Positions 1-44,659 of a DNA stretch of 44,659 bases are shown here, in pieces. Below the pieces are notes generated by a model. It was not told the DNA's origin. It worked only from the letters and a program-made list of their open reading frames with translations, and searched no databases. The position numbers were made by a program, and so were the translations under genes. The stretch comes from Bacteroidales bacterium (GTDB taxonomy: Bacteria; Bacteroidota; Bacteroidia; Bacteroidales; UBA932): contig JAFZIO010000007.1 of NCBI GenBank assembly GCA_017554335.1, positions 1 through 44,659 on the forward strand, read 5' to 3'. Position 1 is the stretch's first letter. Every line of letters starts with the position of its first letter.

Positions 1-1501
1 CCGGAACGTCCTCCGCGAGACAGCGCCTCATAGCGTTGATAGTCGATGCGCTCAGGAGCGGCAACGCGCCGCCGCGTGTCTCAACGGTCAGGGTGCGGAC
101 GCGGAAGGAGTAGACCCCGCTGCGCTTGGAAAGCTGCTCCCGCAGCATCGCCTCGGCGCGCTCGCGGTTCTCCGCCTTCTCCACATCGGTATGGAAAGGA
201 CTCACCACGCGGCGCCCGTCCTCCGTCTCGGCCGAAAGCTCAATCACAAAATCCCCGTAAATACGCACATCCACATCAACGGAAACCTCGCGCCGCGGCG
301 TGCGGGCCTCGATCTCCTTCTCGAACGCGGCGTTGATGTTGCGGTACAGACGTACCCCGGGGCGCAGGCCGTCGACACGCTTGCAAAAGATGCTCAAACC
401 CTCGCACCTGTCTCCCCGGAAACCGGATATCGAATCCTTATTAACGAAGGCGAAGCCGTCGCCGTTGGCTAGCTGCAGGCCGGGGGCGGCGGGCTTGACC
501 GTCACCTGCAGCATGCCGCCGGATGGCCGCACGGAAGCCACCTCGCCAATAAACTCACCCATCGACTTGGGCGCATCCATGGAAGACCACTTGCCACGCT
601 TGCCGTCCAGCCACCATTGGGTGTAGCCGCGGTTGAAAGTCTTTTCCGAATCGGGAACGAAGCCGCCCGTGACCTTGCCGAAGGAGGCCCTGCAGTAGCG
701 GTCGGGGTAGCGTGCCACCAGTTCGTCCAGCGCCATGCTGTACTCGCGCACCACGTTCTTCACGTAGGAAGCGTTCTTCAGGCGGCCTTCGATTTTAAAC
801 GAGCACACCCCGGCATCGGCAAGCTCCTCCAGCCTGTCGAGCAGCTTGAAGTCGCGCAGCGACAGGAGGGCCTTGTTGCGGACCAGCGTGCGCCCGGAGG
901 CGTCCTGCAGGTCGTACAGCGAACGGCAGGCCTGGATGCACTCGCCCCTGTCGGCGCTGCGGCCGTCCAGGTAAGCGGAGAGACGGCAGTCGCCGCTGTA
1001 GCACACGCAGAGCGCTCCGTGCACGAAGAACTCCACCTCGCAACTCACGGCGGCGCAGATTTCCCGCACCGTGGCAAGCGAGATGCCCCTTTCCAGGATG
1101 ATGCGGCTGCAGCCGAGGGAGTCGAAATGACGCGCCCTCTCCACGTCGCGTATGGCGCACTGGGTGGAGGCGTGCATGGGGATGTGTATGTCCTCAAACC
1201 CCAGCAGACGCTCCTCGCGGAAGATGAAGGCGTCTACGCCCGCATCCTGCGCCTGAAGCATCTGGGAATGCACCTCCTCCCACTCGTCGTCGTACACTAA
1301 AGTGTTGACGGTAAGATATATGCGCACGCCGAACCGGTGCGCGTAGCTGCAGAGCTCCCGTATGTCGTCGAAGCTGTTCCCGGCAGCCTTGCGGTTGCCG
1401 AATCCGGGGCCTCCGATGTAAACGGCGTCGGCACCGCAGTCAATTGCTGCGATGCCGACGGTCTTGTCCTTCGCCGGAGCCAGAAGCTCTAGAGCGAACA
1501 T
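1..1501 (-). CDS. U32 family peptidase (partial, C-terminus off left edge)
   Basis: The frame is open on the minus strand from the ATG at 1501 to the left edge, about 500 codons. The N-terminus starts MFALELLAPAKD and runs through GADAVYIGG, as expected for the TIM-barrel of U32 proteins. The family signature begins near residue 155 (E-V-E-F-F-V-H-G-A-L-C-V-C-Y-S-G-D-C-R-L-S), followed by further cysteines (GECIQACR) and SFKIEGR. The visible distal part fits the collagenase-like (DUF3656-type) extension found in long U32 proteins. Known U32 members act in tRNA or rRNA hydroxylation or as proteases; this copy cannot be assigned to one. Its ATG lies one base beyond the stop of the upstream TPR gene, so the two are probably co-transcribed. 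Confidence 0.9.
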   Translation of the reverse strand, partial: MFALELLAPAKDKTVGIAAIDCGADAVYIGGPGFGNRKAAGNSFDDIRELCSYAHRFGVRIYLTVNTLVYDDEWEEVHSQMLQAQDAGVDAFIFREERLLGFEDIHIPMHASTQCAIRDVERARHFDSLGCSRIILERGISLATVREICAAVSCEVEFFVHGALCVCYSGDCRLSAYLDGRSADRGECIQACRSLYDLQDASGRTLVRNKALLSLRDFKLLDRLEELADAGVCSFKIEGRLKNASYVKNVVREYSMALDELVARYPDRYCRASFGKVTGGFVPDSEKTFNRGYTQWWLDGKRGKWSSMDAPKSMGEFIGEVASVRPSGGMLQVTVKPAAPGLQLANGDGFAFVNKDSISGFRGDRCEGLSIFCKRVDGLRPGVRLYRNINAAFEKEIEARTPRREVSVDVDVRIYGDFVIELSAETEDGRRVVSPFHTDVEKAENRERAEAMLREQLSKRSGVYSFRVRTLTVETRGGALPLLSASTINAMRRCLAEDVP

Positions 1502-1502
1502 A

Positions 1503-2435
1503 TTACTTCAGGGCTGCGATTGCCTTCTGGGCGTCAGCACCGAACTTGGGATCGCTGACTGCCATCTGGTAGTACTCCTTGGCCTTTGCGTTGTTCTTGG
1601 AGTTCTGATAGAGGGCGCCCACGGTGTAAGCCACCTGGCCTGCATTCTTGGCGGTAGGAGCCTCTGCAAGATACTGCTCGAAGTACTTGATGGCGTCTGC
1701 GTTCTTGCCTGCATACTGGCTGGCCATGCCCGCGATGTAGAGGGCGTTGGGGTTCTTGCTGTACTCGTATGCGGTGTTGGCATCCTTCACGGCGTCTGCG
1801 AACTTCTTGCCCTTGAGGTTGGCCTGTGCGGTGGTGAGGTAGATGGAACCCAGACGGAGGTTGGCGTTCTTCTCCTGGCCGTTCTGTGCGGCAAGCTTGT
1901 AAGCCTCGATGGCCTCGTCGTTCTTGCCTGCGCTCCTCAGGGCCTCACCCTTCTGGAATGCTGCGTTGCCGTTGGTGGGGTCAAGCTCGAGAACCTTGGT
2001 GTAAGCCTCTTCTGCGCCTGCGAAATCCTGGGCCTTGAGCAGGGAGGAACCCTTCTGCATGTAAATCTGAGGTATCAGGGCCTCGGCCTTTGCGGCCAGC
2101 TCCTCGTCACCGTACTCGGTAGCGCATGCTGCGGTCTCCTGGAACTTGGCGACAGCCTCATCGTATTTCTTCTCTGCAAGCAGACCCTTTGCTATTGCGT
2201 TCATGGTCTTGGGGATGATATCCTTGCAGGTAGCAACAAGTTCAAGTCCTTCGTCTCCGCAAGCCTCGGCCATCTTGAGGGCCTCCTGGAATCCTTTGAG
2301 GGCGGTAGCGTACTCACCGGCACCAAGGGACTCGTTGGCAAGCTTGGCGGTCTCTGTTGCCTCCGCCATACTCTGTGCGGACAGCATGGTTGCAGCTGCG
2401 AAAAGTGCTGCGAGGGAAACTAAAATCTTTTTCAT
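1503..2435 (-). CDS. Secreted/periplasmic tetratricopeptide-repeat protein
   Basis: 310 residues. A signal peptide (MKKILVSLAALFAAATMLSAQ) is followed by a nearly all-helical chain with the TPR pattern of small and large residues: ALKGFQEAL, AVAKFQET, AEEAYTKVLELDPTNGNAAF, ALYIAGMASQYAGKNADAIKYFEQYL. I count roughly six to seven repeats filling the chain, with no catalytic domain. TPR proteins are protein-interaction scaffolds, so a role in envelope assembly or protein handling is an inference only. It is the first gene of a probable two-gene unit with the U32 peptidase, separated by one base, and has its own TAnnTTTG box upstream. Confidence 0.88.
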   Translation of the reverse strand: MKKILVSLAALFAAATMLSAQSMAEATETAKLANESLGAGEYATALKGFQEALKMAEACGDEGLELVATCKDIIPKTMNAIAKGLLAEKKYDEAVAKFQETAACATEYGDEELAAKAEALIPQIYMQKGSSLLKAQDFAGAEEAYTKVLELDPTNGNAAFQKGEALRSAGKNDEAIEAYKLAAQNGQEKNANLRLGSIYLTTAQANLKGKKFADAVKDANTAYEYSKNPNALYIAGMASQYAGKNADAIKYFEQYLAEAPTAKNAGQVAYTVGALYQNSKNNAKAKEYYQMAVSDPKFGADAQKAIAALK

Positions 2436-2473
2436 ATCTCAACAGTTTTTAGATTCGTTGCAAAATTGAGCGA

Positions 2474-2481
2474 CAAATTTA
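2474..2481 (-). promoter_or_regulatory. -7 box of the TPR gene promoter
   Basis: Read on the minus strand this is TAAATTTG, an exact match to the Bacteroidota -7 consensus TAnnTTTG, 38 nt upstream of the TPR start codon. No good -33 TTTG sits at the ideal distance. Confidence 0.5.
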
Positions 2482-2515
2482 GCAAAAATATTACATTTTG
2501 TGTGCCAAAAAATTT

Positions 2516-2523
2516 TACCTTTG
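2516..2523 (+). promoter_or_regulatory. -7 box of the aspA promoter
   Basis: TACCTTTG matches TAnnTTTG and lies 38 nt upstream of the aspA ATG. A TTTTG at 2496-2500 could serve as the -33 element, although the spacing (15 nt) is shorter than usual. The TPR and aspA genes are divergent and share this 126-bp gap. Confidence 0.5.
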
Positions 2524-2561
2524 TCTAACAAGCACTAAAACTACAGAAACTTACACCCAAA

Positions 2562-3974
2562 ATGCCTGATTTGAAATACAGGGTCGAAAGCGACCTTCTC
2601 GGCGAACTCAAGGTTCCCGCCGACGCTTATTATGGAGTCCAGACTCAGAGGGCTCTCGACAATTACAAGATTTCCACAACCCGCATGTGCCACTATCCGG
2701 AGTACATCATCGCCATGGCCTACGTGAAGATGGCGGCGGCCGCGGCGAATGCCGAACTGGGGGTGCTGGACTGCGAGATTGCAGACGCCATCATAGCCGC
2801 CTGCAAGGAGATTGTGGCCGGCAAGCTGCACGACCAGTTCCCCGTAGACATGATGCAGGGCGGTGCTGGAACCTCCGTTAACATGAACGCCAACGAGGTC
2901 ATCGCCAACCGTGCCCTGGAGATCATGGGCCACAAGAAAGGGGAGTACCAGTATTGTTCCCCCAACGACCATGTGAACTGCGCCCAATCCACCAACGACG
3001 CATATCCTACCGCCTTCCGCTATACCTTTGTGCGCATGAACCGCCACGTCGAGAGGGCCCTGAAGGACCTGATTGCCGCTTTCCGCGCCAAGGGCGACGA
3101 GTTCAACGATATTATAAAGATGGGCCGTACCCAGCTGCAGGACGCCGTTCCCATGACTTCCGGCCAGGAATTCCATGCGTTCGCCAACAACCTGGAGGAA
3201 GAGATTGCCAACCTGGAGCGCAACGTGGTGCTCCTGAAAGAGATAAACATGGGCGGCACCGCCATCGGAACCGGCCTTAACGCCGTTCCCGGTTTTGCCG
3301 AGCTGTGTACCAAACGCCTGAGCGAGTTCTCCGGCGACAGCTTCGAGAAGGCTCCCGACCTCGTGGAGGCAACCCCCGACACCGGCGCATACGTGAGCTA
3401 TTCCGCATCACTCAAGCGTCTGGCCATCAAGCTCAGCAAGATCTGCAACGACCTGCGCCTCATGGCCTCCGGCCCCCGCTGCGGCCTGCATGAAATCAAC
3501 CTGCCTCCAATGGCCCCCGGTTCCTCCATCATGCCCGGAAAGGTGAATCCCGTCATACCCGAGGTCACCAACCAGGTGTGCTTCAAGGTGATAGGCAACG
3601 ACACCACCGTGGCCTTCGCCGCCGAGGCCGGCCAGCTGCAGCTGAACGTCATGGAGCCCGTAATCGTGCAGTCCATACTGGAGAGCCAGACCTGGCTGAC
3701 CAATGTGATGGACACCCTACGCACCCGCTGCATCGACGGCATCACCGTCAATGCCGAGCACTGCTACGAGATGGTCAAGAACTCCATAGGCATAGTCACC
3801 GCCCTTAACCCTTACATCGGTTACAAGACCTCCACAAAGGTGGCCAAGGAAGCCCTGGAGACCGGCCGCAGCGTCTACGACCTGGTGCTGGAGCACGGCT
3901 ACATGACCAAGGAGAAGCTGGACGAAGCTTTGGATCCCAAGGCCATGACGGCATCGCACGATTTCTTGAAGTAA
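2562..3974 (+). CDS. aspA: Aspartate ammonia-lyase
   Basis: 470 residues; E. coli AspA has 478. It catalyses reversible deamination of L-aspartate to fumarate and ammonia in the cytosol, linking amino-acid use to the fumarate branch of anaerobic Bacteroidales metabolism. Family blocks in order: PADAYYGVQT, DQFPVDMMQGGAGTSVNMNANE, NPNDHVN-like SPNDHVNCAQSTNDAYPT, KMGRTQLQDAVPM, and the fumarase/aspartase signature GSSIMPGKVNP, which carries the flexible catalytic-loop serine. The GEYQY and QSTNDAYPT blocks and the overall similarity favour aspartase over class II fumarase. Transcribed alone from its own promoter; the next gene starts 16 nt downstream but has its own -7 box. Confidence 0.93.
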   Translation: MPDLKYRVESDLLGELKVPADAYYGVQTQRALDNYKISTTRMCHYPEYIIAMAYVKMAAAAANAELGVLDCEIADAIIAACKEIVAGKLHDQFPVDMMQGGAGTSVNMNANEVIANRALEIMGHKKGEYQYCSPNDHVNCAQSTNDAYPTAFRYTFVRMNRHVERALKDLIAAFRAKGDEFNDIIKMGRTQLQDAVPMTSGQEFHAFANNLEEEIANLERNVVLLKEINMGGTAIGTGLNAVPGFAELCTKRLSEFSGDSFEKAPDLVEATPDTGAYVSYSASLKRLAIKLSKICNDLRLMASGPRCGLHEINLPPMAPGSSIMPGKVNPVIPEVTNQVCFKVIGNDTTVAFAAEAGQLQLNVMEPVIVQSILESQTWLTNVMDTLRTRCIDGITVNAEHCYEMVKNSIGIVTALNPYIGYKTSTKVAKEALETGRSVYDLVLEHGYMTKEKLDEALDPKAMTASHDFLK

Positions 3975-3978
3975 TTGT

Positions 3979-3986
3979 TATATTTG
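3979..3986 (+). promoter_or_regulatory. -7 box almost abutting the GTG start at 3991
   Basis: TATATTTG is a perfect TAnnTTTG match and ends only 4 nt before the GTG start of the next gene. Transcription would begin at or next to the start codon, implying a leaderless or nearly leaderless mRNA. Confidence 0.55.
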
Positions 3987-3990
3987 CAAT

Positions 3991-6549
3991 GTGAAAACAT
4001 TGCGAATCGTCAACTTAGGCTTGTGTGCGGCTCTTGCGCTGCTTTCCTGCGGCGTCCTCCGTGCCCAGAGCCTCCCAACCCTCGGGAAGGCCTCCGAAAT
4101 CATAACCGGAAGCCTTCCCGATCATATTTCCTACTACCTTGTGAACAACGCCAACACGCCAGGTTTTGCCGATTTCGCGTTGGTGCAGCAGCAGCGCTCA
4201 GACAGAGTGTCGCCCCGTGACGACCTGTCCAACCTGCCGCATTTCTTCGGCCGCAAGCCCTATGAGTTCCTTGGCGACAACGCCGTAGGCTACAGCAGGC
4301 GCGGCTTCATCGAGCACACCCAGAACGCCACCATCTTCCGTTTTGCCGACGTGCCTGTGTCCCGTCCGGAGGTCACTGACTCCACCCTCCTGATGCTGTT
4401 CGACATCGCCCGTTCGTCCGAATACGAACAGGCGATAGTGGTGAGCGGTAACATAGACGTACCCGCCGTTATCGAGCGTATCCGCATACTGTCCATGACC
4501 ATCTCCCGCCGCAAGCCGGTGCTCAACGCCTTTGCTTACGAATGGAAGCATCAGGACAAGGCGGTAATCACTACCACCACCATGCCCGTCGGATACGTTT
4601 CCGCTGTATACCGTTCCCCCCGAACCGAAAGGGAGCTCATGAACACCATACAGCCGGTAATGAGCCACCTGCTCGCCAGCGAGTTCGACATCGTGCTGCA
4701 GAGGAGGCTGCGTACAGCTTTCGACAAGGCAAAACTGCCGCTGGCAGACTACCGCTACCGATATACCGGCAGCGACAGCACCGCCGGTGACGAGCTTGTG
4801 TCGATCAGCCTGCTGACCGACAGCGCCAAGCTGGAAGAGGCCGTGCGTGTTTTTGCCGGCGTGCTCGCCACCCTGGACGAAGACGGCGCCACCCCGGATG
4901 AGGTTGCCTTTGCGCGCACGGTAATCGCTGAAAGTATCATGCGCGACAACCTCAGCCATAAGCCCACAAACGAAGAGTACCTGAATAAATGTATAGGGTC
5001 CTACCTCTACGGCTCCAACCTTGCCACGGAGGCCACCCTGAGCAAGGTCTTCACCGGCCGCAGGCTGGATGTGGGACGCGAGACCGAGCTGCTTAACCGC
5101 TACATCGCCGCAGTGCTGTCACCCAGCCGCAACCTGCACCTGCGTACCGGAGCGCCGGTCGCCCCGGATGCAGAACGCATGCGGGCCGTGTTCACGGAGG
5201 CATGGAAAGGAGGATACGCCGTGGAACCTGTTTTGCCTTCGGCGGCAGATACCTCGCGCCTGTCCGTCCCGCGCCGCAAGGCCAAGCTGAAAGCCACCGC
5301 CAAGGATACCTTCACCGGCGGCAAGCTGTGGACCTTCTCCAACGGCGTAAGCGTAATATACAAGAAGACCGGCGACGCAGGCTCCTTCCACTACGGTTTC
5401 ATGCTGAAGGGCGGCTGGTCCGAGATATCCGGAATACATGGCTCGGAGCCTGCCTTCGTGCAGGACGTGCTTTCCCTGGGCAAGGTGGGCGGACTTTCGG
5501 CGTCGCAGCTGAAAGACCTGCTTGCCCTGTACGGCGTCACCTTCCAGCCCAGCATAACCATGTCTGACGTGCGCTTTACCGGAGCCGCGCCCTCGTCGTC
5601 TTTGTCGCTGGTGCTCAAAACCATGGTAGCCGTCGCCAACCGCTATGAGCCGGACTCCGAAGCTTATGATCGTTACCTCAAGGAAGTGCCTGTGTGGCTC
5701 ATCCGGGACAAGTTTGCCGACAAGGGAACGCGCGCCGTGCTGGACAGCACCATGTGCCCCGGCTATGCTTTTGCGGCCGGCAGCCTGCCCGAACTCCCTG
5801 GCGAGGACCTGGATCTCCGAACGAGCAACTACATGATACAGAAGGGGGGCAACATCAAGAACGGAATAATCGTGCTGGTGGGCGACCTGGACGAGACCAT
5901 CACCCTGAAGCTGCTGACCCAGACCCTGGGGGCCTTCCGCACCGGTCAGCAGAGGGTTACGCGTCCCAAGATGGCATACCCGCTGCGCAGCTGCTGGACT
6001 ACCAATGTCGTACGGCACAATTGGCGCAGCCGCAGCGTGAACGTGGCCCTTTCCGCCTTGTGGCCTTTCGGAGCCGACGGGTACAGCCAGATGAGCCTTG
6101 CCTGCACGGTCCTGGAGGCCGAACTGGACAGGGCGCTGATGTCCGACGGCATGTACTGCTCCGTCACCGGCAGTTCCGACCTGCTGCCTGCGGAAAAGAT
6201 GACCATACACATCCACTGCGAACCCATTCCTTCCGCCGGTCTGCCGTCGGACGTCTCCGCAGTCATGCCCATACAGTCGCTCTCAACCGTCCGTTCGGTC
6301 ATAAACCGTCTGGCAACCAGCGAAATAGATTCAGAGGAGCTGGATAACTGCAAGACCATGCTCATCAACCGCTTCAAGGCAGAGGAGGGGAGCACCGCCC
6401 TGCTGCGTGACGCCGTGCTGGACCGCGGTTCCGTGGGCCAGGATGTACGCGGCGGCTATGCCTTGCGCATCAAGGCCGTGAACGCTTCCGAGCTCCAGAA
6501 GCTCTTCTCCACCCTCTCCGGCTGCAACGCCGAGTACATAGTCCAATGA
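3991..6549 (+). CDS. M16-like (insulinase fold) protein without HxxEH motif, exported
   Basis: 852 residues starting at GTG. The signal peptide (MKTLRIVNLGLCAALALLSCGVLRAQ) directs it to the periplasm or envelope. Two M16-type halves are visible. The N-half has SYYLVNNANTPG and a GFIEHTQNATIFRF segment; the C-half begins about residue 450 with FSNGVSVIYKK and FMLKGGWSE. At the places where active M16 enzymes carry HxxEH, this protein has H84-F-F-G-R88 in the first half and H483-G-S-E-P487 in the second. Neither is a full zinc site, so it is probably a non-catalytic M16 homologue or a partner subunit. M16 chains often work in pairs; no active partner is in this window. The stop overlaps the start of the DUF3109 gene (ATGA), so they are translationally coupled. 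Confidence 0.75.
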   Translation: MKTLRIVNLGLCAALALLSCGVLRAQSLPTLGKASEIITGSLPDHISYYLVNNANTPGFADFALVQQQRSDRVSPRDDLSNLPHFFGRKPYEFLGDNAVGYSRRGFIEHTQNATIFRFADVPVSRPEVTDSTLLMLFDIARSSEYEQAIVVSGNIDVPAVIERIRILSMTISRRKPVLNAFAYEWKHQDKAVITTTTMPVGYVSAVYRSPRTERELMNTIQPVMSHLLASEFDIVLQRRLRTAFDKAKLPLADYRYRYTGSDSTAGDELVSISLLTDSAKLEEAVRVFAGVLATLDEDGATPDEVAFARTVIAESIMRDNLSHKPTNEEYLNKCIGSYLYGSNLATEATLSKVFTGRRLDVGRETELLNRYIAAVLSPSRNLHLRTGAPVAPDAERMRAVFTEAWKGGYAVEPVLPSAADTSRLSVPRRKAKLKATAKDTFTGGKLWTFSNGVSVIYKKTGDAGSFHYGFMLKGGWSEISGIHGSEPAFVQDVLSLGKVGGLSASQLKDLLALYGVTFQPSITMSDVRFTGAAPSSSLSLVLKTMVAVANRYEPDSEAYDRYLKEVPVWLIRDKFADKGTRAVLDSTMCPGYAFAAGSLPELPGEDLDLRTSNYMIQKGGNIKNGIIVLVGDLDETITLKLLTQTLGAFRTGQQRVTRPKMAYPLRSCWTTNVVRHNWRSRSVNVALSALWPFGADGYSQMSLACTVLEAELDRALMSDGMYCSVTGSSDLLPAEKMTIHIHCEPIPSAGLPSDVSAVMPIQSLSTVRSVINRLATSEIDSEELDNCKTMLINRFKAEEGSTALLRDAVLDRGSVGQDVRGGYALRIKAVNASELQKLFSTLSGCNAEYIVQ

Positions 6550-7130
6550 GCGGACAATTCGGAACAATCATACAGATAGGCGACATTCTCGTGTCCGAGG
6601 ATGTGGTGCTGGAGTACTTCGCCTGCGATTATGAGGCCTGCAAGGGCGTCTGTTGCATAGAAGGCGACGCCGGTGCTCCCTTGGACGAATCCGAGCCGCC
6701 GGTACTGGAACGGGATTACGACCGCTACTGCGGCGAGATGCTGCCTGCCGGACGCGAGGCGGTGGCCCTCAACGGCTTCTTCGAGCTGGACAGGGACGGC
6801 GATATAGTAACGCCGCTGGTTCCCGGCTCAGGCGTATGCGCCTATGCTTGTTTCAACAACAACGGAGGCTGCATGTGCGCCATAGAAAAGTGCGGTTGCA
6901 CCAAGCCCGTCTCGTGCTCCCTGTACCCCGTTCGAGTAACCCGCTTCAAAGGCGGCGGCATGGCCCTCAACCTTCATAAGTGGGACATTTGCAAGCGCGC
7001 CTATGAAAAGGGCGGGCGCGAAGGCGTACGAGTCTATCAATTCTTGAAAAAACCCCTCACCGAAGCCTTCGGGGAGGAGTTCTATGACGCGCTCTGCGCG
7101 GCGGCGGAGCATTTGTTCGAAGAAGCTTGA
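6546..7130 (+). CDS. DUF3109 family cysteine-rich protein
   Basis: 194 residues, no signal peptide, cytosolic. It is rich in cysteines in clustered order: CDYEACKGVCC near residues 26-36, a central C-A-Y-A-C with GGCMCAIEKCGCTKPVSCSLYP, and a late KWDICKRAY. This matches the small DUF3109 family of Bacteroidota, related to YkgJ-type Zn/Fe-binding CxxxCxxCC proteins. A metal-binding role is inferred from the cysteines; the biochemical function is unknown to me. It overlaps the upstream M16-like gene by 4 nt and ends 3 nt from the convergent Mfa2-like gene. Confidence 0.85.
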   Translation: MSGQFGTIIQIGDILVSEDVVLEYFACDYEACKGVCCIEGDAGAPLDESEPPVLERDYDRYCGEMLPAGREAVALNGFFELDRDGDIVTPLVPGSGVCAYACFNNNGGCMCAIEKCGCTKPVSCSLYPVRVTRFKGGGMALNLHKWDICKRAYEKGGREGVRVYQFLKKPLTEAFGEEFYDALCAAAEHLFEEA

Positions 7131-7133
7131 TTA

Positions 7134-8165
7134 TTAAAGGTCAACGGGGAATTCCGGTCCCTGGCTCCAGTCCAGCGTGACCGATACGCCTACGTGGGCG
7201 TCGGTAGTCGTGACAATTCCTTCTTTCGTTACTCTGGCCCTCAGAATCTTGACGTGTCCGGCGCGGAGAGGAGTATACACATTTACGATAGATTCGGTTA
7301 CGCTGTCATTTTCCAGCGTGACATAAACCTTCCAGCACCACAGGGGTGTTTTGGATACGTCCTGGTCGGAATCGACCTGGATTATCACCTTGCTGTCAAC
7401 AGGTTCTGCCGACGGAAAATGTACGGAAGCGTAGCAACGCGTACCTTTGTCCTGTGTCTCCAGCAAATCGGTTTCAACATCCACGGATGAGTTGAACACG
7501 TAAGTGCTGTCGGAAATATTGAACTCATCGGCAAAACCGGTCACTACGGCCCGCATGTCTTTGATAACGGGAGCTTCCTCCATGTCCAGAACCAGACCCG
7601 ACGCCGAGTTCGCCATGTATAGCCGCACGTCGAAACGCTGGTCTACTCCATTCATTACATCCAGGTCTTTTCGGGCTGTGAACAAGCCTGTAGTGTGAGG
7701 CTTGACAATATTGCCGTCCGAATGCTGAACCAGGGAGGAAGTGTGGCATTCTTCATCGGCCACCAAATTGACATTCTTGCTGGCGGCTATATTGGCTATT
7801 GCAAGGTGGCGGTATGCCCGTGCCGGGAGGATAAGGGAATAGCTGCTTTCACTGCCGTTCATCTGCTCTTTGCGGTGATATAGCCTTGCCATCGGGGCAA
7901 CCCTGTCGTAGAAAGAAAGGTCAACATCCCTGGCGTAGTCCGTAAAAATGTCTTTCAGGTATTCCTCCATCATCCAACGGACTTCCGTGTCGAGCTCAAG
8001 GCTAAGCTGGGTTTCCAGCTCCGTGGTAATGTTGGTCACCAGGCGGAGCTGATAATCGATTGTATTCGTGGTACATACCGACAGGTCCTCGTCTACCATG
8101 CAGCACGAACTGAGCGCGGCACTGAAGAGAACCCCTGTCAGGAAATACCGGAATACCTTGAGCAT
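7134..8165 (-). CDS. Mfa2/FimB-like fimbrial anchor lipoprotein
   Basis: 343 residues with a lipoprotein signal (FSAALSSCC). Just after the lipidated cysteine comes DEDLSVC, the acidic-to-cysteine block typical of FimB/Mfa2 proteins, and the rest is beta-rich with the two-domain length of that family (about 300-350 residues). Mfa2/FimB proteins anchor and limit the length of type V fimbriae on the outer membrane. No fimbrillin shaft or tip genes lie next to it, so it is either an orphan or acts with subunits elsewhere. A relative of the wider fimbrillin/DUF5119 group is an alternative. It has its own -7 box right after the alcohol dehydrogenase stop. Confidence 0.6.
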   Translation of the reverse strand: MLKVFRYFLTGVLFSAALSSCCMVDEDLSVCTTNTIDYQLRLVTNITTELETQLSLELDTEVRWMMEEYLKDIFTDYARDVDLSFYDRVAPMARLYHRKEQMNGSESSYSLILPARAYRHLAIANIAASKNVNLVADEECHTSSLVQHSDGNIVKPHTTGLFTARKDLDVMNGVDQRFDVRLYMANSASGLVLDMEEAPVIKDMRAVVTGFADEFNISDSTYVFNSSVDVETDLLETQDKGTRCYASVHFPSAEPVDSKVIIQVDSDQDVSKTPLWCWKVYVTLENDSVTESIVNVYTPLRAGHVKILRARVTKEGIVTTTDAHVGVSVTLDWSQGPEFPVDL

Positions 8166-8185
8166 ACGTTAATCTTAGCAGACTA

Positions 8186-8193
8186 CAAAGATA
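8186..8193 (-). promoter_or_regulatory. -7 box of the Mfa2-like gene
   Basis: Minus-strand TATCTTTG, 20 nt upstream of the ATG at 8165 and just past the stop codon of the upstream dehydrogenase. It suggests independent transcription even though both genes point the same way. Confidence 0.45.
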
Positions 8194-8196
8194 ATA

Positions 8197-9222
8197 CTAT
8201 TTAGGCATAAACATCACTTTACTGAAGAATTCCTTGCGGCCCAGGATCATGTCGAAGGCCTCTTTGTATTCTTCGAGTTTGTAGCGGTGGCTGATCAGCG
8301 GCCGCACGTCTATGATGTGTTTGGAGATAGCGTTGAGGGCTGTGCGCCAGTCATTGTGGGCATCGTTGTAGCTGCTGTTCCAAGTGCCGCGGATAGTGAG
8401 CTGCTTGCGCAGCAACTGGCTGTATGTTCCCTGGGTTAAAGTCATGTCTCCGAAGGGGTTACCCATGCTGACAACGTGGCCGAAACTCTTTACGCTCCTG
8501 ATGCAGCTCTCCCAGGTCTGGGTGGCTCCGGCGCCCTCGATGCAGGCGTCTGCGCCGCGTCCTCCGGTGACCTCATGGATATACTCCGACGCGTCAGTCT
8601 GTGCGCTGTTGAAGGCGTCGAATCCGAGCTTGCGGGCAAAGTCCACTTTGTTGGGGTCGATGTCGCAGAGAATTACGTGTGCGGCTCCTGACGCCTTGGC
8701 CCAGAGTCCGAGCATTGCGCCGATAGGGCCGGCGCCGAAGATGGCTACGGTGTCGCCTATCTTGATGTCGGCAAGGCCTATGGCATGAAGCGCCACGGCG
8801 GCAGGCTCGCACATTGCGGCCTCCTCGTAGCTGATTCCTTCAAACGGAACAAGGTTCCATTCCTTTACTGCTATATATTCGGCATATGCACCGTCGCGGC
8901 GGGACCCGTAATAGTCGTAGTCGCTGCACTGCGCGTATTCGCCAACCTGACAGGATGCGCATTTGAAGCAGGGCAGGAGGGGGAATACGGCGGCTTTCTT
9001 GCCTACGAGCTCCGGCTTGTCCGCCTCCACAATTTCGCCGGAAAACTCATGTCCGGGAATGGTGGGGAAATGATATGTTCCTTTCTTGAAAATCCTTGGT
9101 ATGTCGCTGCCGCATATTCCGCATGCTTTGACTTTCAGCAATACTTCGCCTTCCTGGCGCACGGGATCGGGAACCTCTTCGTAACGGAGGTCGCCCACAG
9201 CGTAAAGATTAAGAGCTTTCAT
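8197..9222 (-). CDS. Zinc-dependent alcohol/polyol dehydrogenase (GatD-like)
   Basis: 341 residues, the usual length of medium-chain dehydrogenases. Catalytic-zinc elements are visible: CGICGSD (Cys near residue 37) and GHE near residue 58. The structural-zinc loop has four cysteines (CFKCASCQVGEYAQC), and the NAD(P)-binding glycine motif is GAGPIG. The closest family I recognise is galactitol-1-phosphate 5-dehydrogenase (GatD)/L-iditol 2-dehydrogenase, which oxidise sugar alcohols or their phosphates to ketoses. The true substrate is unknown because no polyol PTS or kinase genes are nearby. It is divergent from the MATE gene with 61 bp between start codons. Confidence 0.85.
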   Translation of the reverse strand: MKALNLYAVGDLRYEEVPDPVRQEGEVLLKVKACGICGSDIPRIFKKGTYHFPTIPGHEFSGEIVEADKPELVGKKAAVFPLLPCFKCASCQVGEYAQCSDYDYYGSRRDGAYAEYIAVKEWNLVPFEGISYEEAAMCEPAAVALHAIGLADIKIGDTVAIFGAGPIGAMLGLWAKASGAAHVILCDIDPNKVDFARKLGFDAFNSAQTDASEYIHEVTGGRGADACIEGAGATQTWESCIRSVKSFGHVVSMGNPFGDMTLTQGTYSQLLRKQLTIRGTWNSSYNDAHNDWRTALNAISKHIIDVRPLISHRYKLEEYKEAFDMILGRKEFFSKVMFMPK

Positions 9223-9267
9223 CGGTCCTTGTTTCAGTTTTATCCTGCGAATTTAGCAAAGATTTTA

Positions 9268-9275
9268 TAAATTTG
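9268..9275 (+). promoter_or_regulatory. -7 box of the MATE transporter gene
   Basis: TAAATTTG, an exact consensus match, ends 8 nt before the ATG at 9284, predicting a very short leader. Confidence 0.5.
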
Positions 9276-9283
9276 TCTTTGCC

Positions 9284-10681
9284 ATGAAGCACATTCTTTC
9301 AGACAGATACCTCAACAAGGAGATACTCCGCCTGTCCATCCCCAGCATTCTGGCCAACCTTACGGTGCCGCTGGTGGGTATGGTGGATACCGCCCTGGCG
9401 GGGCATCTGACGGACGTTTCCGGAGGTGGCTCCGCCGCTTTCATCGGCGGAATCTCGGTCGGCGCCATGCTGCTGAACCTGCTGTACTGGAATTTCTTCT
9501 TCCTGCGTACCGGCACCGGCGGACTTACGGCCCAGGCCTACGGAAGGGAAGATCCTCATGAATGCGCCCGCATCTTCGTGAGGGGAATAGGCTTCGCTGC
9601 GGCGGTATCGCTGCTTATCCTCCTGCTGCAGGTGCCCCTGGCCCGCCTGGGAATGCTGGTGGTGAACGCCTCCCCGAGGGTGTGCGAACTCGCCCTGCGA
9701 TACTTCTTCATACGTATCTGGGCCGTTCCGGCGACCGTCGGCCTCATGGTCTTCCGCGGCTGGTTCGTCGGCATGCAGGATTCCGTCAGCTCCATGTGGA
9801 CGGACCTGATTGTCAATTTCGTAAACATAGGAGCGTCGGTGCTGCTGACCTTCGGCATCTTCGGCTGGGGCGGACTGGGATTCGACGGAATCGCCGCAGG
9901 CACGGTGGTCGCCCAGTATGCCGGCCTGCTGTACGCTGTGCTCGTGTGCATCTTCAAGTACCATAAGGTATTTGCTACTGTGACTCGGAGCGACGCCGGC
10001 GAGCTTCTGCACCCCGCAAACCTCAAGCCGTTCCTGCAGATGAACGGCAACCTGCTGGGCCGCTCGCTGTGCTTCACCGGCATCTACATGGGATACACCA
10101 TAATAGCGGCGACCTTCGGCGACGTGCTGCTGGCCTGCTCGTCCATCATGATGCAGCTGCTGATGATTTTCTCCTACTTCACCGACGGCTTCGCGTACGC
10201 CGGCGAGGCTTTGACGGGGCGTTTCATAGGGGCGCGCGACGAGTTGCTGCTGCGTCGTACGGTACGCTATGTGTTCGTGTGGAGCATGGGTATATCTGTG
10301 CTGTTCATAGGGGTGTACGCCCTGATCGGAGGGCCGCTGGTGCGGCTCTTCACATCAGACGTATTAGTGGTGGACGCCTGCCGCCGCTTCCTCCCCTGGC
10401 TGCTTCTGATGCCTCCGGTGGGCTGCGCCGCCTTCACCTGGGACGGCATCTACCTGGGTGCCACCTCCTCCCGCAGCCTGTTCATCTCCATGGGCCTCGC
10501 AATGCTGGGCTTCTTCGGGGTGTGGTTCGGCTTCGTGCTGATAAGTTTGTGGACTACCGGAGGCGGCCCGCTACCGGAAGGCGACATACGTCTCCACGTG
10601 CTCCTGGCGGCATATTTCATACACCTTGCCGCCCGCACAGTCTATCTGACGGCGGCCTACCGGAGGGAGATTCATATTTAA
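9284..10681 (+). CDS. MATE family efflux transporter
   Basis: 465 residues of mostly hydrophobic sequence with about twelve membrane segments in two similar halves. The N-terminus ILRLSIPSILANLTVPLVGMVDTALAGHL is the classic first helix of MATE proteins. These antiporters use a Na+ or H+ gradient to expel cationic drugs or metabolites; it resembles the DinF-type branch more than NorM, but the substrate is unknown. It is a single-gene unit; its stop overlaps the stop of the convergent VapC gene by a few bases. Confidence 0.9.
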   Translation: MKHILSDRYLNKEILRLSIPSILANLTVPLVGMVDTALAGHLTDVSGGGSAAFIGGISVGAMLLNLLYWNFFFLRTGTGGLTAQAYGREDPHECARIFVRGIGFAAAVSLLILLLQVPLARLGMLVVNASPRVCELALRYFFIRIWAVPATVGLMVFRGWFVGMQDSVSSMWTDLIVNFVNIGASVLLTFGIFGWGGLGFDGIAAGTVVAQYAGLLYAVLVCIFKYHKVFATVTRSDAGELLHPANLKPFLQMNGNLLGRSLCFTGIYMGYTIIAATFGDVLLACSSIMMQLLMIFSYFTDGFAYAGEALTGRFIGARDELLLRRTVRYVFVWSMGISVLFIGVYALIGGPLVRLFTSDVLVVDACRRFLPWLLLMPPVGCAAFTWDGIYLGATSSRSLFISMGLAMLGFFGVWFGFVLISLWTTGGGPLPEGDIRLHVLLAAYFIHLAARTVYLTAAYRREIHI

Positions 10682-11082
10682 TCCCAGATTTCCAGTTTGA
10701 GGCCCGGAATACGGTCAAAGTGCCTTCTGTTGCCCGTCACCAGCGTAAGGTTGTTGTCTATAGCTATGCTGGCAATAAGCAGATCCATATCATCCAGCCT
10801 CCGGCCCTGTTTTTCAAGATCGGCCCGAATCCGGCCGTATGTGAGAAAAGAATTGTCAAATGGAATGACAGGGATTTTGTCCTTGAGCCAGTCTATGGCC
10901 TTGAACTCGCTCTCCCGTCCATGCTTGAACGCTCCGGCGTACAATTCGCAAAGGCATACAGTCGTAGTGCAGCACTGCTTTACCCCAAGTTCATGGAACC
11001 GTCTCTGGGTGTCGTCCTTACCCCTGAATATATCGACAAGGGTGCAAGTATCAAATAAATAACGCAGCTCTTCCATCACCAT
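10678..11082 (-). CDS. vapC: VapC-type PIN-domain ribonuclease toxin
   Basis: 134 residues spanning a PIN domain. Acidic active-site residues are at the expected places: LFDTCTLVD near residue 11, CLCELYAG near residue 46, and RLDDMDLLIASIAIDNN near residue 96, followed by LVTGNRRHFDRIPGL. VapC toxins cleave tRNA or rRNA and are blocked by their cognate antitoxin. The ATG at 11082 (or 11076, which forms TGATG with the antitoxin stop) overlaps the upstream antitoxin gene, the usual coupled arrangement. The coding order (antitoxin first) is standard. Confidence 0.88.
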   Translation of the reverse strand: MVMEELRYLFDTCTLVDIFRGKDDTQRRFHELGVKQCCTTTVCLCELYAGAFKHGRESEFKAIDWLKDKIPVIPFDNSFLTYGRIRADLEKQGRRLDDMDLLIASIAIDNNLTLVTGNRRHFDRIPGLKLEIWD

Positions 11083-11369
11083 TCAGGTATTGGGCGGCAG
11101 CCGCTGCCACCGCGATATTCTTCCATGATTTCCGCTGTAGTTTTACCATTCCAAGGATCTTGCTCTCCAGGGACAGGTCGCGGCAGGTCTGCAAACAAAC
11201 CGGTAAATGGGCCAGTGTATGGCTCTAGTTTTCTTATTTGCAAGGTACCTTCTTTCGTGGAAAAAATCACTTCGTCTTTTTCTTTCAGGGAAAGTTCCCT
11301 GAGAATGGATGAAGGGATAATCAATCCCCTGCTGTTTCCTATTCTGATGATATTGCCGTACTTGTCCAT
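11076..11369 (-). CDS. vapB: AbrB/MazE-fold VapB-type antitoxin
   Basis: 97 residues from the ATG at 11369. The N-terminal swapped-hairpin AbrB motif is clear (MDKYGNIIRIGNSRGLIIP, then ILRELSLKEKDEVIF); the C-terminal tail (PWNGKTTAEIMEEYRGG) would fill the VapC active site. A longer frame begins at 11417, but the promoter -7 box at 11388-11395 and the -33 box lie inside that extension, so the short start is preferred. It binds its toxin and probably its own promoter. Confidence 0.85.
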   Translation of the reverse strand: MDKYGNIIRIGNSRGLIIPSSILRELSLKEKDEVIFSTKEGTLQIRKLEPYTGPFTGLFADLPRPVPGEQDPWNGKTTAEIMEEYRGGSGCRPIPEW

Positions 11370-11387
11370 TTCCAGATAGATTTGCGG

Positions 11388-11418
11388 CAAAGATAATGAT
11401 GTCATTTGTAAAAACAAA
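11388..11418 (-). promoter_or_regulatory. Promoter of the vapBC operon (-33 and -7)
   Basis: Minus-strand TTTG (11415-11418), 19 nt, then TATCTTTG (11388-11395): a textbook Bacteroidota -33/-7 pair with ideal spacing, 18 nt upstream of the ATG at 11369. This decides the start codon of the antitoxin. Confidence 0.7.
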
Positions 11419-11438
11419 ATTTTAGATATGTTATAACA

Positions 11439-12608
11439 TTATTCCAGTTCAAAGTCGATGACAACGTCGCCGAAGCGGCCGGAGACAATGTCTTCCTCCT
11501 CGAAAAAGCGTGCGGAGAGCTGTCCGCGCCATACTATATCGTCTTTTTCATTGTATGGCAGGTCTACGTCGAAGCCGTAGGTCTTGGACTGGAATTTCAC
11601 CTGCGCCTGGCATTTCCAGTTGGTCCTGGTGCCGCCGTCGTCTTCCGTTACCAGGAAGGCTATCTTATCCAGCTGGGTGCTGAAGTCCGACACCAGAATC
11701 ACATCGAAAGGCAAGGTTTTGTTAACATACTTGCGCTTTACTACTATAGTGAAGTCGGTGACACTTGGCGAGTAGAGTTTGAGTTCCGCTTCGGTGCTGG
11801 CGGTAAACCCCTCTACGCTGCCCGCCTTGATGTCAAACTCACTTGCTCCACGAAACCAACTGTCGAATTGACGTAGCATTTTGAAGCTCTTCATCATGAG
11901 TCTGCGGTGACCGGAGCCGGCGGGTTGTGTCACTGGCCTGTTTTCAGTCTTTGTAAGTATTGAAACGGCGTCAAATAAATCCACCGGCGAAAAGCCGGCG
12001 TCGCTGTTGCGGTTCAGCACCCAGACGGGGCGCTCCATGGCCACTTGTTCGTCTACATAGACCGAGTCCACCACGCGCGTTCCGTCTTCCAGGACGGAAA
12101 TTGCGTATCCATAATTCGATTCCGCTCCGTAGCCCGGGTCGAATGTGATGATGGGGAAGCTTTCGCCGTCCCAGGAATCTGAAAAGGGCCAGTACAGTTG
12201 GTAGCCGCTCGCAGCCAGTTGCCCCATCTTGTCATCTACCGACGACTTGGTGGAAAGACTTGAAGTGTTGTGAGATTGGAAATAGCTACGGATAAGATTT
12301 CGCAACGGGTTGCAATAGCTTCCCTCTGTACTGTTGCCCTTTGTTCCCCTGGTTTCTCCTACACCTGCGCCAGGTGCGTTCAGGAGGCATTCCATAGTGT
12401 ATTCTTCATCGTATCCGCGTCCCGAGGACGCTTCTACGGCATCGTGTACTTCTTGAAGGTGCTCGCTCCCTATAGGCAGCTCGGCAAACATTCTTGCGAG
12501 CGTCTGGAGCCTTTCGTCTTCTATTCTGGGTTTGTCCGGTTTATCGGGATCCATGAGGCCGCAGGAGGCGGCCAGCATTGGCAGGACAAGTATAAGTAAG
12601 CGTTTCAT
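11439..12608 (-). CDS. Lipoprotein of unknown function
   Basis: 389 residues with a clear lipobox (MLAASC at residues 11-16) followed by a flexible DPDKPDKP linker, as in surface or periplasmic Bacteroidota lipoproteins. The mature part has a helical start (LQTLARMFAELP), a low-complexity GTKGNSTEG stretch around residue 90, and a long beta-rich C-terminal half. I recognise no family. Single gene with no obvious operon partner; vapBC downstream has its own promoter. Confidence 0.75.
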   Translation of the reverse strand: MKRLLILVLPMLAASCGLMDPDKPDKPRIEDERLQTLARMFAELPIGSEHLQEVHDAVEASSGRGYDEEYTMECLLNAPGAGVGETRGTKGNSTEGSYCNPLRNLIRSYFQSHNTSSLSTKSSVDDKMGQLAASGYQLYWPFSDSWDGESFPIITFDPGYGAESNYGYAISVLEDGTRVVDSVYVDEQVAMERPVWVLNRNSDAGFSPVDLFDAVSILTKTENRPVTQPAGSGHRRLMMKSFKMLRQFDSWFRGASEFDIKAGSVEGFTASTEAELKLYSPSVTDFTIVVKRKYVNKTLPFDVILVSDFSTQLDKIAFLVTEDDGGTRTNWKCQAQVKFQSKTYGFDVDLPYNEKDDIVWRGQLSARFFEEEDIVSGRFGDVVIDFELE

Positions 12609-12706
12609 AGCAGCAGTTTCTGGTTACTGTTGCAAAGGACGGTATTATTATCCGTGTTTTGAAGCGGCGCAACGCTTATTTTTCAGAATCGGCCGCCGGC
12701 GCTGCT

Positions 12707-13672
12707 CTATGCCTCTTTTTCGAAGCTGACGAAGCGCTCTTTTCCGAAAAAATCGGCCGTTTTTTCCACGTTTGTCAGTCCGGCTGCGCGGAACACCGCT
12801 ACGGTCTCCTCTCCCAGCTCTTCGTTTATCTCTACGATGCCCCATCCGCCCGGCCTCAGGAACCTGGCCGCCCATTGAGCCACGGCCTTGTAGAATACCA
12901 GCGGATCTTCATCCGGCACAAACAGGGCCAGCTCCGGCTCGTGCTCCAGCACGTTGCGGTGCATCCGCGCCTTTTCGCTCTCCCGGATGTACGGCGGGTT
13001 GGCCGTTATCACATCGAACGGTGCTCCCTCGAACTCCTCCGGCACCTGCAGCGCGTCCGCCTTTACGAACCGCGGCGCTGAGCCGTCCTGGAATTGTGAG
13101 CTGGCGACGGTCAGGGCGGCTTCGGAGATATCTACCCCGGTGACTTCTGCTCCCGGAACCTCCAGCGCTATGCTCCAGGCTATGCACCCGCTACCGGTAC
13201 ACAGGTCCAGCACCCGCGGTGCAAGGCAGCCGGAGGGACTGGTCTCCCCAGAATCCGTGTCCACCCTCGGACGCGTTAGAGGGAGGGGCCCACAAGCGGA
13301 GCGCAGTGGGAGGGATGAGCGAAGCGAAGATTCTGGGGAGACCAGTCCCTCCGGCATAAGCCTTGCAACTGCAGCATCTACCAGCAACTCCGTTTCCGGG
13401 CGGGGGATCAACACGTCGGGCGTAACAAGAAACTTGCGGCCGCGGAACTCCTGGAAGCCGGTAATGTACTGCAGCGGCTCGCCGTCCTGCAGACGCCGCA
13501 AACCGTCCTGCAGCGCGGCAGGAACCTCCGTCTCCGGCTTAAGGATATAATCGAACGGAGCAAAGCCGCAGATGTCCCCGGCAAGACGCAGAACGAGGCT
13601 CCGCGCCTCCTCCGGAGGATACAGAGCCTCAAGCGATTTAGCGCCCTCCCGTATATACTGCGGGAGAAGCAC
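12707..13672 (-). CDS. prmC: PrmC/HemK, release-factor glutamine methyltransferase, with in-frame insertion
   Basis: 321 residues, GTG start. PrmC N5-methylates the Gln of the GGQ motif in release factors RF1/RF2 using SAM. Visible: an N-terminal helical domain, QYITGFQEFRGRKFLVTPDVLIPRPETELLV leading into the methyltransferase, SAM motif I (VLDLCTGSGCIAW) and the catalytic NPPY motif (ITANPPYIRESE). Between LLVDAAVARL and PRVLDL there is an extra segment of about 42 residues (roughly 107-148), encoded by a palindromic DNA element, that other PrmC proteins lack. The gene is otherwise intact. Its GTG overlaps the ddl stop (TAGTG), so translation is coupled. Confidence 0.92.
   Translation of the reverse strand: MLLPQYIREGAKSLEALYPPEEARSLVLRLAGDICGFAPFDYILKPETEVPAALQDGLRRLQDGEPLQYITGFQEFRGRKFLVTPDVLIPRPETELLVDAAVARLMPEGLVSPESSLRSSLPLRSACGPLPLTRPRVDTDSGETSPSGCLAPRVLDLCTGSGCIAWSIALEVPGAEVTGVDISEAALTVASSQFQDGSAPRFVKADALQVPEEFEGAPFDVITANPPYIRESEKARMHRNVLEHEPELALFVPDEDPLVFYKAVAQWAARFLRPGGWGIVEINEELGEETVAVFRAAGLTNVEKTADFFGKERFVSFEKEA
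13230..13354. repeat. 125-bp palindromic element inserted in frame in prmC
   Basis: Two perfectly complementary 26-nt arms (13230-13255 and 13329-13354) enclose a 73-nt centre rich in short repeats such as GAGCGAAGCG. A further imperfect extension pairs GCAAGGC (13221-13227) with GCCTTGC (13360-13366). Read on the coding strand it adds PEGLVSPES at one arm and SGETSPSG at the other without a stop codon. The structure resembles the Rickettsia palindromic elements that insert into genes in frame; that parallel is an inference. No second copy is visible in this window. Confidence 0.85.
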
Positions 13673-14688
13673 TAGCAGTTCTCAATGATAGTACTCAGGA
13701 AAGCGGTCATATTAAGACCGGCCGTACGCACCATACGAGGCACGAGCGACGCGCTGGTCATGCCTGGTATAGTGTTGATTTCCAGGAAGTAGAGCCCGTC
13801 CTCGGCAAGGATGTAGTCCATACGCACGACGCCCCTGCAGCCCAGGCGGAAATAGATACGGGCGGTAGTTTCCTGAACCAGCTGCCGCACTTCCTCGGAC
13901 ACCGGCGCCGGGCAGATTTCCTGGCTATGGCCGTTATACTTGGCGTCATAGTCGAAGTACTCATTGTCAGAGACAATCTCTATCAGCGGAAGGGTGGCCA
14001 CCTTGGTGCCGTCAAAATATGCAGCGCAAGTCAACTCACGCCCCTGGACGCCCTGCTCTATAAGCACTGTATGATTCTCCGAGTAAGCGAAACGGATGGC
14101 GTTCTCCATCTCTTCGGGATTCGTCACACGGGTAACGCCGAAGCTGGAACCACCCTGGGTAGGCTTCACGAAAACCGGGAAACGCAGCTTGCGCGCGACC
14201 TCGGCCTGAGTCTCAGCATGGTCCATCCCATGGCGCACAAACACGTCCGGGGCACATTTTGCCAACCCAAGTTCGCGGATATAACACTTGCATGCATACT
14301 TGTCGAAGACTATGGAGCAGGTGCTGGAATCGCAAGTGCTGCAAGGGATGCCGAGCATCTCCAGATAGCCCTCGAACTGACCGGTCTCTCCGGGCGCTCC
14401 GTGCTGCACAACATAGGCGAAGTCGAACTTCACCTTCTCGCCCAGCACGTTCACGGAAAAGTCGTTCTTGTTTATCTCCGGGCGCGAACCCTCGGGGAAA
14501 ATGACGCGCATCGCATTGCGGCGGCGGTATGCCACAAGCTGCCACACGCCGAAGCGGGCGAAAATCTCATACACGTCGTAAACTCTGTCGTCTATTGCCG
14601 ACGCGACGTACTCGCCGCTCCTGCAAGACACCTCCCATTCGGAAGAATCGCTTCCGTAAATGACTGCTATCGATTGATATTTGCCCAT
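13672..14688 (-). CDS. ddl: D-alanine--D-alanine ligase
   Basis: 338 residues from the ATG at 14688; a TTG three codons earlier overlaps the PBP1A stop but is less likely. Ddl joins two D-Ala with ATP for peptidoglycan precursors in the cytosol. ATP-grasp features in order: VVQHGAPGETGQFEGYLE (the HGxxGE block), FVKPTQGGSSFGV (ATP-binding loop), LIEQGVQGRELTC, VRMDYILAEDGLYFLEINTIPGMT (Mg-binding and product end). It sits between PBP1A and prmC on the same strand with 5-nt and overlapping junctions, forming an operon tied to wall synthesis. Confidence 0.93.
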   Translation of the reverse strand: MGKYQSIAVIYGSDSSEWEVSCRSGEYVASAIDDRVYDVYEIFARFGVWQLVAYRRRNAMRVIFPEGSRPEINKNDFSVNVLGEKVKFDFAYVVQHGAPGETGQFEGYLEMLGIPCSTCDSSTCSIVFDKYACKCYIRELGLAKCAPDVFVRHGMDHAETQAEVARKLRFPVFVKPTQGGSSFGVTRVTNPEEMENAIRFAYSENHTVLIEQGVQGRELTCAAYFDGTKVATLPLIEIVSDNEYFDYDAKYNGHSQEICPAPVSEEVRQLVQETTARIYFRLGCRGVVRMDYILAEDGLYFLEINTIPGMTSASLVPRMVRTAGLNMTAFLSTIIENC

Positions 14689-14693
14689 ATGCG

Positions 14694-17045
14694 TCAATTA
14701 AAGTAGTAATCTGTTTCCTGGTTGTTTGCCGTCTCCTGCGCCTCGTTCAGGTCTTCGTCGCCTCCGAGGAAGGTGCCCGAGGTGCTGCAGTCAAGGCTGA
14801 AGTCCACGCTCCCCGGCGCTATGAAGCAGTCGTCCTCGCTGATGAGGCCGGCCGCGATGCACTTCTTCATCCATATCCCCCAGATAGGCAGCGCCATGCG
14901 GGAGCCGTCCAGCGAGTTGAAGTGGATCTGGCGGTCCTCGCCGCCTATCCATGCGCCCGCCGTAATCTTGGGGGTGTAGCCTATGAACCAGCCGTCCGAG
15001 CAGTCGTTGGTAGTACCCGTCTTGCCGGCAATTTCGCCCTTGAGGTTGTATGCATAACGCAAGCGGCTGCCGGTACCTCCGTTCACGACGCCCTGCATCA
15101 GGTTGGCCATGAGGAAGGCGGAAGAGGCGCTGATGGCCTCACGCTTGGAGTTGGTGTGCTCGGTGATTAGGTTGCCCTGGTTGTCCTCGATACGGGTGAC
15201 GTAAAGCGGCTCGGCATAGACGCCCTTGGACGGGAAGGTGTTGTAGGCCGCCACCATTTCGTACAGCGCTATGTCGGCCGGGCCCACGCAGAGGGCGTAC
15301 ACCTCGTCCACGTGGCTGTGGATGCCCATACGGTGCATCATCTGCGCCATCGCCTGTGGGCCGAACTGCTTCATCAGGAAGGCGGAGATGTTGTTGGAAC
15401 TGTTAGCCAGGCCCCACTTGAGGGTGACCGTCGTGCCTATGACCTCCGGCTTGTCGGTACTGCGGGGGGTCCATTCGGAGCCGTCCCAGTTGATGAAAGT
15501 CTGCGGCTTGCAGACCACCCTGTCGCAAGGGGTCATGCCCTCCTGCATGGCCAGGGTGTAGAGGAACGGCTTGATGGTGGAGCCCACCTGCCGCTTGGCC
15601 TGCGACACGTTGTCGTACTTGAAATAGCGGTAGTTGGGTCCGCCCACGAACGCCTTCACGTTGCCTGTACCGGCCTCGATGGCCACGAAACCGCAGCGCA
15701 GGAAGGACTTGTAGTAGCGGATGGAGTCGTTCGGGGTCATGGTGGTGTCCACGTAGCCCTTCTTGTTCCATGAGAACACGCGCATCTGCTGCGGCTGGTC
15801 GAACTGGGCAAGGATCTCCTTATCGCTCAGGCCGGCCCGCTTCTGCATGCGCCAGCGGTCGCTCCAGCGGCGTGCCTGGCTCATCAGCTTGTTCACGGTG
15901 GCCTGGTCTATGTCGTTGGCGAAAGGCTTGTTGCGCTTGCCCTTGAGTTCCTTGTTGAAGGCCCCCTGGAGGTAGCCGCCGAGGTGTTCGGCAACGGCCT
16001 CTTCGGCAAACACCTGCATCTTGTAGTTGATGGTGGTATAGATGCGCAGGCCGTCCTTATCCAGGTTGTACGGCTCTCCGTTGGCCTTTTTGTTCTTCTG
16101 CAGCCAGCCGTAGATCTCGTCGTTGGCCCAGCGGAGGGAGTCGGCGGAGAAGTCTTCCGGATACTGGTAGTCGGCACGGCGGGGCTTCTTGGCGTTCATG
16201 TCCCGGCGGAGCATGTCGCGGAAGTAGGGGGCGTGGCCGGAATTATGGTCCTGAACGTGATAGTCCAGCAGGATGGGGAGCTCACGCAGGGAGTCGCGCT
16301 CGGCCTTGCTGAGGTAACCGGCCTTCTCCATCTGTCCTATGACGAAGTTGCGGCGCTTGAGGGCGTTGTCCGGGTTGATCACCGGGTTGTAGCGGGTGGG
16401 TTTGTTGACCATGCCTACCAGCAGTGCGCTCTCTTCTACGCTCAGGTCCATGGGAGGCTTGGCGAAGAAGGTTTCGGAAGCCGCCCTCACTCCATAGGCT
16501 CCGCTGCCGAAGAAGATGGAGTTGAGGTACATCGCCATGATCTCGTTCTTGGTATAGTCACGCTCCAGACGAACCGCAGTTATCCATTCCTTCAGCTTGA
16601 TGAAAATCATATTGAGCTTGCCGGCGTTCTCCTGGCGGGGGTAGAGCGTCTTGGCGAGCTGCTGGGTGATGGTACTTCCGCCGCCCTGGCTGGAATCGCG
16701 CAGGAGCAGGGTCTTCACAGCAACGCGCGCCAGACCCTTCATGTCTATACCCGAGTGCTTGTAGAAACGGGCGTCCTCCGTTGCCACGGCCGCATTGACC
16801 AGGTTGGGGGAGAGCTCGTCGTAGGAGATATAGGTGCGGTTTTCTATATGGAAGGTGGTCAGCACTTCACCGTCTTCAGCAATTACCTGGGTCGCCAGCT
16901 TGCTGTCCGGATGCTCCAGTTCTTCGAAAGACGGAAGCTTGGCGAAAAGGCCCACACAAATGAGCAGGATGAATACCACGGCGAACGGCGCCGTGAGTAA
17001 AATCCAGTACCATTTGGTGATTTTATGCTTGGTTTGCTCTGTCAT
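14694..17045 (-). CDS. mrcA: Bifunctional penicillin-binding protein 1A
   Basis: 783 residues from the ATG at 17045; a longer frame to 17129 would run through the topA promoter and is rejected. Inner-membrane protein with one N-terminal membrane segment (WILLTAPFAVVFILLICVGLF). The GT51 glycosyltransferase domain has catalytic Glu90 in ATEDARFYKHSG and QGGGSTITQQLAK. The transpeptidase has S489-T-I-K492, an SxN-type motif in LANSSNNISAF, and KTG in GKTGTTNDCSDGWF. It polymerises and cross-links peptidoglycan. First gene of the PBP1A-ddl-prmC unit, divergent from topA. Confidence 0.94.
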   Translation of the reverse strand: MTEQTKHKITKWYWILLTAPFAVVFILLICVGLFAKLPSFEELEHPDSKLATQVIAEDGEVLTTFHIENRTYISYDELSPNLVNAAVATEDARFYKHSGIDMKGLARVAVKTLLLRDSSQGGGSTITQQLAKTLYPRQENAGKLNMIFIKLKEWITAVRLERDYTKNEIMAMYLNSIFFGSGAYGVRAASETFFAKPPMDLSVEESALLVGMVNKPTRYNPVINPDNALKRRNFVIGQMEKAGYLSKAERDSLRELPILLDYHVQDHNSGHAPYFRDMLRRDMNAKKPRRADYQYPEDFSADSLRWANDEIYGWLQKNKKANGEPYNLDKDGLRIYTTINYKMQVFAEEAVAEHLGGYLQGAFNKELKGKRNKPFANDIDQATVNKLMSQARRWSDRWRMQKRAGLSDKEILAQFDQPQQMRVFSWNKKGYVDTTMTPNDSIRYYKSFLRCGFVAIEAGTGNVKAFVGGPNYRYFKYDNVSQAKRQVGSTIKPFLYTLAMQEGMTPCDRVVCKPQTFINWDGSEWTPRSTDKPEVIGTTVTLKWGLANSSNNISAFLMKQFGPQAMAQMMHRMGIHSHVDEVYALCVGPADIALYEMVAAYNTFPSKGVYAEPLYVTRIEDNQGNLITEHTNSKREAISASSAFLMANLMQGVVNGGTGSRLRYAYNLKGEIAGKTGTTNDCSDGWFIGYTPKITAGAWIGGEDRQIHFNSLDGSRMALPIWGIWMKKCIAAGLISEDDCFIAPGSVDFSLDCSTSGTFLGGDEDLNEAQETANNQETDYYFN

Positions 17046-17062
17046 TTTATCACAATAAAACA

Positions 17063-17070
17063 CAAATTTA
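17063..17070 (-). promoter_or_regulatory. -7 box of the PBP1A-ddl-prmC operon
   Basis: Minus-strand TAAATTTG, an exact consensus match 17 nt upstream of the ATG at 17045. It supports the shorter PBP1A start. Confidence 0.5.
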
Positions 17071-17078
17071 CGAACAAA

Positions 17079-17112
17079 TTTGGAAAAACACCTCAGTTTT
17101 GTTTTAACTTTG
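17079..17112 (+). promoter_or_regulatory. topA promoter (-33 TTTG and -7 TAACTTTG)
   Basis: TTTG at 17079-17082 and TAACTTTG at 17105-17112 are separated by 22 nt, close to the Bacteroidota norm, with the ATG 19 nt further on. Confidence 0.5.
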
Positions 17113-17131
17113 TAGCCGATTTTGTGCAAAT

Positions 17132-19447
17132 ATGGAGCCTAATTTAGTGATCGTTGAGTCGCCCGCAAAGGCGAAAACCATTCAGAAGTATCTTGGAGAA
17201 GGTTTTTTGGTGAAGTCCAGCTTCGGACACATCAGGGATCTGCAGGAGAAGAGTCTGAGTATAGATATAGAGGACAATTTCAAGCCCGAGTACGTAGTAC
17301 CGCCGGAGAAGAAGAGGATAGTAAGCGAGCTCAAGAAACTCTCCGAGGGCGCCTCCACGGTGTGGCTCGCTTCCGATGAAGACCGCGAGGGAGAGGCCAT
17401 TTCCTGGCATCTTACAGAGACTCTGGGGCTGGCTCCCCAGAAGACCCGCCGCATAGTCTTTCACGAAATTACCAAGGATGCAATACTGCATGCCGTAGAG
17501 AATCCCCGCGCCCTGGATATGGACCTGGTGAACGCACAGCAGGCCCGCCGCGTGCTGGACAGGCTCGTAGGTTTCGAGCTTTCTCCCGTGCTCTGGCGCA
17601 AAATCCAGAGGGGTCTTTCCGCAGGCCGCGTGCAGTCCGTGGTACTGCGCCTGGTGGTCGACCGCGAGCGCGAAATAGCCGCATTCGAACCTCAGCCGTA
17701 CTACCGCGTGGAGGCAGTATTCAAGATTGACGGAGTTAAGGCCAAAGGCCTGCTGGACAAGCGCTTCGACGACTACGCCCAGGCCCGCAAGTTCCTCGAG
17801 GACTGCATCGGAGCCACTTATACCGTGGCTGCGGTGGACAGCAAGGAAGGCCTCAGGGTGCCCCAGCCGCCGTTCACGACTTCCACCCTGCAGCAGGAGG
17901 CGGCCCGCAAGCTGCACCTGCCGGTCAACGTGACCATGCGCATAGCCCAGTCGCTCTACGAGCGCGGTCTCATCACCTACATGCGTACCGACTCCACCAA
18001 CCTGTCGTCGCTTGCGGTGAATACCGCCAAGAACTTCATCAACGACAACTTCGGTCCCGAATATTCCCACCCCCGTCAGTATAAGACCCGCTCCAAGGGC
18101 GCCCAGGAGGCCCACGAGGCCATACGCCCGACCTTCATAGGCAACCCCGACATCGAGGGTTCCGCCCAGGACAGGAAGCTCTACCAGCTTATCTGGAAGC
18201 GTACCGTGGCATCCCAGATGACGGAGGCGCGCGTGCTCAACACCGCCGTCCGCGTGTCCGTGGACAAGCGTGCAGAGAGCTACGTGATGCAGTCGGTACA
18301 GGTGCTCTTCGACGGCTTCCTCAAGCTCTACCGCGAGGGCGCCGACGACGAAGAGGAGACCTTCGACGAGGAGGTGGAGCTGCCGCAGGTGACTGTAGGA
18401 CAGACTCTTGCCGCCGAGCGTGTAGACGCCGAATGCAAGTACACCCAGGCCCCCTTCCGCTACTCCGAGCAGACCCTCATCAAGAAGATGGAGGAGCTCG
18501 GAATCGGCCGCCCGTCCACTTACGCCCCTACCATCAGCACGCTTACCAAGGCGCGCGGCTATCTGGTGAAGGGCGACAAAGACGGCCGCAAGGTGCCTGT
18601 GACCAACCTTCAGCTGAAGGGAGGCAACGTTAGCGAGAGCGTCAAGAACGAGGTCATAGGAGCGGAGAAGGGCAAGCTGCTGCCGACCGACGTGGGCATA
18701 CTCGTCACCGACTACCTCAACGGCAGTTTCCCCGATATCATGGACTACGACTTCACGGCAAACGTGGAGAAGGACTTCGACCAGATAGCCGCAGGCAAGA
18801 AGCAGTGGGACAAGGTGATATCCAAGTTCTACGAACCCTTCCACGTGAAGGTGGACGCGGCCGTCAGCGACCATAAGTACAGCCACCTGGAGAGGGAGAT
18901 AGGCATAGATCCTTCCGACGGGCAGATGATAGTGGCCCGCCTCGGCCAGTTCGGACCTTACGTCCAGAAAGGCGAGGGCGAAACCCGCCAGTTCGTAAGC
19001 CTTGGCAAGGGGCAGATCATAGAGAACCTCACCCTGGAAGATGCCGTGAAGCTGTTCAACCTGCCGCGCACCGTGGGTGAGTACGAAGGCCAGGAGATAG
19101 TGGCCACCAAGGGCCGCTTCGGGCCGTACCTGAAGTGGGGCTCCAGTAACGTGTCCCTGCCCCGAGGAAAGGATCCCCTTACCGTCAGCCTGGACGACTG
19201 CATCGCCCTCATCAAGGCGGACGCGCTCAAGAAAGAGGCCGTGGTCACACCCATCAAGGAGTGGCCTGCAAGCGGAATCAGCGTAATAAACGGCCGCTAC
19301 GGCCCTTACATCAAGTGCGACAACAACAACTACCGCATTCCCAAGAACATGAGCGCAGAGTCGCTGACGGAGGAGCAGTGCAAGGAGATTATAGCCGGTT
19401 CAGCGCCCACCACCCATAAGACCCGCCGTTACACCAAAAAGAAATAA
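17132..19447 (+). CDS. topA: DNA topoisomerase I
   Basis: 771 residues. Type IA topoisomerase relaxing negative supercoils. The Toprim domain starts at once (NLVIVESPAKAKTIQKYLG) with WLASDEDREGEAISWHL; the core has GRVQSVVLRLVVDRE and the active-site tyrosine block ERGLITYMRTDSTNLS. The zinc-finger C-terminus of E. coli TopA is absent. Instead the tail has at least three repeats of the G-R-[FY]-G-P-Y-[LIV]-K type (LGQFGPYVQK, GRFGPYLKWG, GRYGPYIKC), the C-terminal repeat form common in Bacteroidota. The Lrp-type gene follows 2 nt after the stop. Confidence 0.96.
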   Translation: MEPNLVIVESPAKAKTIQKYLGEGFLVKSSFGHIRDLQEKSLSIDIEDNFKPEYVVPPEKKRIVSELKKLSEGASTVWLASDEDREGEAISWHLTETLGLAPQKTRRIVFHEITKDAILHAVENPRALDMDLVNAQQARRVLDRLVGFELSPVLWRKIQRGLSAGRVQSVVLRLVVDREREIAAFEPQPYYRVEAVFKIDGVKAKGLLDKRFDDYAQARKFLEDCIGATYTVAAVDSKEGLRVPQPPFTTSTLQQEAARKLHLPVNVTMRIAQSLYERGLITYMRTDSTNLSSLAVNTAKNFINDNFGPEYSHPRQYKTRSKGAQEAHEAIRPTFIGNPDIEGSAQDRKLYQLIWKRTVASQMTEARVLNTAVRVSVDKRAESYVMQSVQVLFDGFLKLYREGADDEEETFDEEVELPQVTVGQTLAAERVDAECKYTQAPFRYSEQTLIKKMEELGIGRPSTYAPTISTLTKARGYLVKGDKDGRKVPVTNLQLKGGNVSESVKNEVIGAEKGKLLPTDVGILVTDYLNGSFPDIMDYDFTANVEKDFDQIAAGKKQWDKVISKFYEPFHVKVDAAVSDHKYSHLEREIGIDPSDGQMIVARLGQFGPYVQKGEGETRQFVSLGKGQIIENLTLEDAVKLFNLPRTVGEYEGQEIVATKGRFGPYLKWGSSNVSLPRGKDPLTVSLDDCIALIKADALKKEAVVTPIKEWPASGISVINGRYGPYIKCDNNNYRIPKNMSAESLTEEQCKEIIAGSAPTTHKTRRYTKKK

Positions 19448-19449
19448 GC

Positions 19450-19941
19450 ATGGGTAATTATCATCTGGACGAGACCGACAGGAAAATCCTCTACTTTTTA
19501 GTCAACAATGCCCGTATGCCCTATCTGGAGATTGCACGTGAGTGCGGCATCTCCGGGGCGGCTGTACACCAGCGCGTAAAGAAGCTGGAAGACAACGGTG
19601 TAATTACCGGTTCCCAGATGCTGGTAAAGCCCGGCACGCTGGGCTTGAACGTCTGTGCGTTCATCAGCATTTCCCTGTCGGAAGACAATAAGTACCAGGA
19701 GGTTACCGAAGCGCTGAAGCACATCCCCGAGGTGGTGGAGTGCCATTTCGTGACCGGCCGTGCGGCACTTTTCCTTAAGGTTTACTGCATGGATAACGAC
19801 CACCTGATGGAGACGCTCCTCAACACCATCCAGCGTATTCCTTACGTGCAGTCTACGGATACCATGCTTTCCCTCGACCAGGCGTTCGAGCGCCAGGTCT
19901 GGGTCAAAGATTTTAAATCGACGACTTTCAGGAATCTTTAA
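19450..19941 (+). CDS. Lrp/AsnC family transcriptional regulator
   Basis: 163 residues. N-terminal winged helix of the AsnC type (LDETDRKILYFLVNNARMPYLEIARECGISGAAVHQRVKKLEDNGVI in summary form: helix-turn-helix near residues 20-45), then the alpha-beta RAM ligand-binding domain with VCAFISISL and HFVTGRAALFLKVYC. Such regulators respond to amino acids and form octamers. It starts 2 nt after topA, so it is likely co-transcribed with it. The last 14 nt overlap the end of convergent ispD. Confidence 0.9.
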   Translation: MGNYHLDETDRKILYFLVNNARMPYLEIARECGISGAAVHQRVKKLEDNGVITGSQMLVKPGTLGLNVCAFISISLSEDNKYQEVTEALKHIPEVVECHFVTGRAALFLKVYCMDNDHLMETLLNTIQRIPYVQSTDTMLSLDQAFERQVWVKDFKSTTFRNL

Positions 19942-20602
19942 TAATCGCTCGGGCGAGAATAAGGTCCTCCGGTGTAGTGATTTTAAGGTTGAATCGCTCG
20001 CCGGGGGTCGTTTCTACATGTATGCCGGCACGTTCGGCAACGGACGCGTCGTCCGTGAAGGAGGGGTCGTAGGGCTGGCGGTAAGCCTCCTTGAGCAGTT
20101 CGGACCGGAACATCTGCGGCGTCTGCACGGCGCAGATGAGGCTGCGGTCGGGCACGGCTACGCCTTCCCTGACGGGCCTGAGGGTGTCTACCACCGGCAC
20201 CACGGGAATCAGCGCCCGGCACTCCTCCATACGCTCCAGCATACCGCGTATCAACGCCTCGGTAAACAGGGGCCGCACGCCGTCGTGAATGGCCACGATG
20301 GCACCGTCCGGCACCTTTGCCAGCGCGTTCTGGACTGAGTGGAAACGGGTCATGCCTCCCTTCACCACCGTCTGGCTGAAAGTTACCCCGCGCTTCAGGC
20401 ACATTTCGGACCAGAGGGGGATGTATTTTTCCGGCAGGACGGTAATCACATGCGCCCCGTTGCATGCGTCCAGGAAACGCTCTATCGAGCGCTGCAGAAT
20501 GGGCGTTCCTTCCAGTTCAATGAACTGTTTCGGAAGCTCCGACCCCATCCTTGTGCCGCTTCCTCCGGCCACGAAAACCGCGTAAACAGGTCTGCTCATC
20601 AT
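19928..20602 (-). CDS. ispD: 2-C-methyl-D-erythritol 4-phosphate cytidylyltransferase
   Basis: 224 residues. IspD transfers CMP from CTP to MEP in the non-mevalonate isoprenoid pathway. Visible: the N-terminal nucleotide loop VAGGSGTRMGSELPKQFIELEG, IHDGVRPLF with the conserved Asp-Gly and Arg, and TPQMF plus FTDDASVAE in the C-terminal half. Length matches the E. coli enzyme (236). The 3' end overlaps the Lrp-type gene by 14 nt tail to tail. Start is MM; either ATG is possible. Confidence 0.93.
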   Translation of the reverse strand: MMSRPVYAVFVAGGSGTRMGSELPKQFIELEGTPILQRSIERFLDACNGAHVITVLPEKYIPLWSEMCLKRGVTFSQTVVKGGMTRFHSVQNALAKVPDGAIVAIHDGVRPLFTEALIRGMLERMEECRALIPVVPVVDTLRPVREGVAVPDRSLICAVQTPQMFRSELLKEAYRQPYDPSFTDDASVAERAGIHVETTPGERFNLKITTPEDLILARAIIKDS

Positions 20603-20650
20603 TTTGGAACAATCTCTAACAAAAGTAATGGTTTTATTTGGAAATTTACT

Positions 20651-20658
20651 TAATTTTG
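20651..20658 (+). promoter_or_regulatory. -7 box of the mreB operon
   Basis: TAATTTTG fits TAnnTTTG and lies 28 nt upstream of the mreB ATG; no properly spaced -33 TTTG is seen. Confidence 0.4.
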
Positions 20659-20686
20659 TACGAATATCCGATAATATCCAAAGTAT

Positions 20687-21712
20687 ATGGCATTTTCATT
20701 CCTAAACCAAGAATTAGCCATTGACCTCGGTACCGCCAATACCGTCATCTATCAGAACAGCCAGATAGTGTTGGACGAGCCGAGTATTGTAGCTATAGAC
20801 AACCATAGCGGCAAATGCATCGCCATAGGCCGGCAGGCCAAGCTCATGCATGAGCGCAACAATCCCGGAATACGTACCATCCGCCCCCTGAGGGACGGCG
20901 TTATCGCCGACTTCAACGCGGCCGAGATGATGATCCGCGGATTCATAAAGCAGGTGAACAGCAAGCACCACAGCCTCTTCACCCCCAACCTCAAGGTGGT
21001 TGTAGGCATACCTTCAGGCTCCACGGAAGTGGAAATCAGGGCCGTCCGTGACTCCACCGAGCACGCCGGAGGCCGCGACGTTTTCCTTATCTTCGAACCT
21101 ATGGCATCAGCCCTCGGTATCGGCCTTGAGGTGGAGAAACCTGTGGGCAACATGGTGGTCGACATAGGCGGCGGTACCACGGAAATCGCCGTCATCTCCC
21201 TGGGAGGCCTGGTGTTCCAGGACAGCATACGTACGGCCGGCGACGTGTTCACCGCCGACATTCAGCAGTACCTGCGCCAGCAGCACAACATCCGCGTTGG
21301 TGAGATCACCGCGGAGAAGATCAAGATCGCCGTTGGCGCCGTCATTCCCGACCTCGATGGAGACGAGCCGGAGCCCTTCATCGTCCGTGGTCCGAACCTC
21401 ATGACCGCACACCCGGTGGAGGCGACCATTACCCATCAGGAGATCGCCCACTGCCTGGACAAGTCCATCGCCAAGATAGAGGCGTCCATACTCCATGTGC
21501 TGGAGAACACTCCTCCCGAGCTTTACTCGGACATCGTAGAGAACGGCATCTGGCTCGCCGGCGGCGGTGCCCAGCTGCGCGGTCTCGCAAAGCGGTTCAC
21601 TGATAAGGTCAACATTCAGTTCCATGTGTGCGACGACCCTCTGCACGCCGTTGCACGCGGAACCTGCGAAGCCCTCAAGAATACCGACCATTACTCATTC
21701 CTCATGAGGTAA
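20687..21712 (+). CDS. mreB: Rod shape-determining actin homologue MreB
   Basis: 341 residues, the normal MreB length. Cytoplasmic actin-like ATPase that polymerises on the inner membrane and guides lateral wall synthesis. Phosphate loops are clear: IDLGTANTVIY at the N-terminus, VVDIGGGTTEIAVISLGG mid-protein, and the adenosine motif region IWLAGGGAQLRGL near the end. First gene of an uninterrupted five-gene rod-shape operon; mreC begins right after its stop codon. Confidence 0.96.
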   Translation: MAFSFLNQELAIDLGTANTVIYQNSQIVLDEPSIVAIDNHSGKCIAIGRQAKLMHERNNPGIRTIRPLRDGVIADFNAAEMMIRGFIKQVNSKHHSLFTPNLKVVVGIPSGSTEVEIRAVRDSTEHAGGRDVFLIFEPMASALGIGLEVEKPVGNMVVDIGGGTTEIAVISLGGLVFQDSIRTAGDVFTADIQQYLRQQHNIRVGEITAEKIKIAVGAVIPDLDGDEPEPFIVRGPNLMTAHPVEATITHQEIAHCLDKSIAKIEASILHVLENTPPELYSDIVENGIWLAGGGAQLRGLAKRFTDKVNIQFHVCDDPLHAVARGTCEALKNTDHYSFLMR

Positions 21713-22531
21713 ATGGCGCGGAACGGAAAGTTCTATTCCGGCATGGCCGTCGCGGCAGTCTTCATTCTTTTGGAGATTGCCGCGATGTCTATGCTCAAGA
21801 GCTCTTCCGCGCTCCAGGACGTCTGGATCAACCGGGCGTCACATAACGCCATGGCGTGGTCCTGGGGGAAGGTCTCCAGGCTGCAGAACTATCTTTCCCT
21901 CCAGAAAGAAAACGAACTGCTGGCCGGACGCAACTACGAGCTCTTCAAGGAGCTGCAGCACTACAGGGAGATGGAGAGGGAGCTGCAGACCATGGCAAAG
22001 CTGGATTCCATAGGCTTCCGTTCCAGATTCAACTACATCCCCGCGGAGATTACCGCCATGGGCACCAACTCCCGCCATAACTATCTCATTTTGGACAAGG
22101 GGACCGAAGACGGGGTCAAGCCGAACAGCGCCGTCATTACGCCCAACGGCGTGGTGGGCATGATTTATTCGGTAGACCCCCACTATTCGTACGGCATCTC
22201 GCTGCTTAACGACAGGCTCAGCGTAAGCGCACGCATAGGCAAGGAGGGTCTGGTCGCCCCCATGAGCTGGGACGGCCACGGAACGGACCATGCAATACTT
22301 AAGGACATCCCCCTGCATCTTACCGTTGCGGAAGGCGATACCGTGCGCACCAGCGGTCTGTCTACCGTCTATCCTGCAGACATACCCTTAGGCATCACCA
22401 TGGGCTCCAGGCTTGTGGACGGGGCCGTTAACGTGGTTGACGTGAAGCTGTTCATAGACTTCGCCTCTCTCCGTTATGTGATTATTGCGGAGAATCCCGA
22501 CCGTGAAACCATAGAAAAGATGGAGCAATGA
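21713..22531 (+). CDS. mreC: Rod shape-determining protein MreC
   Basis: 272 residues. Bitopic inner-membrane protein with one N-terminal helix (AAVFILLEIAAMSML), a coiled coil around residues 55-90 (LQKENELLAGRNYELFKELQHYREMERELQ), and a periplasmic beta-barrel domain with NYLILDKGTEDGVKPNSAVITPNGVVG, the typical MreC core. It links MreB filaments to the elongation synthases. No gap follows mreB, and the 3' end overlaps mreD (ATGA). Confidence 0.93.
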   Translation: MARNGKFYSGMAVAAVFILLEIAAMSMLKSSSALQDVWINRASHNAMAWSWGKVSRLQNYLSLQKENELLAGRNYELFKELQHYREMERELQTMAKLDSIGFRSRFNYIPAEITAMGTNSRHNYLILDKGTEDGVKPNSAVITPNGVVGMIYSVDPHYSYGISLLNDRLSVSARIGKEGLVAPMSWDGHGTDHAILKDIPLHLTVAEGDTVRTSGLSTVYPADIPLGITMGSRLVDGAVNVVDVKLFIDFASLRYVIIAENPDRETIEKMEQ

Positions 22532-23031
22532 AAAAGTGGCATTTTACAATACTCTATCTTATGATGCTGGCCGGGCAGGTTATCCTGTGCAACTACTTCG
22601 GCCTGTCCCAATATGTGCTCATATCCTGGCTCCCGGTGCTGATTTTCATGCTCCCGCACAGAATGGGCAGCGTCGTGTCTATGATTGTGGCCTTCGCCAC
22701 CGGATTCGTAGTGGACTTTTTCTCCACTGGCATGCTCGGCATCACGTCCCTTGCCCTGGTGCCTGTCGCCCTTTCGCGCCGGGCCCTCATCCCGCTGGTG
22801 TTCGGCGACGAGCAGGTGACACGCGACGATGAGTTGAGCATCTCCCGCTTCGGCATATTCAAGATGGCCCTTGCCACTCTTGTTGCCTGCTCAATCTTCT
22901 TCCTGGTGTATATCTGGGCCGACTCCGCCGGCACCGTAAGTTTCTGGCGCGCAGCACTGCGCTACCTGCTCTCGGTGCTCGTCAGCACGCCCGTTTCTTT
23001 GTACGTGGCAAAACTTCTGAGACCGGAATAG
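22528..23031 (+). CDS. mreD: Rod shape-determining protein MreD
   Basis: 167 residues, almost all membrane-embedded (about five helices), as in MreD. Low sequence conservation is normal for this family; identification rests on hydrophobicity, length and position between mreC and PBP2. Overlaps mreC by 4 nt and lies one base before mrdA. Confidence 0.85.
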   Translation: MKKWHFTILYLMMLAGQVILCNYFGLSQYVLISWLPVLIFMLPHRMGSVVSMIVAFATGFVVDFFSTGMLGITSLALVPVALSRRALIPLVFGDEQVTRDDELSISRFGIFKMALATLVACSIFFLVYIWADSAGTVSFWRAALRYLLSVLVSTPVSLYVAKLLRPE

Positions 23032-23032
23032 G

Positions 23033-24862
23033 ATGGAACGCAACAACCGCTCTACCAAACTGCTGATAGGGCTCGGGGTGGTGCTGCTGATCCTCCTCGG
23101 GAGGCTGTTCTACGTGCAGATTATCAACGAGAGCTACAAAACGGACGCGGACAACAACTCCATGACGCGGGAGATGATCTACCCGCCGAGGGGCGTCATC
23201 TACGACCGCAACGGCCTGCTGCTGGTGGGAAACCACATCTGCTACGACATCCTGGTCACGCCGCGCCTGGTTACGGAGCTGGACACCCTCGCCCTGGCGG
23301 AGGTCCTCGACACTACGGCCGACTTCATACGGGAACGCATGCAATACTACCACAAGTACCGCTCCCGCATCGGCTGGCAGACCCTCACTTTCCTCAAGCA
23401 GATAGACGCCGACACCTATATGCGCTTCGCCGAGGAGCAGTTCCGCTACCCCGGTTTCAAGGGGCAGGCGCGTACGATGCGCGAGTATCCTTTCAACGCC
23501 GGCGGCAACCTGCTGGGCTATACGTCCGAAGTGAGTGCCGAGTATCTGGCGGACCATCCAGACTACCGGGCGGGCGACTATTACGGACGCACGGGCCTGG
23601 AGGCGGCACGCGAAAGCGACCTCCGGGGCAAGAAGGGCTGGCACATCTACCAGAGGGACTCCCGCGGGCGCACGAAGGCCCCCTATCGCGACGGCGAATT
23701 CGATGTTGAGGCGGAGCCCGGAAAGGACATCGTGACCACCATCGACGCCTACCTGCAGCAGTACGGCCAGCAGCTGATGGCCGGCAAAAAGGGGAGCCTG
23801 GTGGCCATCGAACCCTCCACCGGCGAGATCCTGACCATGGTGTCGAGCCCCGGCATCGACGTGGACGTGCTGGCGGAATTCGGGCGGCACTACGACAAGC
23901 TGAGCCGCGACAAGAACAAGCCGCTCTACAACCGGGCGGTGTCGGCGTCATACCCTCCCGGATCCGTCTTCAAGCTGGTAAACGGCCTCATAGGGCTGGA
24001 GGACGGGGTGCTGGAGCCGTGGATGCAGTACCCGTGCAACGGCGGCTACGTATACACTTCCAGCGGCCGCAAGCTGGGTTGCCACTACCACCGTTCGCCG
24101 CTTAACCTGGAGGACGCGGTTATGATGTCCTGCAACGGCTACTTCTGCTACGTCTTCAAGAACATACTGGAGAACAAGGAGTTCGCCTCCACCGAAGAGG
24201 CGTTCGACCATTGGCGGGAGATGGTGATGAGTTTCGGCTTCGGGCATCCGCTGGGGAGCGATTTCCCGTCGGAGCTCAGCGGCAACATACCTACTTCGGC
24301 ATACTACAACCGTTACTACAGGAAGGGCCACTGGCGCTTTCCCACCATCGTCTCGTTGTCCATCGGGCAGGGGGAGATCCTTACCACGCCGCTGCAGATT
24401 GCAAACCTGGCGGCTATCATGGCCAACCGGGGCTACTACTATATCCCTCATGTGGTCAAGGAATCGGAGGGGGTTGAAATTGACCCCAAATACTACGAGA
24501 AGCAGTACACCCTGGTAGACACCCTCCAGTTCCCCAAGGTCATACGCGGCATGTGGAAGGCGGTGAACGCCATTGGCGAGGGCGGAACGGCCAATGTGGG
24601 CCACGTGCCCGGCTTGAACATCTGCGGCAAGACGGGTACGGCCCAGAACCCGCACGGCAAGGACAATTCGGTGTTTATCTGCTTCGCGCCTATGGACAAC
24701 CCCAAGATTGCGGTGGCTGCATATATAGAGAACGCAGGCTTCGGGGCCAGCTGGGCTACTCCTATCGCCACGCTGCTGGTGGAGAAATATCTGCGCGGTG
24801 AGATTTCGGACGGACGCAAGGACCTCGAATACAGGGTGCTTCATACTAAACTCATCAGGTGA
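23033..24862 (+). CDS. mrdA: Penicillin-binding protein 2 (elongation transpeptidase)
   Basis: 609 residues. Inner-membrane class B PBP: one N-terminal helix (LLIGLGVVLLILLGRLFYVQII), the dimerisation/pedestal domain beginning at YPPRGVIYDRNG, and a transpeptidase with S311-V-F-K314 in PPGSVFKLVNG, SCN in MMSCNGYFCY and K533-T-G in CGKTGTAQNPHGK. It cross-links new glycan strands made by RodA. The 3' end overlaps rodA by 4 nt. Confidence 0.95.
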   Translation: MERNNRSTKLLIGLGVVLLILLGRLFYVQIINESYKTDADNNSMTREMIYPPRGVIYDRNGLLLVGNHICYDILVTPRLVTELDTLALAEVLDTTADFIRERMQYYHKYRSRIGWQTLTFLKQIDADTYMRFAEEQFRYPGFKGQARTMREYPFNAGGNLLGYTSEVSAEYLADHPDYRAGDYYGRTGLEAARESDLRGKKGWHIYQRDSRGRTKAPYRDGEFDVEAEPGKDIVTTIDAYLQQYGQQLMAGKKGSLVAIEPSTGEILTMVSSPGIDVDVLAEFGRHYDKLSRDKNKPLYNRAVSASYPPGSVFKLVNGLIGLEDGVLEPWMQYPCNGGYVYTSSGRKLGCHYHRSPLNLEDAVMMSCNGYFCYVFKNILENKEFASTEEAFDHWREMVMSFGFGHPLGSDFPSELSGNIPTSAYYNRYYRKGHWRFPTIVSLSIGQGEILTTPLQIANLAAIMANRGYYYIPHVVKESEGVEIDPKYYEKQYTLVDTLQFPKVIRGMWKAVNAIGEGGTANVGHVPGLNICGKTGTAQNPHGKDNSVFICFAPMDNPKIAVAAYIENAGFGASWATPIATLLVEKYLRGEISDGRKDLEYRVLHTKLIR

Positions 24863-26154
24863 TGCAAGAGGGTATTCTGGACAGGGGATTGAAGAAAACG
24901 GTAGACTGGCGGCTTATCATCGTCTATCTGCTCATCATGCTCTTCGGCTGGATCAATATCTATGCGGCCGTGCGTTCCGGGGAGCCTTCGTCCATCTTCG
25001 ACCTGAGTTTCAACTGCGGCAAGCAGGCCCTCTGGATAGCCGGGGCGCTGGTGCTGGCGGCAGTTATTCTGTTCGTGCTGAACCCCTACATGTGGGAGAG
25101 TATCGCGCGACCTGCGTATGGGGTTGTGCTGGTGCTGCTGGTTCTGGTTATCTTCCTGAGCAGCAACGTAAAAGGTTCACATTCGTGGTTCGAGCTGGGG
25201 CCGGTGAAATTCCAGCCGGCGGAATTGTCGAAGATAACCACGTCGTTGCTGCTGGCGTCGCTCATGAGCCTGCCGGGCTTCAAGATGAGCAACTGGAGGC
25301 ATGTCCTGCTGGCGGTAATGGTAGTGCTGCTGCCCATGCTGGTGATAGTCGCCGAAAGCGAGACCGGCTCGGCCCTGGTGTACGTGGGATTCATTTTTGT
25401 CCTGTATCGCGAGGGGCTGTCCGGATGGTGGCTGGGACTGATGGGGATGGCGGTGCTGCTGTTCGTGGTTACGTTGAAGACCAGCTGGTGGGTGTCGCTG
25501 ATTCTGGTGGCTGTTTTTGCGGCGGTATATCTGGTATATTATCTGCGGCGCGTGTCGTCCCTGCGGTTCAGGCGTATGGTGGTGAGGAACGGCATCATCG
25601 GCTTCGTAGCCGGCGTGGTGCTGGTTTTTGCTGCGGATGTCTTCTTCAATAATGTGCTGAAGGATTACCAGCGAGAGCGTATCGAGGTGCTGCTGGGAAT
25701 GAAGGAGGACCTGAAGGGAGTGGGCTACAACGTGCACCAGTCGCTTATTGCCATAGGCTCGGGAGGACTGTTCGGGAAGGGCTACCTGCATGGTACCCAG
25801 ACCACATTCGGATTCGTGCCGGAGCAGAGCACGGACTTCATTTTCTGTACAGTGGGGGAGGAGTGGGGCTTTGTGGGCTGCCTGTTCGTCATTCTGCTGT
25901 ACGGCCTGCTCATTTTCTGGCTGGTTCAGGATGCCGAGAGGTCGCGTACCGCGTTCACCCGCATCTACGGCTATTGTGTGGCCGCATGCTTCTTTATGCA
26001 CCTGTCCATCAATCTGGGTATGACCCTGGGGCTTATGCCGGTGATAGGTATCCCGCTGCCGCTGTTCAGCTACGGCGGCTCGTCGTTGTGGGCCTTTACC
26101 GTGCTGCTGTTCATCTTTATTTCCCTGGACAGGCAGGAGAAGAAGTACTTCTAA
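24859..26154 (+). CDS. rodA: RodA peptidoglycan glycosyltransferase (SEDS)
   Basis: 431 residues with about ten membrane helices. SEDS hallmarks: KGSHSWFELGPVKFQPAELSK (catalytic periplasmic loop region, with conserved Gln-Pro-Ser/Ala-Glu), ESETGSALVYVGFIFVLY, and the late GMTLGLMPVIGIPLPLFSYGGSS. RodA polymerises glycan strands with PBP2. Last gene of the rod-shape operon; the convergent HAD gene ends 11 nt away and no clear terminator separates them. Confidence 0.95.
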   Translation: MMQEGILDRGLKKTVDWRLIIVYLLIMLFGWINIYAAVRSGEPSSIFDLSFNCGKQALWIAGALVLAAVILFVLNPYMWESIARPAYGVVLVLLVLVIFLSSNVKGSHSWFELGPVKFQPAELSKITTSLLLASLMSLPGFKMSNWRHVLLAVMVVLLPMLVIVAESETGSALVYVGFIFVLYREGLSGWWLGLMGMAVLLFVVTLKTSWWVSLILVAVFAAVYLVYYLRRVSSLRFRRMVVRNGIIGFVAGVVLVFAADVFFNNVLKDYQRERIEVLLGMKEDLKGVGYNVHQSLIAIGSGGLFGKGYLHGTQTTFGFVPEQSTDFIFCTVGEEWGFVGCLFVILLYGLLIFWLVQDAERSRTAFTRIYGYCVAACFFMHLSINLGMTLGLMPVIGIPLPLFSYGGSSLWAFTVLLFIFISLDRQEKKYF

Positions 26155-26164
26155 GGGCTTTTGT

Positions 26165-26800
26165 TTAGCTGTTCAGCTTGGCCAGCGTGTCGGTGACGAG
26201 CGTCCGGAGGCTTTCTTCGCCCGGATGATACAGCACCGCGTTCATTCCTACGGCGACGGCTCCGTCCACGTTTCTCTGTGAGTCGTCGATGAACAGGCAC
26301 TCATCTGCTTTGTGGCCGCTGCCGCTGATGGCTTGCAGGTAAATCTCCGGCTGCGGCTTCAGGAGCTTCATTTCGTGGGAGAAGAAGAGCTTCTTGAAGC
26401 TGGTTTTCAGAGGCAGGCCGGCCTGTTCGAAGTTGGGGATGTGCATCTGCATGGAGAACGCGTTGTTGTTGCTCAGCATGTAGACTTCGTACTGTTGTGC
26501 CAGCTCCTTTACGAGCGCGACGTCGTCCGCCTTGGGGGTGCCGAAAAACTGCTCCTGGCAGCGGTACAGCGTTTCTAAAGTGGTGCCGGGGGCACAGTGC
26601 TTAAGGCATTCCGAGAAGAAGGTTTCCAGGTCCATGCGGCCGGCCTCGATGTCCAGGAAAATCCCGTGCTGGTGGCAGGGGTCCAGATAGTCTGCGATGT
26701 CTTTGAAACCCGCAAGCTGACGGTATGCTTCCATGCACCTTTCCGGGAACAGCGGCAGCAGCACGCCGCCCATGTCGAAGAATATTGCCTTAATTCTCAT
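26165..26800 (-). CDS. HAD superfamily hydrolase (YihX-like, subfamily IA)
   Basis: 211 residues. HAD motif I is FFDMGGVLL with one catalytic Asp and Gly where many HADs have the second Asp, as in the YihX-type sugar-phosphatase group. Motif II is MLSNNNAFS, motif III includes K in EMKLLKPQPEIY, and motif IV is CLFIDDSQRNVDGA. A cap of about 60 residues follows motif I. Likely a small phosphate-ester phosphatase in the cytosol, substrate unknown. Three bases separate it from the upstream EEP lipoprotein gene, so the two may share a transcript. Confidence 0.87.
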   Translation of the reverse strand: MRIKAIFFDMGGVLLPLFPERCMEAYRQLAGFKDIADYLDPCHQHGIFLDIEAGRMDLETFFSECLKHCAPGTTLETLYRCQEQFFGTPKADDVALVKELAQQYEVYMLSNNNAFSMQMHIPNFEQAGLPLKTSFKKLFFSHEMKLLKPQPEIYLQAISGSGHKADECLFIDDSQRNVDGAVAVGMNAVLYHPGEESLRTLVTDTLAKLNS

Positions 26801-26803
26801 GGA

Positions 26804-28027
26804 TCAGGGGTTGATCACGAAGTCGCAGTAGACCGGGAAGTGGTCGGAGATGAAACGGGTGCCGTAGCCGTCTGAGTTCACCACTTTGTAGAACTTGGCT
26901 GTGGCGTTGTTGTAGTAAATATGATCCAGCAGGGTCCAGGTTGAGGAGTCCTCGCGGAAGCCGTTGTAGGTCATGGAATGGTCCGTCTGGGGGGCGTCCG
27001 ACGCGGAGAGATGCAGGTATTTGTTAAGGGCGTCCAGTCTCTCGCTGGCGTTGTTGCTGTTCAGGTCTCCGGCGAAGAATACGGTGGCTTTCGAGTCCCC
27101 GATTATCTTCTTCATCTGCTCCACGTTCACGCGGGCGCAAGGGGTGATGACATCCACCACGGGTGAAACGGCATTGCCGTAGGTTTGGGGGATGAAGTGG
27201 GTGTTGAAGATGAAGAATTCAGCGCCGCTGGCTATGTGTTGCACTTTCAGCCAGAGGGTAATCTTCTGGCCGGTGGTGCCGAAGCCGTTGGAAGCCGTTT
27301 CGGGGGTGTCGGACAGCCAGAAGCAGCCCCAGTCGTTAAGCAGGAACATCCCGTTTCTCAGCATGATCACGTTTCTCTGGCCTCCGTTCTTGAAGGATGC
27401 GTCGTTGGTGGCGTCCCCTTTGGAGTAGCCGGACGCCAGCACGCCGTCCTTTGCGTAGGAGTAGAAGGTGTAGCCTGTAAGGTCGGACTTAAGGCTTTTC
27501 AGCTGCTCCCTGCGGCACTCCTGGAGCATGATGATGTCGGGGTCTGTGTCTTTGAACATGTTCGTGCAGGGGGTCCTTCGTACCGTGCTCCATTCGTGGC
27601 CGGCCTGGTCTGTGGTGCCGTCCGCCTTACCGCCCTGGAGTATGTTGAAACTCATCACGCGCAAAGGGAAGCTTTTGTCTTCGGGCACGTTCTCAGAAAC
27701 CGTTACGGTGCACCTGGCAGAGTGGCCTCCGTCGTTGGATGTTGCCACGATGTCGGCAGTTCCGACTGAAACAGCGGTGACCACACCAACGGCAACCACG
27801 GCCACGTCCGGGTTCGTGGAAGACCAGGAAACGCTCTTGTCCTTTGCGTTGTCCGGGGTCAGCTTCGCCAGCAGGTTGCCTGTCTCGCCCACTTTCAAGG
27901 CGAGTTCAGAAGGGGTTACGCTGACAGATTCTACATGGATGGTTTCGTCTACAACCGGTTTTTCCTCGCAAGAAGCGAATAATGCCCAGCAAAGGCAGAA
28001 GGAAAGCGTAAATCTGACTAAAGACAT
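26804..28027 (-). CDS. Lipoprotein with Ig-like (BIG2) domain and endonuclease/exonuclease/phosphatase domain
   Basis: 407 residues. Lipobox LFASC near residue 20, then a BIG2-type Ig domain (about residues 30-110: ESVSVTPSELALKVGETGNL, VSWSSTNPDVAVV, GTADIVATSNDGGHSA) and an EEP domain from FPLRVMSFNILQGG. EEP active-site blocks are present: IIMLQECR (metal-binding Glu), FNTHF, FFAGDLNSN (Asp/Asn) and the terminal SDHFPVYCDF (Asp-His). Exported EEP proteins hydrolyse DNA, RNA or phosphate esters of lipids or sugars; the substrate is open. The Ig domain probably spaces the enzyme from the membrane. Confidence 0.87.
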   Translation of the reverse strand: MSLVRFTLSFCLCWALFASCEEKPVVDETIHVESVSVTPSELALKVGETGNLLAKLTPDNAKDKSVSWSSTNPDVAVVAVGVVTAVSVGTADIVATSNDGGHSARCTVTVSENVPEDKSFPLRVMSFNILQGGKADGTTDQAGHEWSTVRRTPCTNMFKDTDPDIIMLQECRREQLKSLKSDLTGYTFYSYAKDGVLASGYSKGDATNDASFKNGGQRNVIMLRNGMFLLNDWGCFWLSDTPETASNGFGTTGQKITLWLKVQHIASGAEFFIFNTHFIPQTYGNAVSPVVDVITPCARVNVEQMKKIIGDSKATVFFAGDLNSNNASERLDALNKYLHLSASDAPQTDHSMTYNGFREDSSTWTLLDHIYYNNATAKFYKVVNSDGYGTRFISDHFPVYCDFVINP

Positions 28028-28087
28028 GTTTTAGCTTATTTGGACTGCTAATATACCTAATTTCTGCCAAAAGACTGCTTTTTTTAG

Positions 28088-28095
28088 TATATTTG
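28088..28095 (+). promoter_or_regulatory. -7 box of the tRNA-Leu promoter
   Basis: TATATTTG matches TAnnTTTG and lies 46 nt upstream of the mature tRNA 5' end. A leader hairpin (28103-28108 pairing with 28121-28126, GCGCCG/CGGCGC) would be removed by RNase P. Confidence 0.55.
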
Positions 28096-28141
28096 CACCG
28101 TCGCGCCGCGAGGCGCCTCCCGGCGCACTGCTGCGCCACTA

Positions 28142-28441
28142 GCCTTGGTGGTGAAATGGTAGACACGAGGGACTTAAACATAATTTGAGTGCACTTTCAG
28201 AAATGAGAGATGCAGAATGTCGTAAATTCAAGGAAGCCTTAACGGGTAATGCCGATGGTAATCTTGAGCCAAGCCTCTGAAAAGAGGAAGGTGCAGAGAC
28301 TAGACACGACACACCTAAAGATCTTGGATCCATGGTGAAGGAATAGTCCGGACCACAAACAGAAATGGTGGCGAAAGCCATAGTGGCAAGAAAATCCCTT
28401 GGCCCGAAACGGCCGTGCGGGTTCGATTCCCGCCCGAGGCA
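28142..28441 (+). tRNA. tRNA-Leu(UAA), interrupted by a group I intron
   Basis: Exon 1 is 28142-28175 and exon 2 is 28391-28441, together 85 nt with discriminator A73 at 28441; CCA is not encoded. The acceptor stem GCCUUGG pairs with CCGAGGC (one G-U). Other parts: D-arm with GGUGGUGAAAUGGUAGAC, anticodon stem AGGGA/UCCCU with loop CUUAAAA giving anticodon UAA, a long class II variable arm (GGCC/GGCC), and a T arm GCGGG-TTCGATT-CCCGC. The split falls after U34. The 3' end is also an integration core reused twice downstream. Confidence 0.93.
28176..28390 (+). ncRNA. Group I intron (tRNA-Leu type, probably IC3), 215 nt
   Basis: Inserted between U34 and A35, the same place as cyanobacterial and plastid tRNA-Leu(UAA) introns, and ends in G (28390). 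P1 pairs exon ACUU with GAGU (28187-28190), with U-G at the splice site. A P2 hairpin UGCA-CUUUC/GAGAG-a-UGCA follows. The P4/Q region has AAUUCAAGG with AAUCUUGAGCC. The R element GUGCAGAGACUAGA and the S element AAUAGUCC form P7 (GACUA/UAGUC). No homing endonuclease gene is present. Splicing activity is inferred, not shown. Confidence 0.9.
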
Positions 28442-28442
28442 C
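28428..28442 (+). repeat. Integration core copy 1 (tRNA-Leu 3' end)
   Basis: TCCCGCCCGAGGCAC, the last part of the T arm and acceptor stem. The same 15 nt recur at 29980-29994, and a 15-nt overlapping match occurs at 32247-32261. Confidence 0.75.
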
Positions 28443-28446
28443 GAAA

Positions 28447-28473
28447 AGAGCTGCGATAATCGCGGCTCTTTTT
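28447..28473 (+). terminator. Rho-independent terminator of tRNA-Leu
   Basis: AGAGCTGCGA (28447-28456) pairs with TCGCGGCTCT (28460-28469) over 10 bp with one G-U, a 3-nt loop, then a T run to 28473. It starts 5 nt after the integration core. Confidence 0.85.
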
Positions 28474-28496
28474 GTGCATAACTATTTGATTTAAAC

Positions 28497-29300
28497 TCAT
28501 TTCAGAAGTTTTCTGTTGCTTTCTTCTCCCTCTAGTACGGACATCTGCTGAATTGCGATAGCATTAAGTCTGCAGAGCCTTTCCGCCTGAATTACCCCTT
28601 CGTTGATGAAAATGGCATTCAGGCTTTCCATATTGGAAAGGCAGATGAGCTGGTTGATAGTAGCGTAGTCGCGGATATTTCCCTTTAGTTCCGGATTGGC
28701 ATCCCGCCATTCTTTCGCTGTCATGCCGAACAGGGCCACATTGAGCACGTCTGCTTCATTTGCGTAGATAATTGATATCTGCTTCTCAGAAACCTCGGGC
28801 GGAATCAAGTTCTGTTTGATCGCATCGGTATGGATACGGTAGTTCACTTTAGAGAGTTCGCGCTTTGCCGTCCATCCGATGAGCTTCTGCTCCTCTTCCT
28901 TAAGCCGTTGGAATTCACGGATAAGATAGACCTTGAATTCCGGGCTAATCCACATCGCGAACTCGAAAGCGATGTCCTTGTGAGCATATGTGCCGCCATA
29001 ACGCCCGGCTTTGGAAACTATGCCGATGGCGTGGGTCTTCTCCGTCCATTCTTTAGCGCTGAGGCGGAAATTGTTGAGCCCCGCCTTACTTTTAATTATG
29101 TCGAATTCGGCAGAATTAAACTCAGGATTGAATACTTTTTCCCAAGTCCCCAGGAACTCGACGGTGTTCCTATTACGTAGCCAATTGTGAAAGAAAAACT
29201 CCCCATCTTTGGAGCGCATCATATCCGTGAGACTGATGAAGTCCTCACTTCCAACTTTAACCACCGTTACTGAGACGCCACTTACATCTATCTTTGCCAT
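28497..29300 (-). CDS. KilA-N domain protein
   Basis: 267 residues from the ATG at 29300 (MAKIDVSG); an upstream in-frame start at 29321 is possible. The KilA-N fold is recognisable: FISLTDMMRS, FFFHNWLRNRNTVEFLGTWE, and YGGTYAHKDIAFEFAMWISPEFKVYLIREFQRLK (near residues 95-130). The C-terminal half is helical with ALFGMTAKEWRDANPELKGNIRDYATINQLICL. KilA-N proteins are DNA-binding and typical of phages and mobile islands, often as antirepressors. It lies 42 nt downstream of the XRE gene on the same strand inside a tRNA-borne segment. Confidence 0.85.
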   Translation of the reverse strand: MAKIDVSGVSVTVVKVGSEDFISLTDMMRSKDGEFFFHNWLRNRNTVEFLGTWEKVFNPEFNSAEFDIIKSKAGLNNFRLSAKEWTEKTHAIGIVSKAGRYGGTYAHKDIAFEFAMWISPEFKVYLIREFQRLKEEEQKLIGWTAKRELSKVNYRIHTDAIKQNLIPPEVSEKQISIIYANEADVLNVALFGMTAKEWRDANPELKGNIRDYATINQLICLSNMESLNAIFINEGVIQAERLCRLNAIAIQQMSVLEGEESNRKLLK

Positions 29301-29342
29301 AGTTTCATCCCTTAATTTCAATTATCTTCGTCGGATTCAGTT

Positions 29343-29780
29343 TCATTTAGTGCGTTTTTTCCGGGGCTTGTAACCCTCAACACAATCGCTTGTTTTGATA
29401 TCGGGATCAAGTTCTTCCCCGGCTGAATCATTTAGGTATTGGGGACGGGAAGGCGCTGTCGGGTCGTAGCCGTTAACGTATGATAGGGCCGATTTGATAA
29501 GGTCGATGTTCAAGGCGTTCTCCAGACGGGCAATGGTTTCAAGCGTCATGTTGGAACTACCCTTCAGCAAATTGGAAACATACTGCTGTGTGCACCCCAT
29601 ACGCTTAGCAAGTTCCACTTGAGTAACTGATTGCTCATCCATTGCGCACATAACCTGAAGCGTAATGTAACGAGAATACTTGAGCCAATATTCATTGTCT
29701 CTGCGCCACTGCGCGTCTTCACGCCAGCGGGATGGTGTGGGAGACTGATGCGCCTCCAAAAATTCAATAGCCCTGCTCAT
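29343..29780 (-). CDS. XRE-family helix-turn-helix regulator
   Basis: 145 residues from the ATG at 29780 (MSRAIEFLEAHQ). A longer frame to 29900 would contain the promoter and is rejected. The HTH lies at about residues 55-105: VTQVELAKRMGCTQQYVSNLLKGSSNMTLETIARLENAL, a standard Cro/C1 pattern; the tail is polar and basic (KPRKKRTK). It probably represses its own promoter through the repeats at 29805-29828. First gene of a pair with the KilA-N gene, resembling a repressor/antirepressor module or an orphan antitoxin. Confidence 0.85.
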   Translation of the reverse strand: MSRAIEFLEAHQSPTPSRWREDAQWRRDNEYWLKYSRYITLQVMCAMDEQSVTQVELAKRMGCTQQYVSNLLKGSSNMTLETIARLENALNIDLIKSALSYVNGYDPTAPSRPQYLNDSAGEELDPDIKTSDCVEGYKPRKKRTK

Positions 29781-29784
29781 ACCA

Positions 29785-29792
29785 CAAAGATA
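29785..29792 (-). promoter_or_regulatory. -7 box 4 nt from the XRE start codon
   Basis: Minus-strand TATCTTTG ends 4 nt before the ATG at 29780, so the transcript would begin at or beside the start codon (leaderless). Confidence 0.6.
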
Positions 29793-29804
29793 AAAACAAT
29801 ATTT

Positions 29805-29828
29805 GTATTGTACAACACAAGTATTGTA
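29805..29828. promoter_or_regulatory. Probable XRE operator
   Basis: Direct copies of GTATTGTA at 29805-29812 and 29821-29828 (16-nt period), with a palindrome TTGTACAA at 29808-29815, cover the -33 region. The position suggests autorepression. Confidence 0.45.
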
Positions 29829-29979
29829 TTCCACCCCGGTTTCTGTTGTTAAAAATGCATCAATTTTTGGTCGCATTTTCCGCTCATTATTTGAATACAC
29901 AGGTGGATTAATAAAACCACTTGATAGACAAAACCTTCAATAGCCTCCAAGAATACACGATAGTCACCAGTCCTCTAGC

Positions 29980-29994
29980 TCCCGCCCGAGGCAC
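29980..29994 (+). repeat. Integration core copy 2
   Basis: TCCCGCCCGAGGCAC, identical to the tRNA-Leu 3' end at 28428-28442, but without the rest of the tRNA. Confidence 0.75.
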
Positions 29995-29997
29995 ATT

Positions 29998-30049
29998 AAA
30001 GACTTTGTAAGTTGTTTATTCTCAAACACCTTGCGGAGTCTTTGTTTTT
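29998..30049 (+). terminator. Terminator next to core copy 2
   Basis: 29998-30011 pairs with 30030-30043 over 14 bp (several G-U), with an 18-nt loop and then GTTTTT. It sits 3 nt after the core, in the same place as the tRNA terminator relative to copy 1. Confidence 0.65.
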
Positions 30050-30061
30050 CTATCCCCAAAA

Positions 30062-30083
30062 TTTGGTCACCATTTGGTCACCA
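30062..30083 (+). repeat. Tandem TTTGGTCACCA, possible integrase arm sites
   Basis: Two perfect adjacent 11-nt copies (30062-30072 and 30073-30083) between core copy 2 and the cargo genes. Similar GGTCAC pairs occur at 32206/32216 and 32474/32484. Nothing else is recognisable in 30084-30138. Confidence 0.5.
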
Positions 30084-30138
30084 TTAATGAGAACGGGAGA
30101 GCGATAGATTGGAATTTATAGAAACCACTTTTGTCCCT

Positions 30139-30354
30139 TCACCGCTTTTTATAGAACATTATTCTCCTGATGATGTGATATAGTCCAAGTGCGAGGAATG
30201 CAAAGCCTATCTTCCCGTGGAGTCCGCCGACACCATTGTGCTGCATCCCGTTGAAGAGAAGAACAAGGAGCGCCACGATACCGGACACGAGGACTAATGC
30301 CGCCACAATGGCCAGAATCTTCGTATCCGTCCGATTCAGGGCATAAAACTTCAT
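30139..30354 (-). CDS. Small two-helix membrane protein
   Basis: 71 residues with two hydrophobic helices (ILAIVAALVLVSGIVALLVLLF, and GKIGFAFLALGLYHIIRR) and a histidine in each flanking segment, which recalls small haem- or redox-associated DUF4405-like helices. That resemblance is weak, and I assign no function. It lies 69 nt downstream of the flavodoxin gene on the same strand and is probably in its operon. Confidence 0.6.
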   Translation of the reverse strand: MKFYALNRTDTKILAIVAALVLVSGIVALLVLLFNGMQHNGVGGLHGKIGFAFLALGLYHIIRRIMFYKKR

Positions 30355-30423
30355 AAGGAATCAGTTGTTGGAGTTTCTGGAGCATAACTTAGGACATTGC
30401 AGCGATAAATCCGAAACTACCGG

Positions 30424-30966
30424 CTACTTGAGCTCTCCTGCCCATACCTTGATATCGGCCTTGGAGGCACCATTCAGCGTCTTGCCGGCTTTCCAGTTGA
30501 TCTTCGGATAGGCGGCGGCAAAGTCCTTGTTGGCCTTGTCGATGGTGCTTCCTCCGGAGGTGGCGAAGAAGATAACCGTCTTGCCTTCAAAGCCATAGGC
30601 CTCGATAAAGGTGTTAATGATGGTGGGAGCCGTGTACCACCACACCGGGAAGCCGATGAAGATGCGGTCGTATGAATCGGCATCCTTCAGGTCTTGCACG
30701 AAAGCCGGTCGGGAATTCTTGTCCTGCATCTCAACGCTACTGCGGGAGGTCTTGTCCCGCCAATCCAGGTCTGCGGCCGTATACTTGACTTCCGGCTTGA
30801 TTTCATAGAGGGTGGCGTCGGTTACTTCGGCCAGGTCCTTGGCCACGGTCTCGGTGGTGCCAGTGGCAGAGAAGAAAGCTACGAGGGTTTTCATTTCTTT
30901 CTTGTTTTGGCCGCAGGCAGTGAGCATAAGCGTCATTGCCGCGAGGGTGAGGAGGATATGTTTCAT
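30424..30966 (-). CDS. Exported lipoprotein flavodoxin
   Basis: 180 residues from the ATG at 30966. A lipoprotein signal (LTAC near residue 15) precedes a complete flavodoxin-4-like domain: FFSATGTTETVAKDLAE (FMN phosphate loop), FIGFPVWWYTAPTIINTFIE and VIFFATSGGSTIDK. The native frame extends upstream to 31017, but the signal peptide sets the start. Flavodoxins are normally cytosolic; here the redox FMN protein would sit in the periplasm or on a membrane. It follows the acyltransferase gene by 14 nt and precedes a small membrane protein. Confidence 0.86.
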   Translation of the reverse strand: MKHILLTLAAMTLMLTACGQNKKEMKTLVAFFSATGTTETVAKDLAEVTDATLYEIKPEVKYTAADLDWRDKTSRSSVEMQDKNSRPAFVQDLKDADSYDRIFIGFPVWWYTAPTIINTFIEAYGFEGKTVIFFATSGGSTIDKANKDFAAAYPKINWKAGKTLNGASKADIKVWAGELK

Positions 30967-30980
30967 AAAGGAGTCAATGT

Positions 30981-32165
30981 CTATTTCTTCCGTTTGAGCC
31001 AATGTTCCTTGAGCCACTCACGCACCGGCTCGTCGTAGATCTTTAGAACACCCCACGCCAGGACGATGGACAGGAACACCACGCCCAAGTTCATCACGAT
31101 GTGCATCCACACGGGAGCAGCCTTGTGGTCCTCGAACCAGTTCATTTGCATGTACATCAGCGGATAATGTGTGATGTATAGCGGATAGGAAAGGTCGCCC
31201 AGCCATTTGCACACCATTGTGCTCCACTTGTGCGTGGTAATACTGCCGGAACCTGCCAGCACGATGAGCGGGAAAACCAGCAGGACACAAATCGCTTGAT
31301 AAATACCATCCGGAACGCCGGTCTTTCCACCGATGCAGGGGATGGAGAAAAGGACGATGAGCATCAAGGAGCACCACCAGAAGCCACCCTTGAGATGGAT
31401 GGGAGAACCGCTGGGATTGGTCTCGGTGCGGTGCGACGGTAGGATGCGGGAAATCAGCAGACCACACAGGAAAGGATAGAGCAACCGGGTAAAGCCTATG
31501 TACAACTGCTGGCCGGTGAGGCTCCAGCCACCGATGACGGTATATTGTGGCCCGTCTGGGAAGAATCCGAAAACATCCCAACCCATCGTTAGATCCAGCG
31601 TGAAGAACGCGCAAGCGATGCAAAGGGCGATCAGCGCAATCTTGGGGAGCCTGCGGAATATCAAGGCATAAAGAATGTTGCCGATATATTCGAACGTGAG
31701 CGACCAGTTGGGCCCATTAAAGGAATTCATCTCACCCCAACCACGGATGTCCAGCCCTGTTCCACACGGGATCATCAGCAGGCCCATCACCAGGCAAAGC
31801 GCGAACTTCCACAGAGGAGTCTTCAGCGTCTCAGGAAATGCTGCTCCTGCAAAGAAGAACAGTGCTGCACCGATGAGTGTTCCCGCGATTACCATAGGAT
31901 GCAGACGGGTAAGACGGCGCTTGAAGAAGCCCCAGGTGGTCATCTTGTCCCAGCGGTCGTCGTAGGCATATCCTATTACGAAACCAGAAAGAACAAAGAA
32001 AAAATCCACCGCCAGATAGCCGTGGTTCACAATCTGCGTCCCAAAGACTGGGATATAGGTTTCGAAGCAATGGAAAATAATGACCATCAGCGCGGCTACT
32101 CCACGAAGACCGTCCAGAATTTCATAACGAGGCTTAGATGCAAGGTATATGTTTTCTTTTGCCAT
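30981..32165 (-). CDS. Acyltransferase 3 family membrane protein (OafA/YrhL-like)
   Basis: 394 residues with about ten membrane helices. The AT3 signature is present: YEILDGLRGVAALMVIIFHCFE (helix 1 with the catalytic His), AVDFFFVLSGFVIG, and FFKRRLTRLHPM with the conserved Arg residues. These enzymes O-acetylate or acylate cell-surface polysaccharides or lipids. It heads the cargo operon of the second tRNA-borne segment, so it may alter a surface glycan, a common role for island genes. Confidence 0.9.
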   Translation of the reverse strand: MAKENIYLASKPRYEILDGLRGVAALMVIIFHCFETYIPVFGTQIVNHGYLAVDFFFVLSGFVIGYAYDDRWDKMTTWGFFKRRLTRLHPMVIAGTLIGAALFFFAGAAFPETLKTPLWKFALCLVMGLLMIPCGTGLDIRGWGEMNSFNGPNWSLTFEYIGNILYALIFRRLPKIALIALCIACAFFTLDLTMGWDVFGFFPDGPQYTVIGGWSLTGQQLYIGFTRLLYPFLCGLLISRILPSHRTETNPSGSPIHLKGGFWWCSLMLIVLFSIPCIGGKTGVPDGIYQAICVLLVFPLIVLAGSGSITTHKWSTMVCKWLGDLSYPLYITHYPLMYMQMNWFEDHKAAPVWMHIVMNLGVVFLSIVLAWGVLKIYDEPVREWLKEHWLKRKK

Positions 32166-32185
32166 TGATTCCGATTTATCGAATA

Positions 32186-32193
32186 CAAATATA
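32186..32193 (-). promoter_or_regulatory. -7 box of the acyltransferase operon
   Basis: Minus-strand TATATTTG, 20 nt upstream of the ATG at 32165. Confidence 0.5.
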
Positions 32194-32205
32194 CTATTTT
32201 TTCTC

Positions 32206-32221
32206 GGTCACGTTCGGTCAC
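32206..32221 (+). repeat. Paired GGTCAC motifs left of core copy 3
   Basis: GGTCAC at 32206 and again at 32216 (10-nt period) just before core copy 3. Another pair (GGTCAC, GGTCGC) at 32474/32484 lies beyond it. Confidence 0.4.
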
Positions 32222-32246
32222 CATTCCCGGGAGTTATTTCAACCCA

Positions 32247-32261
32247 CCGCCCGAGGCACGA
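32247..32261 (+). repeat. Integration core copy 3
   Basis: CCGCCCGAGGCACGA, identical to tRNA-Leu positions 28430-28444. It marks the distal end of the second segment. Confidence 0.7.
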
Positions 32262-32269
32262 GCAAGGCA

Positions 32270-32317
32270 AAAACCGTCCGTACTTTTTCGAACGTTCGAA
32301 ACATGCGGACGGTTTTT
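32270..32317 (+). terminator. Terminator next to core copy 3
   Basis: AAAACCGTCCG (32270-32280) pairs with CGGACGGTTTT (32306-32316). The loop contains a perfect palindrome TTCGAACGTTCGAA (32287-32300). Flanked by A and T runs, so it could work on both strands. Confidence 0.8.
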
Positions 32318-32324
32318 CTATTGC

Positions 32325-32449
32325 TGACGTGACTCCAGCACCCCATTTTCTCACGTCACTGGCCGTTTTGTTTGTTTTATGGACGAAAACCGCCAGCGAC
32401 GTGACTCTGGAGCCCATTTCCGTCACATCGCTCAATAAAAATGGGATTA
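32325..32449. repeat. Cluster of GACGTGA/TCACGTC palindromes plus 31-nt repeat copy A
   Basis: TGACGTGA (32325) pairs with TCACGTCA (32351). A larger imperfect inverted repeat joins 32351-32369 to 32386-32404 (17 of 19 positions complementary). CGACGTGAC then meets GTCACATCG (to 32430). The last 31 nt (32419-32449) recur at 34053-34083. No gene fits here; 32450-32515 shows only the GGTCAC pair. Confidence 0.6.
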
Positions 32450-32515
32450 CATGCTATTCTATCCACCAAATATGGTCACCATTGGTCGCAACTGGAACGA
32501 CCCCAAAGATAGAGG

Positions 32516-33058
32516 CTAGTACATCATCCACGCAAGGCCGTCGTTAGGCGTGGAACCATTGAAGACAATACGGATTGTTTTGTCCAAGTCGAGGGTAACA
32601 TCAAGATTGAGGCGTGTAGAAGAAGAGTTGCAGGAAAAGGTATTTACTTTAGCCGAGCCCGAAATTTGCGTGCCTTGACCGGTGCCCATTTGCTCCGCAA
32701 ACTGGCCCTTAATCTTATACCCCTTAGAATCAGAACCGGAAAACTCAAGCATCAGGTTGCCGTATCCGGGAATACCGTAAATGCTCATGGACGTTATTAC
32801 GGGTTCCTGAGGAGCGCTCCAAACGCTGACAGAGCACTGATTAATATCGGACTGGCTCTTTATTTCTATATCCTCCGTAAACAGGTGCCAATTATTCTTG
32901 CCTAATCCAATACCACTCATATCGGCCTCATACCCACATTGCAGGTCCAGCCTTCTCTCTCCATCGACACTTATATACCCCGGAGTAAAAATTTCCTTTG
33001 TACATGAAACCACGCAAAAGGAAAGGCAAAATGAAAGCAACAAAACGATTCTATTCAT
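32516..33058 (-). CDS. Lipoprotein of unknown function
   Basis: 180 residues; lipobox VVSC at about residue 19 followed by TKEIF. The remainder is beta-strand-rich with a few cysteines and ends in GLAWMMY. I recognise no family. It starts 18 nt after the ParE stop on the same strand, so it could be transcribed from the parDE promoter, which is odd for a toxin-antitoxin operon. More AT-rich than the core genome, which suggests acquisition. Confidence 0.7.
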   Translation of the reverse strand: MNRIVLLLSFCLSFCVVSCTKEIFTPGYISVDGERRLDLQCGYEADMSGIGLGKNNWHLFTEDIEIKSQSDINQCSVSVWSAPQEPVITSMSIYGIPGYGNLMLEFSGSDSKGYKIKGQFAEQMGTGQGTQISGSAKVNTFSCNSSSTRLNLDVTLDLDKTIRIVFNGSTPNDGLAWMMY

Positions 33059-33076
33059 ATTTAGGGAGATGCCTTA

Positions 33077-33373
33077 TTACAAGTGTCTTTGATAGTCCAT
33101 CTTCTCGTGGAGAATACGATCCACCCAGATGGAGCCATCTTTGTTCTTCTTATAGAAAACAATATGATGCCCAACCTTGTAACCAAATAGTCCGGGCTTT
33201 ATGATGTCATAAGTCTTTTCAAGGAAAACGGGTAAACAGTTCAATCCTTGAATAGTGGTGTAAATCTGCCGATAATAAATGATAGCCTGGTCTTCTGACC
33301 AGGTTTCGACCGTATAGTCCCAAATACCGTCCAAATCGGCAATGGCCTTTCTGGATAAACTAATCTTAGCCAT
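33077..33373 (-). CDS. parE: ParE-type toxin (RelE/ParE superfamily)
   Basis: 98 residues over a single RelE/ParE fold: ISLSRKAIADLDGIWDYTVETWSEDQA, YDIIKPGLFGYKVGHHIVFYKKN, VDRILHEKMDYQRHL. The terminal ILHxxMD pattern is typical of ParE, which poisons DNA gyrase. Its start overlaps the antitoxin stop by 8 nt, the usual coupled layout. Confidence 0.9.
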   Translation of the reverse strand: MAKISLSRKAIADLDGIWDYTVETWSEDQAIIYYRQIYTTIQGLNCLPVFLEKTYDIIKPGLFGYKVGHHIVFYKKNKDGSIWVDRILHEKMDYQRHL

Positions 33374-33614
33374 TGTTCCTTCGTTTTGCCTTCAACTCCT
33401 CCAAGTGGGACTCGAAGTCAAAGTCTTCGACATACCCGCTTGCTTCACCCTCTTCAATGGCAGCACGGAGAGCTGCTATTTTTTGCTCATCCTCCTCAAG
33501 CCTCCTAAGTCCGGCGCGAATCACCTCGCTGGCATTCGTGTAACGGCCGCCAAGGACACTAGCCTGGATAAAAGCGTCAAAATGAGATCCTAATGTAACA
33601 GTAGTTGTTTTCAT
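33366..33614 (-). CDS. parD: ParD-type antitoxin
   Basis: 82 residues from the ATG at 33614; a TTG three codons upstream is less likely. The N-terminal ribbon-helix-helix (TTVTLGSHFDAFIQASVLGGRYTNASEVIRAGLRRLEEDE) and an acidic helical tail that binds ParE fit the ParD/CC2985 family. It should repress its own promoter via the inverted repeat at 33637-33655. Confidence 0.9.
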   Translation of the reverse strand: MKTTTVTLGSHFDAFIQASVLGGRYTNASEVIRAGLRRLEEDEQKIAALRAAIEEGEASGYVEDFDFESHLEELKAKRRNNG

Positions 33615-33632
33615 TTCTATCAATAATTGTCA

Positions 33633-33664
33633 CAAATATAAGAAATATTCTTATACCAAACAAA
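33633..33664 (-). promoter_or_regulatory. parDE promoter with embedded operator
   Basis: Minus-strand TTTG (33661-33664), 20 nt, TATATTTG (33633-33640). Between and overlapping them is the inverted repeat TATAAGAA-ATA-TTCTTATA (33637-33655), ideally placed for repression by ParD. Confidence 0.65.
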
Positions 33665-33696
33665 GGTTGCACCCTAATTTGCCGATTGGCGGTCTC

Positions 33697-33744
33697 GGCC
33701 CCCGCTGTCGGCGGCCTTTTTATCAGGCCGACGGCAGCCGGGCC
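33697..33744. other. GC-rich imperfect hairpin
   Basis: 33697-33712 pairs with 33727-33744 in blocks GGCCC/GGGCC, GCTG/CAGC and TCGGC/GCCGA, with small bulges and a 14-nt loop. The surrounding 33665-33870 is GC-rich and has no convincing gene. Confidence 0.5.
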
Positions 33745-33870
33745 AATATAGGGCCATACCCCATTCTTGAATGACGTCACTGTTAGGTAGCCCCGGCGGC
33801 GGCCGGCCGGGGAGGAGAGCCCTATGGACGTTGCTCGCCGCAACCCGGCCGAGCCGCAGCCGCCGCGGCC

Positions 33871-34048
33871 CAAGAGCACCCTCCAGCGGGCCAGAATAGC
33901 AGGGAAACATGGCAATCGGGCCCAAGAGCACCCTCCAGCGGGCCAGAACAGCAGGGAAACATGGCAATCGGGCCCAAGAGCACCTTCCAGCGGGCCAGAA
34001 CGGCAGGGAAACAAGGCAATCGGGCCCAAGAGCGCCCTCCAGCGGGCC
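33871..34048. repeat. 52-bp tandem repeat, 3.4 copies
   Basis: Units 33871-33922, 33923-33974, 33975-34026 and a partial one at 34027-34048; they differ at only a few positions each. The 52-bp period is not a multiple of three, so frames rotate and the reading frames across it are not a repeat protein. Confidence 0.9.
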
Positions 34049-34052
34049 CACA

Positions 34053-34083
34053 TCCGTCACGTCACTCAGTAATAACGGGACTA
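34053..34083. repeat. 31-nt repeat copy B
   Basis: Matches 32419-32449 at 25 of 31 positions; five of the six differences are transitions. The two copies bracket the lipoprotein, parDE and the tandem repeats. Confidence 0.6.
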
Positions 34084-34119
34084 AAGACGGCGCTCCGTTT
34101 TTTCATACAGTAGAATATA

Positions 34120-34605
34120 CTATAACACTACTACAACTATACCCGCCGCCAGTGCCGCTGGTATCCCAAGGGCCATTCCTATCAGGGCACCTTTGATGTG
34201 AAACCAATAATCGTGGTAGGCGTCCGCCATGTCTTCCGTGCCGGGGATTACGAAATGCTTGTCGTGGCAGAACCAGATGCAGTCCAGGACCAGCGCATCG
34301 AACCAGTTGACCACCACCCACAGGGCATAAGCGGTCAGGGCTCCGCACCAGAATGTCGTGCAGCCGTTTACGTACTTTACCAGCAGTCCCAACAAGATGC
34401 CGAAGATGGCTATGGCCGTCACCTTCTTCACGTAAAACGCAATGCCGCCCGGCTTATTGCTTGCATCCACGAGCCCCAACTTCTCGCAACGCTGGATAAT
34501 GGCAGGAGGATAGTTGAAAATGATCTTGATCGGGTTACTGGACATCAAAAACACAAACAGCGTGAATATGGCGCATGCAATGAGTGATTCAATCAGGAAG
34601 GTCAT
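34120..34605 (-). CDS. Polytopic membrane protein of unknown function
   Basis: 161 residues with about four membrane helices (residues 4-22, 64-80, 88-112, 140-160). Between helices 3 and 4 is a conserved-looking polar stretch DALVLDCIWFCHDKHFVIPGTEDM followed by YHDYWFHIKG, with several His and Asp that could bind a ligand or metal. I do not recognise the family. It lies 70 nt downstream of the ZIP transporter gene on the same strand. Confidence 0.7.
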   Translation of the reverse strand: MTFLIESLIACAIFTLFVFLMSSNPIKIIFNYPPAIIQRCEKLGLVDASNKPGGIAFYVKKVTAIAIFGILLGLLVKYVNGCTTFWCGALTAYALWVVVNWFDALVLDCIWFCHDKHFVIPGTEDMADAYHDYWFHIKGALIGMALGIPAALAAGIVVVVL

Positions 34606-34675
34606 AAGCAGATGAAATTATCGATGACAAAGATCAGATAGCAGACGGCAAATCAGGCACTTACAAGGTCTTTAA

Positions 34676-35440
34676 TTATCCCATTACAACGTCCAGCACC
34701 ATCATCAGAGCAAAGCCGAGGGCAAAGCCGATGGTACCAAGATTGGAGTGTTTCCCCTCCGCCGTTTCCGGAATCAGTTCTTCAATGACCACGTAGAGCA
34801 TGGCGCCGGCGGCGAATGCCAGCAGATACGGCATCAGGGGCGTTACGGCCGATGCAAGCAGCAGAACCAGCGCTCCGCCAATCGGCTCAACTATGCCGCT
34901 GAGACTGCCGATTCCGAATGCCTTCCAGCGGCTGTTCCCGGCTGCCCTGAGCGGCATGGAAATGATTGCACCTTCGGGAATATTCTGGATAGCAATACCC
35001 AGCGACAGGGCCAAGGCTCCCGCTATGCTGAATCCGGAATTCATCGCCCCCGCGATGGCCACGCCCACGGCCATTCCTTCCGGGAAGTTGTGGATGGTGA
35101 CGGCCAGGGCCAGTTTTGTGGTACGGGAAAGGCGGCTTTGAGGGCCCTCGGCCTGGCCCGAAGCATGGATATGCGGCGTCACATAGTCAATCAACAACAG
35201 GAACGCAAAACCACCCAGCAGACCGATAACCGCCGGCCAAACATTTCCGGCCCCCATCTCCATCGAGGGAATGAGCAACGACCACACAGAGGCGGCAACC
35301 ATCACGCCCGAAGCAAAGCCCAGCAGCGCCTTCTGCAGGCGATTCGGGATTTCCTTCTTCATAAAGAAAACGAAAGCAGATCCCAGTGCCGTGCCGGCAA
35401 AAGGAATCAAAAGGGCGGTCAATATGGCTTCAATGTTCAT
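34676..35440 (-). CDS. ZIP family divalent metal transporter (GufA/ZIP11-like)
   Basis: 254 residues from the ATG at 35440; the longer frame to 35485 includes the promoter and is rejected. About eight membrane helices. The metal path is visible: HNFPEGMAVGVA (helix 4) and IQNIPEGAIISMPL (helix 5), with Gln in place of the first His, as in the GufA/ZIP11 branch. Imports zinc or similar metals across the inner membrane. Confidence 0.88.
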   Translation of the reverse strand: MNIEAILTALLIPFAGTALGSAFVFFMKKEIPNRLQKALLGFASGVMVAASVWSLLIPSMEMGAGNVWPAVIGLLGGFAFLLLIDYVTPHIHASGQAEGPQSRLSRTTKLALAVTIHNFPEGMAVGVAIAGAMNSGFSIAGALALSLGIAIQNIPEGAIISMPLRAAGNSRWKAFGIGSLSGIVEPIGGALVLLLASAVTPLMPYLLAFAAGAMLYVVIEELIPETAEGKHSNLGTIGFALGFALMMVLDVVMG

Positions 35441-35447
35441 TGCAATG

Positions 35448-35455
35448 CAAATGTA
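35448..35455 (-). promoter_or_regulatory. -7 box of the ZIP transporter gene
   Basis: Minus-strand TACATTTG, only 7 nt upstream of the ATG at 35440; predicts a very short leader and fixes the start. Confidence 0.55.
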
Positions 35456-35548
35456 CTGCTTTTCCGCCAACCCGCAAATCGCCAAATCTTGGTATTGACC
35501 GGCAATCCTATACTCCTGATCTTTGTAACAGAGGATATACTTACATCC

Positions 35549-36442
35549 TTACCCCCAAATAGTCTTATATCGGTTATTCTCCGTGAGGATGTCGATAAAG
35601 GTCTGCGTGGCTTTTTTCTGATAGACACCTTTCAGGAAATGGTAGCATCCCAGCATCCGGCTTTCCGGGTGGTCGATGGGGATAGCGGTGAGGCCTTTGA
35701 TGTCCTGGACGGCTTCTCCGGAAAGGATGGTAAGGAGCGGGCTGGACCGCACAAGATCCAGGACGGCATGAATGCTATTGTTTTCCAGACGGATATCGAG
35801 CTCTACATCGTGCCCGAACAGGACGGATTCAAGCATATCCCGCGCCTGCAGGCCCTTAAAGGGAAGCGCGAGCGGATAATGGCTCAGCACATCCACCGGG
35901 ACAGGGTTCGGACAGCCTTTGAGCTCGTCATGGCGCCCAATCAGGCAGAGACGGTTCTCGAAAAGCAGACGGGAATCAATCCGTTCATCACTGATGGAAG
36001 ATTTGTAGGCCAGGGCGATGTCCAGTTCCCGGTCCAGGAGCATTTGCTGTAATTCGGTTGTTGATGCGCTCACAAGACGGAGCCGTACGTGAGGATAACG
36101 TTTGTAAAAATCCAATATCGACTGCATCAGCAGCGGACCGAACGTATAGGTAGAACCGATACTCAAAGAGCCGGTATGCAGGTTTTTGACATCCCTGATG
36201 GTGTCAGAACACACCTGCGCCTGTTCAATTACTTTTATCGCGTGCGGGAGGAACTGCTGTCCGTAATCGCTTAAGGATACGTGTCTTGTATCACGGGTAA
36301 GCAGTTGAACGCCCAGCTCCTCCTCCAGTTTCCCGATCTGCTGGGAAATGGTACTCTGGGTGATATACAAGGACTTTGAGGCAAGCGAAAAGCTTCCGAG
36401 TTTGGCCACTTCCACGAAGTATCTTAATTGGCGCAGTTCCAT
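35549..36442 (-). CDS. LysR family transcriptional regulator
   Basis: 297 residues. N-terminal winged HTH typical of LysR (MELRQLRYFVEVAKLGSFSLAS, then LYITQSTISQQIGKLEEELG, near residues 1-45) and a periplasmic-binding-like effector domain from about residue 90 (SLSIGSTYTFGPLLMQSILDFYKRYPHVRL). It is transcribed divergently from the M49-DASS-M49 operon with 143 bp between starts, the usual geometry for a LysR activator of the adjacent genes. The inducer is unknown. Confidence 0.92.
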   Translation of the reverse strand: MELRQLRYFVEVAKLGSFSLASKSLYITQSTISQQIGKLEEELGVQLLTRDTRHVSLSDYGQQFLPHAIKVIEQAQVCSDTIRDVKNLHTGSLSIGSTYTFGPLLMQSILDFYKRYPHVRLRLVSASTTELQQMLLDRELDIALAYKSSISDERIDSRLLFENRLCLIGRHDELKGCPNPVPVDVLSHYPLALPFKGLQARDMLESVLFGHDVELDIRLENNSIHAVLDLVRSSPLLTILSGEAVQDIKGLTAIPIDHPESRMLGCYHFLKGVYQKKATQTFIDILTENNRYKTIWG

Positions 36443-36473
36443 ATGATCAAATTTAATGCATGCAAAGATAGGG

Positions 36474-36529
36474 TTATTTATCGATTTTATCTAATAATTA
36501 TATCGAAACAAACCTTATTTATCGATAAA
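36474..36529. promoter_or_regulatory. Probable LysR operator between the divergent genes
   Basis: TTATTTATCGAT occurs at 36474-36485 and 36515-36526. The second extends into the perfect palindrome TTTATCGATAAA (36518-36529), 20 nt upstream of the -7 box. The paired arrangement fits LysR recognition and activation sites. Confidence 0.55.
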
Positions 36530-36548
36530 AGGGAGACGTTATTATCCA

Positions 36549-36556
36549 TACCTTTG
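36549..36556 (+). promoter_or_regulatory. -7 box of the M49-DASS operon
   Basis: TACCTTTG, 29 nt upstream of the ATG at 36586. No good -33 TTTG is present, consistent with dependence on an activator. Confidence 0.55.
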
Positions 36557-36585
36557 CGGCGCGTTAAAAGACAATACATTACAAT

Positions 36586-38193
36586 ATGAAACATAGTTAT
36601 TTTCTTCTTGCTCTCGTCGCAGTTGCCGTCTGTGCTTGCGATAATACTCCAAAATCCGCTTTTACAAGAAAAGTGGCCGATTATGCCGTCGTTTCCATCC
36701 CGGCTCCCGACCTTAGCGGTATCTCCGACAACGGAAAGGAAGTGTTGAACCTCTACCGTTTCGCTGCCGACGAAGTGGACGCCATTTACTGGGAACAGTA
36801 TTTCGGCGACAGAAACGCTCTTCTGGATGGAATGGAAGATCCTGTGCAGAAAGAGTATGCTGCAATCAACTACGGCCCGTGGGACCGTATCAACGGGAAA
36901 TCCTTCGTCGATGGATATGCCGACCGCCTCCCCGGCGCCGGCTTCTATCCGGCCGATATGACGCGGGAGGAGTTTGATGCCTGGGACGATCCCGACAAGC
37001 TCAGTCCCTACACGATGATCCGCCGTGCAGACGACGGATCCCTGCAAGCCGTCTGGTACCACGATGTTTACAAGGAGCATATCGGTAAGATTGTCAACTA
37101 CCTGACGGCCGCAGCAGACATCACCATCAAGCCCAGCGTCAAGAAATACCTGCTGTCCAAGGCGGAGGCCCTGCAAAGCGACAATTATTATCAAAGCGGC
37201 ATCGACTGGCTGGAGATGGACGACAGCAAGATGGACCTTGTTATCGGCCCCAACGAAAATGCAGACGACCAGTTGCTGGGCGTCAAGCGCTCCTACGAAG
37301 CGTTCGTCCTGTTGAAGAACGAAGCCCGCACGGCCGAACTGATGCAGTATGTCTCCCGGATTGGAGAATTCCAGCAAGATCTTCCCGGAGACCCGGCATA
37401 CAAGACCTTCCGGCCCGGAACGGGTTCCAATATCTTCTCCTGCGATGCGATCTATTATGCAGGAAAAGCCAATGCCGGTATCAAAGTCATTGCGCTGAAC
37501 CTTCCCTTCGATTCCGACGTGCAGAAGGACAAAGGTACCCGTACAATTTTGTTGGACAATGTGATTAACGCCAAGTTCAACAGCATCGTAGCCCCTGCAG
37601 GAAACATCCTTTTATCCGGGGAAGATGCCACACACTTGTCTTCTGATGCTTTCTACTGGAATGTCGTATTCCGTGAAGTGGCCCACGGTCTTGGTGTTAA
37701 AGAGACTGTAAACGGAACAGGAAGTGTTGAACAGGCACTTGGTAATACTGCATCCACTTTCGAGGAAATCAAGGCCAATGTTGCAGGCGTCCTGCTGGTG
37801 TGCAAACTGCAGAACCATTTTGACATCCATCATATTTTCACCTGGGAAGATGCTCTGGCAACCTTCTTCGTCTCGCTCGTCCGTTCAGAACGTTTTGGCG
37901 AAGGTGCCTCCCTTGGCCGCGCCAACACAATCATCTACAACTACCTGCATGAGGCGGGAGCCTTCCAGCGCAATCCTTCCGGACAGTACTCCCTTGATTA
38001 TGGCAAGATGGAGACCGCTCTTTCTGATTTGACGGCTCTGGTCCTGGAAACTCAAGCCACGGGAGACTATGACTTCGCCATAGAGTTCGAAGCCAAGTAC
38101 TCCAAGCGCAGTGAAGATTATAGCGCCGATGTCTTGAACCTTGGCCTTGAAAAAGTCCCTGTCGACATCCGGTTCGAATTCAAGAAGAAATAG
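36586..38193 (+). CDS. M49 (dipeptidyl-peptidase III-like) lipoprotein, copy 1, altered zinc site
   Basis: 535 residues, lipoprotein signal (VAVCAC near residue 18). M49 hallmarks: INYGPWDRINGK, GAGFYPADMT, DDSKMDLVIGPNEN, GTRTILLDN, and the two active-site segments. Active Bacteroidota M49 enzymes read HEVAHGLG and EExKAD; here they are R363-E-V-A-H367 and E393-E394-I-K-A-N398. The first zinc-ligand His is Arg; the catalytic Glu, second His and Glu ligand remain. Activity is doubtful. It may bind peptides rather than cut them. First gene of an operon with the DASS transporter (15-nt gap). Confidence 0.78.
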   Translation: MKHSYFLLALVAVAVCACDNTPKSAFTRKVADYAVVSIPAPDLSGISDNGKEVLNLYRFAADEVDAIYWEQYFGDRNALLDGMEDPVQKEYAAINYGPWDRINGKSFVDGYADRLPGAGFYPADMTREEFDAWDDPDKLSPYTMIRRADDGSLQAVWYHDVYKEHIGKIVNYLTAAADITIKPSVKKYLLSKAEALQSDNYYQSGIDWLEMDDSKMDLVIGPNENADDQLLGVKRSYEAFVLLKNEARTAELMQYVSRIGEFQQDLPGDPAYKTFRPGTGSNIFSCDAIYYAGKANAGIKVIALNLPFDSDVQKDKGTRTILLDNVINAKFNSIVAPAGNILLSGEDATHLSSDAFYWNVVFREVAHGLGVKETVNGTGSVEQALGNTASTFEEIKANVAGVLLVCKLQNHFDIHHIFTWEDALATFFVSLVRSERFGEGASLGRANTIIYNYLHEAGAFQRNPSGQYSLDYGKMETALSDLTALVLETQATGDYDFAIEFEAKYSKRSEDYSADVLNLGLEKVPVDIRFEFKKK

Positions 38194-38208
38194 CATAGAC
38201 TCAAGATT

Positions 38209-39714
38209 ATGTTCAAGAATTTTACGGGCTTCAATCTTGTTCAGCAGATGCACAACCTGCGTCACAACAAGATATTTGACCCTTTAAAGACTAAGAAGAA
38301 AGTCATAGGCATGCTTGTTATTGCCGCTGTCTTTCTGGTGCTCTGGTTCCTGCCTGCGGAAGCCTTCGGGATGGATGGACTTACCCAGGTCCAGCAGAGG
38401 ATTATTGCCATATTTGTTTATGCTACACTTATGTGGGTACTGGAACTGGTTCCCGCTTGGGCGACATCGGTTTCTATCATGGTCCTGCTGCTGCTGTTTG
38501 CCTCTGATTCAGGAATAAAATGGTTATGCGACCCTGAATCAACGGGCCAGCTCCTCAGCTATAAGCAAGTAATGGCCAGTTTTGCAGACCCCGTTGTTAT
38601 GCTCTTCATCGGCGGCTTTATCCTGGCCATAGCGACGACCAAAACCGGTCTGGATGTACACCTGGCCCGGGTACTGCTCACGCCGTTCGGAAAAAAGAGT
38701 GAAAACATCCTTCTGGGCTTCATGCTCGTGACGGCCCTTTTTTCCATGTTCATCAGTAATACCGCCACTACGGCCATGATGCTCACCTTCCTCACTCCTG
38801 TGTTCAAGCAGCTTCCCGAGGCCGGGAAAGGACGTATCGCAATGGCTCTCAGCATCCCTATCGCCGCCAATCTGGGCGGAATGGGAACACCCATAGGCAC
38901 GCCTCCCAATACCATTGCGCTCAAATACCTGAACGATCCGGAAGGTCTCAATCTGGGGATCGGTTTCGGTCAGTGGATGCTTTTCATGGTTCCGCTGGTC
39001 ATCATCCTCATACTGATTGCCTGGACCATCATCAAGAAGGTGTTTCCTTTCTCCCAGAAGACCATCGAACTCAAGATAGACGGCGAGATGAAGCGTGGCG
39101 GACAGACCACGCTGGTCATCATCACCATGATTGTCACCATCCTCCTCTGGATGATGGATACCCTCACGGGTATCAACACCTACACGGTGGCCTTGATTCC
39201 CTTTGCTGTCTTCGCTATGGCCGGTATTGTCACCAAATACGACCTGGAAGAAATCAACTGGTCCGTTATCTGGATGGTTGCCGGCGGTTTTGCCCTGGGT
39301 TATGCCATGAACGGTTCCGGACTGGCCGCCCTGTTCATCAGAGCCATTCCATTTGCCGAGTTCTCACCGGTGCTGATAGTCCTCCTTTCCGGAATCATCT
39401 GCTACATTCTTTCCAATCTGATTTCCCACTCGGCCACAGCTGCACTCCTTATGCCCATCCTGGTGGTCGTATGCACGGCCATGGGCGACAAGTTGGCCGC
39501 TATCGGCGGCCCTACCACCGTTCTTATCGGAGTTGCCATCGCTTCTTCCAGCGCCATGATTCTGCCAATTTCTACACCGCCCAATGCTCTGGCATATGCG
39601 ACCAATCTGGTCCAGCAGAAGGACATGGCCCGTATGGGTATTGTCATGGGCGTAATCAGCATTGTGCTGGGTTATGTGGCCCTGATTATTGCAAGAACAC
39701 TGCATATCGTGTAA
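38209..39714 (+). CDS. SLC13/DASS family anion:Na+ symporter
   Basis: 501 residues with about twelve membrane helices, preceded by a short cytosolic segment. The first substrate/Na+ loop has the family SNT (S183-N184-T185, in ISNTATTAMM), followed by GGMGTPIGTPPNTIAL. The second symmetric loop reads S406-H407-S408 (LISHSATAALLMPI) instead of SNT, followed by ISTPPNALAYATN. DASS proteins import di- and tricarboxylates or sulfate; the altered second loop may shift specificity. It sits between two M49-like lipoproteins on one strand. Confidence 0.9.
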   Translation: MFKNFTGFNLVQQMHNLRHNKIFDPLKTKKKVIGMLVIAAVFLVLWFLPAEAFGMDGLTQVQQRIIAIFVYATLMWVLELVPAWATSVSIMVLLLLFASDSGIKWLCDPESTGQLLSYKQVMASFADPVVMLFIGGFILAIATTKTGLDVHLARVLLTPFGKKSENILLGFMLVTALFSMFISNTATTAMMLTFLTPVFKQLPEAGKGRIAMALSIPIAANLGGMGTPIGTPPNTIALKYLNDPEGLNLGIGFGQWMLFMVPLVIILILIAWTIIKKVFPFSQKTIELKIDGEMKRGGQTTLVIITMIVTILLWMMDTLTGINTYTVALIPFAVFAMAGIVTKYDLEEINWSVIWMVAGGFALGYAMNGSGLAALFIRAIPFAEFSPVLIVLLSGIICYILSNLISHSATAALLMPILVVVCTAMGDKLAAIGGPTTVLIGVAIASSSAMILPISTPPNALAYATNLVQQKDMARMGIVMGVISIVLGYVALIIARTLHIV

Positions 39715-39719
39715 TTTTG
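39712..39719 (+). promoter_or_regulatory. Possible internal -7 box before M49 copy 2
   Basis: TAATTTTG overlaps the DASS stop codon and lies 16 nt before the ATG at 39736. Copy 2 may have extra independent transcription. Confidence 0.35.
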
Positions 39720-39735
39720 TAAGTAGACAATTGTT

Positions 39736-41346
39736 ATGAAAAAGAATATTGTAATTGGCGTTCTTGCACTGGCCATTGCTGTTTCCTGTGCCCACGAACC
39801 TGACCCGGCCGACCGCCTGGTAGAGAATTATGCCCTGGTGACTATTCCCGCACCTGATCTGACCGGCATTACCGATAACGGAAAAGAAGTCTTGAGGCTT
39901 TACAGGCAAGCCGCCGACGAAGTGGATAAGATTTACTGGCAGCAGAGCTATGCCGGGGGTGAATCCCTGTTGGATGAGCTCACCTGTCCTTCGGAGAAGC
40001 TGTATGCCCAGATCAACTATGGCCCCTGGGACCGCATTGACGGAAAACCCTTCCTGAAAGGGTATCCGGACAAGCCCGCCGGCGCCTGCTTCTATCCCGC
40101 CGACATGACCCAAGAGGAGTTCGATGCCCTGGATGATCCGGACAAACTGAGTCCCTATACCTTGATTGTCCGGGAAGGGGACGCGCTGAAAACCGTTTGG
40201 TATCACGACGCCTACGCCGAATCCATCGACAAGATTGAAGGATACCTGAGCCGTGCCGCCGATGTCACCATTAAGCAGAGTGTAAGAAACTATCTTCTCA
40301 AGATGATTGACGGCCTTAAGACCGACGATTATTATGAGAGCTACAAGGCCTGGCTGGAGATGGAAGACAGCAAGATGGACCTGGTAATCGGCCCTATCGA
40401 AGCGCTTGATGACGCTCTCTATGGTACAAAAGCTTCCTACGGCTCCTATGTGCTCCTCAAGAATCTCAAACGAACCGACGAACTCAATGCCCTCAGCGCC
40501 CGTATGCCTGAATTCCAGCAGATGCTTCCCGGAGACCCCGCGAACCACGATTTCGTTCCGGGTTCCCGATCCGACATCTTCTCCTGCAACGTTCTTTACT
40601 GCAGCGGCTACACCAATGCGGGTTATAAAGTCATCGGCATCAATTTCCCGTATGATGCTAAAGTGCAGCAGGAATTAGGCACGCGTACCATTATTTTTGA
40701 CAACATTATCCGCGAGAAGTTTGACCGTACCGTATATCCCGTCGGGAAGTTACTCCTGGAAGATGTAGAACAGCCCCATGTTGATGCCAGTGCCTTCTAC
40801 TGGATTATCGTATTCCGTGAGATTGCGAAGGGTCTGGGCGTCAAGGAAACCGTAAACGGAAAGGGAACTGTTGCCGAGGCTCTTGGCAGCGAGGCCCTGG
40901 TCATGGAGAAAGCGAAATCCAATGTGCTGGGCACCTGGCTCTGCGCACAGGAGGCCGAGGCCTACCATATCTCGGCCATCTTCCGGAAGCAGGAGGTCCT
41001 GGCCACCTTCGTTGCAAATACCATCCGTTCAGCCCGTTTTGGCGCGGCAGATCCAACCGGCGTTGCTAATATCCTGGTCTACAACTATCTGCTTCAGAAC
41101 AAGGCAATCATCTGGAACGCTTCCGGCCGATATAGCATCGACTACGACAAGACCTGGTCCGCCTTGGAGAGCCTTGGTGCCGAGATACTCCGCATCCAGG
41201 CTCATGGTGACACCGATGCCGCAAAAGCCTGCATCGACAAATACGGTATTGCCGGTTTGGAGAGCCAGTCAGACAAACGGGTTCTGGAGAGAGCCGGCGT
41301 TCCGGTGGATATCCGCTTTAATCTTTGCGATAATTCTAAAAAATGA
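39736..41346 (+). CDS. M49 (dipeptidyl-peptidase III-like) lipoprotein, copy 2, zinc site lost
   Basis: 536 residues, lipobox AVSC near residue 18. Clearly paralogous to the gene at 36586 (INYGPWDRIDGKPF, DSKMDLVIGPIEA, GTRTIIFDN, GLGVKETVNGKGT). The active site is further eroded: R361-E362-I-A-K365 replaces HExxH, and E391-K392 replaces the Glu-Glu pair, so all three zinc ligands are basic residues. Only the catalytic Glu position survives. It is almost surely not a zinc peptidase. It ends 1 nt from the convergent CDF gene. Confidence 0.78.
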   Translation: MKKNIVIGVLALAIAVSCAHEPDPADRLVENYALVTIPAPDLTGITDNGKEVLRLYRQAADEVDKIYWQQSYAGGESLLDELTCPSEKLYAQINYGPWDRIDGKPFLKGYPDKPAGACFYPADMTQEEFDALDDPDKLSPYTLIVREGDALKTVWYHDAYAESIDKIEGYLSRAADVTIKQSVRNYLLKMIDGLKTDDYYESYKAWLEMEDSKMDLVIGPIEALDDALYGTKASYGSYVLLKNLKRTDELNALSARMPEFQQMLPGDPANHDFVPGSRSDIFSCNVLYCSGYTNAGYKVIGINFPYDAKVQQELGTRTIIFDNIIREKFDRTVYPVGKLLLEDVEQPHVDASAFYWIIVFREIAKGLGVKETVNGKGTVAEALGSEALVMEKAKSNVLGTWLCAQEAEAYHISAIFRKQEVLATFVANTIRSARFGAADPTGVANILVYNYLLQNKAIIWNASGRYSIDYDKTWSALESLGAEILRIQAHGDTDAAKACIDKYGIAGLESQSDKRVLERAGVPVDIRFNLCDNSKK

Positions 41347-41347
41347 A

Positions 41348-42451
41348 TCAGTCGCTGTAGTTGTGGTCGACAATGATGCTCACCGGCGCACCGGGGACGA
41401 CGGTGCTCAATTGTTCCTGAAGATGGCGGACAAACGCCTCGTCATCTGTTACACTACGGTCGGGGACCACGTCAACGGACACGCTGCCGGTGGCCTCGTC
41501 GTAATAGAAACCGTGCACCTGAACGATATGCTCCAGCCGGGCCAGAGTCTGGATGACATCTTTCTGCAGCTGGGCGTGTTTATTGTCCCCGGTGGCATTG
41601 GAGTAAACGCCGACCGTCATGATGATGCCGTGCCTGGCTATCATCATCTCAGAAATCTTACGGGTTAGCCCGTGAATCTGGTGGGCGGTCATGGTATCCG
41701 GCACGCCGATATGAAGCGAGCCGATGGACAGGTTGGGGCCGTAACCATGCAGGATGATATCGAACACACCCTGTACGCCCTCAAATCCGGATACTTCGGA
41801 CTTGATCTGATGAATCAGGTCCGGCGGTGCCTGGGCCCCCAGCAGCTGGTTGATGGGCGATGCCAGCATCTCTACGCCCGCTTTGATGATGACCAGCGAA
41901 ATCAACGCGCCAAGATAACCGTCCAGCGACACGTTCCAGATGAGCATCACGCCGGCAGAAATCAAAGTCGCCAAGGTAATGACAGCGTCAAAGAGCGCAT
42001 CGGAGCCGGAGGCCACCAGGGCGTCGCTGTCCAGTTTCTTACCCTGCCGGCGGACATACCATCCCAGAACCAACTTGGTCACAATGGCGGCAACAATTAC
42101 AATCAGAGTAACCGTAGTGTAGTCCGGTTCCGTCGGGTTGATGATCTTCTTTACGGATTCCACCAGCGAAGTAACGCCGGTAGTAAGCACTATCACCGCG
42201 ATAATGATGGCCGTAAAATACTCCACCCTGCCGTAACCGAAGGGGTGCTTGCTGTCGGCCGGCCGCACAGAGAGTTTGGTGCCGATGATGGTAATGACGC
42301 TGGAAAGCGCATCACTGAGGTTGTTCACGGCGTCCAGCACCACGGCCACTGAATGGGCCAGAAGGCCGACGATGGCTTTGAAAGATGCCAGCAGCACGTT
42401 GGCCACTATGCCGATGACACTGGTACGAATGATTTCTTTTGAACGGTTCAT
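41348..42451 (-). CDS. Cation diffusion facilitator (CDF) metal exporter
   Basis: 367 residues: six membrane helices and a C-terminal cytosolic domain extended beyond 300 residues. Helix 2 carries D40-A-V-N43-N-L-S-D47, helix 5 S-D-A-L-F-D, and the HPFGYGRVEYF block follows helix 2. The N-D/D-D metal-site pattern, without the His of zinc CDFs, resembles manganese-type members; this is inference. The ATG overlaps the upstream kinase stop (ATGA), so export and sensing are coupled in one operon. Confidence 0.9.
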   Translation of the reverse strand: MNRSKEIIRTSVIGIVANVLLASFKAIVGLLAHSVAVVLDAVNNLSDALSSVITIIGTKLSVRPADSKHPFGYGRVEYFTAIIIAVIVLTTGVTSLVESVKKIINPTEPDYTTVTLIVIVAAIVTKLVLGWYVRRQGKKLDSDALVASGSDALFDAVITLATLISAGVMLIWNVSLDGYLGALISLVIIKAGVEMLASPINQLLGAQAPPDLIHQIKSEVSGFEGVQGVFDIILHGYGPNLSIGSLHIGVPDTMTAHQIHGLTRKISEMMIARHGIIMTVGVYSNATGDNKHAQLQKDVIQTLARLEHIVQVHGFYYDEATGSVSVDVVPDRSVTDDEAFVRHLQEQLSTVVPGAPVSIIVDHNYSD

Positions 42452-44340
42452 AAGTTATTGGCCGGCTCGCAGGGGATGGTGAAGACGAAGCGGGCGCCGT
42501 CGGTGTAGTTTGTGTCGAGCCAGATACGGCCGCCCATGCTTGAAGCGAGTTGCCGGCAGATGCTGAGGCCGAGGCCGGCTCCCTGTATGTGCGTGTCCAG
42601 TTTGACGAAGCGCTCGAAAATGCTTTCGGCCTTGTCTTGAGGCACTCCGGTGCCGGTATCCTCAACGTAAAAAGTGATATACCCCGGATTCTCCATCAAG
42701 GAGCTGCCGAAGACAATCTGGCCTTCGGTAGTATGCTTGCAGGCATTTGTGAGGAAATTTATCATTATCTGCTGCACGCGGAAGCCGTCAGCCATATAGA
42801 GCGTATCCTCATCAAGGCCCGGCTGGCGGATTAACAAGACACCGGGCGGGATGCGGTTCTCGGTCGATTTAATAGCCTGGCGCGCCATCTCGTTCAGGTT
42901 TGTCGGGGCAAGATGAATAGTATAATGTCCCTTCTCCATTTCCGATATGCTCAATATATCGTCCACCATGACGGTAAGCAGCTGGGAGTCGTTCATGATG
43001 TAGCTGAGATATTGTTCCTTCTCCTCTTCCGAGACCATCCCGTCAGGCAGGCAGAGCAATTGGGAAAAGCCGACAATTGCATTCAGCGGTGTACGGACTT
43101 CGTGGCTCATATTCTGGATGAAAGCAGTCTTGAGCCTGTTGCCCTCTTCGGCTATGTTGCGGGCTTTTCTCATGGCAAGCATGCTGCGTGTCATGATGAA
43201 CAGAATGAAGAAGAACAGCGCCATCAGCACGATAAAAGCCAGCCACATGAAGTTCTTCTTATACATGTTCCATATATTGCGGGGACCGTTCAACTCCACT
43301 GCGTCTTTCGGGATGAGGCTGGTGTCAAGCCCGAAGTGCTCCATAGCCGAGTAGTTCAAGGTGGGGACGCCGGCCTCCAGGTAAACGAAAGGCATCTCCG
43401 ACGGCTGGATATCGTGGTCGAGTATGTCCAGTATGCGCTGGTGAACGATTCTGTTGTATTCCGACGTGGAGTGGCTATAGAACCCCACGACATACGGGTG
43501 CCTGTTTATGTCGCTGGCAAACATCGGATACACAGGAGCGATGCGCTCGATGAGCGAGATTGTGTTGTAGCGGGTGGCGACGCTTTCGTTATAGCCTTCG
43601 CGCACAAGCCAGGATATGTAGAATACCGCCGTTTTGGGACTTGATTCTTCCTCCAGAATCGATATCAGCTGGTCCGTCGATGTGGTAGTCGAAGAGATTA
43701 TTCTATATTTCAGGGCAGGATACTGCTCGTCCAGATACTGGGTGACGCGCCACAGGTTTTCCTTGCTCATATAGTTTTCTCCGGCCACGATGATCAGATT
43801 GTCCAGTTCCGGCTGGACGGTCGTAATCAAATTTATCGTGCGGCGGAGCATCGGCGCGGCGCATATGAGCGTAATATTGGACCCCAGGTCCCTGAGCGCA
43901 GTCAGCGGGTAACGGTGAGCGTCCGGGCTTCCTTCGCCAAGCAGCGCATAACTGGGACTGCAGAAGTAATCCTGTTCCCCCAAAAGCAGAATGGGAATGC
44001 CCGGCCAGCGTTTCTGGATGCGCGAAACGTAGGTGAAGCAGCTGCCTCCGTTGATGACTACCATCTTGGGCGGAACCGTGTTCGTGTTCAGGACGCTGTC
44101 TACATCGTCCAGCAACTCCTTGACGGTCTTGTGCGAAAGCAGGCGAAGGTATGAAATGGATATATTTAGCTCCGGCCTCTCCTTCTCAAGTTCCTTTATG
44201 GGGCGCAGCATAATCTGGGCCCATTCGCTGGACTCAACCTGGGAGGATATGACAAACACATCCGCGGCCCCGTCCCGGGCCGCCGACGTAAGCGGAATCA
44301 TAACAAATGCCAGGAGGCACAGAAAAAATCGTCGCATCAT
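42448..44340 (-). CDS. Sensor histidine kinase with substrate-binding-protein-like sensor
   Basis: 630 residues. Signal peptide, then a periplasmic region of about 330 residues resembling ABC-type substrate-binding proteins (VFVISSQVESSEWAQIMLRP, ILLLGEQDYF, LIIVAGENYMS, AVFYISWLV). One membrane helix follows (WLAFIVLMALFFFILFIMT). The kinase core has His413 in NMSHEVRTPLNA, the N box NFLTNACKHT, G1 DTGTGVP, the F box FERFVK and G2 GAGLGLS. No receiver domain or response regulator is adjacent. Co-transcribed with the CDF gene. Confidence 0.92.
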   Translation of the reverse strand: MMRRFFLCLLAFVMIPLTSAARDGAADVFVISSQVESSEWAQIMLRPIKELEKERPELNISISYLRLLSHKTVKELLDDVDSVLNTNTVPPKMVVINGGSCFTYVSRIQKRWPGIPILLLGEQDYFCSPSYALLGEGSPDAHRYPLTALRDLGSNITLICAAPMLRRTINLITTVQPELDNLIIVAGENYMSKENLWRVTQYLDEQYPALKYRIISSTTTSTDQLISILEEESSPKTAVFYISWLVREGYNESVATRYNTISLIERIAPVYPMFASDINRHPYVVGFYSHSTSEYNRIVHQRILDILDHDIQPSEMPFVYLEAGVPTLNYSAMEHFGLDTSLIPKDAVELNGPRNIWNMYKKNFMWLAFIVLMALFFFILFIMTRSMLAMRKARNIAEEGNRLKTAFIQNMSHEVRTPLNAIVGFSQLLCLPDGMVSEEEKEQYLSYIMNDSQLLTVMVDDILSISEMEKGHYTIHLAPTNLNEMARQAIKSTENRIPPGVLLIRQPGLDEDTLYMADGFRVQQIMINFLTNACKHTTEGQIVFGSSLMENPGYITFYVEDTGTGVPQDKAESIFERFVKLDTHIQGAGLGLSICRQLASSMGGRIWLDTNYTDGARFVFTIPCEPANNL

Positions 44341-44356
44341 ATATTGTGGTCTGAGA

Positions 44357-44364
44357 CAAATATA
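44357..44364 (-). promoter_or_regulatory. -7 box of the kinase-CDF operon
   Basis: Minus-strand TATATTTG, 16 nt upstream of the ATG at 44340. Confidence 0.5.
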
Positions 44365-44475
44365 AGATAAAAATGCCAGAAAACCAGCGTCTTATGCTTT
44401 GAGAGGTCTAAAATACATAGGAACGAAGAACAACGGTCATAAAAATGGCGATATTTGTAAATACACTGAATAACC

Positions 44476-44659
44476 ATGAAAAAGACCTTGTTTTATGTGA
44501 TGGCGGTTTTCTGTCTGGCTGCTGCCATTCTCTGCGGCTGCGAGCCGGAGAATCCGGACTGGAGTAAGAACGCCCGGCAGATTGCCAAGGACACCTGGTT
44601 GGTGGCCGGCATCGGGGCCGACATCACCGTAGATCTGTCGGGTCAAACCGGCTGGCGTA
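44476..44659 (+). CDS. Lipoprotein, N-terminal part only (runs off right edge)
   Basis: 61 codons visible from the ATG at 44476. A signal peptide with lipobox (AAAILCGC) is followed by EPENPDWSKNARQIAKDTWLV, a short polar start as in Bacteroidota lipoproteins. Family unknown. A near-consensus -7 box (GATATTTG) lies at 44450-44457. Divergent from the kinase gene. Confidence 0.7.
   Translation, partial: MKKTLFYVMAVFCLAAAILCGCEPENPDWSKNARQIAKDTWLVAGIGADITVDLSGQTGWR

Follow-up and report, generated by a model that had tools for sequence, protein, structure and literature searches.

The tRNA-Leu(UAA) introns of cyanobacteria and plastids are mainly inherited vertically, an ancestral intron with subsequent descent having been argued for them, and we know of none that carries an endonuclease gene. 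The endonuclease of the tRNA-fMet intron of Synechocystis is a PD-(D/E)XK enzyme. The intron described here shares, as we take it, the tRNA, the U34/A35 site and the general core with the cyanobacterial and plastid introns, and presumably also resembles the introns of Azoarcus and Anabaena.

According to an excerpt of PMC11835236, group I introns are widespread in plant chloroplast tRNA genes, IC3 being the main plant subtype, and the Synechocystis tRNA-fMet group I intron is named in a portion of PMC8450103. The relevant sections of a 2014 review (PMC3984707) saw little evidence for movement of bacterial group I introns between species, placed all phage introns then known in protein genes and described collaborative homing for two phages. 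Introns in tRNA genes, of unstated type in the excerpts, have since been reported from large and often gut-dwelling phages, namely Lak megaphages (PMC6784885), with one tRNA-Tyr intron listed for the baboon Lak phages, and a set of 262 jumbo phage genomes (PMC13037316). Excerpts on Jug phages (PMC12363816) and crAss-like phages (PMC7886860), which have Bacteroidota hosts, report many group I introns together with HNH enzymes.

The window analysed here is a stretch of 44,659 nucleotides, contig JAFZIO010000007.1 of the Bacteroidales assembly GCA_017554335.1. A first-pass annotation, made from the sequence alone, had proposed that a tRNA-Leu(UAA) gene in it becomes whole only when 28176-28390 is removed, that the removed piece is a group I intron at U34/A35, and that this copy has no endonuclease; it had named a covariance-model search as a check. 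With introns permitted, ARAGORN called a tRNA-Leu(taa) and placed in it, at 34-35, an intron of 215 nt that has the same boundaries. The group I model RF00028 matched end to end (model 1-253) at 28166-28372 with 56.1 bits (E 1.1e-11; cut-off 50), and was the sole Rfam family above cut-off in the whole window. Neither an endonuclease gene nor any ORF of at least 60 residues was found in the 215 nt of the intron, so that all three proposals were borne out. The element has the P3-P8 and P4-P6 domains, the guanosine site in P7 and the terminal G of group I introns as well as their U.G pair where the 5' exon ends, and its ARAGORN-placed site in tRNA-Leu(UAA) is that of subtype IC3, position alone being compared. 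Its identity as a group I intron and its predicted fold are firm. A tRNA finder run without introns reported zero tRNAs in the window, a warning that tRNA finders can overlook an essential tRNA in such genomes, as has already been remarked for other tRNAs in the excerpted part of PMC8450103. The coordinates are collected in Table 1. Just downstream of the split tRNA gene lies a KilA-N domain gene (28497-29321, minus strand), followed by an HTH gene, and further on a tandem repeat of 52 bp x 3.5 copies with 95% matches (33867-34048).

Table 1. Features of the window discussed in the text (positions as in the window).
Feature	Coordinates	Strand	Details	Basis
rodA-type gene	24859..26154	+	Host marker; beside the same tRNA gene in several relatives, intron or not	Pfam FTSW_RODA_SPOVE
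Split tRNA-Leu(UAA) gene	28142..28441	+	Exons 28142-28175 and 28391-28441, 85 nt once spliced	ARAGORN, introns allowed
Group I intron	28176..28390	+	215 nt; separates U34 from A35 and ends in G (omega G)	RF00028, 56.1 bits; ARAGORN boundary
P1	28172..28190	+	ACUU/AAA (28172-28178; slash, splice site) with internal guide UUUGAGU (28184-28190); U28175.G28187 at splice site; loop is the location of the HNH gene in relatives	By eye
P2 hairpin	28190..28214	+		Consensus fold, compensatory changes
P3, around P4, P5 and P6	28218..28311	+	P3 strands 28218-28223/28306-28311; P4 28228-28233/28262-28267; P6 28268-28294	Consensus fold, 57 cores
P7 pseudoknot	28298..28348	+	GACTA (28298-28302)/TAGTC (28344-28348), invariant	Alignment A2, by eye
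P8 hairpin	28312..28337	+	Loop holds a zinc-finger/HTH domain in some phage introns	Consensus fold; phage inserts
P9 hairpin	28368..28381	+		Consensus fold

The fold was assessed across relatives. Out of 76 loci examined, 68 contained a complete intron, giving 57 distinct cores, and eight were cut or off-pattern. From these 57 cores RNAalifold recovered P2, P3, P4, P5, P6, P8 and P9, with compensatory changes on both sides in 24 of the 51 predicted pairs. P7 does not vary among the cores, so that covariation speaks neither for nor against it, and RNAalifold pairs its bases otherwise because pseudoknots are beyond what the program draws.

The split gene is apparently the only tRNA-Leu(UAA) gene of the cell. 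The first-pass annotation had named an uninterrupted second copy, with the split one unspliced in RNA-seq, as an observation that would speak against its reading; no second copy was found among the 43 places outside the split gene that match RF00005 (44 matches in all at E<=10, the split gene contributing merely a 16-bit half), although in a genome of 2.35 Mb and 75 contigs that is 87.57% complete this falls short of proof. The uninterrupted tRNA-Leu genes read at these places have the anticodons CAA, TAG, CAG and GAG. Across the family, the pattern of an uninterrupted tRNA-Leu(UAA) gene was present in 206 of 299 genomes, distributed as 3 of the 40 genomes with an RF00028 match (two weak ones of genus g6, and G216) against 203 of the 259 others, and it was thus missing in 37 of the 40. 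Neither intron nor uninterrupted pattern was found in 56 of the 299, and a search repeated with laxer filters on 16 genomes (15 with neither form, and G042, which has an uninterrupted copy) returned one weak match.

The intron is not an isolated case. An RF00028 match at E<=0.001 occurs in 40 of the 299 family genomes, its own included, and in 26 of the 143 good ones. Thirty of these 40 introns were fetched and read, the remaining ten including the two weak g6 matches (28 and 24 bits); all 30, 29 of them from other genomes, lie at a single shared site in tRNA-Leu(UAA). At the level of the phylum, 32 of 392 genomes had a match, its own included. ARAGORN placed 23 of the 29 fetched phylum loci (L083-L111) in split tRNA genes, some calls being doubtful, with tRNA-Arg(UCU), tRNA-Leu(CAA) and tRNA-Leu(UAA) among them, and four of the 29 lie in 23S rRNA. 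By these counts, Bacteroidota tRNAs with a group I intron are no rarity. In other Bacteroidota families (L087-L098), group I introns were seen in tRNA-Arg(UCU) and tRNA-Leu(CAA), some genomes having two or three matches. Group I introns in tRNAs are as such known, and we found no paper on those of Bacteroidota or on this lineage in the openly licensed literature; the statement of the first-pass annotation that it knew of no well-described Bacteroidota case can be kept in this bibliographic sense, but not in the sense of a solitary intron.

The first-pass annotation had further taken the missing endonuclease to point to vertical descent or reverse splicing, which is not supported by the family as a whole. 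Seven of the 30 introns fetched from the family, all at the same site, are 705-731 nt long and carry an HNH ORF in the P1 loop; both of the two searched against Pfam were over cut-off in HNH, and one in HNH_3, and another search placed one HNH ORF in PHROGs family phrog_10822 (E 1.1e-43). The HNH alignment found no match among PDB sequences at E<=0.01. Four more introns hold remnants of the ORF, namely L056 (intron of 429 nt), L060 (305 nt), L034 (271 nt) and, weakly, L032, with perhaps an 11-nt trace. The other 19, the window intron among them, are free of any HNH trace. Most of the HNH-bearing relatives that have a name are MAGs of Bacteroidales, sampled from the rumen, the omasum or the faeces of horses. 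Candidatus Cryptobacteroides onthequi is one of them, and Candidatus Cacconaster equifaecalis, whose core (L146) is identical to that of a genome of the window's family (L035), is another. The genome of the window may itself belong to a Cryptobacteroides-like genus.

The core closest to that of the window (93.2%) belongs to an HNH-bearing intron of another genus (L048), and past the core edge the window copy has nothing in common, the longest exact match being 8 nt. Cores almost identical to each other occur with an insert (L121) and without one (L055). Classed by intron length and not per ORF, 33 of the 57 cores come from introns of at least 600 nt, four from shortened introns and 20 from introns without insert, a set enriched in HNH-bearing introns because 28 cores came from the HNH search. 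The core tree is weak, with good support for 4 of its 54 branches; HNH state changed 17 times on it against a shuffled mean of 18.5, and the order from HNH-bearing to HNH-free is therefore not polarised by it.

Since RF00028 often fails on relatives, a model termed R1 was built from 20 Bacteroidales cores of the window's type, the window included, its E-values being rough. By construction, it matches the window (28212-28319, 136.9 bits). At E<=0.1 its hits were the window and, among 51 further sources, the 19 that had been read as intron-bearing, the remaining 32 giving no hit; over 247 genomes across the order (1e-5, strict filters), it returned only the own genome and one weak case. Four phage introns scored 124 (L183), 119 (L180), 118 (L182) and 103 bits (L179), further phage introns were distant (27-86 bits), and Prevotellaceae-type introns reached 28-32 bits. 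Among other Bacteroidota loci, 25 of 30 scored 14-81 bits, those in tRNA-Leu(UAA) 71-73. On these scores, the nearest ribozymes found outside the Bacteroidales group are phage tRNA-Leu(UAA) introns. In GenBank, a 735-kb uncultured phage has a tRNA-Leu(taa) with a 205-nt intron (R1, 91.7 bits). A 595-kb uncultured phage (L340, 868-1654) has a 700-nt intron in tRNA-Leu(UAA), marginal with R1 (E 0.057), in which the same HNH family lies in the P6 region and not in P1, pointing to a separate invasion. Of 11 viral contigs with an intron, 5 had a terminase match (PF03237) over cut-off, as had 2 of 3 with a free-standing HNH gene, and the best named match of the terminase of one phage contig, among the matches listed, was 28.8% identical.

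RF00028 itself, at E<=0.001, detected two of 12 viral loci (L220 and L221) but no intron in 14 bacterial HNH loci; at E<=10 it found L170, and not L156, L159, L160, L164, L183, L184, L191 or L202; and among L337-L341 it found L341 alone. P7 and the splice ends are legible by eye in many of the RF00028-negative relatives. ARAGORN labelled L163, L202, L170, L221, L337 and L338 as Ser, Stop or Leu(gag) owing to a misplaced splice site, the exons read by eye being those of tRNA-Leu(UAA).

Two further observations concern such relatives. In the Prevotella phages Lak-B1 and Lak-C1 (L337, 1172-1915; L338, 1173-1907), tRNA-Leu(UAA) apparently contains two group I introns: the first follows GGTA in the D-loop (R1 E 2e-6 and 1.5e-7), and the second, at U34/A35, was recognised by eye and matched neither R1 nor RF00028. 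Piecewise matches to the window gene occur in ten Lak records. A conjugative Bradyrhizobium plasmid (L341, 995-1285) has a tRNA-Leu(UAA) with a 204-nt group I intron (R1, 76 bits), and four such plasmids match.

We consider it likely that the window holds a self-splicing intron that has spread by HNH homing, probably carried by phages, and that is endonuclease-free in this genome. The precursor tRNA would be transcribed and the intron would excise itself through the usual two guanosine-initiated transesterifications, joining U34 to A35. An HNH enzyme encoded in the P1 loop of related alleles would cut the uninterrupted tRNA-Leu(UAA) gene, repair of the cut gene would copy the intron in, and the HNH gene would then decay because occupied sites are immune, the window intron representing the endonuclease-free stage of a mobile element. 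Large phages with tRNA-Leu genes and close relatives of the intron would be the likeliest carriers between hosts, and their tRNA arrays may supply free-standing enzymes as well as introns. Mobility is supported by the pattern of occurrence, and the phage carrier step is the least certain part.

How far host descent could account for the same pattern was judged with RodA as a host marker. On a RodA tree of 61 of the 62 sampled genomes of the genus (21 with the intron, 33 without and 7 of unknown state), intron state changed 7 times, or 8 times if unknown is taken as without, against a shuffled mean of 17.5, and at least 6 changes were forced by well-supported branches (unknown counted as without). 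Intron presence is patchy yet clustered on the host tree, and the clustering indicates that part of the descent is vertical. An intronless genome (G283) is nested in an otherwise intron-bearing clade, and its tRNA gene adjoins rodA as in the intron genomes G280 and G275, so that the locus is the same in all three. Eight of the 62 genus genomes show neither form of the gene, which counts against spread by homing as the main explanation.

It could be argued that the family ancestor already had the intron, that it was lost independently in many lines and that the HNH gene is a later passenger. Such old vertical inheritance would be in keeping with the clustering (8 changes against 17.5), with the rodA-tRNA neighbourhood common to intron-bearing and intronless genomes, and with an AU test that did not reject the window intron as sister to the introns of its nearest hosts (p 0.62). 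However, in the 17 of 21 intron genomes whose introns were fetched, core distances do not track RodA distances (r 0.087, p 0.29), though two halves of RodA track each other well (r 0.62, p 0.0001) and short RodA pieces still gave r 0.38-0.76; moreover, the order-wide R1 search yielded just 2 of 247 genomes, yet close copies exist in some phages. We therefore regard purely vertical descent as unlikely. The suggestion of lateral transfer as one option in the first-pass annotation gains from the patchy distribution and from the core distances that do not follow those of the hosts. A direct claim that the window intron itself jumped between hosts was dropped in view of the AU test, and its core, which differs by 12% from those of the nearest hosts by RodA (88.3% identity), could also be that of a fast-evolving vertical intron.

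A route without endonuclease, in which free intron RNA reverse-splices into tRNA-Leu and is then reverse-transcribed and recombined into the genome, seems rather improbable: the 19 trace-free introns would suit it, but one HNH family occupies one loop in 7 of the 30 introns and in many further Bacteroidales loci (the latter found via the HNH search), and homing is the simpler route. That the element is a decayed, non-splicing insertion or an assembly artefact in a tRNA pseudogene, as a draft genome in 75 contigs might invite one to suspect, is scarcely credible given the full RF00028 match, the presence of both exons, the fit of P2-P9 to the family fold, the recurrence of the arrangement in all 30 fetched introns, 29 of them from other genomes, and the failure to find another TAA gene.

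Returning to spread by HNH homing, relatives of the enzyme were also found outside introns. When viral contigs were scanned with the HNH alignment, 80 of 107 relatives were kept, and the scan of genome contigs gave 67 loci. From these, 64 loci were taken, namely the viral L179-L229 and 13 bacterial ones that belong neither to the Bacteroidales nor to the Prevotellaceae introns, leaving 50 after removal of near-copies. Twelve of the 50 lie within a split tRNA, 37 outside and one without a nearby tRNA; L183 was counted in the 37 though it lies within a degenerate split tRNA. The nearest tRNA was Leu in 32 of the 37 outside loci, where the tRNAs present in these loci would lead one to expect 17.7; none of a million simulations reached 32, and in loci with at least three tRNAs Leu was nearest in 23 of 27 against 9.2 expected. 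Among 12 more distant phage homologues, picked by name or accession, an annotated tRNA-Leu adjoins in four (Munch, GodonK, S-CRM01 and Cronus), four are not beside tRNA-Leu (Bop, Dorin, LCK69 and phiSA012), two have no annotated tRNA in the stretch (Atu_ph07 and Dulem virus 42), and two more are without annotation, so that the preference for Leu is confined to near relatives. The HNH tree, with 82 rows, requires 10 switches of state (intron-borne or free-standing), at least 4 of them forced, and the Bacteroidales form is one clade. The L180 HNH protein found nothing among plasmids at 1e-5.

In a Paludibacteraceae locus (L170, 2107-2959), an HNH-free group I intron in tRNA-Leu(UAA) is followed 89 nt downstream by a free-standing HNH gene, a possible collaborative-homing pair. 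Two other arrangements were noted. A viral tRNA-Leu (L194, about 2417-3343) is split by an HNH-zinc-finger-HTH gene, with no R1 match and no ribozyme core, so that an endonuclease gene was perhaps put straight into a tRNA gene there. In Hymenobacter cavernae (L165, 2477-3046), the tRNA-Leu(UAA) gene is uninterrupted (2963-3046) and is overlapped by the end of a free-standing HNH frame (2477-3016).

In five phage loci (L179, L180, L182, L183 and L185) and one bacterial locus (L163), a single stop-to-stop frame of 279-317 residues takes in, in this order, HNH before the core, P2-P7 and a zinc-finger/HTH domain in P8, after which it ends. Both domains, joined by a short linker, recur in free-standing homologues such as L188, L197, L194, Atu_ph07 and Munch. 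The Pfam scores for HNH were below its cut-offs or slightly above them, and the second domain was recognised weakly. In the Bacteroidales introns, the HNH frame enters the core and ends there or in P7, without the second domain. The openness of the core frame was rejected as a sign of protein-level selection, since HNH-free introns are often open as well and openness alone proves nothing; the argument for one frame rests on the six loci and on the two-domain free-standing homologues.

Taken together, these observations allow a wider proposal, for and against which we find the case evenly poised: a tRNA-Leu-directed HNH family would shuttle repeatedly between a free-standing form beside tRNA-Leu genes and an intron-borne form in tRNA-Leu(UAA), in phages and bacteria, the ribozyme core being translated in one form as the linker that connects the nuclease of P1 to the DNA-binding domain of P8; phages with tRNA arrays would bring the intron into gut Bacteroidales, where the enzyme would be lost again, and the window intron would be the last stage. 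If this is true, one stretch would be catalyst and coding sequence alike. A single ribozyme lineage can here be traced across the alleles that related bacteria have of one essential tRNA gene: intronless, with HNH, with decaying HNH and HNH-free. It is accompanied by close copies in phage tRNAs and by free-standing relatives of the enzyme beside tRNA-Leu, and this combination opens the proposed cycle, in which invasion is followed by homing and loss, to direct tests in bacteria.

Compared with the cyanobacterial and plastid tRNA-Leu(UAA) introns, the lineage of the window differs in having relatives with an HNH gene, a patchy distribution and close copies in phages. With the Synechocystis tRNA-fMet intron it has in common a small ribozyme in the anticodon loop and, in its relatives, an endonuclease gene in a peripheral loop; different from that system, the enzyme is of the HNH type, is encoded in the P1 loop by a frame that runs into the core, and has free-standing family members beside tRNA-Leu. 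The excerpts of the Lak and jumbo phage reports (PMC6784885, PMC13037316) that mention tRNA introns name no group I type, no tRNA-Leu(UAA) and no HNH gene. The introns of Jug and crAss-like phages, as far as the excerpted reports describe them (PMC12363816, PMC7886860), sit in protein genes (for example terL, nrdD and DNA polymerase), whereas the present lineage sits in a tRNA gene. Collaborative homing, as outlined in PMC3984707, differs in that the target here would be a tRNA gene, its cleavage being putative; it is alike in that free-standing HNH genes beside tRNA-Leu and HNH-free tRNA-Leu(UAA) introns occur in the same set of phages and bacteria, both being present together in the Paludibacteraceae locus L170.
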